DNA from: Bifidobacterium polysaccharolyticum
GTDB taxonomy: Bacteria; Actinomycetota; Actinomycetes; Actinomycetales; Bifidobacteriaceae
Length of the DNA: 64,000 nucleotides
NCBI RefSeq assembly: GCF_016101585.1
Contig: NZ_JACFQG010000002.1
Location: 62,001-126,000 of the forward strand
Reading direction: 5' to 3'
Both the position numbers and the translations under genes were made by a program. This document shows, piece by piece, positions 1 to 64,000 of the stretch (its first letter is position 1; every line of letters begins with the position of its first letter). The notes below the pieces were generated by a model. The model searched no databases. It saw only the letters and a program-made list of their open reading frames with translations, and was not told the origin of the DNA.

Positions 1-2153
1 CCTGGCCGTTCAGGCTTGCTGTCCCGGTAGACCCAGACCGGATAGACATTGGTCACGCCGTCGATCTCCAAACTCAGGCGGCAGCGTTGGTTGCCTTCAA
101 CGCCATCCAGAGGCAGTTCGAAGGCTCCAAGATCGGTCAGCTTGCCCACCGGACAGGTGACCTGACGGAAGACACGCTCCAGATCAACCCCCTGGCCCTG
201 CAACCGCAGCCGAAGATCACCCTGCAGCGCGCGTCGGCCGTAGTTGGCCACTTTGACCGTCCCTGAGAGCTTCTCTCGGCTGGTATAGGCATAACGGTCC
301 ATGACTGCCAGCGGCAACTGGTCGGTGAAGAAGGACCGGAAGCGTTCGGGGCGGGCGAAGGGAAAATGCTTGGGGTGCAGATGAGCATCCATCATGCCCA
401 CCAGAGCCGTGCCCTGTCCGGGAAAGTCCTGCAGACCCAGCAGCGAAAGTCCCGACATGGAAGGGGTTCGCAGGACGGACTCCACCTCCTCCCGGTAGCA
501 GATCCGCGACAGTTCGCCTGTAGCGGCCACCCATTCCAGCCAGGTGCGCTGGTCCAGGCCAGATTCACGGACCCTGTCACGGATCATTGCGTAATTCTCA
601 GGACGGGTGACCCCTGTGAACTCCTCGATCTCTCGGAAGTCCGGCAACACTTCATACTGGCCGACCTCGAATCCATAGACCGGCACCTTGCACTCTTTGC
701 GGACTGCCTGCATGGAGTCCTCGAAATTGTGTGCAGTTCCCGGATGGGCAGCGTTGGTGGATCCGCGCATGTTGGCGAAGCAGCAGCGCAGGTCGTGGCT
801 CTTGTAGGACTCTGATGTGTAGACCTCGTTGCAGTCATCACTGCCCAGCTGTCCATAGTGCGGGTTGGACGAATTGGCGTAGAGCCGGGTGTCGTCAATG
901 CTCCGGGCATCCTCGATAAGCTGAGCCATGCGCTGGTGGCCGGTCGCATCCGCAGACAGCTCGTTGCCCAGGGTGAGCATGACAAAGGAGGGATGGTTGG
1001 CCAGGAAGAGCAGCGTCTGCTCCAGTTCGGTGCGATAGTAGCGGTAACTCACATCCTCCTGGAAGGCATGATGGTAGTCCCAGTGGGAGAGCTCGGGCTG
1101 CATCATCATCCCCATCCGGTCCGCGGCGATGAAGGCTGCCTCGGGCGGGCAGTGCGAGTGGAAGCGGACTACATTCACTCCGTATGACCGGTAGGCCTCC
1201 AGAATACGAATCCAGGAGCCCACGTCCATGGGCGGGAAGCCGGTCTGCGGAAACTCAGCGCAATTGGCCTCGCCTCGCAGGAAGAAGGCCCTGCCGTTCA
1301 GAGCCAGTCTCCCCTGCTCATCGGCTGCGAAGTCACGGATGCCGAAGTCCGTACTTACCCGCGAGAGCACCTTGGATCCGTCCGGTGGCAGGAGCTCGAT
1401 TGCCATGCCATGCAGACAGCCCTGGTATTCGTCCCAGCGATCCGCATGGGCATCAAGCGGAAGATCGGGCCAGGTCAGTGTTCGCCGCCCAGGTTTCAGG
1501 TCTGCAGCGACCTCCAGAGGCTGGGCCAGTGCATCGGAAGAGAGCCTCAAGCGACCATGGAATCCTTGGCGCGAATCCACATCAGCCTCTACGGTCAGCG
1601 CATCGCCATGGGGGTAAGCACGAATGCTATCTACAAAAGTGTCCTCCTCCACACGCAGACCAATGTTTCCGAGAAGCCCGTTCCAGTTGGTCTGGGTGTG
1701 GTCAGTGGCGGTCGAGGAATCCACAATGGCGTCGTGAGGCATGCCCTGATAGGCGTTGTCGGAATCCACCTGCAGCAGGTCATTGCCCGTCAGCAGTCCG
1801 GTCAGCTCGAAGACATGCGGCGTATTCAAGGTCTGAGGACGATAGGGCTCGACCAGGCGTTCTCCCACCCTGACCTCCAGGCGGCGAGCGCGCTCTACCT
1901 CGAAGAAGACCCTCCGCCCCGGCTGCGGGGCCCATCGAATCTGTCGGGACAGCCTGACCGTCCCTTCAAAAGTGTGCCGCCTGGTCAGCCGAGAGCCGAT
2001 GGGGCCGGGTTTGCCGCTGCCATAGTCAGCAGACAGCTCCTGATCATCGTGTCCGAGTCCGTTGGTGTCCAGCGTGCCCGGCAACAGGACGGTTCCCTGC
2101 AGCTCAGATGGGGACTGAACCTGCCAGGCTCCAGTCAATGCAACCTTGATCAT
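1..2153 (-). CDS. Glycoside hydrolase family 2 protein (3' end beyond window)
   Basis: Retaining glycosidase of the GH2 clan; substrate not predictable from the sequence (beta-galactosidase, beta-glucuronidase or an arabinoside/xyloside enzyme are all possible). The 717 codons in the window read without a break: an N-terminal sugar-binding sandwich (about 1-160), an immunoglobulin-like domain (about 165-270), then the TIM barrel. The barrel holds the motif RFHSHCP near 330, the general acid/base in TLGNE (E398) and a probable nucleophile in GFEVGQY (E496). There is no signal peptide, so it is probably cytoplasmic and acts on imported oligosaccharides. The ATG at 2153 overlaps the stop of the upstream gene in an ATGA, which points to translational coupling with the DUF5107-TPR protein. 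The C-terminus lies off the left edge. Confidence 0.85.
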   Translation of the reverse strand, partial: MIKVALTGAWQVQSPSELQGTVLLPGTLDTNGLGHDDQELSADYGSGKPGPIGSRLTRRHTFEGTVRLSRQIRWAPQPGRRVFFEVERARRLEVRVGERLVEPYRPQTLNTPHVFELTGLLTGNDLLQVDSDNAYQGMPHDAIVDSSTATDHTQTNWNGLLGNIGLRVEEDTFVDSIRAYPHGDALTVEADVDSRQGFHGRLRLSSDALAQPLEVAADLKPGRRTLTWPDLPLDAHADRWDEYQGCLHGMAIELLPPDGSKVLSRVSTDFGIRDFAADEQGRLALNGRAFFLRGEANCAEFPQTGFPPMDVGSWIRILEAYRSYGVNVVRFHSHCPPEAAFIAADRMGMMMQPELSHWDYHHAFQEDVSYRYYRTELEQTLLFLANHPSFVMLTLGNELSADATGHQRMAQLIEDARSIDDTRLYANSSNPHYGQLGSDDCNEVYTSESYKSHDLRCCFANMRGSTNAAHPGTAHNFEDSMQAVRKECKVPVYGFEVGQYEVLPDFREIEEFTGVTRPENYAMIRDRVRESGLDQRTWLEWVAATGELSRICYREEVESVLRTPSMSGLSLLGLQDFPGQGTALVGMMDAHLHPKHFPFARPERFRSFFTDQLPLAVMDRYAYTSREKLSGTVKVANYGRRALQGDLRLRLQGQGVDLERVFRQVTCPVGKLTDLGAFELPLDGVEGNQRCRLSLEIDGVTNVYPVWVYRDSKPERP

Positions 2154-5100
2154 GCTTTCCTCCCGGTGAGAATTGCCCTGTGGTCCAATTCATCAGTGAA
2201 CATCCCGGCCTGAATATGGCCGGCATCCAGTTCCAGCACCTGCTTCAGGCACTCCCGAGCCTGGTCGATCTGCCCTATGCCGATGCGTGCCAGTGCCATC
2301 AGGTAGAGGCAATGAACCCGGTTCATACGGGTATAGTCCGCATCAAAGGTCAGGAAGTCGGGAAGGGAGACTGCGAAGTAGTCCTTCTCCACATGGTCGT
2401 CCAAATGCTGCTCGCCAAAGTCCAGCAGCCGGTAGTAGCAGGCGTTGGCCGGACCCTGCTCGCCAAGAGCCTGGTGGGCCAGCCCCTGGAAAAGGACCAT
2501 CTCAGCAGGCTGGTCGTTGTAGTAGAGCGACTCCCCCACCTGCCCGGAGCCCAGGCAGGCCAGACGGAACTCCTGAACCGCTGCATCCTTGTCTCCTGCT
2601 GCTCGTCTGACTATCCCCAGATAGTAGTGAAGATCGTTGTCCTTCTGACCTTCCAGTTTGCCTTCGCCCAGGTTCTCCGGATAGGTCATGGCTCGCTCCA
2701 GCAGGTCCGCAGCACGGTCCCAGTCCTGGACCGCCATGGCATCCTTGGCCATCAGGGTCAGGGATATCCGGTATTGGGCGGTAATCTTGCCCTCGCCGCC
2801 CTCCCAGGGGTGGAAGCGCCGGCTGCTCATGAGCTGATAGGCCCGTTCGTAGCCGCCGGTCTGGTTGAGCAGGCTCAGGTATTCGATATACAGATCGTCC
2901 CTGCGGGCCACAACCTCTGGATGCTTTGCAAATTCCGTCAGCCGACGGGCAAAGCTCCAGCCCATCAGCCTATGAAGCTGATCCCGCTCCAGAAAGACCC
3001 GGGCGTCTTCGGGATCCAACCGGTAGGCGGTCTCGATTTCCCGGTCGGCGGCCTGCCAATCGTGTCGCTTGTTGTCATAGGCGATGGCCAAGTTGCGGTG
3101 AACAGTGGCGAAGTCGGGATCCAGCTGCCGGGAATGCTCCCAAAGCTCGATGGCCCGGTCTGTCAGAGACTTGTCGTAGTAGAGACAGCCCAGATAATAG
3201 GCTGCTTTGGGACCATCAACCGTGTCCATGGCCATCTGCAGCGGCGCGATATCATCCAGGGAATTGGGGAAACAGTAGTCCGAAGGCGCGGCCTCGGCGG
3301 CTTGGAAGGCTTCAAGAGCCTGATCCTTCCTCCCAAGCAGGTGCAGATACCAGCCTTGATAGTACCGGACCATGGGCTGATGCTGATCGGCCTGGCCCAG
3401 CAGCTGCAGCGCCTCCTCATAGGCGCCGAATGCCGCGTAGCCACGGGCCGCTCGCAGGAGGTTGAGGTAATCCCCGCGCATCAGTTTGAACAGCTCGTCC
3501 GGATCGCCGCCTGCCAAGACTCGCTCGTATCCGGATACGAAGTCGAACCGATCCAGGGCCAGGTTCTCGCGCACCACTTGGTCCGCCTGATCCTGCCTGC
3601 CCAGCCGACGCAGCAGATAGGCCTTGAGCCCGCGAGCCCGAATATTGTCGGTGTTGCGGGTCAAAGAGCGCTGGACGAAGTCCAATGCCTGCTCCAACTG
3701 GCCGCGACATGCAGCGATGCAGGACAGGCAGAAGAAGGCCCCTTCCTTTTGGGCATCGTCCCAGGTGGCCTTGTAAAAGGCATCATAGGCCTCATCCGTT
3801 CGTCCTTGATAGCTCAAGGCAAGACCCAAATTGTAATGGGCCTCGGAATCATAAGGCTGATTATTGCGCCAGGTCAGCCGCCTGATGGCTGTGCGGAAGT
3901 GCTGCTCGGCTCCGGCGAAGTCGCCGCGTCGAAGCAGAAGTCGACCATAGGCGTTGTTGATGCGTGCATCGCCCGGGTCACGCTTGAGCCCCTCCAGGTA
4001 GTAAGGATCAGGCCTGTAGGTGGCATGGCGGTACTGTTCCAGGTGCAGTCCGGTCAGCAGCAGCTCCTCGTTGGTGGCGATACGTTCCGGCTGATCGGCG
4101 GCCTGCGCCGGCTCGGGAATCTTGCCTCCGGCGGGTGGCTGCGGACGATAGCTGACCAGGAGCCGTCCTTGAGCGTCCTCCACCCGGGCTGTCAATGAAG
4201 TAGCCGGACGATCGCCTGTCTCGAATTCGGCCCTGACCTGATTGTCAGGGCCAAGGGTGCCCTGCCACTGGTAAAGGATGGATCCGTCATCGGCAGCGAC
4301 CTGGGCGCGCGCATCCTTTTGAACCCGTGTGGTGTAGACGGTGACACGCCCTTGCCCGGCCCTCAGCCCCTGGGCCTCGATACCCTCATGCTCGCCGGCA
4401 GCTCCGAAGGTCTGCTCGGGGCCGACTTCCAGGTTCAGGGCCGCATCCACGCTGGCGTTCTTGACCAGCCCAACCTGTTTGTAGGGCATGAAGTACTGGG
4501 TGAAGGTCTTGCCCTCGTATGGCTTGAGCCAGGTGAAGTCGGGCTGGTTGTCGGTGAAGACCCCGGTCATCAGCTCCACGTAGGGGCCATCAGCATCGGT
4601 CAGATTCCGATCCCAGGCGTGGCCGAAGTCCCCGCAGCCCCAGGTCCACTGCTTTTTGCCCGGCGAGATGTGATGGTCAGCCACATGCAGAATGCCCGCC
4701 TGCCGCGAGAAATCGTAGCCGCCAACGAAGTCATAGTCAGAATGCGCCGCCATATATGAGGTCGGTACCGGCACATTCTTGTAACGGCTGATGTCCACTC
4801 CTTGGGAGTAGTCGTGCTTGTAGTAGGTTCCCGTGGCGATCGGATAGCGGGAGACGTCGCGTTTGCCGTGGTCCATGACTGCAGTCACATCGGGTGGCAT
4901 GACGGTCCTGGTGTGCTCGTTGACCGCCACGGCCGGGTTGGCCCACCAGAGGAAGGATTGGGGCAGGGGCGTGCCGTTGTAGAGCCGGGCCGAGATTTCA
5001 ATGACGCTGACCCCGGGATGCAGGGCGATGGTGGTGGTGACCTGGGTGCCGTAGATGCGGTCGGTATCGTGGCAGACCACCGCCTTGCCCCCGTCCGGCA

Positions 5101-5515
5101 GATCCTTCAGCGTACAGTCCACCGGAAGGAAGGTACTGGGCCGGTGGTGCTGCGGCCAGTTGAACTCGATGCCCCCGGAGATCCAAGGGCCCGTCAGGCC
5201 TACCAAAGCAGGCTTGATGACCCGATTGCGGTAGACGAAGTCATAGTCGTTGGTCTTGTCCCGAGCATACTGAATGCGTCCGCCCAGCTCAGGCAGGACG
5301 GTCACCTCCAGGTATTCATTCTCCAGGATGACCGCCTTGTAGTCCTGATCCTTGCATTCATCCGAGATGGTCTCGATGACCGGGTAAGGATAGACCCGTC
5401 CCGAAGAGCCCTGATAGACTCGATTTTCGATAAATTGCGGATTCTTGTCCGGTTTTCCGATCCCGTAGGTGGGAATCGTAAGCTTTTCGACCTTTACTGT
5501 GACGCCCATTGTCAT
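2150..5515 (-). CDS. DUF5107 and tetratricopeptide-repeat protein
   Basis: A 1121-residue protein with no signal peptide. Residues about 10-330 match the DUF5107 family, a beta-sandwich fold related to aldose epimerases (for example ENEYLEVTVLPELGGRI near 45-60). After a linker, residues about 480-1100 are a long run of TPR helices (repeated patterns such as YNLGLALSYQGRTDEAYDAF). The biochemical role of the family is not established. It is commonly found beside glycosidases, as here, where its TGA overlaps the ATG of the GH2 gene by 4 bp. I infer carbohydrate recognition or an accessory role for the GH2 enzyme. Two in-frame ATGs (5515 and 5509) both lie downstream of AAGGGG; the second has the better spacing, so the start is uncertain by two codons. 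Confidence 0.85.
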   Translation of the reverse strand: MTMGVTVKVEKLTIPTYGIGKPDKNPQFIENRVYQGSSGRVYPYPVIETISDECKDQDYKAVILENEYLEVTVLPELGGRIQYARDKTNDYDFVYRNRVIKPALVGLTGPWISGGIEFNWPQHHRPSTFLPVDCTLKDLPDGGKAVVCHDTDRIYGTQVTTTIALHPGVSVIEISARLYNGTPLPQSFLWWANPAVAVNEHTRTVMPPDVTAVMDHGKRDVSRYPIATGTYYKHDYSQGVDISRYKNVPVPTSYMAAHSDYDFVGGYDFSRQAGILHVADHHISPGKKQWTWGCGDFGHAWDRNLTDADGPYVELMTGVFTDNQPDFTWLKPYEGKTFTQYFMPYKQVGLVKNASVDAALNLEVGPEQTFGAAGEHEGIEAQGLRAGQGRVTVYTTRVQKDARAQVAADDGSILYQWQGTLGPDNQVRAEFETGDRPATSLTARVEDAQGRLLVSYRPQPPAGGKIPEPAQAADQPERIATNEELLLTGLHLEQYRHATYRPDPYYLEGLKRDPGDARINNAYGRLLLRRGDFAGAEQHFRTAIRRLTWRNNQPYDSEAHYNLGLALSYQGRTDEAYDAFYKATWDDAQKEGAFFCLSCIAACRGQLEQALDFVQRSLTRNTDNIRARGLKAYLLRRLGRQDQADQVVRENLALDRFDFVSGYERVLAGGDPDELFKLMRGDYLNLLRAARGYAAFGAYEEALQLLGQADQHQPMVRYYQGWYLHLLGRKDQALEAFQAAEAAPSDYCFPNSLDDIAPLQMAMDTVDGPKAAYYLGCLYYDKSLTDRAIELWEHSRQLDPDFATVHRNLAIAYDNKRHDWQAADREIETAYRLDPEDARVFLERDQLHRLMGWSFARRLTEFAKHPEVVARRDDLYIEYLSLLNQTGGYERAYQLMSSRRFHPWEGGEGKITAQYRISLTLMAKDAMAVQDWDRAADLLERAMTYPENLGEGKLEGQKDNDLHYYLGIVRRAAGDKDAAVQEFRLACLGSGQVGESLYYNDQPAEMVLFQGLAHQALGEQGPANACYYRLLDFGEQHLDDHVEKDYFAVSLPDFLTFDADYTRMNRVHCLYLMALARIGIGQIDQARECLKQVLELDAGHIQAGMFTDELDHRAILTGRKA

Positions 5516-5684
5516 CAGCCCCTTGTCTGCTCAGCCAAACTGTATATATTTGCTCTCAGTCTATAGTCGGAATTGGCCTTCGGAACTGCATAAATTGTTT
5601 AAAAATATTAAAAAATTGCTACTAGGCCAGCACTTGTCGAACTCGGGACGACTGCAGAAAATGGTCGAATGCATATACAGGAAA

Positions 5685-5711
5685 GGGGTCGGCCCATCGC
5701 GGACCGACCCC
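5685..5711 (-). terminator. Rho-independent terminator after the ABC exporter operon
   Basis: Perfect 8-bp stem GGGGTCGG/CCGACCCC with an 11-nt loop, 52 bp beyond the stop of the second exporter gene. The T-run on the minus strand is short (TTTC), so the terminator may be only moderately strong. Confidence 0.65.
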
Positions 5712-5763
5712 CTACACTAACGTCGCTTATGCTGGATCATGCCTTTGGCAATCCCGGAGAGCC

Positions 5764-7776
5764 CTACTCCAGTTCCAAGGCTCCGGTGTAGAGCTGGTAG
5801 TACTCGCCATGCTTGGCTATCAGCTCATCGTGATTGCCACGCTCGATGATTCGCCCATGGTCAAGGACCATGATCACATCAGAGTTGCGAACCGTGGAGA
5901 GCCTATGGGCAATGACGAAGACCGTCCTACCGCGCATCAGCGCGTCCATGCCCTGCTGGACCACCTCCTCGGTCCTGGTGTCGATCGAGGAAGTGGCTTC
6001 GTCCAGGATCATGGCCGGAGGATCCGCCACAGCCGCCCTGGCAATGGAGATCAGCTGACGCTGACCTTGCGACAATCCGCTTCCATCCCCCTCGAGAACG
6101 GTCTGGTAGCCCTGGGGAAGCATGCGGATAAAGCTGTCAGCGTTGGTCATTTTGGCGGCTTCGATGCACTCCTGGTCAGTGGCATCCAAACGTCCGTAGC
6201 GGATGTTGTCCAGGACTGTGCCGGTGAAGAGGTTGACGTCCTGAAGGACGATGCCCAGGGAACGGCGGAGGTCAGGCTTGCGGATGTTCCTCACATCGAT
6301 CCCGTCATAGAGGATCTGCCCCTGTTGGATGTCGTAGAAGCGGTTGATCAGGTTGGTGATCGTGGTCTTGCCAGCACCAGTGGCCCCGACCAGAGCAACC
6401 TTCTGTCCAGGCTTAGCGAACCAGGTGATGTCGTGCAGGACAGGCTTGCTCGGGTCATACCCGAAGCTGACGTCGGTGAATCGCACATCCCCTTGCAAGA
6501 GGGTGTATCGCCCATCAGGAGAGGTGATTGCCTGATCCTTGGCCTTCAGGGCCACATCTCGGGCATCGCCGGGAAGCTTCATGGCGGCCTCCAGCGAGCG
6601 CCTGCCATCGTCATCTGCCTCACGCTTCCAAGCCCAGTGCCCTGTTTCGTGGTCGACGGGGGTCATGGTCCGGCCGTCCGAGGCCAGCTCGACGCTGACC
6701 AATCTGACCGTACCCTGGTCTGATTCAACAGGCTGGTCCATCAGGTCGAAGATCCGCGAGGCTCCGGCCAAGGCCATCATGACCATGTTGAACTGCATGG
6801 AGACCTGGCCGATGGGGTTTACGAAGGAGCGGGATAGGGTCAGAAGGGAGACGATGGTTCCCAGGGTCAGCGGCCCTGCCCCGGTCAGTCCTACGTTGCC
6901 CATGCCCGCGATGCCGGCCAGCCCGCCTACGATTGCCAGAATGACATAGAGCAGGTAGCCCATGTTGCCCACGACCGGCATGGTGACATTGCCGTAGGTG
7001 TTGGCTTGGGCCGAGGCCTGGAAGAGCTCCTCATTCCGCGCTTCGAAGACCTTGGCGGTGGCATTCTCGTGGTTGAAGACCTTGATGACCTTCTGCCCGT
7101 TGACGGCCTCTTCAACGAAGGCGTTCACCTGGCCCAGATAGCGCTGCTGGTGAACGAAGTACCGGCCGCTTCGGGTGACCAGAACCCGGACCACCACAAT
7201 CAGGACCGCCGCAAAGACCAGGGTCAGGACGGTGAAGGGAATGGAGAGCCAGAGCATGGAGATCAGGGCTGCCAGGGCGGACAAAACCGAGGAGACCATC
7301 TGCGGGAAGGACTGGGAGATGGCCTGGCGGAGGGTATCCGTGTCGTTGGTGTAGCGGCTCATGGTGTCGCCGTGCTCATGGGTGTCGAAAAAGCCGATGG
7401 GCAGCTCCTGCTGGTGGGCGAACATCTGGTCGCGGATGGTTTTCAATGTGCCCTGTTCCACCTTGACAATCAGCCAGTTCCAGAACCAGGAGCAGAAGGT
7501 CCCTACCGCATAGAGGCAGCCCATCAGGATCAGGGTCCTCATCAGCGGTCCCCAGTCAGGGTTGGCGGCCCCGACCAGCGGCAGGATGTAGTGATCGATC
7601 AGTGGCTGAAGGAAGAAGGCCGATGCGGCTTGGGCCCCGGCGCTGACAATGATGCAGACTACGATCACCACCAGCTGCCAGCGGTAGGCCAGCAAGTAGC
7701 TGAAGATGCGACGGGTCGTCCCCGGCGCGGCCTTGTCCAAGCGGGGCTTGCGGTCCTTGAATGATCCGTCACTCAT
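5764..7776 (-). CDS. ABC multidrug-type exporter, half-transporter with canonical Walker B
   Basis: Membrane-spanning half plus ATPase half of a type-IV ABC exporter, 670 residues from the chosen start. It has six TM helices in the first ~330 residues, then an unusual ~90-residue linker rich in charged residues before the NBD, with Walker A GATGAGKTT. The signature is LSQGQ, a departure from LSGGQ, while Walker B keeps the catalytic glutamate (MILDEATS). I chose ATG 7776 because GAGGA lies just upstream and because the longer frame to 7899 would run deep into the preceding gene. It overlaps the upstream ABC gene by 8 bp, so the two are co-expressed and probably form a heterodimer. The substrate could be drugs, lipids or peptides. 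Confidence 0.9.
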   Translation of the reverse strand: MSDGSFKDRKPRLDKAAPGTTRRIFSYLLAYRWQLVVIVVCIIVSAGAQAASAFFLQPLIDHYILPLVGAANPDWGPLMRTLILMGCLYAVGTFCSWFWNWLIVKVEQGTLKTIRDQMFAHQQELPIGFFDTHEHGDTMSRYTNDTDTLRQAISQSFPQMVSSVLSALAALISMLWLSIPFTVLTLVFAAVLIVVVRVLVTRSGRYFVHQQRYLGQVNAFVEEAVNGQKVIKVFNHENATAKVFEARNEELFQASAQANTYGNVTMPVVGNMGYLLYVILAIVGGLAGIAGMGNVGLTGAGPLTLGTIVSLLTLSRSFVNPIGQVSMQFNMVMMALAGASRIFDLMDQPVESDQGTVRLVSVELASDGRTMTPVDHETGHWAWKREADDDGRRSLEAAMKLPGDARDVALKAKDQAITSPDGRYTLLQGDVRFTDVSFGYDPSKPVLHDITWFAKPGQKVALVGATGAGKTTITNLINRFYDIQQGQILYDGIDVRNIRKPDLRRSLGIVLQDVNLFTGTVLDNIRYGRLDATDQECIEAAKMTNADSFIRMLPQGYQTVLEGDGSGLSQGQRQLISIARAAVADPPAMILDEATSSIDTRTEEVVQQGMDALMRGRTVFVIAHRLSTVRNSDVIMVLDHGRIIERGNHDELIAKHGEYYQLYTGALELE

Positions 7777-9595
7777 GGTCCTTGTCCTCCTCGCTCTGGT
7801 TCCTGGTCTGTGATTCGTAGATGGATCGGTACTCCTGACATGTTCGCAGAAGCTCCTGGTGGGTGCCCTTGTCGAGAATCCTGCCCTCTTCCAGGACAAC
7901 GATCATGTCAGCGTCCTCCACAGAGGCCAGACGCTGGGAGATGATGATCTTGGTGGTATCGGGAATCTCCTGGCTGAAGGCCCGGCGGATCAGCTGGTCG
8001 GTCTTGGTGTCCACGGCGCTGGTTGAGTCATCCAGAATCAGGATGTCAGGTTTCTTCAGAAGGGCACGTGCTATGCACAGACGCTGTCGCTGACCACCAG
8101 AGAGGTTGGTGCCGCCCTCATCCAGGTAGGTCTGATACCCATCGGGAAACTCCCGCACGAAACCGTCAGCCTGGGCCAGAGTGCAGGCGCGCACCAGATC
8201 TTCGTCCGAAGCATCAGGATTGCCCCAGCGCAGGTTCTCGGCGATGGTCCCGGTGAAGAGGACATTCTTCTGAAGCACCATGGCCACCTGGTCGCGCAGG
8301 ACGGTCAGGTCGTACTGGCGCACATCCACCCCGCCCACCTGAAGGGACCCTTCGGTCACGTCGTAGAGACGGGGTATGAGCTGGACCAGGCTGGATTTGG
8401 AGGAGCCGGTCCCGCCCACGATGCCCAGGGTCGATCCCGAGGGAACGTCCAGATTGATATGGCTCAGAACGGGACGTTCGGACCGATCCGAGTAGCGGAA
8501 GGTCACATCCTGGAAGCTTATGGAGCCGTCGGCCACCTTCATAACCGGTTTGGCGGGATCATGCACGGTGCTGACCTCGTCCAACACCTGGCAAATGCGC
8601 TCCGCCGAGGCCTGGGAGATGACGACCATGACCACGATCATGGAGACCATGTTCATGGCCATCATGATCTGGATGGCATAGGTGACCAAGGCAGTCAGAT
8701 CGCCCGTGGTCAGCCCCAGGGCCGCATTGTTCCCGGATGCCACGATCTGGGAGGCTCCCATCCAGGATATGACCAGCAGAGAGGCGTAGATGCAGAAGTT
8801 CAACAGCGCCGGGTTCAGGCTCATGATTCTCTCGGCCTTGCAGAAGGCCCGGTAGATGGCCAGAGAAATACCGTTGAATTTGCGCTCCTCGTAGTCCTCC
8901 CGGTTGTAGGACTTGACCACTCTGATGCCCTGAAGATTCTCGTCCACCACATTGTTGAGGTGGTCGTAGGTGTGGAAGACCCGCTCAAAGATAGGGTGCA
9001 CCAGCAGGGACAGACCGATCAGCCCGAAGCCCAGGATGGGGATGGCGATCAGGAAGACCAAGGATATGGGCCTGGAGATCTTATAAGAAAAGAGCCAGGC
9101 GACGATAACCATGATCGGCGCCCTGACCCCGACCCTGATGACCATCTGATAGGCGTTCTGCAAATTGGTCACATCGGTGGTCAATCTGGTGATGATGGAA
9201 CCGGTGGAGAAGCGGTCGATGTTGGTGAAACTGAAGGACTGCACCTTGGCGAAGAGGTCGCTGCGGACATTCTTGGCCAGGCCGGAAGAGGCGATGGCCG
9301 CATACCGCCCGGACATGAACCCGGAGAAGAGGGAGACGGCCGAGCAGGCCAGCAATATCAACCCGAATTTGAAGATGGCCGGCATGGACCTCCCCGAGAC
9401 TCCTTGGTCGATCAGGGAGGCCATGATGGTCGGAATCACAATTTCAAGGACGCTCTCCAGAAAGACGAAGGCTGGAGCTAGAAAACTGGCCTTCCGGTAT
9501 TCGCGCAGTGAGCGCAGAATGGTTCGGATGGTGTGCTTCGGACGCGCTGGTTCCTGTTTATCCGATCTGACCACGGATGCCGTAGACCCCTTCAA
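7769..9595 (-). CDS. ABC multidrug-type exporter, half-transporter with degenerate Walker B
   Basis: First gene of the exporter pair, 608 residues: a TM domain (about 35-330) and an NBD with Walker A GGTGSSKSS (394-402) and canonical LSGGQ (498-502). Walker B reads ILILDD, with Asp523 where the catalytic glutamate normally sits. Paired with the LSQGQ signature of the partner subunit, this is the arrangement of heterodimeric exporters such as TM287/288 or LmrCD, in which only one of the two ATP sites hydrolyses efficiently. Translation appears to start at a TTG (9595) with GAAGAGG five bases upstream; no ATG is well placed nearby. Confidence 0.9.
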   Translation of the reverse strand: MKGSTASVVRSDKQEPARPKHTIRTILRSLREYRKASFLAPAFVFLESVLEIVIPTIMASLIDQGVSGRSMPAIFKFGLILLACSAVSLFSGFMSGRYAAIASSGLAKNVRSDLFAKVQSFSFTNIDRFSTGSIITRLTTDVTNLQNAYQMVIRVGVRAPIMVIVAWLFSYKISRPISLVFLIAIPILGFGLIGLSLLVHPIFERVFHTYDHLNNVVDENLQGIRVVKSYNREDYEERKFNGISLAIYRAFCKAERIMSLNPALLNFCIYASLLVISWMGASQIVASGNNAALGLTTGDLTALVTYAIQIMMAMNMVSMIVVMVVISQASAERICQVLDEVSTVHDPAKPVMKVADGSISFQDVTFRYSDRSERPVLSHINLDVPSGSTLGIVGGTGSSKSSLVQLIPRLYDVTEGSLQVGGVDVRQYDLTVLRDQVAMVLQKNVLFTGTIAENLRWGNPDASDEDLVRACTLAQADGFVREFPDGYQTYLDEGGTNLSGGQRQRLCIARALLKKPDILILDDSTSAVDTKTDQLIRRAFSQEIPDTTKIIISQRLASVEDADMIVVLEEGRILDKGTHQELLRTCQEYRSIYESQTRNQSEEDKDHE

Positions 9596-9741
9596 GTGGA
9601 CCTCTTCTGTTTCTATTGATTTCTCTATCTTTTACGGCCAATCACCGACATGCAATACCCCCGGAAGAGGGTCTGAATGCAACTAGGCTATCATCCTCTC
9701 CGCCAGAGTTGGGCGGACGCGCGGGGATTTCCGCCCACCAC

Positions 9742-9781
9742 AAAAAGAAGCTGTCAAGCCCCCTGGGGCCATGCAGCTTCT
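9742..9781 (-). terminator. Rho-independent terminator downstream of adk
   Basis: On the minus strand, an 8-bp stem AGAAGCTG/CAGCTTCT closes over a GC-rich inner part (GGCCCC/GGGGGC) and is followed by TTTTTG. It lies about 105 bp past the adk stop and before the ABC exporter genes, so it separates the ribosomal gene block from the exporter operon. Confidence 0.8.
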
Positions 9782-9886
9782 ATGCTTGGGTTAGTCTTAG
9801 TGGCGAGCTGTGCCAGTGTGTTCTGAACAAGGCCTTCTTACGGTTAATTCAGCTGGCGACAACCCTTTAGCCTGACAGGCTATGAA

Positions 9887-10459
9887 TTAGCGCTTGTCCA
9901 GCTGCGCGATAATCTCCTTGGATATCTGCTCGACCGCTCCCTGACCGTCCACTGCGACCAGAAGGCCACGAGACTTATAAGTGTTCAGCAGGGGTGCGGT
10001 CTCCTTGGCATAGATATCCAGACGCTTGGCGATGGCCTCGGGGGTATCGTCTGCTCGCCCCTCTTCCTTGGCTCGCTGGGCGATGCGCTGCATAAGCACG
10101 TCATGGTCGGCGTCCAAGGCCACCACAGCCGTCAGCGGAGTGTCAAGCTCTTTGAGCATCTTGTCCAGGGCCTCGACCTGGGAAGCCGAACGGGGGTAGC
10201 CGTCCAGAATCCAGCCCTGGGCGGCGTCATCCATGCCAAGACGGTCCTTGACGATCTTATTGGTCAGCTCGTCTGGAACCAGCTCACCCTTGTCGGTGTA
10301 GACCTTGGCCTGCTTGCCCAGCTCAGTTCCGTTCTTCAGGTTGTATCGGAAAATGTCGCCGGTGGAGATGGCCGGAATCCCGTAATGCTTGCTGAGCAAG
10401 GCTGCTTGCGTGCCCTTGCCAACACCTTGAGGTCCCATGATCAACAGTCGCTGTGCCAT
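9887..10459 (-). CDS. adk: Adenylate kinase
   Basis: Interconverts ATP + AMP and 2 ADP in the cytoplasm. The 190-residue short form has a P-loop GPQGVGKGT at 9-17 (Gln where many homologues have Pro), the AMP-binding stretch STGDIFR, and GYPRS. The LID is short and lacks zinc cysteines, as is normal for actinobacterial enzymes. It follows secY in the usual order, but a terminator lies between them and the next genes are an ABC exporter. The usual infA-rpmJ-rpsM-rpsK-rpoA block does not follow. It probably has its own promoter in the 168 bp after the secY terminator. Confidence 0.97.
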   Translation of the reverse strand: MAQRLLIMGPQGVGKGTQAALLSKHYGIPAISTGDIFRYNLKNGTELGKQAKVYTDKGELVPDELTNKIVKDRLGMDDAAQGWILDGYPRSASQVEALDKMLKELDTPLTAVVALDADHDVLMQRIAQRAKEEGRADDTPEAIAKRLDIYAKETAPLLNTYKSRGLLVAVDGQGAVEQISKEIIAQLDKR

Positions 10460-10614
10460 TCCCTATCCTTTGCTCGATGTTCTATGTTCTTGACTCTTTG
10501 GTTCCGGACGGTCTTAGCCGTCTTTGCCGGGCAGAACCCTCATTTACGTATGCTAGCGGCTACCCGACCCAATACAGGTTCCACTTACTGAACCCATGCA
10601 AACTGTCTTCCCGC

Positions 10615-10659
10615 GACACAAAAGAATCCGGCCCCTTGCCACCAAGGGCCAGGGCCGGA
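10615..10659 (-). terminator. Rho-independent terminator after secY
   Basis: Minus-strand stem TCCGGCCC/GGGGCCGGA around an inner CCCTTGG/CCAAGGG-type fold, followed by TTCTTTTGTG. It lies 48 bp beyond the secY stop and should end the long ribosomal transcript before adk. Confidence 0.8.
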
Positions 10660-10707
10660 CCTTCATTTGTTTTAATCTGACAGCACTTGCAGGTGCTTAA
10701 GTTAGGG

Positions 10708-12036
10708 TCAGCCTTCCTTGTGGTCGCCCTCCAGCAGGAAACCAGTGTACTGGAACTGCTCGGTCTGGGCCCTGGCCTGACGCAGGGTGTCCAGGCCGAC
10801 GCCGGCGATAATCAGGATGGTGGTGCCGCCGAAGGGCAACTTAGAGTTGATCTTCAGCAACATGATTAGCACCGTGGGTATCAGCGCCACGAAAAGCAGA
10901 TAGATGGCGCCGACTGTATTCAGCCGATTCATCACGTATGACAGGTACCGGCTGGTGGCGCGTCCGGCCCTGATGCCGGGGATGAAACCGCCGTACTCCT
11001 TCATGTTGTCGGCCGTCTCATCGGGGTTGAAGGTGATGGAAGTGTAGAAGAAGCAGAAGAAGACGATCATGACCGAGTAGAGCACGATGTACCACACCGA
11101 GGTGGTGTTGGCCATGTTGGCATCAATCCACTTGACCCAGCTCTGTTCGGGCTTGCCGAACTGGGCAATGAGGGTGGGAATAGCCAGAATGGATGAGGCG
11201 AAGATGGGAGGAATCACGCCTGACATATTGATCTTGAGTGGCAGATAGGTTGAGGATCCGCCGTACATCTTGCGGCCGATCATCCGGCGGGTGTACTGGA
11301 CGGGTATGCGGCGCTGAGCCAGCTCAACATAGTCCACCAGAATCAGAATGACCACCAAGACAGTCACAACGATGCCGAACTTGACCCAGTCGCCGTTCTT
11401 GCCGTTGGTGCCCCAGCCGATGTTCCAGAGCTGAGGCAGGAAGCCGGAGCAGATGGAGATGAAGATCAGGACGGACATGCCGTTGCCAATGCCCTTGTCA
11501 GTAATTAGCTCGGCCATCCACATGATCAGGCCTGTGCCGCCGGTCATGATCAGAACCATGACCACCAGGTTCCAGACCGAACTGTCAGGGATAACCTGCT
11601 GCTGGCATGCCCCGTTGAAGAGCGCGCCGTTGCGGGCAGTGACCAGAATAGTCGTGGACTGCAGCACCGCCAGGCCGATGGTCAGATACCTGGTGTACTC
11701 GGTCAGCTTGGCCTCGCCGGACTGACCCTCCTTGTGCAGAGCCTCAAAGCGTGGAATGACCACACGCAGCAACTGCACCACGATGGATGCGGTGATGTAG
11801 GGCATGATGCCTAGCGCGAAGATGGACAGCTGCAACAGAGCCCCGCCCGAGAACAGATTGACCAGGCCGATGAAGTCCTCATTGCCGGCTGTGGTGATGC
11901 ACTTCTGCACGGCAGGATAATCCACACCTGGGGTAGGTATGAACGACCCGATGCGATAGATGATGATGATGCCAAGAACAAAGAGGATTTTCTTCCTCAA
12001 CTCCTTGGTCTTGAAGGCCTGGATTAACGTCCTCAC
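10708..12036 (-). CDS. secY: Preprotein translocase subunit SecY
   Basis: Channel-forming subunit of the Sec translocon in the cytoplasmic membrane, partner of SecE and SecG. The 442 residues contain ten predicted TM helices, with the plug region after TM1 (SFIPTPGVDY near 31-40) and the cytoplasmic loop GIRAGRATSRY that contacts ribosomes and SecA. It stands in the conserved place after rplO, but 185 bp with a strong hairpin separate the two genes, so secY may be partly uncoupled from the ribosomal genes. Confidence 0.97.
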   Translation of the reverse strand: MRTLIQAFKTKELRKKILFVLGIIIIYRIGSFIPTPGVDYPAVQKCITTAGNEDFIGLVNLFSGGALLQLSIFALGIMPYITASIVVQLLRVVIPRFEALHKEGQSGEAKLTEYTRYLTIGLAVLQSTTILVTARNGALFNGACQQQVIPDSSVWNLVVMVLIMTGGTGLIMWMAELITDKGIGNGMSVLIFISICSGFLPQLWNIGWGTNGKNGDWVKFGIVVTVLVVILILVDYVELAQRRIPVQYTRRMIGRKMYGGSSTYLPLKINMSGVIPPIFASSILAIPTLIAQFGKPEQSWVKWIDANMANTTSVWYIVLYSVMIVFFCFFYTSITFNPDETADNMKEYGGFIPGIRAGRATSRYLSYVMNRLNTVGAIYLLFVALIPTVLIMLLKINSKLPFGGTTILIIAGVGLDTLRQARAQTEQFQYTGFLLEGDHKEG

Positions 12037-12151
12037 CTAAGTTCCCTCCCTACGCGCCCACGCGTTGGTCCCGGTGCATCGCACCTTATTGCTCCGACCA
12101 GCTTAACCGATGGCTCCGTCAAATCCCGACGGCAACCTGGCCGGAAACGAA

Positions 12152-12189
12152 TTCCGGCCCTCGCCCGCTTGGAGCGGGGAGGGCCGGAA
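12152..12189 (-). terminator. Strong hairpin between rplO and secY (possible attenuator)
   Basis: A perfect TTCCGGCCCTC/GAGGGCCGGAA-type stem with an inner CCCGC/GCGGG arm, one of the most stable hairpins in the window. The following minus-strand sequence is TCGTTTCC, with only a short T-run, so partial termination or an RNA-processing site is as likely as a full terminator. Confidence 0.5.
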
Positions 12190-12221
12190 TCATCTGCCTT
12201 GCGGTCTGTCCCCTATGAGTG

Positions 12222-12686
12222 TCAGTCCTCAGAGACGGACCCGCCTGCGGCTTCTATCTTGCTTTTGGCCGAGGTCGAGGCCTTTACGCCCTTGAGGGTG
12301 AAAGCAGCCTTGACATCGCCATCACCCAAGACCTTGACGGGGTGGCCCTTGCGGACCGCTCCCTTGTTGACCAGATCCTCGACAGTGACCTCGCCGCCGT
12401 TGGGGAAGAGTCCTTCCAGAGCACCCAGGTTGACCACCTGGTACTCCTTCTTGAAGGGACTCCTGAACCCACGCAGCTTGGGCAACCGCATGTACAGGGG
12501 CAGCTGGCCGCCTTCAAAGCCCGGACGGACTTGGTAGCGTGCCTTGGTGCCCTTGGTGCCACGACCGGAGGTCTTGCCCTTGGAACCCTCGCCGCGACCC
12601 ACACGGATGCGGTCACGCTTGGCACCCGGAGCAGGACGCAGGTCATGCATCTGCAGGATGGTGGGCTCTTGCTTCTCGCTGGCCAT
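12222..12686 (-). CDS. rplO: 50S ribosomal protein L15
   Basis: Late-assembling 23S rRNA-binding protein of the large subunit, 154 residues. The Gly/Arg-rich N-terminal half ([19 protein letters not shown]) and the [17 protein letters not shown] motif are diagnostic. The usual start MAS at 12686 lies 2 bp from the rpmD stop. It is the last closely spaced gene of the spc operon before the gap to secY. Confidence 0.97.
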
Positions 12687-12688
12687 AA

Positions 12689-12874
12689 TCAGTCTGCCTC
12701 CTCTACGTTCACCAGGTGGCGGACCTTGTCGGCCATCCCCCGGTAGACGGGGGTGTCCTCACGCAGGACTGTCTGGCCGATCTTGTGAAGGCCCAGAGAC
12801 CTGACGTTCTCCTTCTGGCGGTCGGTGGCATGAGCCACGCCCTTGACCAGGGTGATCTTGATCTGCTTGGTCAT
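12689..12874 (-). CDS. rpmD: 50S ribosomal protein L30
   Basis: Small large-subunit protein, 61 residues with the canonical ITLVKG...[11 protein letters not shown] pattern. A GTG one codon upstream (12877) is in frame, but ATG 12874 gives the usual length and a better distance to the AGGTGA ribosome-binding sequence. The start overlaps the rpsE stop as TGATG. Confidence 0.95.
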
Positions 12875-13635
12875 CACTCACCTGCCTTCGACTGCTCGTC
12901 AGCCTTGGCCTTGGCCTCTTCGCGCTCCTTGCGCTCGTCGGCGATGCCGGCGGCACGTGCGCGCAGGAGGGAGTCAGGGGCGACCTCCTCCAGGGGCAGG
13001 CCGCGGCGTGCCGCGATCTCCTCAGGCTCCTCCAGCTGCTTCAGGGCAGCTACAGTGGCCCGCACCATGTTGACGGCTGTGGCCGAGCCCATGGACTTGC
13101 TCAGAATGTCGGTGATGCCTGCGCACTCCAGGACGGCGCGAACCGGACCACCGGCGATGACGCCGGTTCCTGGGGCTGCAGGCCGCAGGAGAACCGTTCC
13201 GGCTGCATCGTGGCCGATCACCGGATGGGTTACGGTTCCGCGGATGCGGGGAACAGTGAACATGTGCTTCTTGGCGTCCAGCTGACCTTTGGAGATAGCT
13301 GCGGGGACCTCACGGGACTTGCCGTAGCCAACACCCACGGTGCCCTTGCCGTCGCCCACGACCACCAGAGCCGCGAAGCTGAAGGTTCGGCCGCCCTTGT
13401 GGACCTTGGAGACACGGTTGATGGTCACGACCCTGTCGAGCATGTCGTCACGCTCGTCGCGGTCGCGGCGACCACGACGGCCATCCCTACGGCCGTCACG
13501 GGAGCCGCCCCGACGACCGCCGCGGCGATCATCGTTCCGGTCGTTCCGGTCCCTTCTGCCACCCTGGCTGGACTGAGCGTTTGTGGAATCTTCAGTCACC
13601 TGGGTTGTTTCCTTTGTCGTTTCGTTGTCGCTCAC
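12874..13635 (-). CDS. rpsE: 30S ribosomal protein S5, N- and C-terminally extended
   Basis: Small-subunit protein involved in decoding accuracy. The conserved core (about 62-225: [16 protein letters not shown], the S5 double-stranded RNA-binding domain, then the S5 C-terminal domain) is flanked by extra sequence. About 55 N-terminal residues are almost entirely Arg, Asp and Gly, and a charged Lys/Ala/Glu tail follows the core. At 253 residues it is much longer than the ~165 of E. coli. The start is GTG 13635, overlapping the rplR stop as GTGA. Confidence 0.96.
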
Positions 13636-14003
13636 AGTGCCAAACCTCCCTCACGGGCGCCTTCCGCAACCGCTGCGACCCTTCCGTGGTACTTGTTGCC
13701 ACCACGGTCGAAGACCACGGTGGTGATGCCAGCCTTCTTGGCCTTGGCCGCGATCTGCTCGCCGACCTTGCGGGCGGCCTCGGTCTTGGTGCCCTTGAAG
13801 GAGCCGTAGTCCGAAGCCATAGTCGACTCGCTGACCAGGGTGACGCCCCTGGTGTCGTCGACGATCTGGGCGATCATGTTGCGGTTGGTCCGTGTGACCA
13901 CCAGACGGGGACGCTCTGCCGTGCCGGATACATGCTTGCGCAGACGGGCATGGCGGCGCAGACGGGCGATCTTCTTGCCTTTGCCTAGTATCGAGACCGT
14001 CAT
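13632..14003 (-). CDS. rplR: 50S ribosomal protein L18
   Basis: Binds 5S rRNA together with L5. The frame is open further upstream, but ATG 14003 gives the normal 123 residues beginning [11 protein letters not shown]. The family pattern [21 protein letters not shown] and the C-terminal [12 protein letters not shown] are present. It starts 1 bp after the rplF stop. Confidence 0.96.
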
Positions 14004-14004
14004 A

Positions 14005-14544
14005 TCACTTACCAGCCTTTCCAGCCTTGCGCAGGATGTGCTCGTCGGCGTATTTGATGCCCTTGCCCTTGTAAGGCTCGGGAGCACGCAGGGCGCGGAT
14101 GTTGGCCGCAGCCTGGCCGACAGCCTGCTTATCGATGCCGGAGACGACCACTTCGTTGGCGTTCGGTGTCTCGAAGGTGATGCCCTCCGGGGGGTCGACA
14201 GTGATGGTATGCGAGTAGCCCAGCGAGAACTCCAGGGACTTACCCTTGGCAACCACTCGGTAGCCTGTGCCGACGATCTGCAGGTGCTTGCTGTAGCCCT
14301 TGGAGACGCCCTCGACCATGGATGCCACAATGGAGCGGCTCAGGCCATGCTTGGCCTTGGTGGTGCGGTCCTCGTCGGCGGGGGTCATGATGATCTCATT
14401 ACCCTCGACTTTGCCGGTGATGCCCTCAGGCAGCGTGCACCCGTCGGAGCCCTTGGGACCCTTCGCGGTGAATTCCTGGCCCTTGAAGGCCACCTCCACA
14501 CCTGCCGGAACGGCGATGGGGAGCTTACCAATATGCGATGCCAT
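14005..14544 (-). CDS. rplF: 50S ribosomal protein L6
   Basis: Large-subunit protein near the factor-binding site, 179 residues with two L6 repeats and the C-terminal signature [11 protein letters not shown] near 155-165. An AGGAGAGC ribosome-binding site precedes the ATG. It lies between rpsH and rplR in the normal spc order. Confidence 0.97.
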
Positions 14545-14560
14545 GTTCAGCTCTCCTTTC

Positions 14561-14959
14561 TCACCATACGTAGGCGACGATTTCGCCGCCGATGCCCCTG
14601 TCGAGGCATTCCTTCTGGGTCATCAGTCCCGAGCTGGTCGAGATGATGGCGATTCCCAGCCCGCCCAGCGGCATGGGCAGGGAATCCGATTTGGCATAAC
14701 GGCGCAGACCGGGCTTGGAGACACGCTTGATTCCCTGAATGGACTGGCGTCCATCGGGACCGTACTTGAGCGTGATCTCCAGATCCTGCCCGACGCGCGC
14801 CTCCTTGGCGCGGTAATCGGCGATAAAGCCTTCGCGCTTGAGAATCTGCGCGATGTTCGCCTTGAACTTGGAGTACGGCATGTCGACTGTTTCATGCTTG
14901 GCCGCACTCGCATTACGCAGACGTGTCAGCATGTCTGCGATGGGATCTGTCATTGTCAT
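14561..14959 (-). CDS. rpsH: 30S ribosomal protein S8
   Basis: 16S rRNA-binding assembly protein, 132 residues, also the translational repressor of the spc operon in E. coli. [13 protein letters not shown] at the N-terminus and STSSGLMT near 107-114 (the RNA-binding loop) are conserved. An 80-bp spacer separates it from the S14 gene upstream. Confidence 0.97.
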
Positions 14960-15039
14960 GTGGGCTTATGCCCTTCCTCGCCGTGGTTTCCGCCGCCGGG
15001 CAGAAATCTGCCTCGACCGCGGACCTTCAGCGTCGATCT

Positions 15040-15225
15040 TTACCAACTGGACTTCGTCACACCCGGCAGCTCGCCGCGATGCGCCTTCTCACGAAGGCAG
15101 ATGCGGCACAGGCCGAACTTGCGATAGACGGAATGAGGACGACCGCAGACCTGGCAGCGCGTGTAGCCACGCACCTTGAACTTCGGCTTGCGTGCCGCCT
15201 TGTTTCTCAGAGCGGTTTTTGCCAT
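15040..15225 (-). CDS. rpsZ: 30S ribosomal protein S14, zinc-binding type Z
   Basis: Short S14 of 61 residues with two CxxC zinc pairs (C24/C27 and C40/C43), typical of Gram-positive bacteria. The C-terminus [11 protein letters not shown] is characteristic. It starts 1 bp after the rplE stop. No zinc-free paralogue is present in this window. Confidence 0.97.
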
Positions 15226-15226
15226 A

Positions 15227-15799
15227 TCAGTTCTCCTTGAAGGGGAAGCCCAGCTGCTTAAGCAGCGCCCGGGCCTCCTGATCGTTCTTGGTGGAGGTCA
15301 CCACTGTGATATCCATACCACGCTGGTGATCGATCTGATCAGGATCGATCTCGTGGAACATGGACTGCTCCGTGAGACCGAAGTTGTAGTTGCCCTGGCC
15401 GTCAAACTGACGGTCGCTGATGCCGCGGAAGTCGCGGATGCGGGGCAGAGCCAGGGTCAGCAGTCGATCCAGGAACTCCCACATGCGCACGCCACGTAGA
15501 GTGGCGAAAGCGCCGATGGCCTGTCCCTCACGCAGGTGGAACTGCGCCACGGACTTCTTGGCCTTGGTGATCTTGGGCTTCTGGCCGGTGATGGCCGTCA
15601 GATCCTTGACTGCACCCTCGATCAGTTTGGAGTCGCGTGCCGCGGCACCCACGCCCATGGAGACCACGACCTTCTCGATCCTGGGCACCTGCATGGGGTT
15701 GGAGAACTTGAACTCCTTCTCCATCTCGGGCACGATGTTCTCGCGGTACTGCTGCAGCAAACGAGGGACTGCCGGTGCTTCAACGGTGGTATCGCTCAT
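15227..15799 (-). CDS. rplE: 50S ribosomal protein L5
   Basis: 5S rRNA-binding protein of the central protuberance, 190 residues. The signature [14 protein letters not shown] and [12 protein letters not shown]...RIRDFRG are intact. The start overlaps the rplX stop by 4 bp (ATGA), consistent with coupled translation. Confidence 0.97.
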
Positions 15800-16131
15800 G
15801 ACAGCTCCTTGCCTGACTTCTTGGCGAAGCGGGTGCGCACGACCTTGACCTTGCCGTCACGCGCCTCCTCCTTGATGTTCACGCCGATGCGAGTCGGCTT
15901 CTTGGTCTCCGGGTCGATGACCATCACGTTGGAGCGATGGATGGGCGCCTCGGTCGGGACAATGCCCGACTCCTGACCCTGCTGGGTGGCCCGCACATGC
16001 TTCTTGACGATCTGAATACCCTCGACGATCAGGCGGTCATTGGGCAGAATCCGCAGAACCTTGCCCTCCTTGCCGCGATCCTTGCCGCGGATGACCTTGA
16101 CCTGGTCGCCTGTCTTGATTTTGGCTACCAC
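15796..16131 (-). CDS. rplX: 50S ribosomal protein L24
   Basis: Assembly initiator protein, 111 residues, with the KOW motif at the N-terminus ([19 protein letters not shown]) and the [17 protein letters not shown] stretch. It lies 1 bp after rplN and overlaps rplE. Confidence 0.97.
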
Positions 16132-16132
16132 T

Positions 16133-16501
16133 TCAGATCACCTCCGGTGCCAGGGACACGATCTTCATGAAGCGCTTGTCGCGCAGCTCACGACCGACCG
16201 GTCCGAAGATACGAGTGCCGCGGGGCTCACGACCGGTGCCGAGGATGACTGCCGCGTTCTCGTCGAACTTGATGTAGGAGCCGTCATGGCGACGGTGCTC
16301 CTTTACGGTACGGACGACAACCGCCTTGACGACCTCGCCCTTCTTGACCGACCCGCCGGGTATGGCATCCTTGACGGTGGCGACGATCACATCGCCAATG
16401 CCGGCATAGCGTCGCTTCGACCCGCCGAGCACGCGGATGGCCAGGATCTCCTTGGCACCCGTGTTGTCGGCGACCTGAAGCCGCGATTCCTGCTGAATCA
16501 T
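16133..16501 (-). CDS. rplN: 50S ribosomal protein L14
   Basis: Highly conserved 122-residue protein contacting the 30S subunit at bridge B8. It begins [18 protein letters not shown] and ends with the family pattern [13 protein letters not shown] 79-bp gap follows rpsQ upstream, the second largest gap in the spc block. Confidence 0.98.
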
Positions 16502-16580
16502 TGATTCTCCTTAGCCGCGCTGGTTCTCCGCAGACACCCCGCGCCAGGGCGGGATGAAATGCGGAGCCTGGCCGAACTTG

Positions 16581-16847
16581 TTACTTGGCGCGCTCGACGA
16601 TGGAGTCGAGACGCCAGCGCTTGGTCTTGCTCAGAGGACGGGTCTCCATGATACTCACGAAGTCGCCCACATGGGCCTCGTTCTTCTCATCATGGGCCTT
16701 GACCTTGCGGTTGCTGCGGACGACCTTGCCGTACAGGGGGTGGGTCGAACGCTGCTCCAGCTCTACGGTGATGGTCTTGTCCATCTTGTCGGACACGACG
16801 TAGCCGCTGCGAACCTTGCGGAAGTTGCGCTCCTGCTTGTCAGCCAT
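16581..16847 (-). CDS. rpsQ: 30S ribosomal protein S17
   Basis: 16S rRNA-binding protein, 88 residues, with the OB-fold patterns [19 protein letters not shown] and [19 protein letters not shown]. It lies 2 bp after rpmC and closes the S10-type gene group before the L14 gap. Confidence 0.97.
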
Positions 16848-16849
16848 GC

Positions 16850-17113
16850 TTACTTCTCCTCAGCTTTGCTCTCGGCCTTTGCTTCGGCGGGCTCCTGGCT
16901 GATGCCCAGCTCGCGCTCACGCAGGACGGTGTACATCCTGGCGATGTCGTGCTTGACGGCCTTGAGGCGGGAGGTGTTCTCCAGCTGACCGGTGGCCGAC
17001 TGGAAGCGCAGGTTGAACAGCTCTTCCTTGGACTTCTTCAGGAAATCCTCGATCTCCGCATTGGTCTTTTCATTCAGATTCTTGATGGAATACTCGGCTG
17101 TTCCGACTGACAT
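16850..17113 (-). CDS. rpmC: 50S ribosomal protein L29 with acidic C-terminal tail
   Basis: Protein at the exit tunnel near the signal recognition particle docking site. The L29 core ([28 protein letters not shown]) is followed by about 15 extra residues rich in Ala, Glu and Lys, giving 87 residues against the usual 60-70. The ATG overlaps the rplP stop by one base (TGATG). Confidence 0.96.
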
Positions 17114-17532
17114 CAGATGTCACCGCCTTCACGTGCAATAATCCGGCACTTCATGGGAAGCTTGTCAGTAGCGCGGCGAAGGGCCTCGCGGGCCACATCC
17201 TCGCTCACGCCGCCAATCTCGAAGAGCACCCGGCCAGGACGAACGTTGGCCACCCAGAACTCAGGCGCACCCTTGCCGGAACCCATTCGTGATCCCAGGG
17301 CGTGCTTGGTCAGGGGACGATCCGGGAAGACCGTGATCCAGACGCGGCCACCACGCTTGATGTACCGAGTCATGGCGATACGGGCTGCCTCGATCTGCCG
17401 GTTGGTCAGGTAGGCCGGAGCCAGAGCCTGGATGCCGTAATCGCCGAAAGCGATCTCGTTGCCGCCCTTGGACATGCCCGAACGACCCGGACGATGTTGC
17501 TTGCGGTATTTAGTCCTCTTTGGGATAAGCAC
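17113..17532 (-). CDS. rplP: 50S ribosomal protein L16
   Basis: Component near the A-site tRNA and the peptidyl transferase centre, 139 residues. [19 protein letters not shown] and [21 protein letters not shown] are diagnostic. It lies 3 bp after rpsC. Confidence 0.98.
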
Positions 17533-17535
17533 GGC

Positions 17536-18381
17536 TCACTCCTTTGCTTCGGTTGCGACGGGGGCCGAGGCGGTCTGCTCCTGAGCTGCCGCCGGCGGCG
17601 CGGCCACACCGCTGTTCTGCTTGGCTGCATCCTGCTCACGGCGGGTGCGTCCCTCGGAGGGACGGACCCCACGGCGAGGACGACGATCGCCACGCCGACC
17701 GGGGCGGTTGTTCTGCTGAGCCTGCTGCTCCTCGAACTGACGCTCCGTCATGTCGCCCTTGTAGATCCAGACCTTGACGCCGATACGTCCGTAGGTGGTC
17801 CTGGCCTCGAAGAAGCCGTAGTCGATCAGGGCGCGCAGAGTCTGCAGGGGCACACGGCCCTCACGGTAGAACTCCGAACGGCTCATCTCGGCTCCGCCCA
17901 GGCGGCCGGAAAGCTTGATCCTGATGCCCTTGGCACCGGCCCGCATGGCATCCTGCTGAGCCTTTCGCATGGCACGGCGGAAGGTGACGCGGTTGGTCAG
18001 CTGCTCGGCGATGCCCTGAGCCACCAGCTGGGCATCGATGGAGGCGTTCTTGACCTCGAAGATGTTCAGCTGGACCTGCTTGCCGGTGATATTCTCCAGC
18101 TTGGCGCGCACGCGCTCGGCCTCTGCTCCACGACGACCAATGACGATGCCTGGCCGGGCGGTATGGATATCGACGCGCACACGGTCACGGGTCCGCTCGA
18201 TGACGATCTTAGAGACGCCTGCGCGCTCCAGATCCTTGTTCATCTCCTTGCGGATCTTGTCGTCCTCAAGAACGAAGTCGCTGTAACGCTCCCCCGCCTT
18301 GTTGGAGTCGGAGTACCACTTGCTGCGGTGCTCCTCGGTGATGCCGAGTCGGTACCCAAACGGGTTGATCTTCTGCCCCAT
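17536..18381 (-). CDS. rpsC: 30S ribosomal protein S3
   Basis: Part of the mRNA entry helicase, 281 residues from ATG 18381 ([13 protein letters not shown]). The frame is open farther upstream, but that part is inside rplV. A KH domain (about 40-110, with [13 protein letters not shown]) and an S3 C-terminal domain are followed by a ~60-residue disordered tail rich in Gln, Arg and Ala. The start overlaps the rplV stop by one base. Confidence 0.97.
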
Positions 18382-18740
18382 TATCGGGCTCCTTCCTTGT
18401 CGGCCACCACGACGGTGATGTGGCTGGTCCGCTTGTTGATGCGGGCAGCACGACCCTGGGCGCGGGCGCGGAATCGCTTCAAAGTGGTGCCCTCGTCCAC
18501 GTAGGTCTCCCGAACCACCAGCTCGTTCTCGCGGAAGGGCTGGTTGGCCTTGTCCGCCTTGACACGCGCATTGGCGATGGCGCTCTCCAGGCACTTGCGG
18601 ACCGGAACGGCCGCGTCCTGGGGGGCGAACTTCAGAATGGTCACGGCCTCGGTCGCCTGCTTGCCTCGGATGAGGTCGACGACGCGGCGAGCCTTGCGAG
18701 GCGTCACGCGAACGTGACGTGCAATTGCCTTAGCTTCCAT
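18381..18740 (-). CDS. rplV: 50S ribosomal protein L22
   Basis: Lines the nascent-peptide exit tunnel, 119 residues. [20 protein letters not shown] and the C-terminal [24 protein letters not shown] loop that reaches the tunnel are present. Macrolide resistance changes map to this loop in other bacteria; nothing unusual is seen here. Confidence 0.97.
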
Positions 18741-18761
18741 GTGTCTCTACTCTCCCTCGCC

Positions 18762-19040
18762 TCAGCGGCGTACTTTCTTGTCGTCCTTAACGTGACCCCT
18801 AAAGGTCCGGGTGGGGGCGAACTCGCCGAGCTTGTGGCCGACCATGGCCTCGGTGACGAAGACCGGGACATGCTTGCGGCCATCGTGCACAGCGAAAGTG
18901 TGCCCGATGAAGTCCGGGGTAATCATGGAACGACGGGACCAGGTCTTGATGACGTTCTTGGTGCCCTTCTCGTTCTGCTCGTCGACTTTCTTCTGCAAGT
19001 GGGCGTCGACGAATGGGCCCTTCTTGATGCTACGAGTCAT
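18762..19040 (-). CDS. rpsS: 30S ribosomal protein S19
   Basis: Head protein of the small subunit, 92 residues, beginning [15 protein letters not shown] and containing [21 protein letters not shown] and [17 protein letters not shown]. Standard position between rplB and rplV. Confidence 0.98.
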
Positions 19041-19055
19041 CTTTCCGACACTCCC

Positions 19056-19886
19056 TTACTTGCGGTTCTTACCATTTGGACGACGACGCACGATCATCTT
19101 GTTGGAGGCCTTCTTGGGCCTGCGGGTGCGGACCTCGCCCTTGCCCCAGGGAGACACTGGCGGCTTGCCGCCACGAGTGCGTCCACCATGCGGGTGGTCG
19201 ACCGGGTTCATGGATTCACCACGGGTGATGGGCCGGTGGCCCATCCAGCGGGCACGTCCAGCCTTGCCAAGCTGGACATTTGCGTGGTCGTTGTTGCCGA
19301 CCTCGCCCACTGTTGCACGGCAACGGGAGTCGACGTTGCGAATCTCGCCGGAGGGCATACGCAGCTGGGCGTAAGCCCCGTCCTTGGCCACCAACTGGAC
19401 GGCAGCACCAGCCGAGCGGGCGATCTTGGCGCCGCCCAGAGGCCGCAGCTCAATGGCGTGGACGATGGTGCCGGTGGGGATGTTGCGCAGAGGCAGGTTG
19501 TTGCCGGGTTTGATGTCGGCCTGGGGACCAGTCTCAATGACGTCGCCCTGCTTGATGCCCTGCGGAGCGATGATGTAGCGCTTCTCGCCATCTGCAAAGT
19601 GCAGAAGGGCAATGCGGGCCGAGCGGTTGGGATCGTATTCGATCTCAGCCACCTTGGCGGGCACGCCATCCTTATCCCAGCGACGGAAGTCGATGAGACG
19701 GTACTGGCGCTTGTGCCCGCCGCCGCGGTGGCGGCTGGTGACGCGACCATAGGAGTTGCGTCCGCCGGTCTTGCTCAGCTTGCGGACCAGCGACTTCTCG
19801 GGCTTTGAGCGCGTGATTTCGGCGAAGTCCGAAACCGAGGCGTTGCGACGGCCCGCGGTCGTCGGCTTGTATGTACGGATAGCCAT
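19056..19886 (-). CDS. rplB: 50S ribosomal protein L2
   Basis: Core 23S rRNA-binding protein needed for peptidyl transfer, 276 residues. The conserved C-terminal segment [11 protein letters not shown] containing the essential histidine lies near 225-235. It has the basic tail of the family (RPNGKNRK). Confidence 0.98.
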
Positions 19887-19921
19887 AATCTAGTTCTTCC
19901 TTAACTTTTCTCGGCTAGCCT

Positions 19922-20224
19922 TCAGTTATTGGTACCGAAGACATCGATCGACTGGCCCTCGGCCACCTTGACGATGGCACGCTTCTCGGCGTTGCGACGA
20001 CCCCAGCCCGTACGGGTCCGGGTCCGCTTGCCCTGCCGATTGAGGGTGTTGACCGATGTGACCTTCACATTGAAGATCTGCTCGATGGCCTGCTTGATGG
20101 CGACCTTGTTGGCATCAGGGTCCACCACGAATGTGTACTGGCCGCGGTCCGAGTTGGCGTAGCTCTTCTCGGATACGACCGGACGCAGAATGATGTCGTG
20201 CGCTGGCTTGTGAATAGCTGCCAT
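19922..20224 (-). CDS. rplW: 50S ribosomal protein L23
   Basis: Exit-tunnel rim protein that docks trigger factor and SRP, 100 residues from ATG 20224 ([22 protein letters not shown]). The frame is open into rplD, but this start gives the normal length and lies 5 bp after the rplD stop. [24 protein letters not shown] is the family core. Confidence 0.97.
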
Positions 20225-20229
20225 GAAAA

Positions 20230-20904
20230 TCAGGCCTCCTTGACGGTCTCGGACTTGGCGCCGCCCTTGACAGCCAGGAAGGCATCGAAGCCATCCTTGC
20301 TGAAGACGACATCCTCTGCCGTGACCACATCGTAGGTATTGAGCTGATCGGCGAAGAGAACGTGGACGGTGGGCAGGTTCCTCACGGAGAGCCACTCGTT
20401 GATGTTCTCACGGGACAGCACGACAGTGGTGAATCTGTTGTCGACCAGGGGCAGCAGGGCTGCCTTGGCGGCCTTGGTGGACGGGGTCTCGCCAATGCCG
20501 AAATCGACCACGTGCACGCGTCCGGCGTTGACCCGGTCGGACAGGACGTAGCGCAGGGCTGCGGCCTTCATCTTCTTGGGAGTGCGCTGGGAATAGTCGC
20601 GCGGCTGCGGGCCGTGGACAATGGCACCACCGGTCCACTGGGGAGCGCGGATGGAGCCCTGACGAGCACGACCGGTGCCCTTCTGCTTCCAAGGCTTGCG
20701 GCCGCCGCCGGAGACGGTGGACCGGGTCTTGACTGAATGCGTGCCCTGGCGGGCTGCAGCCAGCTGGGCGACGACCACCTGGTGGATCAGCGGCACGTGT
20801 GAGCGGACATCCTCCTCGGCAATGCCGAAGATCTGCTCGGGTGCATCCACGGTCCCGGTGTTCTTGCCCTGGGCGTCGGTGATGTTCAGAGTCAACTTAG
20901 CCAT
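20230..20904 (-). CDS. rplD: 50S ribosomal protein L4
   Basis: Tunnel-lining protein, 224 residues, with the extended basic loop ([20 protein letters not shown], about 65-84). In enterobacteria L4 also represses its own S10 operon. The ATG lies 4 bp after the rplC stop. Confidence 0.97.
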
Positions 20905-20908
20905 GGTT

Positions 20909-21562
20909 TCAGGCTCCCTTCACTGCCGAACGAACCAGGACGATGGCGCCGCGGGGCCCGGGCAGGGCACCCTTGATGGCGATAACGCCCTTCTCGGCAT
21001 CTGCGGAGACGATGGTCAGATTCTGGACGGTCGAGGTGTCGTGACCCATGCGGCCGGCCATCCGCTTGCCCTTTAGAATGCGGCTGGGCGTGGCGCAGGC
21101 ACCCACTGAACCGGGACGGCGCTCGTTCTTGTGCGAGCCGTGGGTGCGGCGGTAGGACTTGAAGCCCCAGCGCTTGATAGTGCCGGCGAAGCCCTTGCCC
21201 TTGGTGGTGCCGGTCACATCGACCTCGCTGCCCTCGGGCAGCAGGTCCAGGCCCAGCTCCTGGCCGGGCTGATAGCTCTCAGCATCGGCGGTGCGAACCT
21301 CGACCAGATGACGACGCGGGGTCACTCCAGCCTTGGCGAAGTGGCCAGCCAGCGGCTTGGTCACCTTGGTGGGGTCGATCTGCCCGTAGCCGATCTGGAT
21401 GGCCTGGTAGCCGTCCTTCTCCTGATTCTTGACCGCGGTCACCACGTTGGTGGACACGTCCACCAGGGTCACCGGGACGAAGAAGCCGTTCTCGTCCCAG
21501 ACCTGGGACATACCCAGCTTGCGGCCCAGGAGAGCCTTGCGGTTCCTCTGCTCTTCAGCCAT
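20909..21562 (-). CDS. rplC: 50S ribosomal protein L3
   Basis: Early-assembling large-subunit protein, 217 residues. [17 protein letters not shown] at the N-terminus and [19 protein letters not shown]...[15 protein letters not shown] in the central extension are typical; the glutamine target of PrmB methylation is not at its usual place in SHGS-N-RRPGS. Preceded by a GGAGGAAA ribosome-binding site. Confidence 0.96.
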
Positions 21563-21578
21563 GCGGTTTCCTCCTCCC

Positions 21579-21887
21579 CTACAGCTTGATCTCGATGTTG
21601 ACGTCCGCCGGCAGATCGATGTGCATCAGCGAATCCACTGCCTTGGGCGTGGGATCCACGATGTCGATCAGGCGCTTATGGGTGCGCATCTCGAAGTGCT
21701 CGCGGGAGTCCTTGTACTTATGAGGAGAACGGATGACGACATACACGTTCTTCTCAGTCGGCAGCGGAACGGGGCCAACCACAGTTGCGCCCGCGTTCGT
21801 CACCGTCTCGACGATTTTCTTCGCCGATTGGTCGATGACCTCATGGTCATAGGACTTTAGCCTGATGCGGATTTTCTGTCCCGCCAT
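21579..21887 (-). CDS. rpsJ: 30S ribosomal protein S10
   Basis: Head protein and transcription-antitermination factor NusE, 102 residues. [25 protein letters not shown] and [24 protein letters not shown] are diagnostic. It is the first gene of the long ribosomal block. A leader of up to about 215 bp with several short hairpins precedes it, but I did not find a convincing promoter match. Confidence 0.98.
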
Positions 21888-22103
21888 TGCCGTCCGCCCT
21901 TTCTAGCGATCTATGAACTGATTACCCAGTCTGTTTCGAGGGCACGGAACGACGGCCACAAGGAGACATTCCTCCCGACAGGCCTCAGCCGGATCCATGC
22001 GCAGCCGTGGAGAATCCCGTGGGGATGGGACTCCTCGCTGCACCCGCTATTGTGATTGACAAAATGCGAGCCCAAAACAGGCAACTTTCTTATTAAAGCA
22101 CGA

Positions 22104-22153
22104 GGGTTCCCCTAGAAGAATCCGGGCGTGTCGCGCTTCTTCCAGGGGAACCC
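22104..22153 (-). terminator. Terminator hairpin after adhE
   Basis: Long stem GGGTTCCCCT-GAAGAA/TTCTT-AGGGGAACCC (16 pairs with one bulge) 20 bp beyond the adhE stop. The minus-strand sequence after it is TCGTGCTTTAAT, with a weak T-run. It separates adhE from the S10 operon. Confidence 0.65.
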
Positions 22154-22173
22154 ACGACTCAATTACGACCCTG

Positions 22174-24957
22174 TCAGACCCGCCGGGAGGCCTCCTGAGC
22201 CGCTCCATCACCTTGACGGGCGACCCTCATCCGGTGGCCCTCCTCCTGACTGACCCCATAGTATGCGGCCACGGCGATGTCTTTCATGTCCTCAATCAGC
22301 GGAATGCGGGGGTTGGCAGGCGTGCACTGGTCCTCATAGGCGCGCATGCCGATTTGATCCAAGGACTGCCAGTAGATGTCCTCGTCCACTCCGGCTGCCT
22401 GGAAGGAGGCATCCATGCCCAGGCGCTCGTCCCTGTAGGATTCAACGGCACGGGCCAAGAGCTCCACACCCTCCTCGGGGGTAGATGATTCGATGCCTAG
22501 CACATGGGCCATCTGCCTGTAGCGCTCCGCAGCCACATACTCGCTGTATTTGGGCCAGCTGGTCGGCTCGTCCGGGACCCGTCCGTTGTAGCGGATCACA
22601 TAGGGCAGGAGGATGGAGTTGGCGCGTCCATGGGCCACATGGCAGAGGGCTCCGATGGTATGCGCCATGCCGTGGCACATGCCCAGGAAGGCCGAACCGA
22701 AGGCCATGCCTGCCATGGTCGCCGCATTGTGCATCTTCTCCTGGGCGCGCATCTTGGCCTCACCGCCGGCAGTGCCCACGGCAGGCTCCAGGTTGTCCCA
22801 GATCAGCTTGGCGGCGTGCAGGGCCATAGCGTCGGTGTAGTCATTGGCATAGACCGAGACGAAAGCCTCAATGCAGTGGGTCAGAGCGTCGAAGCCCGAG
22901 TCACAGGCCAGCCTCTTGGGCTGGGTACGAGCCAGAACCGGATCCACGATGGCCACGCTTGGGGTCAGGGCATAGTCGGTAATGGGGTACTTATAGCCGG
23001 TCTTATGGTCGGTGATGACCGCAAATGGGGTGACCTCCGAACCTGTCCCCGAAGAGGTGGGGATGCAGACCAGCCTGGCCTTGGTGCCCAAGGGCGGAAT
23101 CTTGAAGGCCCGTTTGCGGATGTCGAAGAACTTCTCCCGAACATCGGCAAAGGAGATCTCCGGGTGCTCATAGAGCAGCCACATGATCTTGGCTGCGTCC
23201 ATGGGGCTGCCGCCACCCACGGCGATGATGGTGTCGGGGCCGAACTCGTCACGCATCATGGTTGCGCCGCGCTCCACCGTCTCAACGCTGGGCTCCGGCT
23301 CTACATAGTCAATGATGCGGAAGGTGACCGGCTCGGACCGGGCGCGCAGCTGATCAATGATCTTGTCGACGATCCCCAGCTGCTCCATAACCTTGTCGCA
23401 TACGATGACGGCCCGGCGGATGCCGAACATGTCGCGCAGGTAGCGGACTGAGTTGGGCTCGAAGTAGGTCTTGGCCGGCACCTTGAACCACTGCATGTTG
23501 TTGTTCCTCCGCGCAATCCGCTTGACGTTGATCAGATTGACCGCCTGGACGTTGCCCGAGACCGAGTTGCCGCCGTAGGAGCCGCAGCCCAGGGTCAGGG
23601 AGGGGGCGATGGCATTGTAGATGTCGCCGATGCCACCCAGGGAGCTGGGCTGGTTCCAGACGATCCGGCAGGCGTGCATGCGCTGGCCATACTCGCGCAC
23701 CAGCCTCTCGTCATCGGTGTGTATGGCTGCCGTGTGCCCGGCGCCGTAGCGTAGCATCTGCTCGCAGAGAGTGAAGCCCTCCTCCTTGTTGCTGGCCTTG
23801 AGCACAGCCTGAACCGGAGCCAGCTTCTCCAGGGTCAAGGGTTCCATGGGGCCGACCTGGTCGCATTGGGCAGCCAGAATGGTCGCATCCTCGGGTATCT
23901 CGAAGCCGGCCTTACGAGCGATGGACTGGGGGGACTTACCCGGAACCTCGGAGTTGAGCCGGGGAGCGGGTGCATCGGCACCGGCATGGGCCCGCACTCC
24001 GAACATGTACTCCTCCAGCTTGGCCTTCTCCTCAGGATTGACGAAATAAGCCTTACGCCGCTTCATCTCCTCGATCACCCGGTCATACACATCCTGATGG
24101 GCGATGATGGCCTGCTCTGTGGCGCAGATCATGCCGTAGTCAAAATGCTTGGACAGGATCAGGTCATTGACGGCCCTGGGCACGTTGACCCTGCGGTCCA
24201 CATATGCCGGGGCATTGCCGGCTCCTACACCCAATGCCGGCTTGCCCGAGGAGTAGGCGGCCTTGACCATGCCAGTGCCGCCGGTGGCCAGAATGGTAGC
24301 CACACCGGGGTGCTGCATCAGGGCGCCGGTGGCCTCGACTGAGGGGTGCTCAATCCACTGGATGCAATCCTGCGGAGCGCCTGCCTCGATGGCGGCATCT
24401 CGAACGATCCGGGCCGCCTCCACCGAGCAGCGCTGGGCGTAGGGGTGGAAACCGAAAACGATGGGACAGCGGGTCTTCAAGGCCAGCAGCGACTTGAAGA
24501 TGGCAGTCGAGGTGGGGTTGGTCACCGGAGTCACCCCGGCCACGACTCCCACCGGCTCGGCCACCTCGATGATGCCGTCCACGTCGTCTTCGCTGATGAT
24601 GCCCACGGTGCGCTGCCTGGCCAGGTAGTTGGTCACATGCTCGCAGGCGAAGATGTTCTTGGTGGCCTTGTCCTCCACCAGGCCGCGTCCGGTCTCGTCC
24701 ACGGCCATCTGCGCCAAATGCAGGTGCTTGTTCAGGGCTGCAATGGATGCCTTGGCCACGATCCGGTCCACCTGTTCCTGGTCGAGCTTCTCAAAGGCGC
24801 GTAAAGCCGCCTGTGCGCGGACAACTAACGCATCCACTTCCAGGCGGGCCAGCTCACTGCTGTCGGCCGGGCTGCCTTCCCTGACGACTGGCGGCTCCTT
24901 CACTTGATGCTCATGCTTCTGCTTCTGCGTTTCAGCCAAGATATTGGCCCTCCTCAT
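22174..24957 (-). CDS. adhE: Bifunctional acetaldehyde/alcohol dehydrogenase AdhE
   Basis: Reduces acetyl-CoA to acetaldehyde and then ethanol, regenerating NAD+; it is the ethanol branch of bifidobacterial fermentation. The protein has 927 residues. The aldehyde dehydrogenase half (about 35-480) has its catalytic Cys278 in MICATEQ. The iron-dependent alcohol dehydrogenase half (about 500-910) has GGGSPMDAAK and the metal-binding histidines in GMCHGMAHTIGALCHVAHG. The enzyme forms spirosomes in other species. The gene is monocistronic, between a terminator and a repressor-like operator region. The first ~30 residues are poorly conserved, so the exact start (ATG 24957) is less certain. Confidence 0.97.
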   Translation of the reverse strand: MRRANILAETQKQKHEHQVKEPPVVREGSPADSSELARLEVDALVVRAQAALRAFEKLDQEQVDRIVAKASIAALNKHLHLAQMAVDETGRGLVEDKATKNIFACEHVTNYLARQRTVGIISEDDVDGIIEVAEPVGVVAGVTPVTNPTSTAIFKSLLALKTRCPIVFGFHPYAQRCSVEAARIVRDAAIEAGAPQDCIQWIEHPSVEATGALMQHPGVATILATGGTGMVKAAYSSGKPALGVGAGNAPAYVDRRVNVPRAVNDLILSKHFDYGMICATEQAIIAHQDVYDRVIEEMKRRKAYFVNPEEKAKLEEYMFGVRAHAGADAPAPRLNSEVPGKSPQSIARKAGFEIPEDATILAAQCDQVGPMEPLTLEKLAPVQAVLKASNKEEGFTLCEQMLRYGAGHTAAIHTDDERLVREYGQRMHACRIVWNQPSSLGGIGDIYNAIAPSLTLGCGSYGGNSVSGNVQAVNLINVKRIARRNNNMQWFKVPAKTYFEPNSVRYLRDMFGIRRAVIVCDKVMEQLGIVDKIIDQLRARSEPVTFRIIDYVEPEPSVETVERGATMMRDEFGPDTIIAVGGGSPMDAAKIMWLLYEHPEISFADVREKFFDIRKRAFKIPPLGTKARLVCIPTSSGTGSEVTPFAVITDHKTGYKYPITDYALTPSVAIVDPVLARTQPKRLACDSGFDALTHCIEAFVSVYANDYTDAMALHAAKLIWDNLEPAVGTAGGEAKMRAQEKMHNAATMAGMAFGSAFLGMCHGMAHTIGALCHVAHGRANSILLPYVIRYNGRVPDEPTSWPKYSEYVAAERYRQMAHVLGIESSTPEEGVELLARAVESYRDERLGMDASFQAAGVDEDIYWQSLDQIGMRAYEDQCTPANPRIPLIEDMKDIAVAAYYGVSQEEGHRMRVARQGDGAAQEASRRV

Positions 24958-25031
24958 GTTCCGCGGATTCCGATCAGGACCAGCAGACAGTCTCCAGACC
25001 GTGCAGATCCATGAAAGGCTTCCGTCATAAC

Positions 25032-25051
25032 GTGACGAAAGTCACAATATA
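25032..25051 (-). promoter_or_regulatory. adhE -10 element with adjoining inverted-repeat operator
   Basis: TATATT (25046-25051 read on the minus strand) is a good -10 about 90 bp upstream of adhE. Directly downstream, GTGAC-gaaa-GTCAC (25032-25045) is a perfect inverted repeat that would cover the transcription start. Written as CGTGA-N6-TCACA it resembles the operators of Rex or CRP/FNR-type regulators. A redox-sensing Rex repressor on adhE would make biological sense, but the regulator is inferred. Confidence 0.5.
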
Positions 25052-25084
25052 GACCCGAGGGGGCACCATTGAGCCCCAGGATGA

Positions 25085-25169
25085 GCGAACGTTCGCTTGA
25101 AGCGTGTCGTGTGGGAATTCGTGGTTTTTCTGGTCATTTTCCGCGCCCGAACGTGCGCTTTGCCGTTCG
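25085..25169. promoter_or_regulatory. Cluster of CGAACG/CGTTCG palindromes upstream of adhE
   Basis: GCGAACGTTCGC at 25085-25096 is a perfect 12-bp palindrome centred about 40 bp upstream of the adhE -10. A second pair, CGAACG-N10-CGTTCG, lies at 25148-25169. The spacing (0 and 10) differs from the CGAAC-N4-GTTCG SOS box, so this looks like a site for another regulator. Confidence 0.4.
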
Positions 25170-25204
25170 CTTCAGACTGGACCCGCCAGGCATGAATCCA
25201 GGCA

Positions 25205-25240
25205 TAAAAAATCCCCAAGGTCCGTGAGAACCTCGGGGAT
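25205..25240 (-). terminator. Rho-independent terminator of the rplM-rpsI operon
   Basis: Minus-strand stem ATCCCCGAGGT/ACCTTGGGGAT with an 8-nt loop, followed directly by TTTTTTATG. It starts 17 bp beyond the rpsI stop. Confidence 0.93.
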
Positions 25241-25257
25241 AGAAGAAACTGCGGACG

Positions 25258-25749
25258 TCAGCGCTTGGAGAACTGCGGGGCGCGACGGGCCTTGTGCAGA
25301 CCAGCCTTCTTGCGCTCCACCACGCGGGCGTCACGGGTCAGGAACCCGGCCTTCTTCAAGGCAGGACGGTTGGCGTCCCTATCGATGGCGTTCAGGGCGC
25401 GTGCAACGCCCAGCCGGACTGCGCCGGCCTGGCCGGTCACGCCGCCGCCATCGACGCGAACAACCACGTCGAACTTGTTCTCGAGCTTGAGCAACACGAT
25501 AGGCGAGTTGACCTCGCGCTGGTGCAGCTTGCTGGGGAAGTACTCCTCCAGGGTGTGCCCGTTGATGCTCCACTTGCCGGAGCCCGGGATCAGACGAACG
25601 CGGGCGACTGCCTCCTTGCGACGGCCAGTGCCGTAGCCCGGCTCGATGGCGGAGGTGCCGGTGCCTGCACCGGCGTTGGTCTCGGAAGTGTAGGAAGCAC
25701 TGGTCTCCTCGGCCTCAAGAACCGCGGAGCTGTTGTTGTTTTCAGCCAT
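25258..25749 (-). CDS. rpsI: 30S ribosomal protein S9
   Basis: Its C-terminal tail contacts P-site tRNA. The 163 residues include an acidic, disordered N-terminal extension of about 35 residues before the core [17 protein letters not shown]. The tail ends with the invariant RRAPQFSKR. It lies 20 bp downstream of rplM, forming the conserved L13-S9 pair. Confidence 0.97.
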
Positions 25750-25769
25750 GGTGATTATCTCCTCTGGTC

Positions 25770-26219
25770 CTACTTGGCCTGCTGGGCGACCTGATGGATC
25801 TTGTACTCAATGGGCTGCTGTGAGGTGTGAGGATGTTCCTCGCCTGCGAAGACCCGCAGCCTGGTCAGCTGGACCTTGGCCAGCCTGTTCTTGGGCAGCA
25901 TGCCTTTGACCGCCGTCATGATGATGCGCTCGGGGTTGTGCTCCATCAGCTGCCCGTAAGAGTCGCGACGCAGGCCGCCGGGACGACCGGAGTGGGTGTA
26001 GAGCACCTTGTCGTTCTTGTTGCCCGTCAGCACCATCTTGGAGGCGTTGATGACGATGACGTTGTTGCCGGAGTCGGCGTAGGGTGCATAGGTGGGCTTG
26101 TTCTTGCCGCGCAGCAGATCGGCCACCTGAGCTGCCAGGCGCCCCAGCACCACACCGGAGGCGTCGACGATATACCAGTCATGTGTCAGATCGGCTGGTT
26201 TCGGGGTGAAAGTCTTCAC
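25770..26219 (-). CDS. rplM: 50S ribosomal protein L13
   Basis: Early assembly protein, 149 residues. It begins [20 protein letters not shown] and contains [22 protein letters not shown] and the [11 protein letters not shown] motif. First gene of the two-gene operon with rpsI, transcribed from the promoter at about 26,390. Confidence 0.97.
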
Positions 26220-26374
26220 GATTCAACCTTTTCCTTGCATTGTGTTTCAGGCTCTCCGCGCCGCATGCTGCCATGCCGGCCGAAAGCCATGTATTCCGTG
26301 GGCTCCCTTAAAGTCCTAGACGGCGAGTGGGAAAAGCGCTTTGAGGACCCCTTAGGGAAACACAACAATCCATT

Positions 26375-26402
26375 ATTGTAACGCCTGTATGCCGTTCGTC
26401 AA
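26375..26402 (-). promoter_or_regulatory. Promoter of rplM-rpsI
   Basis: Minus-strand TTGACG (26397-26402), 16-bp spacer, TACAAT (26375-26380), a near-consensus sigma-70-type promoter. It predicts a leader of about 149 nt before the rplM ATG. The leader contains a short CCCTAAGGGG palindrome. Confidence 0.65.
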
Positions 26403-26422
26403 AATTCGCGTCCGCTCCTGTC

Positions 26423-27055
26423 TCAACGGGAGGCAGCCGCCCGTGCCACCTGACCGTCCGGGTCCTTGCTCAGGGCCTCAAGGGTCGCCTGTCCCGTGTT
26501 GGGATTCAGGGCCACGGCCCGGCGCACCATGGCGGCCAGCACATGGGGGGCATCCTGCTCCGCGCGGGTGCCCAAAGCTCCCAGGAAGTCTAGTGTCTCG
26601 GCATCGGTTCGTTCGTCCTGGGCGCCTTCCAGACGCATCTTCCAAGAGGTCATAGGGTTGGTCAGCGCGGCAGCCCTGACTCCGGCGTCGTCATCCTTGG
26701 TGAGCAGACCTGCCAGCCAGTTCTTGTCGTCCTTGTTGGCGGCCACCGCCCGGCGGACCTCGGAGCTGGAATCCTGGGAGAGCTTGACCAGAATGTTGGG
26801 AAAGGGCATGGTCTGCGCCAGGTAGACCCTGTCCTCCACCGGCGTGTGTTCATTGCCAGCCACCGCCTCCAGCAATGCCGTGAAGCGGGAGAAAGCAGCC
26901 TGATCTGACCTGTCGGGCAGTGGGCTGCGGGCGAATTCGTGCAGCTCAGCCGTATCCGTGGAGTGCCTGAGCCTTTCATAGAAGACGGTCAGGGCCTCGT
27001 GGGGCTTGCCGGCTGACGGAGGTTCGGTTTCCGGTTGGTCCTGAGGATTGGTCAT
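26423..27055 (-). CDS. Leucine-rich-repeat-variant (HEAT-like) repeat protein
   Basis: A 210-residue, probably cytoplasmic protein of unknown function. After a disordered acidic N-terminus (about 1-20), it carries helical repeats of the variant LRR type used by actinobacteria: DSSSEVRRAVAANKDDKNWLAGLLTKDDDAGVRAAALTNP and NTGQATLEALSKDPDGQVARAAA are two clear copies. Such repeats usually mediate protein contacts. It is divergent from the YigZ-family gene, with 108 bp between starts. Its stop lies 21 bp from the rplM -35. Confidence 0.8.
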   Translation of the reverse strand: MTNPQDQPETEPPSAGKPHEALTVFYERLRHSTDTAELHEFARSPLPDRSDQAAFSRFTALLEAVAGNEHTPVEDRVYLAQTMPFPNILVKLSQDSSSEVRRAVAANKDDKNWLAGLLTKDDDAGVRAAALTNPMTSWKMRLEGAQDERTDAETLDFLGALGTRAEQDAPHVLAAMVRRAVALNPNTGQATLEALSKDPDGQVARAAASR

Positions 27056-27163
27056 GCGGCCAGCTTAGGTCGCCTCCTTGATATCAGACTCGGCCCGGAA
27101 TCCCCTCTAACATGGAGATAGCGCAGGAACCGAGGAGACGGTAGGCATAGGAGGCAAGCCGAT

Positions 27164-27826
27164 TTGCTCACCATATTGGATACGCCGCAGAAACCGGCCA
27201 CAGGCTCTCTGACCGAGCGGAAGTCCGAGTTCATCGGCCAGGCCTGCCATGTGGAGGACCAAGATGCGGCCATGGCCTTCGTCCAAAAGGTCCGCTTACA
27301 GCACCCCAAAGCCCGGCACGTCTGCCACTGCGCGATCTGGGGACCCGAGGGCCGCACCAGCGAGCGCATGAGCGATGACGGAGAACCCTCAGGAACGGCC
27401 GGCAAGCCCATACTTGAGGTCATGCGTCGACAGGGACTGACCGATTGTGTCCTGACCGTGACCCGATACTTCGGGGGGATCCTTCTGGGATCAGGGGGGT
27501 TGATCCGAGCCTATTCCTCAGCAGCCTCCCTGGCACTCAAGGCGGCAAGATCGGCACGTGTGCTCCCGACGGAGCGCTTCACGATTACCGTGGACTACCC
27601 GGAGTACGACTCCCTTCGCCGTCTGATCCGCACCTCTGGGGGACACATGGAAAGCGAGGACTTCACTGACCGGGTGCGACTGACCTACGACCTGGAGCCC
27701 GCGGCGGTGCCAGCCTTTCATGGTCGGCTGGACGACCTTCTGCAGGGCCGTGTCCAGCCCAGTGCACTGGGCGAAGGCCGCAGGCTGATTCCCCTGTCCG
27801 GAGACCAAGCTCCATCTAGCACATGA
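27164..27826 (+). CDS. YigZ/IMPACT family protein
   Basis: A 220-residue homologue of the YigZ/UPF0029 family; human IMPACT regulates GCN2, and the bacterial role is not settled (ribosome- or nucleic acid-related). The conserved block ARHVCHCAIWG...SDDGEPSGTAGKPILEVM (about 50-90) and RYFGGILLGSGGLIRAY (about 101-117) are intact, with the smaller C-terminal domain following. Translation seems to begin at TTG 27164, with GGAGG ten bases upstream; no in-frame ATG or GTG fits. Confidence 0.9.
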   Translation: MLTILDTPQKPATGSLTERKSEFIGQACHVEDQDAAMAFVQKVRLQHPKARHVCHCAIWGPEGRTSERMSDDGEPSGTAGKPILEVMRRQGLTDCVLTVTRYFGGILLGSGGLIRAYSSAASLALKAARSARVLPTERFTITVDYPEYDSLRRLIRTSGGHMESEDFTDRVRLTYDLEPAAVPAFHGRLDDLLQGRVQPSALGEGRRLIPLSGDQAPSST

Positions 27827-27971
27827 TGGGCAGGACGGGCCATGCAGCCATTGCCCAGTTGTGATCTACCCTGCCAGACAGGCTTATGCCAGGCACCATC
27901 GGGTCCGCCACTCACAGATTTGGATCCTCCCAGGCCGAATCCCTGCAAAGGACAAAGGATTAGACACCAAT

Positions 27972-28016
27972 GGCAATAAATAAGACCGGTGATCGTGCAA
28001 AATCAACAATCACCGG
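27972..28016 (-). terminator. Terminator after tRNA-Ser
   Basis: Minus-strand stem CCGGTGAT/ATCACCGG (8 bp) with the T-rich tail TCTTATTTATT, 9 bp beyond the 3' end of the tRNA. Confidence 0.75.
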
Positions 28017-28024
28017 CCATCAGG

Positions 28025-28111
28025 CGGAGACGAGGAGATTCGAACTCCTGGACCGCTTGCGCAGTCAACACCTTAGCAGGGTGCCCCTTTCGGCCACTCA
28101 GGCACGTCTCC
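28025..28111 (-). tRNA. tRNA-Ser(GCT)
   Basis: An 87-nt class II tRNA with a long variable arm. Acceptor GGAGACG pairs with CGTCTCC, the discriminator is G, the anticodon loop is CTGCTAA with anticodon GCT (reads AGC/AGU), and the T loop is TTCGAAT. The CCA end is not encoded. Confidence 0.97.
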
Positions 28112-28131
28112 ATGCTGGCTCCCGATCCGGG

Positions 28132-28159
28132 ACCTTAGTCCCTCAATTTTCGAGAACAA
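28132..28159 (-). promoter_or_regulatory. Probable promoter of tRNA-Ser
   Basis: Minus-strand TTGTTC (28154-28159), 16-bp spacer, TAAGGT (28132-28137), about 20 bp upstream of the tRNA 5' end. The -10 fits only the TAnnnT form, so this is moderate evidence. The rest of the 28,112-28,338 gap holds an ATCCAT/ATGGAT inverted repeat (28,232-28,248) and an A+T-rich dinB leader. Confidence 0.4.
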
Positions 28160-28338
28160 AACAATAGAATACCATGATTGACTGACCTGACTCGCCGGAG
28201 CAACAGAATCGGATGAGGCAGAGACATATCCATCCATTTTTCATGGATAAAAACCAGAATATTGAATCTTTTCTAAGAATTTACATTCGAGAATAATTTA
28301 TCGCATGTTCCTCCGGGGGCCCCTTCTATCATGGAGCC

Positions 28339-29610
28339 ATGAGTACCGCACCAAGGCTTGCAGCCGCCAAGAAGGACTGGGGACATGACGAGACCGGCTG
28401 CACGGTGCTGCACATTGACATGGATGCTTTCTACGCCTCTTGTGAGGTTGCACGACACCCGCAATTGCAGGGAAGGCCGGTCATTATCGGCACCGGGCAG
28501 CGTTCGGTGGTGTCGGCGGCCAGCTATGAGGCCAGAGCCTTTGGCGTCAACTCGGCCATGCCCCTGGCACGCGCCAAGCGACTGTGCCCTCAAGGGGTCT
28601 TCCTCCCGGTCGACATGACTTATTATCGGGGCATTTCACGACGGATATTTGATACGGTTTTCTCACAAATCACCGATCAGATCGAGCAGGTCTCCGTAGA
28701 CGAATGCTACATGGACGTGTCCGGGGCGCTCATGCGCTGGGGTATGCCCACAGCCATAGCCCGGTGGATTCGAGCCAGCGTGGCGCGCCAATTCCACGTG
28801 ACCTGCTCGGTGGGCATCGCCACCAACAAGCTGGTAGCCAAGATGGCCTCCACCAATGCCAAGCCTGACGGCATGCTGCTGATCCCCAAGGCCCGGCAGG
28901 CCGAGTTCGTCCAGCTGATGCCCCTGCGCGGGATCCCCGGCATCGGACCGGCCCTGGAAAAGCGGCTCAACGCCTGGGCAATCAAGGATGTGGCCGACTT
29001 GGCCACCATGAGTGAGCGGGATCTGGCTCGGGCCACAGGTTCGACCGTCACAGCCCGGATGCTGGCACAGGCCTCCCACGGCCTGGACGACGATCCGGTA
29101 AAGCCACGCGCACCTGAGAAATCCCTGGGCGCGGAACGCACCTTCCTGCACGACACCACCAGCATGAAGCAGGTCTGCGACCTCCTGCGCGCTTGCAGCG
29201 ACGAGGTGGCCACCGGACTGCGAGCGCATGACCTAATCGCTCGGACCATCACCGTCAAACTGCGCTTTGATGACCTGCGCTATATGACCAAGGCCCATAC
29301 CCTGGAGACACCGGTCAACTCAGCCAATCGCATCTATCCGCAGGCTGTCGGACTGCTCAAGGCCATGCTGGGGCTGCCTGAGGGTGTTCCCATGGACACT
29401 TCCCTGCCCCGGCTGATCCGCCTAGCCGGTGTCAGCGCATCCGGTCTGAGCCGGGTGGAAGATACCCCCATCCAGCCATCCTTGGACGACATCATGCGCG
29501 AGAGCAAACGTCACACCGGCAGCGAGTCCCAGCGCCTGGATCAGGCAGAGGCCACCATGGACTCCATCAGGAACCGCTACGGCAAGGGTTCGGTCAGCAT
29601 GGGTCTCTAA
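28339..29610 (+). CDS. dinB: DNA polymerase IV (Y family)
   Basis: Error-prone translesion polymerase, 423 residues. The palm carries the catalytic HIDMDAFYASCE (D27) and SVDECYMD (D121, E122). The HhH region GIPGIGPALEKRL lies at about 199-211, and a little-finger domain follows (about 255-370). No LexA-type CGAAC-N4-GTTCG box is visible upstream, so SOS control is unproven. The TAA overlaps the TAG of the convergent dapC by 4 bp. Confidence 0.95.
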   Translation: MSTAPRLAAAKKDWGHDETGCTVLHIDMDAFYASCEVARHPQLQGRPVIIGTGQRSVVSAASYEARAFGVNSAMPLARAKRLCPQGVFLPVDMTYYRGISRRIFDTVFSQITDQIEQVSVDECYMDVSGALMRWGMPTAIARWIRASVARQFHVTCSVGIATNKLVAKMASTNAKPDGMLLIPKARQAEFVQLMPLRGIPGIGPALEKRLNAWAIKDVADLATMSERDLARATGSTVTARMLAQASHGLDDDPVKPRAPEKSLGAERTFLHDTTSMKQVCDLLRACSDEVATGLRAHDLIARTITVKLRFDDLRYMTKAHTLETPVNSANRIYPQAVGLLKAMLGLPEGVPMDTSLPRLIRLAGVSASGLSRVEDTPIQPSLDDIMRESKRHTGSESQRLDQAEATMDSIRNRYGKGSVSMGL

Positions 29611-30761
29611 GCGCCTGTATGCAAACGATCCAGGGCCAGCTCCAACTGGTCGTCGGATATGGTGGACGAGAATCGCAAACGGTGACTATCCCCGTAGAAC
29701 TCCCCAGGACTGGCCAGAATCCCCATACGGGCCAGGTCGGCCATATCGGCCCAGCAATCGCCCGAACGGGCTTGCGCCCAGATATAAAGCCCACCCTGTG
29801 GCATGACGGCATCGTATCCGTAAGATGTCAGAGCTTGAGCCAAGGCCCGCAGACGACGGGCGTAGATCTCGCGCTGGGCCATCACAGATCCTCCGTCCTC
29901 CAGAGCGGCTCGCATAGCCCGCTGTACCGGACCTGGCACAATCAGTCCCACCTGCTTGCGGTAGGCGGTCATGGCCTTCACCAAATGAGCATCGCCGGCC
30001 ACGAGGGCCGCCCGGTAACCGGCCATGTTGGACTGTTTGCTCATCGAGTACAGACAGAGTATGCCGCTGGCATCGCCGCCACAGACTTCAGGTTCCAGGA
30101 TGCAGGGTGAGGCCGGGATCGGCGCATTCTGCCCGACTTGGGTATGTTCTGACCAATCCAGCATGGCATAGCACTCGTCACTCAAGACCGTGGCCCCTAT
30201 AGAACGAGCCGCCCGTACGATCTTAGCCAACCCGGCTCGGTCAATGACCTGCCCACTGGGGTTGCCTGGCGAATTGATCCATACTGCTCGCACGCCAGGC
30301 AGATCCACCCATGAATCCGTATCAACAGGATCATCCACGGTCGTCACCTGGGCTCCAGCCAGCTGGGTTCCGATGGCATAAGTGGGATAGGATACCTTCG
30401 GCTGCACCACCCGGTCCCCCGGTCCCAGATGCAGGAGGGAGGCCATGAGTGCCACCGCTTCCTTGGACCCGACCGTAGGCACCAGATCCGCGCCCACGGC
30501 ATCAAGATCGACCCCACGGCGATGACGGAACCAGTCGGTCGCAGCCTGCCTCAGGAGACCATCACCGGCAGTTTTTGGATAGCCTCGCGCCTGGCCATCA
30601 TCCGCAGCCGCCGCCAAGGCCTCCTTGACCGACCTGGGCACAGGATCCACCGGTGAACCCACCGAGAGGTCGACCAGACCGCCGGGGCACTGCTCAGCAC
30701 GCCGCCGGTAAGATTCAATCCTTGACCAATCATAGGGGGATTCGAACGAGTGAAAACCCAT
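29607..30761 (-). CDS. dapC: Succinyldiaminopimelate transaminase (aminotransferase class I/II)
   Basis: PLP enzyme converting N-succinyl-2-amino-6-ketopimelate to N-succinyl-diaminopimelate in lysine/cell-wall precursor synthesis. From ATG 30761 (MGFHSFESPYDW) it has 384 residues; the frame stays open farther upstream, but that part lacks conserved sequence. NSPGNPSGQV and the PLP lysine in YSMSKQSNMAGYRAA are clear. It lies 70 bp downstream of fdxA, a pairing conserved in actinobacteria that supports the DapC assignment over other aminotransferases. Confidence 0.9.
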   Translation of the reverse strand: MGFHSFESPYDWSRIESYRRRAEQCPGGLVDLSVGSPVDPVPRSVKEALAAAADDGQARGYPKTAGDGLLRQAATDWFRHRRGVDLDAVGADLVPTVGSKEAVALMASLLHLGPGDRVVQPKVSYPTYAIGTQLAGAQVTTVDDPVDTDSWVDLPGVRAVWINSPGNPSGQVIDRAGLAKIVRAARSIGATVLSDECYAMLDWSEHTQVGQNAPIPASPCILEPEVCGGDASGILCLYSMSKQSNMAGYRAALVAGDAHLVKAMTAYRKQVGLIVPGPVQRAMRAALEDGGSVMAQREIYARRLRALAQALTSYGYDAVMPQGGLYIWAQARSGDCWADMADLARMGILASPGEFYGDSHRLRFSSTISDDQLELALDRLHTGA

Positions 30762-30831
30762 GGCCCGCCTTTCTCTTATAAATAAGCCGCGGTGGGATGG
30801 CTCCCTTCCGCGGCTCGTCAGCCTTAATCGA

Positions 30832-31149
30832 CTACTTGTTGGGTGGCAGGGCTGCAACACCCTCCGGATCGTGATCATAGGGGCCGACCGCGGCAGCACC
30901 GCCGGCATCCCCCACCTGGGCGAAGAAATCAGTCGCTGCGTCCTTATACCAAGTCCACTCCTCGGGCAGATCGTCCTCGTAGAAGATGGCCTCCACCGGG
31001 CAGACAGGCTCGCAGGCGCCGCAGTCCACGCACTCGTTGGGGTTGATGTAGAGCGAACGGACGCCCTCGTAGATGCAGTCCACCGGGCATTCGTCCACGC
31101 AGGCCTTGTCCTTGACGTCCACGCAGGGCTGAGCGATGACGTAGGTCAT
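30832..31149 (-). CDS. fdxA: 7Fe ferredoxin
   Basis: Small cytoplasmic electron carrier of 105 residues. By analogy to mycobacterial FdxA, C9, C17 and C50 would hold a [3Fe-4S] cluster and C21, C40, C43 and C46 a [4Fe-4S] cluster; all are present. The acidic C-terminal half is typical of the actinobacterial type. It has an ideal AGGAGGT ribosome-binding site. The redox partner is not evident here. Confidence 0.95.
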
Positions 31150-31160
31150 GGGTTACCTCC

Positions 31161-31178
31161 TGAGTATGCGAGTACTCA
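31161..31178. promoter_or_regulatory. Inverted repeat immediately upstream of fdxA
   Basis: TGAGTA-N6-TACTCA, a perfect 6-bp-arm inverted repeat abutting the fdxA ribosome-binding site. The inner sequence also gives the palindrome GAGTACTC. It could be an operator or a small RNA hairpin. Confidence 0.35.
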
Positions 31179-31206
31179 CTTTACACTCCAGCGCCGACGC
31201 TCCAGG

Positions 31207-32730
31207 TCAGTCCAGACCGGCCTGGGTGGCCTCGGATATCTTCCCGCTGAGCTGATGGCGACCGAGCAGGGAGTGCCGGTAGGAATAGCCGAAGTAGATG
31301 GCCAGACCCGCAGCTAACCAGACCACGAATCGGATCCAGGTCAGTACGGTCAGGTTGAGCATGAGCCAGAGGCAGGCCAGAGCAATCAGAATGGGGACCC
31401 AGGGGTTGCCGGGCATCTTGAAGGATCGGGGCAGATCCGGCCGACGCTTGCGCATGATGGGCAGGGAAATGGCCACAAGCAGGAATGCCGAAAGCGTGCC
31501 GATATTGACCATGTCGGACAAGACGTCTATAGGGAAACAGGAGGCCACCACGGCCACCACGATGCCACCCAGGATCTGGATGCGGGCAGGCGTGCCATGA
31601 CGGCCGGTTCGGGACAGGGCACGGGGAAGAAGCCCGTCGCGACTCATGGCGAAGACGATGCGGGTCAGCCCTAGCAGGAGCACCATAACCACAGTGGTCA
31701 GACCCACCACGATGCCGAAGGAGATGATCTTGGCGGCCCAAGGAGCCCCTACCATCTCAAAACCGGTTGCCAGGGATGGGTTCTTGGCCTTGGCCAGATC
31801 CTTGTAGGAGACCATGCCGGTGGTGACGATGGCGACCAGGATGTACAGGGTGATGACAATCAGCATGCCCAGACCGATTCCGCGGGGAATGGTCTTGTGG
31901 GGCTCCTTGGCCTCCTCGGATGTTGTGGCGACGATATCGAAGCCTACGAAGGCGAAGAAGACCAGGGCGGCGCCTGAGAGGATGCCTGGGACACCGTAGA
32001 TGGTGGGCTGCATGCCGGAAACCCACTGCCAGAGCGGCTGGCCCATGATCCCGGGCACGCTGGCCCCCGGCACGGCCGAAGCGGGCTCGGAAGGCGGGAT
32101 GAAGGGCCGGTAGTTGTCCAACTTGACGTAGAAGAAGCCCACCACAATGACGAAGACCACGATACCGATCTTGAGGACGGTCAAGGCGCCGTCGAACCGG
32201 GCCGAGAGCTTGGTACCCAGAACCAGAAGAACCGTGAAGAGGGTGACGACCGCCAGCGGGGCCAGGTCCACATCCAGGCCGCCCAGATGGAAGCTGGAGC
32301 TGAATGAGGTGCCGCCCATCAGATGGATGAAGTCATTCAGGTAGACGCCCCAGTACTTGGAGATGACCGAGGCGGCCATGAGCATCTCCAGGATCAGGTC
32401 CCAGCCGATGATCCAAGCCACCAGTTCGCCTATGGTGTTGTAGGTGAAGGTGTAGGCCGAGCCTGAAACCGGGATCATGGAGGCGAACTCCGCGTAGCAC
32501 ATGACGGCCGCTGCGCAGACAATGCCTGCGATGACGAAGGAGATGATGACGGCCGGCCCCGCATGGAAGGCCGCCGCCTGGGCCCCCACCGAGAAGATGC
32601 CAGCGCCCACGGCCACTGCGACGGCCATAATGGCCAGGTCCCAGGTGGTCAGCGTCCGCTTAAGCGACCTACCCTCCTCCCCGGTCTCCGCCAGGGTCTG
32701 TTCAACGGATTTCTTTCTGAATAATTCCAT
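31207..32730 (-). CDS. APC-superfamily amino acid permease
   Basis: Secondary transporter of the inner membrane, 507 residues with about 12-14 hydrophobic helices. The APC core GAGIFSVGAQAA at about 42-53 (substrate-binding unwound TM1) and the GFDIVATTSEEAKEP motif near 268-282 place it in the cationic amino acid transporter (CAT/YfnA-like) group. The exact substrate is unknown. Its stop lies 57 bp before the fdxA start, so read-through into fdxA-dapC is possible. Confidence 0.9.
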   Translation of the reverse strand: MELFRKKSVEQTLAETGEEGRSLKRTLTTWDLAIMAVAVAVGAGIFSVGAQAAAFHAGPAVIISFVIAGIVCAAAVMCYAEFASMIPVSGSAYTFTYNTIGELVAWIIGWDLILEMLMAASVISKYWGVYLNDFIHLMGGTSFSSSFHLGGLDVDLAPLAVVTLFTVLLVLGTKLSARFDGALTVLKIGIVVFVIVVGFFYVKLDNYRPFIPPSEPASAVPGASVPGIMGQPLWQWVSGMQPTIYGVPGILSGAALVFFAFVGFDIVATTSEEAKEPHKTIPRGIGLGMLIVITLYILVAIVTTGMVSYKDLAKAKNPSLATGFEMVGAPWAAKIISFGIVVGLTTVVMVLLLGLTRIVFAMSRDGLLPRALSRTGRHGTPARIQILGGIVVAVVASCFPIDVLSDMVNIGTLSAFLLVAISLPIMRKRRPDLPRSFKMPGNPWVPILIALACLWLMLNLTVLTWIRFVVWLAAGLAIYFGYSYRHSLLGRHQLSGKISEATQAGLD

Positions 32731-32819
32731 CCTGCTCCCAATCGTGACTTATTGTGCCGCAAACTCCTCCGGCCCATCACTATAGGAGATAGGGGCACAC
32801 AACTCCGGACTTTGCTCAT

Positions 32820-32847
32820 TTCGGGATATTACCTTCGGGATATTACC
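32820..32847. repeat. Perfect 14-bp tandem repeat upstream of the permease gene
   Basis: TTCGGGATATTACC occurs twice without a gap, about 90-117 bp upstream of the permease start. It may be a double binding site or a recent slippage duplication. On the minus strand each copy contains TAATAT, a possible -10. Confidence 0.6.
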
Positions 32848-32911
32848 CGCTGGCAAGTCTTTCGGAATCGGCAACTCAATCAAGGCAAAACTATCTGCCA
32901 ATAGACAACAA

Positions 32912-32940
32912 GGCACCCCAGCCGTTTCGACCAGGGTGCC
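32912..32940 (-). terminator. Terminator of the uxaA operon
   Basis: Perfect 7-bp stem GGCACCC/GGGTGCC with CTGG/CCAG pairing inside, 21 bp beyond the uxaA stop. It is followed on the minus strand by TTGTTG, a weak T-run. Confidence 0.6.
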
Positions 32941-32960
32941 CATTGGGTGCAACCCGCACT

Positions 32961-34577
32961 CTATTCAGTCGGGCCATCCTTGAATATGGCAATATCCTGC
33001 ATGCCGTTACGCTCATTGCAGGTCTGCTCACCGTTGACCACTGCAAGGACTTTCTTACGAAAATCGTTGAAAACCTGATCCCCGGGCTCATCCAAAAGAC
33101 GGCCGGCGTCGAAGTCAATCCAACGATGCTTCTTGGTGGCCAGAGGCGTGTTGGTAGCTACTTTCACAGTAGGCACGAAAGTTCCGAAGGGAGTGCCCCG
33201 GCCAGTAGTGAAGAGGACCACTTGCGCTCCGGCTGCGGCCATTCCCGTGCTGGAGACAAGGTCGTTGCCTGGCGTCTGCAGCAGAGAGAGCCCGGGCCTA
33301 GAAATATGGTCACCATAGTTGAGCACGTCCTCGACCTCGCAACGACCGCCTTTGCGGATGCAACCCAAGGATTTGTCCTCCAAAGTCGTGATTCCGCCCT
33401 TCTTGTTGCCTGGAGAGGGGTTGTCGGATATGACTTCGCCGTATTTGCGGAAGAACCCCTTGAAATTGTTGATAAGGTCGACGACATCATGGAAGACCTG
33501 CTCGTCGCGTGCCTGACTCATCAGGACCTGCTCGGCCCCGAACATTTCAGGGACCTCGGCCAGGACCACGGAACCGCCCTGAGTAACCACCCATTCAGCG
33601 AACCGACCGACCAGCGGGTTGGCCGTGATACCTGACATTCCATCGGACCCGCCGCACTTGACGCTGACCTTGAGTTCAGACAGAGGCACCTCTTCGCGGT
33701 GATCACCTTTGGCGGCCTCGTTAATCTGGTCCAGGAGGGCATCGGCCTCATCCAGCTCGTCCTCCACCTCCTGGCATATGACCCAACGAACCCGGTTCGT
33801 GTCATACTCGCCCAAGGTGCTCAGCATGTCCTCCATCTGATTGTTTTCACACCCCAGACCGACGAGGAGCACACCCCCAGCGTTGGGATGGGTGGCAATA
33901 TCCTGAAGACAACGCCTGGTGTAGACCAGATCGCCTCCGAGTTGGGAGCATCCATAAGGATGACGCGCCACGATCACCGAGTCAAAAGATCCGTTGCCGG
34001 GATGACGGGCTGAGAAAGACCGTGCCATGGCGTTGCACAGACTATTGATGCAGCCTACGGTTGGGACGATATAGAGGTCGTTGCGGATGCCTACCTTGCC
34101 TGTGGTGCGCCGATATCCTTGGAAAGTCCCGGTCGGACTGCCCGGCTTGACCGTGTCGGTAACCGGCTGATAACGGTAGCTCAAGTCGGCGCCCAGGTTG
34201 GTGGCCAGATTGTGCGTATGGACCCATTGTCCTGTAGTGATAGCCTCCTTGGCATGGCCGATGGCATAGCCATACTTGATGACGTCCTCACCCTTGGAAA
34301 TGTCCTGAAGCGCAAGTTTGTGTCCACGGGGAATTTGGTCAAGCACCGTCACCTCGCCATGCCCCTCGACCAGGACCCTTTCGCCGGGCTCCAGATTCCT
34401 GGCAGCGACAGCCACCATATCTGTAGGATTAAGCAGAATCGTATCCTGGCCGGTCCGCGCCGGTATGTCCTTGACATAGTCATGCTTCAGGCCGGTGGCA
34501 TCTCCCGTATCACAGGTGGGAACGAATCCCGTGGAACCACCCTCTGGAATCATGCACTGCTGCTTTGCCTCACTCAT
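32961..34577 (-). CDS. uxaA: Altronate dehydratase
   Basis: Dehydrates D-altronate to 2-keto-3-deoxygluconate in galacturonate breakdown; an iron-dependent UxaA/GarD-family enzyme. The 538 residues hold an N-terminal SAF domain (about 40-125, with GHKLALQDISKGEDVIKYG) and the long catalytic domain (GYRRTTGKVGIRND, YGCSQ, VKCGGSDGMSGITANP). It is the last gene of the transporter-GH43 operon, 86 bp after the GH43 gene. Galactarate or glucarate dehydratases are relatives, but the presence of uxaB and uxaC makes altronate the best guess. Confidence 0.9.
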   Translation of the reverse strand: MSEAKQQCMIPEGGSTGFVPTCDTGDATGLKHDYVKDIPARTGQDTILLNPTDMVAVAARNLEPGERVLVEGHGEVTVLDQIPRGHKLALQDISKGEDVIKYGYAIGHAKEAITTGQWVHTHNLATNLGADLSYRYQPVTDTVKPGSPTGTFQGYRRTTGKVGIRNDLYIVPTVGCINSLCNAMARSFSARHPGNGSFDSVIVARHPYGCSQLGGDLVYTRRCLQDIATHPNAGGVLLVGLGCENNQMEDMLSTLGEYDTNRVRWVICQEVEDELDEADALLDQINEAAKGDHREEVPLSELKVSVKCGGSDGMSGITANPLVGRFAEWVVTQGGSVVLAEVPEMFGAEQVLMSQARDEQVFHDVVDLINNFKGFFRKYGEVISDNPSPGNKKGGITTLEDKSLGCIRKGGRCEVEDVLNYGDHISRPGLSLLQTPGNDLVSSTGMAAAGAQVVLFTTGRGTPFGTFVPTVKVATNTPLATKKHRWIDFDAGRLLDEPGDQVFNDFRKKVLAVVNGEQTCNERNGMQDIAIFKDGPTE

Positions 34578-34663
34578 GCTGTTATGCTATGTAGCCCACG
34601 AGGAGCGGTTCCTTTTTGTTGCCAGTCTTTGCTTGTTCTTCGAACCATTGCAAGCGCACATCA

Positions 34664-36262
34664 TCAATCGGCATGCACTTCCTCATAGTCGAAATAGGCA
34701 AAGTCCGCGAAGGAACAATGAGCATCCATGTCCTGGGCGCAAATCCCCACCATGGCTCCGGAGAAGACCGTTTTGCCCCTGAGCTTACCGACATGTTCGT
34801 CACTGAGATGCCAGGCCGGCAGCCAATCACCCATCGGCTTCGGATCGTCATCCCCCGAACCCAGCAAGAACCTCGCCTTGTCATGTCGCACCTGAACCCG
34901 GATCGTATAGGTGTTTGAACCACTTACGTCAATGAGCGGAGACGCAAATGAGAATGCATCACCCTCATTGACAAGTACCCTAGCTGTCGGATGCCCAGCA
35001 TCCCCCTCGCCTCCTATATATGCATACATCCAGTTGCTGGTGTCGTAAAACAGAATCAGGCCTGCGGTCTGTTGGAAATTCTCAGGATGAAACTCCATCT
35101 GTGTTACTGCGTCAAAGCTGAAGGACTGCCAACGACGAGCGAAAAGCGTCTGCTCGTGCAGGCTGGATGGACTCTGTCCTCCATGAAGGCGGAGCCAACC
35201 CGGTCTCTCGGTCAAGGAATAGTCCCGCTCCGCTTTCAGCGGTGCCCGAAGGGTTTTGAAAGATGGAGGTAATCCACTTTCAGGGGAAAAATGAACCGAC
35301 TCCGAGTAGTCAGTGCACTGACTGGCATCCGTACCCTCCACCTGGATTGTCCGCTGTGGATTATGACCTCCTCCAACCAGACGTGGCCAGCCATCCGAAT
35401 CCCATTCGATGGGTTGAAGAGCGGTTTCCCTGCCAAGCACACACTCGCCACGTCTCCTTAGTGGACGGGCACACAGGTAGGTGATGTACCACTGTCCGTC
35501 CTTTTCCAGAAGACTGCAATGCCCTGCCTTCTGCAAGTAGCCGTCAGGATCATCCTCCGCAGTAATCAGGGGGTTGTAGGGGGACTCCTGCCAAGGACCT
35601 TGCAGCGAGTTCGAACGGACAACCGTGGCGGCATGGTTCCATTCGGTCCCACCCGCCGCACAGACCAGATAGTAATATTCTCCGCGTCGATATATCTGAG
35701 GCCCCTCACAGACACCCAGACTGGTCCCCTTGAAGATGCGCCGTCGCTCCCCCACCAGACACATCTTCTCCGTGTCAAATTCCTGGAGGACCACTCCAGC
35801 GAAGCGCTTATGTCCCATGCGCCAGTCATAGAGCATGTTCATAAACCATGAGCGCCCATCCTCATCATGGAAAAGCGACGGGTCAAAACCCGAAGCAGTG
35901 ACAAAAACGGGATCCGACCAGGGGCCATTTATGGATGGTGCGGTGATGACATAATTAAGCGTGTCTTTATAGATGGTCGCGCTTTTCACATCCGTGTATA
36001 CAAGCCAGTACAACCCCTTGGCATAGGAGAGATGGGGGGCCCAGATGCAACAAGCGTTCGGATCGCCCCGTAAATTCACCTGGCTGGTTCTGGTCAGCGG
36101 AGCACAGACCCATTCCCAATTGACCAGATCCCTGGAATGGTAGATGTCCACCCCCGGCCACCATTCAAAGGTGGAATTGGCTATATAGTAATCATCGCCA
36201 ACCCTCAAAGCCGATGGATCGGGATGAAAGCCTGGAATAACTGGATTCTTAACGAGCGACAT
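34664..36262 (-). CDS. GH43 beta-xylosidase (XynB-like)
   Basis: Inverting exo-enzyme releasing xylose from the non-reducing end of xylo-oligosaccharides; arabinofuranosidase activity is a common side reaction. The 532-residue protein has the five-bladed propeller (1-~320) and a C-terminal beta-sandwich typical of the long XynB-type subgroup. The catalytic triad is at the same numbers as in the Selenomonas xylosidase: Asp15 (HPDP), Asp127 (GFDPSLF) and Glu186 (CEGP). It has no signal peptide, so it is cytoplasmic and acts after import by the ABC system encoded just upstream (9-bp gap). Confidence 0.92.
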   Translation of the reverse strand: MSLVKNPVIPGFHPDPSALRVGDDYYIANSTFEWWPGVDIYHSRDLVNWEWVCAPLTRTSQVNLRGDPNACCIWAPHLSYAKGLYWLVYTDVKSATIYKDTLNYVITAPSINGPWSDPVFVTASGFDPSLFHDEDGRSWFMNMLYDWRMGHKRFAGVVLQEFDTEKMCLVGERRRIFKGTSLGVCEGPQIYRRGEYYYLVCAAGGTEWNHAATVVRSNSLQGPWQESPYNPLITAEDDPDGYLQKAGHCSLLEKDGQWYITYLCARPLRRRGECVLGRETALQPIEWDSDGWPRLVGGGHNPQRTIQVEGTDASQCTDYSESVHFSPESGLPPSFKTLRAPLKAERDYSLTERPGWLRLHGGQSPSSLHEQTLFARRWQSFSFDAVTQMEFHPENFQQTAGLILFYDTSNWMYAYIGGEGDAGHPTARVLVNEGDAFSFASPLIDVSGSNTYTIRVQVRHDKARFLLGSGDDDPKPMGDWLPAWHLSDEHVGKLRGKTVFSGAMVGICAQDMDAHCSFADFAYFDYEEVHAD

Positions 36263-36271
36263 AGCCTCACC

Positions 36272-37261
36272 TTACTGCTTGACCGCACCTGCGGACAGAC
36301 CGGACTGCCAGTACTTCTGAAGGAAAAGAAATGCGATAATCAGTGGAATCACAGCCAGCAGGGACCCTGTCAGGATCATATTGTTGGGCACCACATGATA
36401 GGTGGCGTCACCCCCCATCTTCATCCAGACGTTGAGTCCGACCGTCAAAGGATAGTCACGTACATCGGAAAGCATGATAAGCGGCAGGAAGTAATTGTTC
36501 CAGACACCGACCAAGGCGAATAGGAGGGTGGTTACGAAACCCGGCGCCAGAAGAGGCAGGGCGATCTTCCAAAAGATAGTCCATGTATTGGCCCCGTCTA
36601 TGCGAGCCGCCTCCACCATCGAAATGGGGATGGATGTCTGCGCATAGATGATCATCAGGTAAAGCCCAAAGGGATTCGATAGCTGTGGGATGATAACTGC
36701 CAGAGGGGTATTGGTCATACCCATCTTGGAATACAGAAGGAAGAGGGGAACGGTGATGACCGTCGACGGAATGGACATGAAGATGAGCGTGACCCAAAGC
36801 AGGGCATTCCTCCCGTGGAATTTCATCGTGGCGATTGCATAGCCTGCAAACGTTGCGAAGAGAGTGGATCCCACACCAGCTATAACCGCGTAGACAAGCG
36901 TGTTGACCAGCCAACGCCCATACACTCCGTTTTCAAAGGTGAAAGCCTCGATGACATTCTCGAAGAAAACATTGGAGTCAGCAAACCAAAGACCTGGTGA
37001 TGAATACAGTCCCTCATTGGTCTTGGTAGAGGAAAAAGCGAGCCAGATAAGAGGAACCAGGCAATAGATCACCATAAGCAGCATAATCAGGTGAAGAAGG
37101 ACATCGAGAATCTTCTGAGTGGAGGTCAAACGTACCGGCAGGCCATTACCTCCGGCTTTCTTCAAACGAATGGCCCTGTCCTTTCGAGCCAGTCTGTCGT
37201 CGCGACGACGCTGCGAGGAGGAACGGGAAGCCTTGTTATTGATGAGACTGGTTGATGACAT
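36272..37261 (-). CDS. Carbohydrate ABC transporter permease (MalG type)
   Basis: Inner-membrane subunit of a CUT1 sugar importer, 329 residues. It has six TM helices and the cytoplasmic EAA loop (EAARIDGANTWTIFWKIALPLLAPG), which contacts the ATPase. The N-terminus is basic and disordered. It starts 1 bp after the upstream permease stop. No ATPase gene is in the operon, so a shared MsiK-type ATPase elsewhere is expected. Confidence 0.93.
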   Translation of the reverse strand: MSSTSLINNKASRSSSQRRRDDRLARKDRAIRLKKAGGNGLPVRLTSTQKILDVLLHLIMLLMVIYCLVPLIWLAFSSTKTNEGLYSSPGLWFADSNVFFENVIEAFTFENGVYGRWLVNTLVYAVIAGVGSTLFATFAGYAIATMKFHGRNALLWVTLIFMSIPSTVITVPLFLLYSKMGMTNTPLAVIIPQLSNPFGLYLMIIYAQTSIPISMVEAARIDGANTWTIFWKIALPLLAPGFVTTLLFALVGVWNNYFLPLIMLSDVRDYPLTVGLNVWMKMGGDATYHVVPNNMILTGSLLAVIPLIIAFLFLQKYWQSGLSAGAVKQ

Positions 37262-37262
37262 T

Positions 37263-38201
37263 TTACTTCTCCTCCCAACGATTACCCAGCATCTTGACGA
37301 CGCTGATGATGATCATGGTGAACAGACCCACCACCAGGGATACGGCGGCCGCATAATTGAGATCATTGCCACTAAAAGCAAGGGAGTAGGTGTACAGGTT
37401 TGGTGTGTAATAACTGGTAACCACTTCGGGGGCTATGGTCTGCATCATGCTGGGCGTATTGAACAGCTGGAGCGAATAGATTATGTTGAAAAGGATGGTC
37501 ATGACGACAGAACTGCGAATCTGCGGTATTTTAATTGACCAGGCAATCCTGAATTCGCTGGCGCCATCCACTCGAGCCGACTCATAGAGTTCCTCAGGCA
37601 AGGCTTTGAGCGACGAGTAATAAATCAGTGTGTTGTACCCCATTGAGACCCAGATGCTGATATTAATCATGGCCCAGAGCATGAGCTCCTTTGAAATCAT
37701 ATTGGGGGCCTGGGCATGGAAGAGAGCAAAGACCTGTCCGAAGAGTCCATAATCCCTCCCATAGATATAACTCCACATCAAGGCAGCAATGACATTGGGA
37801 ACGGCATAGGGCAGGAACAGCAGTATCCGGGGAATGGCCACATGCCGGATACGCTGAGAATCAAGCATCAAGGCGGCAAGCAGGGAGAGGAAGGTCATCA
37901 GGGGGACCTCAATGATCGCATAGATCGCCACCCGGTTGAAGCCATTCCACAACAGAGGATCCTTGATCGCCCGGATGAAGTTGGTCATACCGGCAAATCG
38001 CTCCCCACCAATCATCTGTTCCTTGAACAGCCCAAGGTAAAACGCATAAATCATCGGAATTATGGTTCCACCCAAGAAGACAATTACATAGGGCAAGCAC
38101 CAGATCATGCCTATATGCTGAAGTCTCTCCTTGCGTGGACTCGCCTCACTGGGGGCTTGAGGAGACACGACCCCGTCCGAGGCCACTACGGCTGTGCTCA
38201 T
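37263..38201 (-). CDS. Carbohydrate ABC transporter permease (MalF type)
   Basis: Partner permease of the CUT1 importer, 312 residues with six TM helices and the EAA-like loop ESARVDGASEFRIAWSIKIPQI. I chose ATG 38201, six bases after AAGGAG, over the in-frame GTG one codon upstream, which would be too close to the ribosome-binding site. It follows the binding-protein gene after 135 bp. Confidence 0.93.
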   Translation of the reverse strand: MSTAVVASDGVVSPQAPSEASPRKERLQHIGMIWCLPYVIVFLGGTIIPMIYAFYLGLFKEQMIGGERFAGMTNFIRAIKDPLLWNGFNRVAIYAIIEVPLMTFLSLLAALMLDSQRIRHVAIPRILLFLPYAVPNVIAALMWSYIYGRDYGLFGQVFALFHAQAPNMISKELMLWAMINISIWVSMGYNTLIYYSSLKALPEELYESARVDGASEFRIAWSIKIPQIRSSVVMTILFNIIYSLQLFNTPSMMQTIAPEVVTSYYTPNLYTYSLAFSGNDLNYAAAVSLVVGLFTMIIISVVKMLGNRWEEK

Positions 38202-38336
38202 CACTGACTCCTTTTCCTTTGTGGATTCACTTGCCCAGATACCATCGGTCCGGATCCGGAGAGAAGAGGAGGCAGAAGACCCTTCCTCCCCCTGCGATTA
38301 CCGAGCTGGTTTCCTTTCTGAGCGGTCCGCCGCACC

Positions 38337-39737
38337 TTACTTCTTGTCAGTAATCTTGAACCCCTGTCCTTCGGCATAGGTCTTCAACGATTCTTGCCAC
38401 TTCGGGAAGACGGAAGCCAACTTCCCACCTTTCTTCATCTCCGGCACCACAATGTCCTTGAAGGAGGTGGCATACTGGGTATTGAAGGGAAGTATGGACC
38501 AATCGGTGTTGATCTTCTTGGAAGACTCCATGTATATGGCATTCACGTTCTGGTTGAAGTAGTCATTGTGCTGATTCTGGTAGGTCGCATCATCCAGATA
38601 GGCTTTGGTGGGCGAGAAGCGTATCCCGCCCTCGCTGTTTCCGGCCTTGATTGCAGCGGGATCGGAACAGATCCAGTTCAGGAAGGCCACGGCAGCCGCC
38701 CTCTTGTCCTTAGGGCAGGATGTTGTCACGGCAAAGAGTGAACCACCAATCGTGGCGGATTTGAAGTCGGCGGCTGAGGAACCCCAAGCAGGAGGCAGGG
38801 TGATTTCCACTTTCCCCTTCATGGACTGCTGTTGCTTCTCATAGGTGGAGCTGCGCCAGGCCCCATCGATCTTGGTGACCCACCGGCCCTCTGCGAACCC
38901 CCTGTTGTACTCATCGGTCTTGGATGCAACGGGCTCAAGAACGTCCTCGTCGATCAGCCTTTGAATAAAGTCGACCACCTCTTTGACCTTCTTGTTGGTC
39001 ATATCCAGGGTCACGTTCTCCAGACCTTTGACTTGCCACATGGGAGCTTTGGCCTGCCGCATAATGGCGGCCATATAACGGACATCAGCCGTATCTATAT
39101 AGCCCATGTATCTAGTGGGGTCGGCCTTGTGCAGTGCGATACCGGCTTGTTCGAACTCGTCCCAGGTTTTGGGAATGGCGATTCCATGCTGGTCGAGCAG
39201 ATCGCGACGGGAGTACATAACAATCGGCCCCTGATCCATAGGGAATCCGTAGAGTCCTCCCGCCACGTGAACATCAGCCCAGGCAGCCTTGGTATAACGG
39301 CTTCCCATCTGCTGTTCAATCGACTTGTCATTGATATTGAGCAGGGCCTTGGTCGTGGCGTACTGCGGCAGATAGTCATACTCCAACATGGTCATATCGG
39401 GAATGTCTTTGTTCGCCTTGATGACATTGGAGAACTTCGTGTAATGATCCGCAGCGGCACCTGTAGCCGTCACCTTGACCTTGATATGTGGATACTTGCT
39501 CTGGAAAGCGTCAATGGTGCTTTTGAGGCTGTCAGCCTGCCAGGTCCACAGCGTCAGCTCGACATCCTTATCCGATTTCAATGCTGCAGCCGCCTGCGAC
39601 GCGGTAACGCCACCCTCAGCGCCGGCAGACCGGTTCCCGCCATTATTTGAACCGGACCCGCAAGCACTCAATCCTGCAATCATGAAGAAACCGACGCACG
39701 CGCACACCACCTTGTGCCCTTTGGAATTCCAACTCAT
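38337..39737 (-). CDS. Sugar ABC transporter substrate-binding lipoprotein
   Basis: Cluster-B extracellular solute-binding protein, 466 residues from ATG 39737 (GAAAGGCGG upstream). It has a signal peptide with lipobox LSAC and lipidated Cys26. The body is the two-lobed fold of family 1 (FPMDQGPIVMYSRRDLLD, DEFEQAGIALHKADP). First gene of the importer-GH43-uxaA operon. The neighbours suggest xylo-oligosaccharides or uronic-acid-substituted xylo-oligosaccharides as ligands; this is inference. Confidence 0.93.
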   Translation of the reverse strand: MSWNSKGHKVVCACVGFFMIAGLSACGSGSNNGGNRSAGAEGGVTASQAAAALKSDKDVELTLWTWQADSLKSTIDAFQSKYPHIKVKVTATGAAADHYTKFSNVIKANKDIPDMTMLEYDYLPQYATTKALLNINDKSIEQQMGSRYTKAAWADVHVAGGLYGFPMDQGPIVMYSRRDLLDQHGIAIPKTWDEFEQAGIALHKADPTRYMGYIDTADVRYMAAIMRQAKAPMWQVKGLENVTLDMTNKKVKEVVDFIQRLIDEDVLEPVASKTDEYNRGFAEGRWVTKIDGAWRSSTYEKQQQSMKGKVEITLPPAWGSSAADFKSATIGGSLFAVTTSCPKDKRAAAVAFLNWICSDPAAIKAGNSEGGIRFSPTKAYLDDATYQNQHNDYFNQNVNAIYMESSKKINTDWSILPFNTQYATSFKDIVVPEMKKGGKLASVFPKWQESLKTYAEGQGFKITDKK

Positions 39738-39750
39738 AATCCGCCTTTCG

Positions 39751-39768
39751 ATAATCATCCTTGATTAT
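39751..39768. promoter_or_regulatory. Inverted repeat in the importer operon leader
   Basis: ATAATCA-tcct-TGATTAT, perfect 7-bp arms, about 20-37 bp downstream of the predicted transcription start and just before the ribosome-binding site. Likely a repressor operator or a leader hairpin. Confidence 0.45.
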
Positions 39769-39793
39769 GCGATTATTTATATTGCAATTTTCG

Positions 39794-39822
39794 ATAATAG
39801 CGCCATCTGTGATATAGGTCAA
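39794..39822 (-). promoter_or_regulatory. Promoter of the importer-GH43-uxaA operon
   Basis: TTGACC (39817-39822), 17-bp spacer, TATTAT (39794-39799), read on the minus strand. The predicted start is about 50 nt upstream of the binding-protein ATG. Confidence 0.7.
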
Positions 39823-39929
39823 ATCGTCTAATTATTAACTATTGAGCACCGATACGTCCACGAAACGGCCTTTATCCTATTAGTAAATACCTCCAATTGT
39901 TCCGCGTTTATCTTCTTTGGAGCAGCCAC

Positions 39930-39957
39930 TTGAGGAGTCGAAATATTTCGATATACT
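39930..39957 (+). promoter_or_regulatory. Promoter of the lacI-type gene with palindrome filling the spacer
   Basis: TTGAGG (39930-39935), 16-bp spacer, TATACT (39952-39957), ending 34 bp before the ATG at 39992. The perfect 14-bp palindrome TCGAAATATTTCGA occupies 39938-39951, exactly between the two elements, as expected for an autoregulated repressor. Confidence 0.65.
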
Positions 39958-39991
39958 TATCGAGCCAGTTATTATATGAAAAGGGGGGACT

Positions 39992-41026
39992 ATGCTTAAA
40001 TCTAAACCGTCGGCAAAGGTGAAATACCCAAAGCTGACCGACGTCTCCAAGGAGGCCGGGGTCTCCGCCGCAACCGTCTCCAAGGTGATCAACGGTAAAA
40101 GCGATGTGGCGGAAGAAACCCGTGAACGAGTCGAAAAGGCCATAGAGAAACTTGGCTACTCCAGATCAGGAAAGACGGGAACCTCTTCCAACCTAATTGA
40201 GATGGCTTTGCAACATCTGGATAATCCATGGACGCTCAACCTACTTGACGGAGCAGCAAAAGTGGCTTCTGAGAGGGGGATCAGACTGGTCTTAAGCGAA
40301 ATCGACGATCCTGGTTTACTATCAACCACTTGGTTGGACGAGGTACTGGCCCGTCGGCCCCTAGGAGCCATACTCATCTTCTCGAACCCCTCTTTGAGCC
40401 TGGCAAGAAGATTCGCATCCAGACGCATCCCTGCAGTCTTCGTCGATCCCTGGGGAAATCCCGTACTGGATACCATGTCCGTCCAGTCCGACAACTGGTC
40501 GGGCGGCCTGTTCGCTACCCGACATCTGATAGACCTTGGGCACCGGCACATCGCGACCATCACCGGTCCCGACAGCGTCATGTGCTCCATCGCCCGTTTC
40601 GACGGATACCGAAATGCCATGTCCGAAGCAGGATTGGCTGTCGACCCCAGTTTGATTCGCCACGGACAATTCAGCGTCGAGGATGGGGAACGGTTTGGAA
40701 TGGAGCTGTTGAGTTCACACAACCCTCCCTCGGCCATCTTTGCCCAGAGCGACTTCCTGGCAATGGGCGTATACAAGGCAGCAAAACGACTGGGAATCAG
40801 AATTCCCGAAGACCTATCAGTCGTCGGATTTGATGATATCCAGACGGCGGCATTCATGGGACCCGCTTTGACGACCGTACACCAGCCGCTCGTGGAGATG
40901 GCGGCCCGTGCCGCACACATGATTCTTGATGTGAGGGCACAAAAGACAATCGACCATCGGGTAATCCTACCCAACTCGCTCGTTATAAGGGAATCCACCT
41001 GCCCACCGACGACGCTGAGAAGTTAG
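39992..41026 (+). CDS. LacI-family transcriptional regulator
   Basis: A 344-residue repressor: DNA-binding HTH and hinge at about 14-65 (LTDVSKEAGVSAATVSKVINGKSDV) and a periplasmic-binding-protein-like effector domain (about 70-335, with VVGFDDIQTAAFMGPALTTVHQP). It is divergent from the importer-GH43-uxaA operon and is the obvious candidate for its repressor, probably sensing a xylo-oligosaccharide or uronate. AAGGGGGG six bases before the ATG supports the start. Confidence 0.93.
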   Translation: MLKSKPSAKVKYPKLTDVSKEAGVSAATVSKVINGKSDVAEETRERVEKAIEKLGYSRSGKTGTSSNLIEMALQHLDNPWTLNLLDGAAKVASERGIRLVLSEIDDPGLLSTTWLDEVLARRPLGAILIFSNPSLSLARRFASRRIPAVFVDPWGNPVLDTMSVQSDNWSGGLFATRHLIDLGHRHIATITGPDSVMCSIARFDGYRNAMSEAGLAVDPSLIRHGQFSVEDGERFGMELLSSHNPPSAIFAQSDFLAMGVYKAAKRLGIRIPEDLSVVGFDDIQTAAFMGPALTTVHQPLVEMAARAAHMILDVRAQKTIDHRVILPNSLVIRESTCPPTTLRS

Positions 41027-41048
41027 CAAACAGCACATGCTTGACAGC

Positions 41049-41082
41049 CGGCCTGGAATGACTCAAGGCATTGTCCAGGCCG
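41049..41082. terminator. Hairpin between the convergent lacI-type gene and uxaC
   Basis: Perfect 9-bp stem CGGCCTGGA/TCCAGGCCG in the 73-bp gap between two converging genes. Neither side has a clear T-run, so it is only a possible bidirectional terminator. Confidence 0.4.
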
Positions 41083-41099
41083 ATGATGCCTTCCGGAAG

Positions 41100-42506
41100 T
41101 CAGTCCTCAAAAAGGGCCAAGGCGTTCTCGTAGGAGACCGCACGCACCAGAGGAGCCAGATACTCCTTGTCATCTGGTATGACGCCCTGGGCGGCCCAGT
41201 CGCCCAAGAGCCCGCAAAGCACTCTGCGGAAGAGCTCATGCCTGGGGAAGGACAGGAAGCTGCGGGAGTCCGTGGTCATTCCTACCGCATTGCCCAGGAG
41301 CGAGGTTTCAGCCAAAACTTCGAGCTGCCGACGCATCCCGGTGACGGTGTCGTTAAACCACCAGGCATTGCCCAACTGAAGCTGGCCCCGATCATCGCCT
41401 CCGAAGCAGCCTAAATCAGTGGCTATGGCCATATAGTCGTTGGGATTGAGGGAATAGACGATGGTTCTGGGCAAAATGTTCGAACTCTGCGCCTGGTCAA
41501 GGAGTGCGGCAAGGGGGGCGGCAACCGAATTGTCGGCCATCGAATCGTAACCCGTGTCGGCTCCAAGCTTTCGGAAAGCCGTCGAGTTGTTGTTGCGGCT
41601 GGCCTGAAGATGCAGCTGCATGGTCCAGCCCTTGTCCTTGTAGATTCGCATCAGCTCAAGAAGGAGAGCCGCGCGATATTGGGCCTGTTCATGCCTGTCC
41701 AGGTCTAGCCCGGCCCTGGCCTTGCTGAAAATGGCATCCAGATTCTCAGCAGTCGCCGGAGCGAATTCCACCACATCGACAGCATGGTCGGAGAGTCTGG
41801 AACCATGCTGGTGGAAGTACTCCACCCGATCACGCAGAGCGTCGACCAGTCCGCTGAAGTCATTGATCGGCTTGCCACAGACCGACTCCATTGTGCCGAT
41901 CCAATCGCCATACCCTTCGGCGGTCGGATTCAGGGCCGCATCCGGACGGAAGGCGGGAACCATCCTAAAGGGCTCCCCCTCCTTGGCGAATTGATCGTGA
42001 TACTCCAGATTATCCTCAGGGGAATCCGTGGTGCAGACGATCTTGACGTTCATGCGACGCAGAAGCGCTCTTCGCGAGAAGTCCGGGGTGGCCAGCTGTT
42101 CATTCGTCTGATCAAAGATGGACTTGGCGGTCTTGGTGGTCAGGGGTTCGCGGATGCCGAAGTACCTCTGCAGCTCCATGTGCGTCCACAGATAGACTGG
42201 GCTACCCACAGCCTGTTCCATGGTCTGGGCATAAGCCATAAATTTGTCCCAAGGGTCCCCGTCTCCGGTGATCAGCCGTTCCGGAATGCCATTGGCCCTC
42301 TCCAGCCGCCATTTATAATGGTCTCCATAATTGTGACCATCTGTCAGCCAAGCCTCGACAATATTATCGAAGTTGGGATCCTCATAGATTTCTTTGGCGT
42401 GCAAATGGCAGTGATAATCCACCAGAGGAAGATTCTCAGCTACCTCATGGAACAACTCCCGAGACAATTGCGTCCCGAGAAGAAAATCATCATCCAGGAA
42501 AGCCAC
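41100..42506 (-). CDS. uxaC: Glucuronate (uronate) isomerase
   Basis: Isomerises D-glucuronate to D-fructuronate and D-galacturonate to D-tagaturonate, the entry step for both. The protein resembles UxaC of the amidohydrolase superfamily, with the metal motif DYHCHL near the N-terminus, WLTDGHNYGDHYKWR, and DSRSFLSFPRHELFRR near the C-terminus. I chose GTG 42506, preceded by AAGGAG with a 6-base gap; this gives 468 residues, close to the family's usual 470. An upstream in-frame ATG would add a non-conserved 19-residue extension. Confidence 0.93.
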   Translation of the reverse strand: MAFLDDDFLLGTQLSRELFHEVAENLPLVDYHCHLHAKEIYEDPNFDNIVEAWLTDGHNYGDHYKWRLERANGIPERLITGDGDPWDKFMAYAQTMEQAVGSPVYLWTHMELQRYFGIREPLTTKTAKSIFDQTNEQLATPDFSRRALLRRMNVKIVCTTDSPEDNLEYHDQFAKEGEPFRMVPAFRPDAALNPTAEGYGDWIGTMESVCGKPINDFSGLVDALRDRVEYFHQHGSRLSDHAVDVVEFAPATAENLDAIFSKARAGLDLDRHEQAQYRAALLLELMRIYKDKGWTMQLHLQASRNNNSTAFRKLGADTGYDSMADNSVAAPLAALLDQAQSSNILPRTIVYSLNPNDYMAIATDLGCFGGDDRGQLQLGNAWWFNDTVTGMRRQLEVLAETSLLGNAVGMTTDSRSFLSFPRHELFRRVLCGLLGDWAAQGVIPDDKEYLAPLVRAVSYENALALFED

Positions 42507-42695
42507 TACAAACTCCTTAGTCGAAAACAGCAAGTCGGGCATTCGAATTTCCGCGATGCCCAAGATTCTCCTGTACAGACCAACAGACAGGCGAAACAGT
42601 CACACGATCGGAACTCACATATGCTATGAGTCAGCCTATGCGCGTCTGAAAAGATACGGTCTCGATGTTGCCATGATTTGTCGAAACTCCCCTGA

Positions 42696-43706
42696 TCAGG
42701 AATCTGACGCAGCCTTTCCCGTGCTTTCCCGGACGATCAGGCGAGAGGGAATCATGATGCTCTGCGCCAGATTGGCTCGGCCATTCAGCCGATCCAAAAG
42801 AATGCCGGCTGCTGTCTTACCCAGTTTGGGCGGGGTGTTACCCACGCTGGACAATGGCGGATCACTGACCTGCGCCATAGTGTCATTGTCGAATCCGATG
42901 ATCACATAGTCGTCCGGACAGCGAATACCCTGACGACGCATGGCAGCCATGAAACCCAAGGCCATCAGATCATTGTGAGCAATGACGGCGCCTGTAGGAT
43001 CATTCAGGTACTGCTTGGCCAGGGCATACCCCCCGACGAAGGTGGGAAGACCCGGCCAAATTCGTCGAACACTCACCCCACGCTTGCGAAACTCTTCGCA
43101 GGTGTGATTCCACCTGACTCCCACCGACCATGACGAAGAAGGCCCATCCAGATAGGTCACTCGAGAAAAGCCCATGGAAACCAGTAGTTCAGCGGCCTGA
43201 CGGATACCAGTGCCAATATCGATGGCCACACTGGGCACCCCACGCACGGTCCGGTTAACCACGACGATGGGCCTGGTCTGGGCGCACTTGCGGATCATGG
43301 CATCAGGCATTCTCGATGAAGTCAGGATTACCCCGTCCACATAGGCGGCGATCTTGTTGAAGGCCGCCCGCTCTCTGCTGGCGCTTTCCTCGGATTCAGC
43401 GACGATAAGGGCAAATCCAGCCAGGTTGGACTCGTGCTGTACAGAACGGATGATGTCAGAGAAGAACTGGTTGGCGATGTCCGGAACGATGATGGCGATC
43501 ATGCCCCGCAACGTCCTGGACGGAACCGTATCGACCGGCTCCGTATAGTACCCCAGTGCGTCGGCTGCAGCGAATATCCGCTTGGTTGTGGCCGCACTGA
43601 CCCTATCAGGCCGAGCAAATGCCCTTGATACCGTGGAGGGCGAGACACCGGCCTTGTCAGCCACCTCTCTGATCGTTACGCGCCTGGAACGGTTATGACC
43701 GTTCAT
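42696..43706 (-). CDS. LacI-family regulator, tandem paralogue 1
   Basis: A 336-residue repressor with HTH VTIREVADKAGVSPSTVSRAFARPDRVS at about 10-37 and an effector domain to about 330. It is strikingly similar to the gene just upstream (shared MPDAMIRKCAQ, TYLDGP, DPTGAVIAHNDLMA, IGFDNDTM), and its ATG overlaps that gene's stop by 4 bp. It probably regulates uxaC (189 bp downstream) and/or the other uronate genes. The ligand is likely a pathway intermediate such as fructuronate, tagaturonate or KDG. Confidence 0.92.
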   Translation of the reverse strand: MNGHNRSRRVTIREVADKAGVSPSTVSRAFARPDRVSAATTKRIFAAADALGYYTEPVDTVPSRTLRGMIAIIVPDIANQFFSDIIRSVQHESNLAGFALIVAESEESASRERAAFNKIAAYVDGVILTSSRMPDAMIRKCAQTRPIVVVNRTVRGVPSVAIDIGTGIRQAAELLVSMGFSRVTYLDGPSSSWSVGVRWNHTCEEFRKRGVSVRRIWPGLPTFVGGYALAKQYLNDPTGAVIAHNDLMALGFMAAMRRQGIRCPDDYVIIGFDNDTMAQVSDPPLSSVGNTPPKLGKTAAGILLDRLNGRANLAQSIMIPSRLIVRESTGKAASDS

Positions 43707-44770
43707 GACCGAGATTCCTTCTCTGCCCCGTTTCGAGCCAAAGGCTTGCTCGACCTGGCACCCGTGCTCTGCCTGATGACCAGACGGGCGGGAACCGTCG
43801 GGGCTACGGACAGGTTGGCTCCGGAAAGACGTTGCATAAGGAGGTCGGCAGCCCCCCGCCCGAGGACTGAAAGGGACATATGAATGGTGGTCAGAGGCGG
43901 ACTGCTCACCATGGACATGGTGTCGTTGTCGAACCCGATGACAGAGATATCACGAGGGCATTCGCAACCAAGCCGTCTGAGGGCCGCGATCAGGCCGATG
44001 GCCATCAGATCATTATGGGCGATGACCGCTCCTGTAGGGTCGTCCATATACTTCTCTGCGAAGGAATAGCCTCCGTAAAAGGTAGGAGCGCAAGGCAGCG
44101 AACGCTTGACGCTCATCCCCTTGGCGTCGCATTCATTGAAGATATGCCGCCACCGGATGCCTCCTGACCATGAGGCCGCCGGACCATCCAAATAAGTGAG
44201 ACTCCGATAACCCAATGAGTATAGGTAGTCGACCGCTTGACAGGCCCCCTTGGCCACGTCGATGCTGATGCTGGATACACCACGAACGTCACGGTTGACG
44301 CTGACCAAAGGACGCAGCTGGGCGCACTTGCGGATCATGGCATCGGGCATCCTCGGGGAGACCAGGATGATTCCCGAGACCACGGGAGCGACCGTATCGA
44401 CGATCCTGCGCTCCCTGGTGATAGACTCCCGGGTATCAAGAATCAGGGTTTCAAAGCGCAAGCGTTCGCACTCGTCCTGGATGTTGCGAATAACACCGGT
44501 GAAAAACTGATTGCCCAGGTCGGGCACAATGACCGCAACCAGCCCCCTGCCCTGCGAGCCTGACCGGCTGTCGACGATATCGCTGTGATAGCCCAGTTCA
44601 TCAGCGACCTTCTGAACCATTCGAGCCGTAGAAATACTGACCCGATCCGGGCGCGAGAAGGTACGCGAGACCGTTGAGGGGGACACCCCGGCCTGACGAG
44701 CCACATCATATATGGTGATATGGCGGTTGTCCGTGGAGGCATCGCCACCCGAATCTGCTCCGGTCTTCAT
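43703..44770 (-). CDS. LacI-family regulator, tandem paralogue 2
   Basis: A 355-residue repressor with HTH ITIYDVARQAGVSPSTVSRTFSRPDRVS at about 18-45 and the usual effector domain. It is transcribed divergently from uxuB-uxuA across 243 bp, so it likely controls them. The two tandem repressors share the recognition-helix sequence VSPSTVSR, so they may bind the same operator or form mixed dimers while sensing different ligands. The short C-terminal tail after the domain is basic. Confidence 0.92.
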   Translation of the reverse strand: MKTGADSGGDASTDNRHITIYDVARQAGVSPSTVSRTFSRPDRVSISTARMVQKVADELGYHSDIVDSRSGSQGRGLVAVIVPDLGNQFFTGVIRNIQDECERLRFETLILDTRESITRERRIVDTVAPVVSGIILVSPRMPDAMIRKCAQLRPLVSVNRDVRGVSSISIDVAKGACQAVDYLYSLGYRSLTYLDGPAASWSGGIRWRHIFNECDAKGMSVKRSLPCAPTFYGGYSFAEKYMDDPTGAVIAHNDLMAIGLIAALRRLGCECPRDISVIGFDNDTMSMVSSPPLTTIHMSLSVLGRGAADLLMQRLSGANLSVAPTVPARLVIRQSTGARSSKPLARNGAEKESRS

Positions 44771-45013
44771 CTATTCGTATCAGCCTTCCTTGGTCTGCCC
44801 CATATCGCATGAAATACACGCCAACGGTGCCGAGCACTTCCAGCTTCCAAGTATAAGTGACTTCCCAGTTCTATAGCAGCCGACAGCAGTCTGATGAGAA
44901 ACAAACTGCAACTACGAAAGCAGACAGGCACCAACTTGATAGGTTCGGAGGCAGGACGGACAAGCGTTACGCCTGGTCTCCGCGATATGTTTTTTTGATA
45001 AAGGAAGGCACTG

Positions 45014-46678
45014 ATGCTTCACCTTAGTGACGATATACATAATGAGTCCACAGCCTGGCAGAAGGCCGGCGTGACCCTGCCAACCTACGACATCGAAGCC
45101 ATGCGCCAGGCCACCAAGCGCTCGCCTGCCTGGATCCACTTTGGGGCCGGCAATCTCTTCAGGGCAGTCCACGCCCCCATTGCCCAACAACTTCTGGAGT
45201 CAGGCGCCACCGACCGAGGCATATTGGTGGCCGAATCCTTCGACCCCGCCATCGTCGATCAGGCCTACACCCCCTTCGACGACCGCTATCTTCAGGTCAT
45301 CTTGAGAGCGGACGGATCCATGAAAACATCGTTGATCGCCTCCGTCGCGGGCGCCTACCCACTGGGCGAGGATCCGAAACCCTTGCATGATCTGAGGCTG
45401 GTCTTCCGCAATCCCAGCCTGCAGATGGTCACCACGACCATCACCGAGAAAGGCTATGCCCTGGTTGATTCCCAGGGCCAGCCGCTACCATGGATCGCTC
45501 CGGAATTCGAGGGCGGACCCGATAAAGCCAAGAGCGCCATCGCAGTCATCACGGCCCTCCTGCTGGAGCGCTTCAAGGCCGGCGCCCTTCCCCTGGCCCT
45601 GGTCAGCACCGACAACTTCTCACGAAACGGGGAGCGGTTCGGCCAAGCCGTCAGGCAGATGGCTGACGAGTGGATAGGGAGGGGTCTGGCCGAAAAAGGC
45701 TTCGGTGACTACCTCAGAGACAAGAACAAGATCACCTTCCCGCTGACCATGATCGACAGAATCACTCCCAACCCTGACAAGGAGGTGGGTCGCCGCCTCA
45801 AGGCTCTGGGCATCGCCGACGCGGAACCTTTCCGGACCAGGGGCGGAACCGCTATGGCCCCATATGCCAACACTGAGGAAACATGGTATTGGGTGGTTGA
45901 GGACGACTTCCCTGCAGGCCGCCCGCCTCTGGAGAAAGCAGGGGTCTACATGGCCGACAAGGACACGGTCAACGCCGCCGACCAGATGAAGGTCACCACC
46001 TGCCTGAACCCCCTGCACACGGCCCTGGCCGTCTTCGGGATGCTCCTGGGGTATCCGACCATGTCAAAGACCATCGCCGACCCGGACCTCAAGGCCTTGG
46101 TCACCCGCCTCGGGTATGTGGAAGGACTGCCTGTGGTCGAGGACCCGAGTATCTTCTCCCCCAAGGAGTTCCTCCGCCAAGTCATTGAGATCAGGGTTCC
46201 CAATCCTGGCCTACCCGATACGCCGGCGCGCATCTGCGCCGACACCTCCCAGAAGATTCCGGTCAGATACGGAATCACCATCAGCAAGTACATCCGAGCC
46301 AAGGACCTTGACACAGCCGATCTGGAAGCCATCCCGCTGATCATCGCCGCCTGGCTGCGGCTGCTGATCGGTTCGGATGGCAATGGAATCGACGATGCCG
46401 GACGGCCGGTCAAGCTGAGCCCAGACCCGCGCCTGGAGGAGCTTCAAAGAATTCTGGTCGACATCCCACTCAACGGGTCAGCCAAGAAGGAGACTCTGGC
46501 GACCACGATCAAGTCCATCCTGGCCGACACATCCATCTTCGGAACCGATCTGAACGCCACCCCGCTGGCCGACAAAATCGAGACCTTCCTGACCGCCATG
46601 TGCCGGGGCAACGGCGCTGTAGCGAGCACCCTTCACAAAGCTGCAAGCGCCTGGTGGCATCGGCAGCCTACTGACTGA
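45014..46678 (+). CDS. uxuB: D-mannonate oxidoreductase (fructuronate reductase)
   Basis: NAD-dependent reduction of D-fructuronate to D-mannonate. The 554-residue protein belongs to the mannitol dehydrogenase family. It has the N-terminal Rossmann domain (WIHFGAGNLFRAVHAP, about 41-56) and the C-terminal domain with VSTDNFSRNGERF and the catalytic-type segment TCLNPLHTALA. A mannitol-dehydrogenase function is excluded mainly by context: uxuA follows 53 bp downstream. AAGGAAGG precedes the ATG. Confidence 0.9.
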   Translation: MLHLSDDIHNESTAWQKAGVTLPTYDIEAMRQATKRSPAWIHFGAGNLFRAVHAPIAQQLLESGATDRGILVAESFDPAIVDQAYTPFDDRYLQVILRADGSMKTSLIASVAGAYPLGEDPKPLHDLRLVFRNPSLQMVTTTITEKGYALVDSQGQPLPWIAPEFEGGPDKAKSAIAVITALLLERFKAGALPLALVSTDNFSRNGERFGQAVRQMADEWIGRGLAEKGFGDYLRDKNKITFPLTMIDRITPNPDKEVGRRLKALGIADAEPFRTRGGTAMAPYANTEETWYWVVEDDFPAGRPPLEKAGVYMADKDTVNAADQMKVTTCLNPLHTALAVFGMLLGYPTMSKTIADPDLKALVTRLGYVEGLPVVEDPSIFSPKEFLRQVIEIRVPNPGLPDTPARICADTSQKIPVRYGITISKYIRAKDLDTADLEAIPLIIAAWLRLLIGSDGNGIDDAGRPVKLSPDPRLEELQRILVDIPLNGSAKKETLATTIKSILADTSIFGTDLNATPLADKIETFLTAMCRGNGAVASTLHKAASAWWHRQPTD

Positions 46679-46731
46679 ACAAGGCACACAATGACCGGGT
46701 CCGCCCGATCCGGATGTAAGGAGAAAACATC

Positions 46732-47859
46732 ATGCACATAGGATTCCGCTGGTATGGCCAGGGCAACGACACCATCAGCCTGGACGATATTCGTCAGATT
46801 CCGGGGGTGGAGACCATTGTCTGGTCCTTACACCATAAACAGGCCGGCGAGGTCTGGCAGCCGGACGAAATCGAAGAGGCCATGGCCACAATCACCGGGC
46901 TGTCTGCCAGGGATCGGGCGGCAGGCATAACCAAGACCTTCAACGCTGACGTGGTTGAGTCCGTCAACGTTCACGAGTCCATCAAGACCGGTTCGACGGT
47001 CCTCGGAATCAGCCGGGACCAGGCCATTGACGCCTACATCGAGACCGTAGCCAACCTGGGCAAGGCCGGGGTCAAAGTCGTCACGTACAACTTCATGCCG
47101 GTCTTCGACTGGCTGCGCACGGAGATGTTCCACCCTTGCCCAGACGGGTCCACCGCCCTCTACTACAACCAGCACCAAGTGGACCAGCTCAGCCCACAGG
47201 GCATCATCGACGAAACCCTGAAGGGGGCCGGATCACTGACTGTGCCCGGCTGGGAACCTGAGCGGCTTTCCCATCTGCCTGAACTGATGGAGGCCTATCA
47301 GGGAATGGGCCACGAGCAGATGTACGCCAACTACAAGTACTTCCTGGATGCCGTGATCCCCACCTGCGAGCGCTACGGGGTCAAGCTGGCCGTCCACCCC
47401 GACGACCCTGCATTCGACCTGTTCGGCTGGCCGCGCGTGGTCTCCAGCAAGGAGGGGATCCAACGAGTGCTGGACCTGAACCCCAGCCCCTGCAACGGAC
47501 TGTGCCTGTGTCTGGGATCCTTCTCATCCAGAAGAGGCAACGACGCCGTGGATGCAGTCAAGACCTTCATGGACAGGATCTACTTCAGCCACGTGCGCAA
47601 CATCCGATTCACCGACGAGCAGGGCTCGTTCTATGAGGTGGGTCACCGTGCAAGCGAGGGGAACGTGGACACCGTCGGCATCATGAAGGCCTACGCCGAG
47701 GCAGATTACCAGGGCTACATCCGCCCCGACCACGGACGGCATCTATGGAGCGAGAACACGGAAGCCGGCAGACCGCGGCCAGGCTACGGCCTTTATGACC
47801 GCGCCATGGGCATCCAGTATCTGCTTGGAGTCTGGGACGCTTACCACTACAACCGTTGA
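46732..47859 (+). CDS. uxuA: Mannonate dehydratase
   Basis: Converts D-mannonate to 2-keto-3-deoxygluconate; a Mn2+- or Fe2+-dependent TIM-barrel enzyme of the UxuA family. The 375 residues begin MHIGFRWYGQGNDTISLDDIRQIPG. They contain KLAVHPDDP, NGLCLCLGSF and HVRNIRF, which carry the metal ligands, and end with YIRPDHGRHLW. It closes the uxuB-uxuA operon, followed by a strong hairpin. Confidence 0.95.
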   Translation: MHIGFRWYGQGNDTISLDDIRQIPGVETIVWSLHHKQAGEVWQPDEIEEAMATITGLSARDRAAGITKTFNADVVESVNVHESIKTGSTVLGISRDQAIDAYIETVANLGKAGVKVVTYNFMPVFDWLRTEMFHPCPDGSTALYYNQHQVDQLSPQGIIDETLKGAGSLTVPGWEPERLSHLPELMEAYQGMGHEQMYANYKYFLDAVIPTCERYGVKLAVHPDDPAFDLFGWPRVVSSKEGIQRVLDLNPSPCNGLCLCLGSFSSRRGNDAVDAVKTFMDRIYFSHVRNIRFTDEQGSFYEVGHRASEGNVDTVGIMKAYAEADYQGYIRPDHGRHLWSENTEAGRPRPGYGLYDRAMGIQYLLGVWDAYHYNR

Positions 47860-47891
47860 TAAAGCAGAAAAAACCCTGAACAATAAGAAAG

Positions 47892-47940
47892 TGTCTGATG
47901 CCAGTCCGGGTCAATCGCAAACCCGAGCCGGCATCAGACA
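47892..47940. terminator. Bidirectional terminator between uxuA and uxaB
   Basis: Perfect 11-bp stem TGTCTGATGCC/GGCATCAGACA enclosing GGGT/ACCC, followed by TTTATT on the plus strand and by CTTTCTTATTG on the minus strand. It serves the convergent uxuBA and kdgK-eda-uxaB operons. Confidence 0.85.
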
Positions 47941-48068
47941 TTTATTCAGTGTTCCCGTCAGGACCACGCCCTGTGGGAAGTTTCCTTCAACCTGGGAAAG
48001 CCGACATACATGCAAATGCGAGAGTCAAATTGCTCCGAAGCAACTGACCCCTCGTTTGCACTGTTGGC

Positions 48069-49514
48069 TCACGCCAATCGGTCAATCAGGGGCTGGACAC
48101 CCCGGTCGGCCAAATCGTCCAGGTTCTTCTGTACAGCTTCCACTAGTCCAGCAATCCTGGTCAGGTCATGGCCCCAAATGGAAGCATCGGAAAGAATCCG
48201 ATTGACAAAGTCATCCTGACCAGCAGCCTTGTGGAAGGCATCGATGACCTTTTGATCATCCTGAATCTTCACTGCATCACCGGCCTTGCCGCCATAAATC
48301 CACAAGAGGCAGGACAGCGCCAGGATGATGCGTTCCGGAAGCCCGCGTCCCTGCTCTACGTTTGCCGTGACCAGCGGGAGAAGGCGTGAGACGAATTTGG
48401 AGACCGAGTTCAACCCTATGGAGTCCAAAGAATGCTGGACAAAGGGGTTGTCGAACCGCTCGCGAACAGCAGCAGCGAAGTTCTCCAGCTCCTCCTTGGG
48501 CAGGGTCTGGACGGGGATGATCTCCTCCTCCATCTCGCGGGTGATGAAAGAGCGCATGGTCTTATCGCCCATGACCTGTCCTACGGTCTTGAATCCGGCC
48601 AGCCGAGCCACCTGGGCCATGGTGGTATGGGGACCGTTGAGCAGATAAACCTTGCGCTCACGGTAGGGCTGTACAGCATCGCAGGTCACCAGGTCGATTC
48701 CGGCCTTCCGCGCGGGAAGCAGCTCATCAACCTTGCGCTGGGCGGTCTGGTCACCGGCTACGACCCAAAGCAGGAAGGGTTCGGCCTTGACCATGTTCTG
48801 ATCCTCGTAGCCCAGCATCTCCCAAAGCTCCTGGGCATCTTCACGCGGGTAGCCGGGGACTATCCGATCCACGAGAGTGGATACGAAAGTGTTCTCCCGA
48901 TCAAGCCAGTCGATGAAATCCTTGCCCCATCTGAACCGTTCGGCGACATTTATCAGAGCACGATGCAGGGCCAGACCGTTGTCGGCGATAAGCTCGCAGG
49001 GCATAATCAGGAAGCCTGGCAGGGACCTGTCGAACCTACGCTTGAGCAGATGAGCCAATTTTGCCGGATATCCCGCTGGCGGCTGATCTGTGACCTTATC
49101 CCCATCGTTGACGGCAATGCCTGCCTCGGTGGTATTGGAGATGATGATCTGCGTATCAGGATCATCGGCCAGAGCCAGAAAACCATCCCAATCCTTGTAG
49201 GGGTCGACTGTCTTGCCGATGGAATCAATCAGCTCATGGCTACGGACGGGCTTCCCATCCTTGAGGCCTTCCAGAATGACCGTATAGAGCCGCTCCTGGT
49301 CCTCCAAGACATGGACTCTGCCGTTTTCAAGGGGCTGGACAACTGCAACGTTCCCCTCGAACAAGCCCCTGTTGTTGAGCTGCTGGACTATCCAATCAAC
49401 GAATGCTCTGAGGAAATTTCCCTCACCGAACTGAATGATCCTGATGGGTCGTTGAGCTGCTTGTGCACTAGTCAGCCCCAGATGCACAGCCACTGCTTCC
49501 TGTAGTCTTTCCAC
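48069..49514 (-). CDS. uxaB: Tagaturonate reductase (altronate oxidoreductase)
   Basis: NAD-dependent reduction of D-tagaturonate to D-altronate. The mannitol dehydrogenase-family fold shows a GEGNFLRAFVDW coenzyme motif and the UxaB-type LNGPHTTMAQVA and GRGLPERIILALSCLLWIY. The best start is GTG 49514, with AAGGA upstream; it gives 481 residues, close to E. coli UxaB. The longer frame to 49613 adds non-conserved sequence. Third gene of kdgK-eda-uxaB. Confidence 0.92.
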   Translation of the reverse strand: MERLQEAVAVHLGLTSAQAAQRPIRIIQFGEGNFLRAFVDWIVQQLNNRGLFEGNVAVVQPLENGRVHVLEDQERLYTVILEGLKDGKPVRSHELIDSIGKTVDPYKDWDGFLALADDPDTQIIISNTTEAGIAVNDGDKVTDQPPAGYPAKLAHLLKRRFDRSLPGFLIMPCELIADNGLALHRALINVAERFRWGKDFIDWLDRENTFVSTLVDRIVPGYPREDAQELWEMLGYEDQNMVKAEPFLLWVVAGDQTAQRKVDELLPARKAGIDLVTCDAVQPYRERKVYLLNGPHTTMAQVARLAGFKTVGQVMGDKTMRSFITREMEEEIIPVQTLPKEELENFAAAVRERFDNPFVQHSLDSIGLNSVSKFVSRLLPLVTANVEQGRGLPERIILALSCLLWIYGGKAGDAVKIQDDQKVIDAFHKAAGQDDFVNRILSDASIWGHDLTRIAGLVEAVQKNLDDLADRGVQPLIDRLA

Positions 49515-49613
49515 AATGCTTCCTTTCCGTCCGCTTGCGTCATCCCGCCCATACGGGAGATCCGGCCAGATCATCGAACTTGGCGACCGATGACCAGCCC
49601 GGGACTCAGACAC

Positions 49614-50279
49614 TCAGCCTTGCACCACCTGCCTGGCTTGCGTACAGGCATCAGCAACGGCTTTCCAATCGCCTTGGCGCTGGGCCTTGGACGGTACAGG
49701 GAAGCTCCCGCCCACAGCAAAGACGTTGGGCAGGTCGATGTATTCACGGGCGTTCCCGAACCCGACTCCTCCGGTGGGCAGGAAGCTCATCTCGGCAAAG
49801 GGGCCGGAGAGTGCCTTCAAGGTCTTGACGCCACCGTAAGCCTCGGCTGGGAAGAACTTGGTAAAACGCAGACCAAGATCATAGGCTTTCTCAATGTCGC
49901 TGGGAGTCGCCGTTCCAGGCAAGACCGGTATCCGGGAGCCCATGCACCAGTCGACCACAGCATCGCTGAATGCCGGGGAGACGACACCCTTGCAACCTGC
50001 CTCCACTGCCTGGCGTGCCTGGTCGACCGTGTGCACAGTTCCTGCCACCAGGGTCACCTCAGGCACCTGATCGTGAATGGCCCGCATCCCGTCCAGGGCG
50101 GCAGCCGATCGGAAGGTGACCTCTGCGATGGGCACTCCACCGGAAGCCAGGGCCCTGGCCAGAGGAACCGCTTCCTCGGGTGAATGCAGGGTGACCAGGG
50201 GGACCACTTTGATTGTTCTGATCAGATCGATCAATCCGATCCGGTTCTCCGGTACATCTGTCTTGTCAAACTCGCTCAT
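49614..50279 (-). CDS. eda: 2-dehydro-3-deoxy-phosphogluconate (KDPG) aldolase
   Basis: Splits KDPG into pyruvate and glyceraldehyde-3-phosphate. The 221-residue class I aldolase has Glu53 in EVTFR, the phosphate-binding GTVHT, the Schiff-base Lys141 in FTKFFPAE, and PTGGVG. It gives the pathway its exit to pyruvate. It lies between kdgK (92 bp) and uxaB (99 bp). Confidence 0.95.
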   Translation of the reverse strand: MSEFDKTDVPENRIGLIDLIRTIKVVPLVTLHSPEEAVPLARALASGGVPIAEVTFRSAAALDGMRAIHDQVPEVTLVAGTVHTVDQARQAVEAGCKGVVSPAFSDAVVDWCMGSRIPVLPGTATPSDIEKAYDLGLRFTKFFPAEAYGGVKTLKALSGPFAEMSFLPTGGVGFGNAREYIDLPNVFAVGGSFPVPSKAQRQGDWKAVADACTQARQVVQG

Positions 50280-50371
50280 GCCTGCTTCCTTCTCTTGTGG
50301 AATTGAACTTGTTGAATCGAATCCATCGCCTGTCCATGGAGGGCTCCTGATCGTCGCACAGATAAACCGGC

Positions 50372-51376
50372 TCAGCCAACCTGTCTGACCCTCGCCCGCC
50401 GGTGCCCGGCAATAAAGTCATTTAACTGGGCCTTGTCAGGCAAGCCTTCGTTGTCGGAGACCACCTGGGTCTGCATGGCGCCAACGGCACACCCGCGCTC
50501 CAAGGCTTCGGACATGCGTCGGCCTTCAAGCAGGGCCGACAAGACACCGGCTGCGAAACCGTCGCCGGCACCGACTGTGTCCACCACCGCATCAACCTTG
50601 AAACCCGGAACGTAGACACCATCGTGACCGTCCGTCGCGTAGGCTCCATCAGGCCCGTCCTTGACCACCGCATAACGGGCGCCATTGTCAATGAAGGCCT
50701 GACCGATATCGCGGACATTGTCCAGCCCGAATAGATGCCTGCCCTCGGAAATGCCTGGAAGGACCAGATCAGCCTTGGCGCTTAAAGACAGGAGCGTCTG
50801 CTTCATTTGCCTGTCGCTCTTCCAAAGAGCCGGACGTTCGTTGGGATCAAAGGAAACGAAAATCTGATTGGCCCGAGACAGCTTAACCAGCGCTTTGCTG
50901 GCTTCCAGTGTGCTTTCCGAAAGCGCTGGGAGGATTCCGGTCATATGCATCAGCGAGATGCCGTTGCAATCGATGGCCTTGACATCGGCCGGGCCCAAGG
51001 CCGAAGCCGCCGATCCCTTGCGAAAGTAGTAAGTCTTGGGGTCTCCCTGCTCTACCTTGGACTTCATCATAAAGCCAGTGGAACGAGTGACATCCTTGCC
51101 GACCAAGGAGGTGTCCAGGTTGTTCTGCCGCATGAAGTACAGAATCCGTTCGCCTATCGGATCCTGGCCTATGCGAGTCATATAGACCGGATGCTGACCC
51201 AACCGCTCCAGACCGATTGCCACATTGAGCTCAGCACCGGCCACCGAGGCACTGAAAGATCCGACCTCGCTGCAGGGTCCCTCCTCGCCTGCCGCGAAGA
51301 GCCCCATACCCTCGCCGACCAGGAGGACCTTGCCGGGACGGACGCCGCTGACCACTATGTCGTGGGAAACCGCCAT
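50372..51376 (-). CDS. kdgK: 2-keto-3-deoxygluconate kinase (PfkB family)
   Basis: Phosphorylates KDG to KDPG. The 334-residue PfkB-type kinase has the sugar-binding N-terminal region (GAELNVAIGLERLG, 47-60) and the ATP/anion-hole motif DTVGAGDGF (266-274, catalytic Asp272). The order kdgK-eda-uxaB supports the substrate assignment over fructokinase or ribokinase. The ribosome-binding site AAGGA is well placed. Confidence 0.9.
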   Translation of the reverse strand: MAVSHDIVVSGVRPGKVLLVGEGMGLFAAGEEGPCSEVGSFSASVAGAELNVAIGLERLGQHPVYMTRIGQDPIGERILYFMRQNNLDTSLVGKDVTRSTGFMMKSKVEQGDPKTYYFRKGSAASALGPADVKAIDCNGISLMHMTGILPALSESTLEASKALVKLSRANQIFVSFDPNERPALWKSDRQMKQTLLSLSAKADLVLPGISEGRHLFGLDNVRDIGQAFIDNGARYAVVKDGPDGAYATDGHDGVYVPGFKVDAVVDTVGAGDGFAAGVLSALLEGRRMSEALERGCAVGAMQTQVVSDNEGLPDKAQLNDFIAGHRRARVRQVG

Positions 51377-51424
51377 ACCATTCCTTCCATGACCTGGACA
51401 GATGAACCCGACGGGCCTGTCTCA

Positions 51425-51442
51425 ACCCGCATCAACGCGGGT
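51425..51442. promoter_or_regulatory. Inverted repeat upstream of kdgK
   Basis: ACCCGC-ATCAAC-GCGGGT, perfect 6-bp arms, about 50-66 bp upstream of the kdgK ATG. A candidate operator for one of the LacI-type regulators, or a leader hairpin. I found no convincing -35/-10 pair around it. Confidence 0.35.
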
Positions 51443-51535
51443 GACTGTCCGATTCGTCCATTGCTGTTTTCAAGCTATGTGATAGAGGGATGGCGGAGGA
51501 ATATGTTGCCAGCTGTTGCTTGTCCCGGCATTATT

Positions 51536-51578
51536 AAAAAAACGGACCCTCAGATCTTTGCATTGATCTGAGGGTCCG
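51536..51578 (-). terminator. Rho-independent terminator of murB
   Basis: Perfect 14-bp stem CGGACCCTCAGATC/GATCTGAGGGTCCG followed on the minus strand by TTTTTTTAAT. It insulates murB from the kdgK operon. Confidence 0.95.
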
Positions 51579-51602
51579 AAGAAACGAAGCTTGGAGCAGG
51601 GG

Positions 51603-52832
51603 CTACCAGGCCAAATCAATACCCAGGGTGACAGGTTCGGGAATCAGTCGGATGCCGAAGGTGGAATCCACGCCTTTCTGGATGGCACGGGCCAGGGCCA
51701 CCATGTCGTCTGATCCGGCACCCCCGCGGTTGGTCAAGGCCAGTGTGTGCACGTCAGACAGGGCAGCAGCCGACCCCTGCTCCAAAGCGAATCCCTTGTG
51801 GAAACCTGAATGATCGATCAGCCAGGCTGCTGAGGTCTTGACCAAGGCCGAGTCTTCGACAGGGTAGCGAGGGGCATCCGCCGGCAGGGCATCCGCGGCC
51901 TCACGACTGATGATCGGATTGGTGAAGAAACTCCCGCAGCTATGACGGTCAAGCAGCGCCCGCTCGCCCCTAGGGCCGTGAAGGTCACCCTGGACTGCCG
52001 CCAGTGCCTCTTCCAGGTCGGAGGTTCGGCGGCAGGACCCCATCCAATCAGTCAGGTACCGGTAGGGATCCTCCAGCATCCCCTTGCCTGCTCTGACGGT
52101 CAGGACCGCCTGTCGAATCCGCTCCAGGGGAAGGGTTGCTCCGGACTCCACGCCCAGAGCCTTGGCAAGCTGGGCCGAACCCACCTGAGTTGCCGACCCG
52201 TGGCGCAGGACCAGGGTGACCGAAAGAACCACGTAGCGCGGCGTAGGGAAGAACCGAGCGTCGGGCACAGCCGGCGCCTGGTACATGGTCCGCTTGAGCA
52301 GGGAGGTCCTGTATCCGAAATCGAGATCCGAGGCACGTAGATAGGCAGTGACCTTGTCCTGGCGGTCCCAGACCTCGACCGAGTCGACAAGACGCCCAAC
52401 CTCCTGGCCGTAAGCGCCAATGTTCTGGACAACCGAGGCCCCGACAGTCCCGGGGATGCCTGATAGACCCTCTACTCCAACCAGATGCATGCGCACGCAG
52501 TAGGAGACCAGGTCATCCCAATTGGTCCCAGCTGTGGCATTGATGTGAACGACCGGAACACCGCCCTCAGGCGGAGCCACCTCGTCAGGAACGCTGATGT
52601 CCTGGCGGGTGTCACGCACAACCACCCCGGGAAAGTCCTGGTCAGAGGCCAGCAGATTGGATCCCCCGCCGATCAGGCAGAGGGGCAGCCCCTTGGAATC
52701 CGCGCCCTCCACAGCCTCGATCAAGCCCACACGGCTTCGGGGCTGAACAAAGGCGGCCATGCTCCCGCCTATGCCCACAGTGGTGATATCAGCAAAGGTC
52801 GGAATGGTGTCTCTGGAGGATACGTCAGACAT
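51603..52832 (-). CDS. murB: UDP-N-acetylenolpyruvoylglucosamine reductase
   Basis: Flavoenzyme making UDP-N-acetylmuramate for peptidoglycan. It has about 409 residues, an actinobacterial long form with an N-terminal FAD domain (TTVGIGGSMAAF, GGGSNLLASD, GVEGLSGIPGTVGASVVQNIGAYGQE) and the C-terminal substrate domain with the catalytic serine in DRHSCGSFFTNP. The start is uncertain: ATG 52832 or GTG 52841, neither with a strong ribosome-binding site. Confidence 0.95.
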   Translation of the reverse strand: MSDVSSRDTIPTFADITTVGIGGSMAAFVQPRSRVGLIEAVEGADSKGLPLCLIGGGSNLLASDQDFPGVVVRDTRQDISVPDEVAPPEGGVPVVHINATAGTNWDDLVSYCVRMHLVGVEGLSGIPGTVGASVVQNIGAYGQEVGRLVDSVEVWDRQDKVTAYLRASDLDFGYRTSLLKRTMYQAPAVPDARFFPTPRYVVLSVTLVLRHGSATQVGSAQLAKALGVESGATLPLERIRQAVLTVRAGKGMLEDPYRYLTDWMGSCRRTSDLEEALAAVQGDLHGPRGERALLDRHSCGSFFTNPIISREAADALPADAPRYPVEDSALVKTSAAWLIDHSGFHKGFALEQGSAAALSDVHTLALTNRGGAGSDDMVALARAIQKGVDSTFGIRLIPEPVTLGIDLAW

Positions 52833-53072
52833 GCAATTCACTGTATCATCGTCCCCTTATGAGGGCTTCTCCCGGGCAGACGCAATGCCGGGACTGCCTA
52901 CCGCCCTTGGCAACAACCAATCAGCCATGATCAGAGTGAAGCAAGACCGCATCCAGACGGCTGCAAAGTCCGGTCTGACCCACCCCTATCAGGTTTTCCT
53001 ATAGCTTTCGCAAGACCCGCGCAGGGCCAAGGGACGATTAGCGGCGATAGATATTACCTATATGCCGGGTCG

Positions 53073-53101
53073 TTGACCGGCCTGCTACCTGGGGGTTTTA
53101 T
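53073..53101 (+). promoter_or_regulatory. Promoter of the URO-D/LIV/MetY cassette
   Basis: TTGACC (53073-53078), 17-bp spacer, TTTTAT (53096-53101), predicting transcription from about 53,108. The remaining upstream sequence to murB (52,833-53,072) shows no gene or clear element. Confidence 0.6.
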
Positions 53102-53107
53102 GTGACA

Positions 53108-53219
53108 AGAGCTTTGGAAAGGGGAATCTCCAAAGCCCGGTTTCCGGACGAGGAGCACCGGGAATCCGTGGACACCTGATCGGGCGTCCACAGGACACGC
53201 ACCAGGAAATGAGCATGCA
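53108..53219 (+). promoter_or_regulatory. Structured 5' leader RNA with three hairpins
   Basis: Nearly the whole predicted leader folds into consecutive stems: P1 GCTTTGGA/TCCAAAGC (53111-53136), P2 CCCGGT/ACCGGG (53136-53162) and P3 GTGGAC/GTCCAC (53168-53191). The P1 loop GGAA could pair with TTCC in the P2 loop. CCTG in the P3 loop (53175-53178) could pair with CAGG at 53203-53206, which overlaps the AGGA ribosome-binding sequence. The layout suggests translational control by a riboswitch-like RNA. It does not match the SAM, cobalamin or T-box patterns I know. Confidence 0.5.
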
Positions 53220-54284
53220 ATGACAGAAGACAGACGAACCCAGTTCCACCAGATAGCCCATGGCCAGGGGAACCAAGCCTGGCTGACCTCGGCCTGGCAG
53301 CACCACATCGGACACGAATACGGTGCCGAGAATTTTGCCGCAGCCACCTTGGACTTCGTCCGCAAGTGGGATTGGGACTGGGTCAAGATCAATCCGAGGG
53401 CCATATATTATGCCGAGGTCTGGGACGCAGTCTACGACAAGGACCACTATGATTGGCTGGTCCCGCACACCGTCCGTGCAGCCATCCAGGATGCAGGGGA
53501 CATCGCCCGCATCGACTACCGCGACCCCGAAACCAATAAGATCCTCCAAGAGCAGATCCAGGCCGCCAGGACCATCCGAGACGGCCTGGAGGACCGAGCA
53601 GTTATCGACACTGTCTTCTCCCCGCTCTCGGTCCTCCTTCTGCTGGCTGATCTTCCCCTCTATCCCGATGAGCAGGGCTCTGTGCAAGAGGACGACAGGG
53701 ATCTGAACAGACAGACGCTGATCTTCGACCAGCCCGAGGCGGCCAAGTCAGCGCTGGACAACATCGCCCGGACCCTTGCCGACTACGCAACCCTGCTGGT
53801 CAGCCCCAAGGAGCAAGGCGGGGCAGGCCTGGACGGCATCTTCTTCGCCGAAACGGGCCTGGCCAGCCATGGCTACTTCAACCAGCCGCAACTGGAGGAA
53901 TGGGCCAAGCCCTATGACCGGATCGTGATCCGGGCAGTCAGACAGGCCAATCCGGAAGCCCTGGTCCTGGTGCATACCTGCCGGGAGGATGCGCATCCTG
54001 AAGAATTCACCGATCTGAATCCTGATTTTCTTCATTGGGATCAGTTCCGCCCAGGCAATCCTGAAATCAGCACCGACTTTCCTGCTGTACCCGTGGGCGG
54101 AGCCGATTTCGAACTCTTCAACCCAGGCGGCGACGTGGACCAGATCCGCAAGGAATTGGATCAGACCACCCAGGCCCGTCAAGGCCGTCCCTTCCTCCTG
54201 GCGCCCTCATGCACCATCCCGACGCCCGCCGACGAGGAGGCCCTGCGCGTTCTGAGCGGAACCCGGGCCCCCAAGGAACTCTGA
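53220..54284 (+). CDS. URO-D superfamily protein, probable zinc-dependent methyltransferase
   Basis: A 354-residue TIM-barrel protein of the uroporphyrinogen decarboxylase superfamily. It is unlikely to be a haem-pathway HemE, because the porphyrinogen-binding N-terminal motif is absent and no haem genes are near. It keeps the zinc signature of MtaA/CmuA-type methyltransferases: H252-x-C254 (VHTC) and C331 (PSCTIPTP). Those enzymes move methyl groups from a corrinoid to a thiol. With metY downstream, a plausible acceptor is homocysteine, but this is inference. First gene after the structured leader. Confidence 0.75.
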   Translation: MTEDRRTQFHQIAHGQGNQAWLTSAWQHHIGHEYGAENFAAATLDFVRKWDWDWVKINPRAIYYAEVWDAVYDKDHYDWLVPHTVRAAIQDAGDIARIDYRDPETNKILQEQIQAARTIRDGLEDRAVIDTVFSPLSVLLLLADLPLYPDEQGSVQEDDRDLNRQTLIFDQPEAAKSALDNIARTLADYATLLVSPKEQGGAGLDGIFFAETGLASHGYFNQPQLEEWAKPYDRIVIRAVRQANPEALVLVHTCREDAHPEEFTDLNPDFLHWDQFRPGNPEISTDFPAVPVGGADFELFNPGGDVDQIRKELDQTTQARQGRPFLLAPSCTIPTPADEEALRVLSGTRAPKEL

Positions 54285-54335
54285 AACCACAAACAATCCC
54301 ACCGACATCCACCGCCAAACCCCAAGGGAGACATC

Positions 54336-55526
54336 ATGGCCATCACCTCAAAGCAGCACCATCAGCATCACGGCACCATCAGGGCAATGGTTGCCCTCAT
54401 GATCACCATGGCCATGGCCGGGCCGCTGTCGGCCTGCGGATTGGGGGGCGACAAGGGCTCCTCCGCAGGATCGTCGGACCATGTGACCATCGCTGCCATT
54501 TACCCTAAGACCGGTCTCTACGCCGAGTACGGAAAGATGTTCCAGCAGGGCTTCGACCTGGCCAAGGACCAGATCAACAAGAAGGGCGGAATACAGGGCA
54601 AACGCCTGGACATCGATTACTACGACACTCAATCAGATGCCAAGCAGGATGCCGCTGTCGCCCCCAAAATCGCTGCCGACAAGTCGGTCATCGCCGTTGT
54701 GGGCGACTACTCTTCGCCAGCATCATCGGCTGCATCGCCCATCTTCCAGCAGGCCGGACTGGTCCATTACGGCTTCAATAACTCCTCCCCGGTGTTCACC
54801 AAATCCGGCGATCATGTCTGGACGCCCCAGATATCAGATAAGACCTACCAGGAAGTCAACGCCGAGGCGATATCCAAACGAGCGAAGAAGGTCTCCGTCG
54901 TCTATCTGGAAAACGACTGGGGGAAGGAATCATTCCAACACTTCAAAGACGCCGCTGACAAACAAGGGGTGCAGATCATTTACCAGTCCTCCTACCTGCC
55001 TGATTCCACTGATCTGACGCCAATACTGATTCCGGCCAAGAACGCTGGCCCTGATGCTGTGGTGGACATCGGCTACGGACCAGACGGGGCATTGGTTCTC
55101 AATACCCTCCGCGACAAGCTGGACTACAAGGGACCCTTCTTCGGAGGCCAGGAGACCAAGGAGTTCCTCTCCTTGACGGGGGCAAACTCCCAAGGAACCA
55201 TCATCACCGGGACTTTCTCGGCAACCGGCACCAAGGATCCCAAGGCCAAGGCCTTCGTCAAGAGCTTCGAGGACCGGTACCACATCGTCCCCGGCAACTT
55301 CGAAGTCACGGCCTACCAGGCCATCATGGACCTGGCCCACGCGGGTGAAAAGACCAGCCCCACCAGGCAGGGCATTCAGGAGGCCCTGACAAAAGTCAAG
55401 GACTTCCCGCTCTATCAAGGCCAGGGCGGCACCTTCAAGTTCAATGCCAAAACCAGACGGGCAGATGTGATCCAACCCATCCTCCTTCAGGTGGATCAGG
55501 GCAAATTCAAACAGATCGAGGAGTAA
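54336..55526 (+). CDS. LIV-type ABC transporter substrate-binding lipoprotein
   Basis: A 396-residue branched-chain-amino-acid-type binding protein (Peripla_BP_6 family). Its signal peptide ends in a PLSAC lipobox (Cys34) and is preceded by an odd His-rich stretch (QHHQHH at 7-12). The mature fold begins VTIAAIYPKTGLYAEYGK and has the typical GDYSSPASSAASPIF ligand-binding region. The family also binds amides, urea and other small polar ligands, so the name does not fix the substrate. It lies 51 bp after the URO-D gene and 9 bp before the permease. Confidence 0.9.
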   Translation: MAITSKQHHQHHGTIRAMVALMITMAMAGPLSACGLGGDKGSSAGSSDHVTIAAIYPKTGLYAEYGKMFQQGFDLAKDQINKKGGIQGKRLDIDYYDTQSDAKQDAAVAPKIAADKSVIAVVGDYSSPASSAASPIFQQAGLVHYGFNNSSPVFTKSGDHVWTPQISDKTYQEVNAEAISKRAKKVSVVYLENDWGKESFQHFKDAADKQGVQIIYQSSYLPDSTDLTPILIPAKNAGPDAVVDIGYGPDGALVLNTLRDKLDYKGPFFGGQETKEFLSLTGANSQGTIITGTFSATGTKDPKAKAFVKSFEDRYHIVPGNFEVTAYQAIMDLAHAGEKTSPTRQGIQEALTKVKDFPLYQGQGGTFKFNAKTRRADVIQPILLQVDQGKFKQIEE

Positions 55527-55535
55527 GCAGCGATC

Positions 55536-57356
55536 ATGGTCGAGACGCTCTTTTCCGGACTCATCCACGGCGGCGTATATGCTCTGGCCGCCGTGGGGAT
55601 GTCCCTGGTCTTCGGAGTGACCAATGTGGCCAACTTCGCACAAGGATCCCTGGTGGCAGTTGGCATGATGACGGCCTGGTGGGTAGGCTCCTCCCTGGGT
55701 TGGGGACTCATCCCCACCATTCTGGCCGTCGTTCTGGTCACAGGCCTTGTCGGCCTGGTCACCAACCTCCTGGTCATCACTCCGCTGGAAGGTCGGCAAC
55801 CGATTGCCGCTCTCTTGGGAACTGTGGGCGTAGGGCAGGTTCTGGATAACGGGATGCAGCTGATCTTCGGCTCCCAGACCAGGCCCTTTCCCCAGCTGCT
55901 GCCCACCCACAACCTGCATGCGCTGGGCATCAGCTTCGGCACTTCCGACTTGGTCATGGGTCTTGTCGCTCTGGCCAGCATGGTTGCGCTCTGGGCCTTC
56001 TTGACATACGGCAGGACCGGCCAGGCCATCAGGGCCACCTCCCAGGATTCCCAGGCTGCATTGCAAATGGGAGTGCCTGTCACCTCCATTCGCACCATAG
56101 CTTTCGTCATCGGGTCGATTCTGGCGGGCATCGCAGGAATTTTCATCGGCCTGTTCAAGACGAACATCAACCCCATGGACGGCAGCACCATCGGCATGAC
56201 AGCATTCGTGGCCGCTGCCATCGGCGGACTGGGCTCCATCCCCGGAGCCATCATCGGGGGCCTGGTGCTGGGTTTGGCTGAAGCCGTCGGCGTCGGGCTC
56301 TTCGGCGATGGTGTGCACGACCTGATAACCTTCGGCACCCTTCTGCTGGTTCTGATCCTCAAGCCCTCAGGATTCCTGGGCCGCAAGGCAGACATGGGCA
56401 AGGAGCCCATGACCGGAACCCTCCCGGAAGCCGCCAGACCCATCCGACTGCCGCTTTGGGCCAACCTCAGCCTTGCAGCAGCCGCTCTGGCCACTCCCTT
56501 CATTTTCTCCGACCACCTGGCCGGCATCGGGACCCAGGTGACCATTTATGCCATTGCTGCAGTGGGTCTGACGCTGATCTCGGGCTCGGCCGGTCAGACC
56601 ATCCTAGGACTGGCAGGACCTGTGGCCGTGGGAGCTTATGCCTCGGCCCTGCTGACCATGCGCATGCACTGGCCCTTCACCCTCTCCCTCCTAGCAGCGG
56701 CCATCATTGCCGCGCTTGCTGCATCCCTGCTGACATTCCCAGTATGGAAGCTCAGTGGCCACTATGTGGCTATCGCCACCATAGGAGTGGGAGCAGTCAT
56801 GGTCGCCATCATCCGCATCTGGGAGCCTCTGACAAGAGGTTCCCTGGGTCTGCAGGGCATTCCTTTGCCGACCTTCCTGGGCAAGCCGCTCTACACCCAG
56901 CAGATGCAGTACTTGCTGGATCTGGTCATCCTTCTTCTGGTTCTTGCAGTGACCTCCCGGATTAGGTTCTCACATCTGGGCCACGTCTTCGAAGCCATCG
57001 GCGAGGACGGACAAGCGGCCTGGTCCCTGGGGATCAGGACAGGGGCCTACAAGGCGCTGGCCTACGCCCTGGCATGCGGGTCGGCAGGTATCGCAGGAGC
57101 CCTGCTGGCACACCAGTACACCTATATCGACCCGACCCTCTTCAATCCGACCATGTCGACCCTGATCCTGACCATCATCGTCCTGGGTGGGATGAAGTCC
57201 CCGACCGGAGCCGTGATCGGCTCCCTGATCCTGGTAGGCGCCCCTGAACTGCTGCGCATCCTGCCCGAGGTGAGAATCATGGCCTACGGACTCGTCCTGA
57301 TCATCTTCATCATCTGCAGACCACAAGGCCTGTTCTCAACCAAAAGGAGGGCATGA
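55536..57356 (+). CDS. LivH-LivM fused ABC permease
   Basis: Both inner-membrane permeases of a LIV-type importer in one 606-residue chain. Residues 1-~290 are LivH-like (GVYALAAVGMSLVFGVTNVANFAQG, AFVAAAIGGLGSIPGA). After a short charged linker (about 285-305), residues ~310-606 are LivM-like (GLTLISGSAGQTILGLAGPVAVGAYASALL, LGGMKSPTGAVIGS). The sequence reads through without a frame break, so the fusion is real in this assembly. The stop overlaps the next ATG by 4 bp. Confidence 0.92.
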   Translation: MVETLFSGLIHGGVYALAAVGMSLVFGVTNVANFAQGSLVAVGMMTAWWVGSSLGWGLIPTILAVVLVTGLVGLVTNLLVITPLEGRQPIAALLGTVGVGQVLDNGMQLIFGSQTRPFPQLLPTHNLHALGISFGTSDLVMGLVALASMVALWAFLTYGRTGQAIRATSQDSQAALQMGVPVTSIRTIAFVIGSILAGIAGIFIGLFKTNINPMDGSTIGMTAFVAAAIGGLGSIPGAIIGGLVLGLAEAVGVGLFGDGVHDLITFGTLLLVLILKPSGFLGRKADMGKEPMTGTLPEAARPIRLPLWANLSLAAAALATPFIFSDHLAGIGTQVTIYAIAAVGLTLISGSAGQTILGLAGPVAVGAYASALLTMRMHWPFTLSLLAAAIIAALAASLLTFPVWKLSGHYVAIATIGVGAVMVAIIRIWEPLTRGSLGLQGIPLPTFLGKPLYTQQMQYLLDLVILLLVLAVTSRIRFSHLGHVFEAIGEDGQAAWSLGIRTGAYKALAYALACGSAGIAGALLAHQYTYIDPTLFNPTMSTLILTIIVLGGMKSPTGAVIGSLILVGAPELLRILPEVRIMAYGLVLIIFIICRPQGLFSTKRRA

Positions 57357-59143
57357 TGACAGGCAGTCAGCATAGTCCCGAACCCGCACGCGACAATCCC
57401 GATCAACCCCTGCTCAGCGTGCGCGATCTGAGCAAGAGCTTCCAGGGACTGCAGGCGGTGGCCGACGCCAACATGGATCTGGCATCCGGCCAGGTGATAG
57501 GCATTATCGGCCCCAACGGATCAGGAAAGTCCACGACCATCAACCTGATCTGCGGCTTTCTCAAGCCCGACTCGGGCCAGATCAGCCTGAGGGGACGCAC
57601 CGTGACCGGCCTGCCCGCTACGGACATGGCCGAGCAGGGGGTGTCCCGCACCTTCCAGAACGGCAGGGTCTTCCCGGCCATGAGCGTTGAGGAGAACGTG
57701 GCCGTAGGATTCCATAGGCGCCTGGAAGCCCGCAGGCCCTTTCGCCGTCTGGAGAGGTGGCCCATCCTGCGATGGATCCCCCTGCTGACGCAGACCTGGC
57801 TGACGCTGGTGCCCGGTCCCGCCTGCGGGAGGGAGGCGGTCGCCGAACGCAAGGCCGTCCAGTCCGAGATCGACAGATTCAGCGAGCGCCTGGAGGAGCA
57901 TCGCACCCAGGCCGCCTACACCCTGTCCTACGCCAACAGGCGCCGCACCGAAATCGCCAGAGCCCACGTCAGTTCCCCCGACATCCTGGTCTTGGACGAA
58001 CCCACCGCAGGGATGAACCAGTCGGAAACGGCCGAGGTGCTGCAACAGCTCCTGGAGCTCAAGGCCCAGGGTCAGACCATGCTTCTGGTCGAGCACAAGA
58101 TCGACCTGATCGAAGCGCTTTGCGACCAGGTCATCGCCATGGACGGCGGCCGGATCATCGCCTCCGGACTTCCCAGGCAGGTCAGTGCCGACCCCCGGGT
58201 CATCACCGCATACCTGGGCGACCGCAGACCCCGCAACGATGCCCCCATGAACGGGCAGGCGGATGTTCTGGCCCGGCAGAACGCCCTGGCTCCGGTCACC
58301 GCTGCGGAACCGATTGATGGCCAGGATCCCGACAGCACGGGAACCAGGCTGAGAGCCAAGGCTGAGGCCTCTGATGACGACGAGGGGAAGCCGACCGCCG
58401 AGGGGGAGCGAACATTGCTCTCCCTGGATGGCGTCGATGTGAGCTATGGCCCGGTCAAGGCCCTGGACCATGTCAGTCTTCGCATTCCCCAAGGCGGCAT
58501 CGTCTCGCTTCTGGGTGGAAACGCTTCAGGCAAGTCCACAACCATGAAGACCATCCTGGGCCTGCTGGCTCCAAAGGAGGGGACCATCCGTTTGGATGGA
58601 CAGGAAATAACCCACACCCCCACCAAGGATCGGGTCCGTTCCGGAATCGCCTCAGTTCCGGAGGCAAGAAGGGTCTTCGCGGCCATGAGCGTGGAGGAGA
58701 ACCTGCGTATGGGCGCCTACACCCAAAGGGAGCGCAATCAGATCGAGCAGGATCTGGATACCATATATGAGCGCTTCCCCCGCCTGGCCGAACGCCGCGG
58801 GCAGCAGGCCGGCACCCTTTCAGGAGGCGAGCAGCAGATGCTGGCCTTCGGCAGGGCCCTGATGAGCCATCCCCGGCTGATATGCATGGACGAGCCGACC
58901 ATGGGCCTATCGCCCAAGCTGGTCGACCAGCTGCTTGAGCAGATCGCCTCCCTCCGCGACCAGCTGGGCATCTCCATCCTTTTGGTCGAGCAGCAGGCCG
59001 AGCTGGCCCTGTCCATCGCCGACTACGGGTACGTGCTGCAGAACGGCCTGATCCGTCTGGAGGGACCAGCCCGACAGCTCTTGAATGATGAACGTGTCCG
59101 CCAGGCATACCTGGGCAAGGCAACCTCCGATAGCGGGCGATAA
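57353..59143 (+). CDS. LivG-LivF fused ABC ATPase
   Basis: Two ATPase domains in one 596-residue chain. The LivG-like half (about 18-290) has Walker A GPNGSGKST, a weak signature LSYANRR, and Walker B ILVLDEPTAG. After a ~65-residue acidic linker, the LivF-like half (about 355-596) has GGNASGKST, LSGGEQQ and CMDEPTMGL. Together with the fused permease, one ATPase chain and one permease chain would make the whole core complex. Confidence 0.92.
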   Translation: MMTGSQHSPEPARDNPDQPLLSVRDLSKSFQGLQAVADANMDLASGQVIGIIGPNGSGKSTTINLICGFLKPDSGQISLRGRTVTGLPATDMAEQGVSRTFQNGRVFPAMSVEENVAVGFHRRLEARRPFRRLERWPILRWIPLLTQTWLTLVPGPACGREAVAERKAVQSEIDRFSERLEEHRTQAAYTLSYANRRRTEIARAHVSSPDILVLDEPTAGMNQSETAEVLQQLLELKAQGQTMLLVEHKIDLIEALCDQVIAMDGGRIIASGLPRQVSADPRVITAYLGDRRPRNDAPMNGQADVLARQNALAPVTAAEPIDGQDPDSTGTRLRAKAEASDDDEGKPTAEGERTLLSLDGVDVSYGPVKALDHVSLRIPQGGIVSLLGGNASGKSTTMKTILGLLAPKEGTIRLDGQEITHTPTKDRVRSGIASVPEARRVFAAMSVEENLRMGAYTQRERNQIEQDLDTIYERFPRLAERRGQQAGTLSGGEQQMLAFGRALMSHPRLICMDEPTMGLSPKLVDQLLEQIASLRDQLGISILLVEQQAELALSIADYGYVLQNGLIRLEGPARQLLNDERVRQAYLGKATSDSGR

Positions 59144-59245
59144 GGAACACCTATGGGAGCAACCTTGCCTGAGGCTCTGAAAGAAGATTCGATGGTGGGC
59201 TAGCAAGGGATTCCCGACCGGACACAAGCAGAGGGGCACAACCGT

Positions 59246-60577
59246 ATGAGCAAAGGATTCGCAACAAGAGCCGTCCATGACGGCTATGACTGTCAAAGCC
59301 AGGGCGGGGGCGCAGCCAGCGTCCCCATCTACCAGTCGGCCGCCTTTGACATGGTCACCGCCGACCGGGGAGATGCCCTGGCCGCCGGCGAAATTCAAGG
59401 ATTCTCATACTCCCGCCTGGCCAACCCCACGGTCAAGGTCCTGGAGGACCGCCTGGCCAGTCTGGAGGGGGGCAAGGGGGCTGTAGCCATGGCCTCGGGG
59501 ATGGCCGCCGTGTCGTCCGCCCTCATGTGCGCAGCCGAAGGCGGCGGGAGACTAATTTCCCCGGTCGATCTTTATGGGACCTCGGTGGATGCCATGAAGA
59601 CCTTCTTCCCCAACTTTGGCATCGAAACGGATTTTGTGGATGACATCAACGACCTTGACGAGGTGGAATCCCTGATTCAAGACAACACCAGGGCCATCTT
59701 CGCTGAGTCCGTGGCCAATCCGTCCACAGCCATAGCCGACATCCCCGGCCTGGCCGACCTGGCCCACCAGCATGGACTGGCCCTGATCATCGACAATACG
59801 GTGCCCACGCCCTACCTGCTCAACCCTATCGACTTCGGCGCCGACATCGTCGTCCACTCGACCACCAAGGGGATCAGCGGCCACGGCAACGCATTGGGCG
59901 GGGTCATCGTGGATGCGGGGCGATTCGACTGGGGCAACGGCCGCTTCCCGCAGATGAGCCAGCCCGAACTGATCATCAGCGACGAACGACACGGGTCCAT
60001 GGTCAGCTTTCTGGATGCCTTCGGCAAGATGGCCTTCCTCCACAGGGTCCATACCAAATACCTGCACACCTTCGGGGCGGTCATGAGTCCCTTCACCGCC
60101 TACCTGCAACTGACCGGCCTTGAGACCCTGGCCCAGCGGATCGCCACCGAGGTCAAGACGGCAGCGATCCTGGCCCGCCACCTGCTGACCATTCCCCAGG
60201 TGGAACAGGTCAACTACTCGGGCATTCCCGAGGGTCGGTACCAGGGCGATGCGGACCAGCAGAACCGCCTGGCATCAACCTTGCTGCCCAAGGGCGTCGG
60301 CACGATCCTCTCCTTCAAGGTCAAAGGGGGCTATGAGCAGGTGAAGCGCATCGTGGACTCGGTGCATCTCATGAGCTACATGCCCAACATCGGCGACTGT
60401 CGCACCCTGATTGTGGACCCGGCCAGGATCACCCACAGGGAGGTTCCGGGCCCCTACCGTCTCAGTGCTGGTGTGGGCGACGACCTAATTCGAATCTCCG
60501 TAGGCCTGGAGAACCCGGACGACCTGATCGCCGACCTGGATCAGGCCTTTGCAGCCGCCTATCCGAAGACGCTCTAG
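59246..60577 (+). CDS. O-acetylhomoserine sulfhydrylase-type PLP enzyme (MetY-like)
   Basis: Cys/Met-metabolism PLP enzyme, 443 residues. VPIYQSAAFDMV, SRLANPTVKVLEDRLASLEGG and the PLP lysine in HSTTKGISGHGNALGG are clear. The length and the inserted segment SFLDAFGKMAFLHRVHTKYLHTFGAVMSPF favour MetY (O-acetylhomoserine + sulfide to homocysteine) over cystathionine gamma-synthase. A methionine gamma-lyase activity cannot be excluded. It starts 102 bp after the ATPase gene and likely belongs to the same transcription unit. Confidence 0.88.
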   Translation: MSKGFATRAVHDGYDCQSQGGGAASVPIYQSAAFDMVTADRGDALAAGEIQGFSYSRLANPTVKVLEDRLASLEGGKGAVAMASGMAAVSSALMCAAEGGGRLISPVDLYGTSVDAMKTFFPNFGIETDFVDDINDLDEVESLIQDNTRAIFAESVANPSTAIADIPGLADLAHQHGLALIIDNTVPTPYLLNPIDFGADIVVHSTTKGISGHGNALGGVIVDAGRFDWGNGRFPQMSQPELIISDERHGSMVSFLDAFGKMAFLHRVHTKYLHTFGAVMSPFTAYLQLTGLETLAQRIATEVKTAAILARHLLTIPQVEQVNYSGIPEGRYQGDADQQNRLASTLLPKGVGTILSFKVKGGYEQVKRIVDSVHLMSYMPNIGDCRTLIVDPARITHREVPGPYRLSAGVGDDLIRISVGLENPDDLIADLDQAFAAAYPKTL

Positions 60578-60680
60578 AAGCTGCGTCCTCTACATCGCAA
60601 AACCCATTCTGCTCCCAACACATCCCGGGTAATGCGGAACAGGCATATATGCAGAGTTGCATAAAGAGAGAGCCTCTTGT

Positions 60681-60714
60681 ATAAAAAAGGACCCGACCAG
60701 GTGGTCGGGTCCTT
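60681..60714 (-). terminator. Rho-independent terminator of rpmG
   Basis: Stem AAGGACCCGACCA/TGGTCGGGTCCTT (13 pairs) followed on the minus strand by TTTTTTAT, 24 bp beyond the rpmG stop. It may also stop transcription from metY, though the plus-strand side has no T-run. Confidence 0.9.
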
Positions 60715-60738
60715 ATGAAGCCAAACGATAGGAAGAAC

Positions 60739-60906
60739 TCAGCGAGTCTCCCGGTGCAGGGTATGCTTGCCGCAACGGGGGCAGAACTTCTTGAGCTCCA
60801 GACGGTCAGGAGTGTTACGACGGTTCTTCGTCGTAATGTAATTACGCTCCTTGCACACGGTGCACGCCAGCGTAATGCCAGGACGGATATCTGCGGCTTT
60901 TGCCAT
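60739..60906 (-). CDS. rpmG: 50S ribosomal protein L33, zinc-binding
   Basis: A 55-residue large-subunit protein starting [15 protein letters not shown]. It has the two zinc CxxC pairs (C15/C18 and C42/C45) and ends [10 protein letters not shown]. The zinc-binding form means a zinc-free paralogue may exist elsewhere. It lies downstream of the three-tRNA cluster and is probably co-transcribed with it. Confidence 0.95.
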
Positions 60907-60952
60907 GGTTCACCTCTATAGTCGTTGCACGACCGACGTATGTCGGCCACAG

Positions 60953-61026
60953 TAGCGAGGAAGAGACTCGAACTCTTGACCTTACGATTATGAGTCGTAC
61001 GCTCTAGCCAGCTGAGCTACCCCGCC
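60953..61026 (-). tRNA. tRNA-Met(CAT)
   Basis: A 74-nt cloverleaf. Acceptor GGCGGGG pairs with CCTCGCT (including two G-U pairs), the anticodon loop is CTCATAA, the T loop TTCGAGT and the discriminator A. The G1-U72 pair suggests elongator rather than initiator. Confidence 0.95.
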
Positions 61027-61030
61027 AGAG

Positions 61031-61102
61031 AGCCTCGGGTGAGAATCGGACTCACGACCTCTTCCTTACCAAGGAAGTGCTCTGCCACTGAGCTACCGAG
61101 GC
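61031..61102 (-). tRNA. tRNA-Thr(GGT)
   Basis: A 72-nt cloverleaf with acceptor GCCTCGG/CCGAGGC, anticodon loop TTGGTAA (anticodon GGT) and discriminator T. It is separated by 4 bp from tRNA-Met. Confidence 0.95.
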
Positions 61103-61103
61103 G

Positions 61104-61185
61104 TGGCGGATAGAGGATTCGAACCTCTGAAGCATTACGCGGCTGATTTACAGTCAGCTCCCTTTGACCGCTTGGGAAATCCGCC
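61104..61185 (-). tRNA. tRNA-Tyr(GTA)
   Basis: An 82-nt class II tRNA with long variable arm. Acceptor GGCGGAT/ATCCGCC, anticodon loop CTGTAAA (anticodon GTA), discriminator A. One base separates it from tRNA-Thr, so the three tRNAs and rpmG probably form one transcript. Confidence 0.95.
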
Positions 61186-61254
61186 ATGTCGCACTAGAAC
61201 CGGAGCTCCGTACGGCAACTTGCCTATAATGACATGTTTTTCCATTTTCCGCAA

Positions 61255-61294
61255 GTCCCGCTCCGACGTCGTGTCTTCCGCGTCGGAGCGGGAC
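61255..61294 (-). terminator. Terminator hairpin after nrdF
   Basis: Perfect 14-bp stem GTCCCGCTCCGACG/CGTCGGAGCGGGAC lying 8 bp beyond the nrdF stop. The minus-strand tail TTGCGGAAAATGG has little T-run, but stem strength supports termination. Confidence 0.75.
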
Positions 61295-61301
61295 AGACTG
61301 G

Positions 61302-62357
<1,056 letters not shown>

Positions 62358-62401
62358 TCAGTCTACCGCATGGACGGACCCGACCTGTGGACGTGGATGC
62401 C

Positions 62402-62438
62402 AAGGGTCGGCGCCGCCCTCACAGACGGCACCGACCTT
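62402..62438 (-). terminator. Hairpin between nrdE and nrdF
   Basis: Stem GGTCGG-GCCG/CGGC-CCGACC with one mismatch in the 169-bp gap. It has a poor T-run, so it may tune the NrdE:NrdF ratio by partial termination or stabilise the upstream message. Confidence 0.4.
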
Positions 62439-62466
62439 GGATTGCATATGCCTTAGGACACGTGCC

Positions 62467-64000
62467 TTAAAGCATGCAGCTGACGCAGCCTTCGACCTCG
62501 GTGCCTTCCAGCGCCTGCTGGCGAATCCTGATGTAGTAGAGGGTCTTGATCCCCTTGCGCCAGGCGTAGATCTGAGCCTTGTTCAGATCGCGGGTGGTGG
62601 CTGTGTCGGGGAAGAAGAGGGTCAGCGAGAGCCCCTGGTCCACATGCTGAGTGGCCTCGGCATAGGTGTCCACGATCTTCTTCCAGCCAATCTCGTAGGC
62701 GTCCTCGAAGTAGTCCAGGTTCTCGTTGGTCATGTAGGGAGCCGGGTAGTAGACGCGCCCGATCTTGCCCTCCTTGCGGATCTCGATCTTGGAGGCGATC
62801 GGGTGGATGGAGCTGGTGGAGTGGTTGATGTAGGAGATGGACCCGGTCGGGGGGACGGCCTGGAGGTTCTGGTTGTAGATCCCGTCCTTGAGGATGGCCG
62901 CCTGGAGTTCCTTCCAGTCCTCAACCGTGGGAATGTGGACCTTGTACTGGTCGAAGAGGTCCTTGATCCGCTGGGTCCTGGGCTCCAGGGAGCGGCTGCC
63001 CTCAGTGTACTTGTCGAAGTAGTTCCCCTGGCCGGCAGGCTTGGCATAGTCGGACTTGGCGAAGGAGGCGAAGGCCTTCCCCCGCTCCACGGCCAGGGCA
63101 TGGGAGGCTCTGTAGGCATGGTAGGCCACGGTCATGAAGTACATGTCGGTGAAGTCCAGCCCCTCCTCGGACCCGTAGTGGATGCCCTCACGGGCCAGGA
63201 AGCCATGGAGGTTCATCTGACCCAGACCGATGGCATGACCCTCGTCGTTGCCCCGCTTGATGGAGGGAACAGCCTCGATGTTGGTGTGGTCAGAGACGGA
63301 TGTCAGGGCCCGCACCGAGGTTTCTACCGTGTCGGCCAGACCGCCGTCCATGGCCTTGGCGATGTTGAGGGATCCCAGGTTGCATGAGATGTCGCGGCCG
63401 ATATGCTCATAGTTCAGATTCTCGGAGTAGGTGCTGGGCTCCTGGACCTGCAGGATCTCCGAGCAGAGGTTGGACATGGTGATCCGGCCGTCGATGGGGT
63501 TGGCCTTGTTGACCGTGTCCTCGAAGAGGATGTAGGGGTAGCCGGACTCGAACTGGATCTCGGCCAGGGTCATGAAGAAGTCACGGGCATCGATGTACTT
63601 CTTGTGAATCCGCTTGTCCTTGACCATCTCCTCGTAGTGCTCGGTGATGGGGATGTCAGCGAAGGGCTTGCCGTAGACCCGCTCCACGTCGTAGGGCGAG
63701 AAGAGAGCCATGGGCTCCTTGCGCTTGGCCAGCTCGAAGGTGATGTCGGGAATGACCACGCCCAGGGCCAGGGATTTGATGCGGATCTTCTCGTCCGCGT
63801 TCTCCCGCTTGGTGTCCAGGAAACGCATGATGTCAGGATGGTGGGCCGACAGGTAGACGGCGCCGGCACCCTGACGGGCACCCAGCTGGTTGGCATAGGA
63901 GAAGGAGTCCTCCAGGAGCTTCATGACCGGGACCACGCCGCTGGACTGGTTCTCGATGTGCTTGATGGGCGCGCCCATCTCGCGCAGGTTGCTGAGCAGC
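62467..64000 (-). CDS. nrdE: Class Ib ribonucleotide reductase alpha subunit (5' end beyond window)
   Basis: Catalytic subunit reducing ribonucleoside diphosphates. The 511 in-window codons cover the second half of the barrel through the C-terminus, with NLCSEILQ (cysteine at the active site), the [18 protein letters not shown] region and the C-terminal CVSC that accepts electrons from NrdH. The ATG at about 63978 is internal, since the frame continues to the window edge. NrdH and NrdI would lie to the right. Confidence 0.95.

Follow-up and report, generated by a model that had tools for sequence, protein, structure and literature searches.

Described methyltransferases of the URO-D superfamily mostly act with corrinoids, according to portions of PMC10418091. 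MtaA, MtbA and MtsA, as well as the type 1 mlp clusters, resemble the gene cassette analyzed here in their superfamily, their His-Cys-Cys zinc ligands and their tie between methyl groups and sulfur (portions of PMC10418091). Unlike these systems, however, the cassette includes neither a corrinoid protein nor several Mlps, its URO-D protein is only 16% identical by structural alignment to the methanogen methyltransferase 4ay8, and it carries a dedicated importer and a methionine-type operator. MetE and MesA-D, the latter presented in part of PMC7857596 as folate-independent core methionine synthases, have in common with the URO-D protein the H-x-C motif, a Cys after strand 8 and an acid after strand 6, which in the URO-D protein is an Asp like that of MesB (portions of PMC7857596 and PMC539065). 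In contrast to them, the URO-D protein belongs to PF01208 rather than PF01717 and has no folate-binding half, and the strand-4 acid of MetE, as described in part of PMC539065, is unconserved in it. Homocysteine methyltransferases of PF02574 (betaine/S-methylmethionine type) do the job that we propose for the URO-D protein, the formation of methionine from a methylated nutrient and homocysteine, but they are a different protein family; PF02574 was detected in 3 of the 43 genomes tested and is absent from the cassette's own genome. The streptococcal CmhR/MtaR methionine operator, as reported in portions of PMC5359408, is comparable to the site found here in being an AT-rich palindrome that has TATA arms (TATAGTTTSAAACTATA) and precedes genes of methionine metabolism, whereas the bifidobacterial site is 19 bp long and has different arms. 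We found no description of a cassette of URO-D and LIV genes in the portions of the open-licence PMC literature that were covered.

Five genes on the same strand, encoding a URO-D-family protein, a LIV-type binding protein, fused LivHM, fused LivGF and a MetY-like protein, span positions 53220-60577 of the window (the whole 64-kb stretch of DNA that was analyzed). The features of the locus are as follows.

52986..53004, no strand assigned: operator-like 19-bp palindrome, copy 1 (16.5 bits, second best in the window)
53045..53063, no strand assigned: operator-like 19-bp palindrome, copy 2 (14.8 bits, fourth best in the window)
53064..53219, plus strand: 5′ untranslated stretch (RNA structure unsupported)
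53220..54284, plus strand: URO-D-family zinc enzyme, putative alkyl (methyl) transferase (PF01208)
54336..55526, plus strand: LIV-type substrate-binding protein (PF13458, Peripla_BP_6; nearest solved chains LIV/HAAT)
55536..57356, plus strand: fused LivH-LivM permease (two BPD_transp_2 stretches; halves LivH- and LivM-like)
57353..59143, plus strand: fused LivG-LivF ATPase (two ABC_tran stretches; LivG and LivF models among the best)
59138..59156, no strand assigned: relic of a MetY operator, overlapping the LivGF stop (17.3 bits, best in the window)
59246..60577, plus strand: divergent MetY paralogue, MetY2 (PF01053)

The gene set and the importer parts thus lie in one direction, as the original prediction had stated. 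Its further claim of a single promoter agrees with the close packing of the first four genes, which are separated by 51 and 9 bp and then overlap by 4 bp, but not with the position of MetY2, which follows a 102-bp gap whose start is overlapped by the relic of its own ancestral operator. A sigma-70 scan, with an expectation of 1.8 sites, returned 2, and both lie on the minus strand. The importer combines a binding protein with LivH, LivM, LivG and LivF parts and is therefore of LIV type (HAAT). Because the Liv scores fall below the NCBI cut-offs of models that are of E. coli type, the LIV class does not imply the substrate, and the presumed pocket of the binding protein is unlike that of LIV proteins.

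The URO-D protein is a member of its superfamily (45.9 bits against PF01208; Pfam curated cut-off, 23.9), and the H-x-C...C zinc motif originally noticed in it is indeed present: residues H252, C254, D274 and C331 are invariant in 49 of 49 relatives. In the structural model, H-x-C follows strand 5 and the Cys follows strand 8, an arrangement of the MetE/MtaA type. D274, located just after the strand at 270-272, corresponds in sequence and secondary structure to the acidic fourth ligand that MetE and MesB have at the end of strand 6. The predicted zinc site is MetE-like. The homocysteine site of MetE and Mes has two acids for the amino group, after strand 2 and after strand 4. By a rough mapping, the URO-D protein has an invariant E66 after strand 2, and no conserved residue matches the strand-4 acid of MetE (position 211: V in 25, E in 10, I in 6, L in 4, others). 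Foldseek ranked a methanogen methyltransferase first, followed by UROD and then MetE; the best match was 4ay8 of Methanosarcina mazei (TM 0.70, 16% identity), which we take to be MtaA.

The LIV importer adjoins URO-D in 34 of 50 URO-D rows, and a cassette-type MetY lies within 9 kb in 31 of the 50, so the gene order recurs elsewhere. URO-D and LIV genes form a recurring four-gene unit, which is seen in bee-gut bifidobacteria and some of their relatives. No URO-D gene was found on viral contigs, and a plasmid search returned one match at 24.9% identity. Elsewhere in the phylum, URO-D was found at E 1e-30 in 4 of 295 genomes, as a distant subfamily, and inspection of their open reading frames by eye revealed no recognizable MetY or LIV gene alongside.

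The original prediction described the fifth gene as encoding a homocysteine-forming enzyme. Membership in PF01053 stands, but the protein is a divergent paralogue that scores 437.9 bits against TIGR01326 (O-acetylhomoserine sulfhydrylase), below the NCBI cut-off of 495.1. A canonical MetY (602.2 bits) is encoded elsewhere in the same genome, and the two fall in separate clades. MetY2 is present in 106 of 189 genomes and is enriched among those with URO-D (37 of 42, vs 69 of 147 without it; P = 1e-6). At the empty sites of four sister genomes, MurB stands directly beside MetY and the URO-D and LIV unit is absent. Because MetY2 is so widespread and stands alone at these four sites, we dropped MetY as an obligate member; MetY2 is an independent neighbor of the four-gene unit.

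The conserved features upstream of URO-D are the two palindromic operator-like sites, the second of which starts 59 bp downstream of the first. The matrix for the 19-bp palindrome was trained solely on the MetY promoters of the four sister genomes that lack URO-D. With this matrix, the palindrome is found upstream of 30 of 44 URO-D genes, in comparison to 37 of 421 other neighboring genes (P = 2e-18), and is missing at the remaining 14. When 8 upstream regions are aligned, copy 2 is conserved, though less strongly in one of them (L036), and the relic at 59138-59156 aligns with the MetY promoters of the empty site. In a sister genome (G132), a perfect site is found 8 bp before a metN-like gene. 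A count of the strict pattern gave 1 site in the cassette's own genome vs 2 in the control. The window's other strong match, at 39236, falls inside a gene for an extracellular binding protein, within its coding frame, and was taken as chance. Given that the operator is common to URO-D, MetY2 and the metN-like gene, a role in methionine metabolism appears likely for the cassette, and the four-gene unit looks like part of a methionine regulon. The leader itself, originally thought to be structured, did not live up to that description: its fold is slightly better than those of shuffled sequences (z = −2.3; 3 of 200 shuffles equally good), two-sided changes occur at none of the 46 predicted pairs when 7 close sequences are compared, and no match to an Rfam family attains the gathering score. 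With neither an Rfam match nor covariation, a known riboswitch was dropped from consideration.

The cassette had also been read as a methionine route independent of MetE or MetH, whose presence would coincide with the absence of metE/metH. This does not agree with the genomes. The cassette's own genome retains MetE, an 815-aa open frame with PF01717, and MetF lies next to it. Among 189 genomes, those without full MetE tend, if anything, to carry URO-D less often (3 of 30 genomes, vs 39 of 159 with full MetE; Fisher test, P = 0.095). Because URO-D does not follow the loss of MetE, we dropped a general replacement of MetE. Just three genomes, all from Alloscardovia, fit the expectation: URO-D and canonical MetY are kept, while MetE, MetF and PF02574 are gone. 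The same three carry another PF01717 protein. Two further genomes (G042 and G058) encode a full-length PF01053 enzyme and neither MetE nor URO-D, and run counter to a simple substitution of MetE by URO-D.

The Pfam URO-D domain could mark the protein as a uroporphyrinogen decarboxylase (HemE), an outcome that the original prediction had named as adverse to it. We dropped this identity as next to impossible, because the zinc ligands are present, no NCBIfam model, HemE included, matches the protein, and PF01208 is limited to 43 of the 189 family genomes. Forty-one of the 43 were already known to hold the cassette-type protein, and among the matches listed no PF01208 was found in the family beyond this protein and its paralogues. 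The fold match to 4ay8 is consistent with a corrinoid-dependent methyltransferase like MtaA or Mlp, whose corrinoid protein would be encoded elsewhere. This is highly improbable: not only is no corrinoid protein encoded near the cassette, as predicted, but a B12-binding domain exceeds the Pfam cut-off in none of 43 genomes, the cassette's own included (15 have weak matches below it), whereas the same search was positive in 12 of 14 control genomes. A type 1 mlp cluster, which comprises a corrinoid protein, a reductive activase and at least two Mlps, thus does not match what these 43 genomes encode. A corrinoid carrier for the URO-D protein is therefore very unlikely, and alkyl transfer would need to be direct. 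We propose, with a probability of about 45%, that the cassette imports an amino-acid-like methylated or S-alkyl compound and then transfers its alkyl group, free of corrinoid, to a thiol, probably homocysteine. The compound taken up by the importer would be small, probably amino-acid-like, and would bear a methyl group, or another alkyl group, on S or N. In the URO-D protein, zinc would activate a thiolate, most likely that of homocysteine supplied by the MetY enzymes, and the alkyl group would pass directly to it, with neither corrinoid nor folate involved. The product would be methionine, made alongside the MetE/MetF route under methionine shortage. In this proposal, we infer the ligand class, methyl as the moved group, homocysteine as the acceptor and methionine limitation as the signal. 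It is conceivable, if doubtful, that the protein represents a new class of methionine synthase, in which a single-barrel URO-D zinc enzyme moves a methyl group directly from an imported nutrient to homocysteine without folate or corrinoid, is served by an importer of its own, is controlled by methionine and is able to substitute for MetE in some Alloscardovia.

Of 50 rows, 20 have a cystathionine-lyase-like gene near URO-D, 35 have either this gene or MetY2, 6 have an M20 amidohydrolase and 5 a PatB-like gene; such neighbors fit sulfur salvage equally well. In that case, an imported thioether or S-substituted cysteine would be dealkylated by the URO-D protein, and the thiol or sulfide would be joined to O-acetylhomoserine via MetY2, with sulfur gained instead of methyl. 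We regard this as somewhat unlikely: the cassette of B. asteroides has no lyase gene, and cleavage of a thioether without a corrinoid is chemically hard. Sulfur salvage would nevertheless accord with the polar-amino-acid-type importers at some URO-D loci, with MetY2 being commoner than URO-D, with a homocysteine contact of MetE that is unconserved in the URO-D protein, and with a report, in part of PMC11540073, that bifidobacteria do not use sulfur directly. Alternatively, the LIV genes may import methionine or an ordinary amino acid under methionine control, as their LIV type and the shared operator before the metN-like gene would allow, while the URO-D protein, encoded in the same operon, has an unconnected or minor task. 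This is improbable given that 34 of 50 rows retain URO-D together with the importer and that URO-D occurs with importers of other types too, that the zinc site of the URO-D protein is invariant, and that the presumed pocket of the binding protein, as noted, is not like that of LIV proteins.

These observations suggest that the unit salvages methyl groups, or else sulfur, from a nutrient in a previously undescribed way. Because the four-gene unit is defined, has natural empty sites and comes with an operator motif, the question of its substrate is directly testable. If transfer of an imported alkyl group to homocysteine is true, the superfamily, mostly corrinoid-dependent according to portions of PMC10418091, would include a corrinoid-free zinc enzyme, and bifidobacteria that live in bee guts or in other hosts could draw on a methylated (or S-alkyl) compound from the diet or the host to make methionine.

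The cassette comprises a unit of four genes, the URO-D gene and its LIV importer genes, followed by MetY2, a divergent paralogue of the genome's canonical MetY:

53220-54284, + strand, URO-D-family protein, 354 aa
54336-55526, + strand, LIV-type binding protein
55536-57356, + strand, fused LivHM permease
57353-59143, + strand, fused LivGF ATPase
59246-60577, + strand, MetY-like PLP enzyme (MetY2)

Judged by sequence, the source genome is a member of the Bifidobacterium asteroides group, because its URO-D protein is 92-93% identical to those of B. asteroides, B. mizhiense, B. apousia, and one further Bifidobacterium. URO-D is the sole Pfam family match of this protein. A zinc protein other than HemE is supported by an NCBIfam search, which gave no match, and by the zinc ligands H252, C254, and C331, which are invariant in 49 of 49 family members. 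Residues H28, E33, W52, K56, R60, E66, Y77, D205, D233, W273, D274, and N280 are likewise identical in all 49. In a Foldseek search, the best structure model built from 12 sequences (mean pLDDT 85.2, pTM 0.90; the other four models were lower, at 69-77) matched most closely 4ay8, a Methanosarcina mazei methyltransferase that we take to be MtaA (E = 1.5e-11, TM 0.70, 16% identity); UROD structures came next, ahead of MetE.

According to PMC539065, the zinc ligands of MetE are a His ending strand 5, a Cys in the following loop, a Glu ending strand 6, and a Cys past strand 8; PMC7857596 gives MesB an Asp in place of the zinc-ligand Glu. In the URO-D model, H252 lies close to the end of strand 248-253, D274 directly past strand 270-272, and C331 past strand 325-327. 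Agreement with the homocysteine contacts of MetE is mixed: E66, past strand 2, is invariant, and the family alignment has no conserved acid at the end of strand 4. The putative MetE-like zinc and homocysteine sites are mapped from sequence and the secondary structure of the model.

No B12-binding domain scored above the cut-off in 43 genomes (the 42 with URO-D and G007), 15 of which had weak sub-threshold matches; the control was positive in 12 of 14 genomes. Methyl or alkyl transfer, if any, should therefore be direct. Our leading guess, with a probability of about 0.45, is that the URO-D enzyme methylates homocysteine. The main rival, that it frees sulfur, we regard as somewhat less likely.

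Methylation of homocysteine had been proposed as a methionine route independent of MetE or MetH. Replacement of MetE does not hold in the source genome, which has PF01717 in an 815-aa frame (C5:218758, on source-genome contig C5) as well as MetF (C5:219773). Nor does URO-D track the absence of MetE over the family: of the 30 genomes that lack full MetE, 3 have URO-D, versus 39 of the 159 in which full MetE is present (P = 0.095). Those three genomes, all Alloscardovia (G005, G006, and G009), lack MetF and PF02574 and keep canonical MetY; MetY2 is in pieces in G006. MetF is present in 39 of the 42 URO-D genomes, and PF02574 in 3 of 43 genomes tested. All five Alloscardovia genomes, however, encode another PF01717 protein of ~400 aa, far from MetE (weak matches only), that might represent a distinct methionine synthase of the core type; in G009 it is at locus L093, 1489-2685. 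In two other genomes, G042 and G058, a full-length PF01053 enzyme is encoded but neither MetE nor URO-D.

The URO-D protein is present in 42 of 189 Bifidobacteriaceae genomes, including G020, with a fragment only, and G144, where the gene is split into two overlapping frames (L076, 8001-9061) beside apparently intact importer and MetY2 genes; the split may have arisen by natural mutation or during assembly. The PF01208 family occurs in 43 of the 189, 41 of them among those 42. Another PF01208 subfamily, more distant and likewise equipped with an H-x-C motif and a late Cys, is found in G080 (L074, 307-1350), G125, G152, G160, G060, and G089, in the last two as the sole form of PF01208; in G080 its gene shares one cluster with MetY2, the first URO-D gene, and genes for a Dpp-type importer and an M20-like protein. 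A scan of 295 further genomes from the phylum yielded four distant relatives within a cut-off of E = 1e-30.

Flanks were examined in 39 of the 42 genomes (without G008, G108, and G160), for some of them by way of named contigs with identical coordinates, giving 50 rows, two of them for the split copy and one for the fragment. LIV genes adjoin URO-D in 34 of the 50 rows. MetY2 lies within 9 kb in 31 rows, a cystathionine-lyase-like gene nearby in 20, and one or the other in 35. Other neighbors are SDR (19/50), M20 (6/50), PatB-like (5/50), VOC (3/50), and Dpp-type importer (5/50) genes. A ProC-like (pyrroline-5-carboxylate-reductase-like) gene is near URO-D in 11/50 rows (loci L046, L055, L065, L067, L068, L069, and L078), several times divergent from it with an operator-like site common to both. 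In Bifidobacterium psychraerophilum, a URO-D paralogue and MetY2 flank a gene (L042, 6867-8900) that fuses a GNAT-like domain to a glycolate-oxidase-like (GlcD) protein, and a Dpp-type importer lies next to them. In G111 (L073, 8995-11540), URO-D lacks LIV genes and has directly upstream, on the same strand, an aldehyde-dehydrogenase-like gene, by eye of the betaine-aldehyde type. When 46 URO-D proteins were placed on a tree (after removal of three near-copies, and with importer labels assigned manually), the LIV-linked ones clustered, with 6 changes where shuffling gave 12.9 on average (none of 500 shuffles was as low) and with some switches to other importer types.

MetY2 is a separate neighbor of the unit. 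It scores 437.9 bits with TIGR01326, below the cut-off of 495.1, versus 602.2 for canonical MetY, and the two form separate clades. A profile of cassette-type MetY (E = 1e-130) found MetY2 in 106 of the 189 genomes, 37 of 42 with URO-D versus 69 of 147 without (Fisher's test, P = 1.0e-6); without ten genomes that have intermediate scores only (<600 bits), the counts are 35 of 42 versus 61 of 147 (P = 1.3e-6), genomes being treated as independent in both tests. Four sister genomes (G132, G128, G139, and G145) lack URO-D and have MurB directly adjoining MetY2; the sequence ahead of their MetY2 can be aligned with the window starting at the LivGF stop. The unit therefore lies between MurB and MetY2 in one part of the clade, by gain there or by loss in the sisters.

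The nearest solved relatives of the binding protein are LIV/HAAT proteins. Its segments GDY-S, GFNNS, GYGPDG, and GGQ, each conserved in all 37 homologues or in all but one, align with LIV/HAAT ligand regions, the pocket positions being set partly from what we take to be those of LIV proteins, and the last Gln aligns with Glu in 4n0q and Asp in 4gnr. From these residues, the ligand may tentatively be polar and amino-acid-like, not branched-chain. The proposed structured leader folds with z = −2.3 (3 of 200 shuffles equally good); in 7 close sequences, too alike for a good test, two-sided change was seen in 0 of 46 pairs.

Empty-site MetY2 promoters carry a 19-bp palindrome, about CTATAAG-N5-CYTATAG. 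With a matrix from four such sites alone, scanned over 350 bp upstream plus 30, a site of at least 10 bits was found at 30 of 44 URO-D genes, and none at 14, versus 37 of 421 unlabelled neighbor genes (odds ratio 22, P = 2e-18, kinship ignored), some of which have divergent promoters in common with URO-D; the count leaves out four URO-D regions as near-identical and a fifth whose usable upstream sequence was too short or absent. The four best operator-like sites in the window comprise those at 59138, 52986, and 53045 and one at 39236 that is within a coding frame. A strict pattern with up to one mismatch was not above its reversed control (source genome, 1 vs 2; G133, 2 vs 1; G132, 2 vs 4; G143, 0 vs 6), and, therefore, the pattern by itself proves nothing and the matrix enrichment bears the argument. 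G132 has a perfect site (L155, 1501-1519) 8 bp ahead of a metN-like frame (best family MetN, 360 bits, below the model cut-off of 499.7), between it and a divergent opposite-strand gene that by eye resembles purT. The palindromic site of CmhR, a streptococcal methionine regulator, is similar in style (PMC5359408). The four genes likely represent a recurring salvage unit tied to a methionine regulon, with a corrinoid-free zinc alkyltransferase as its enzyme.
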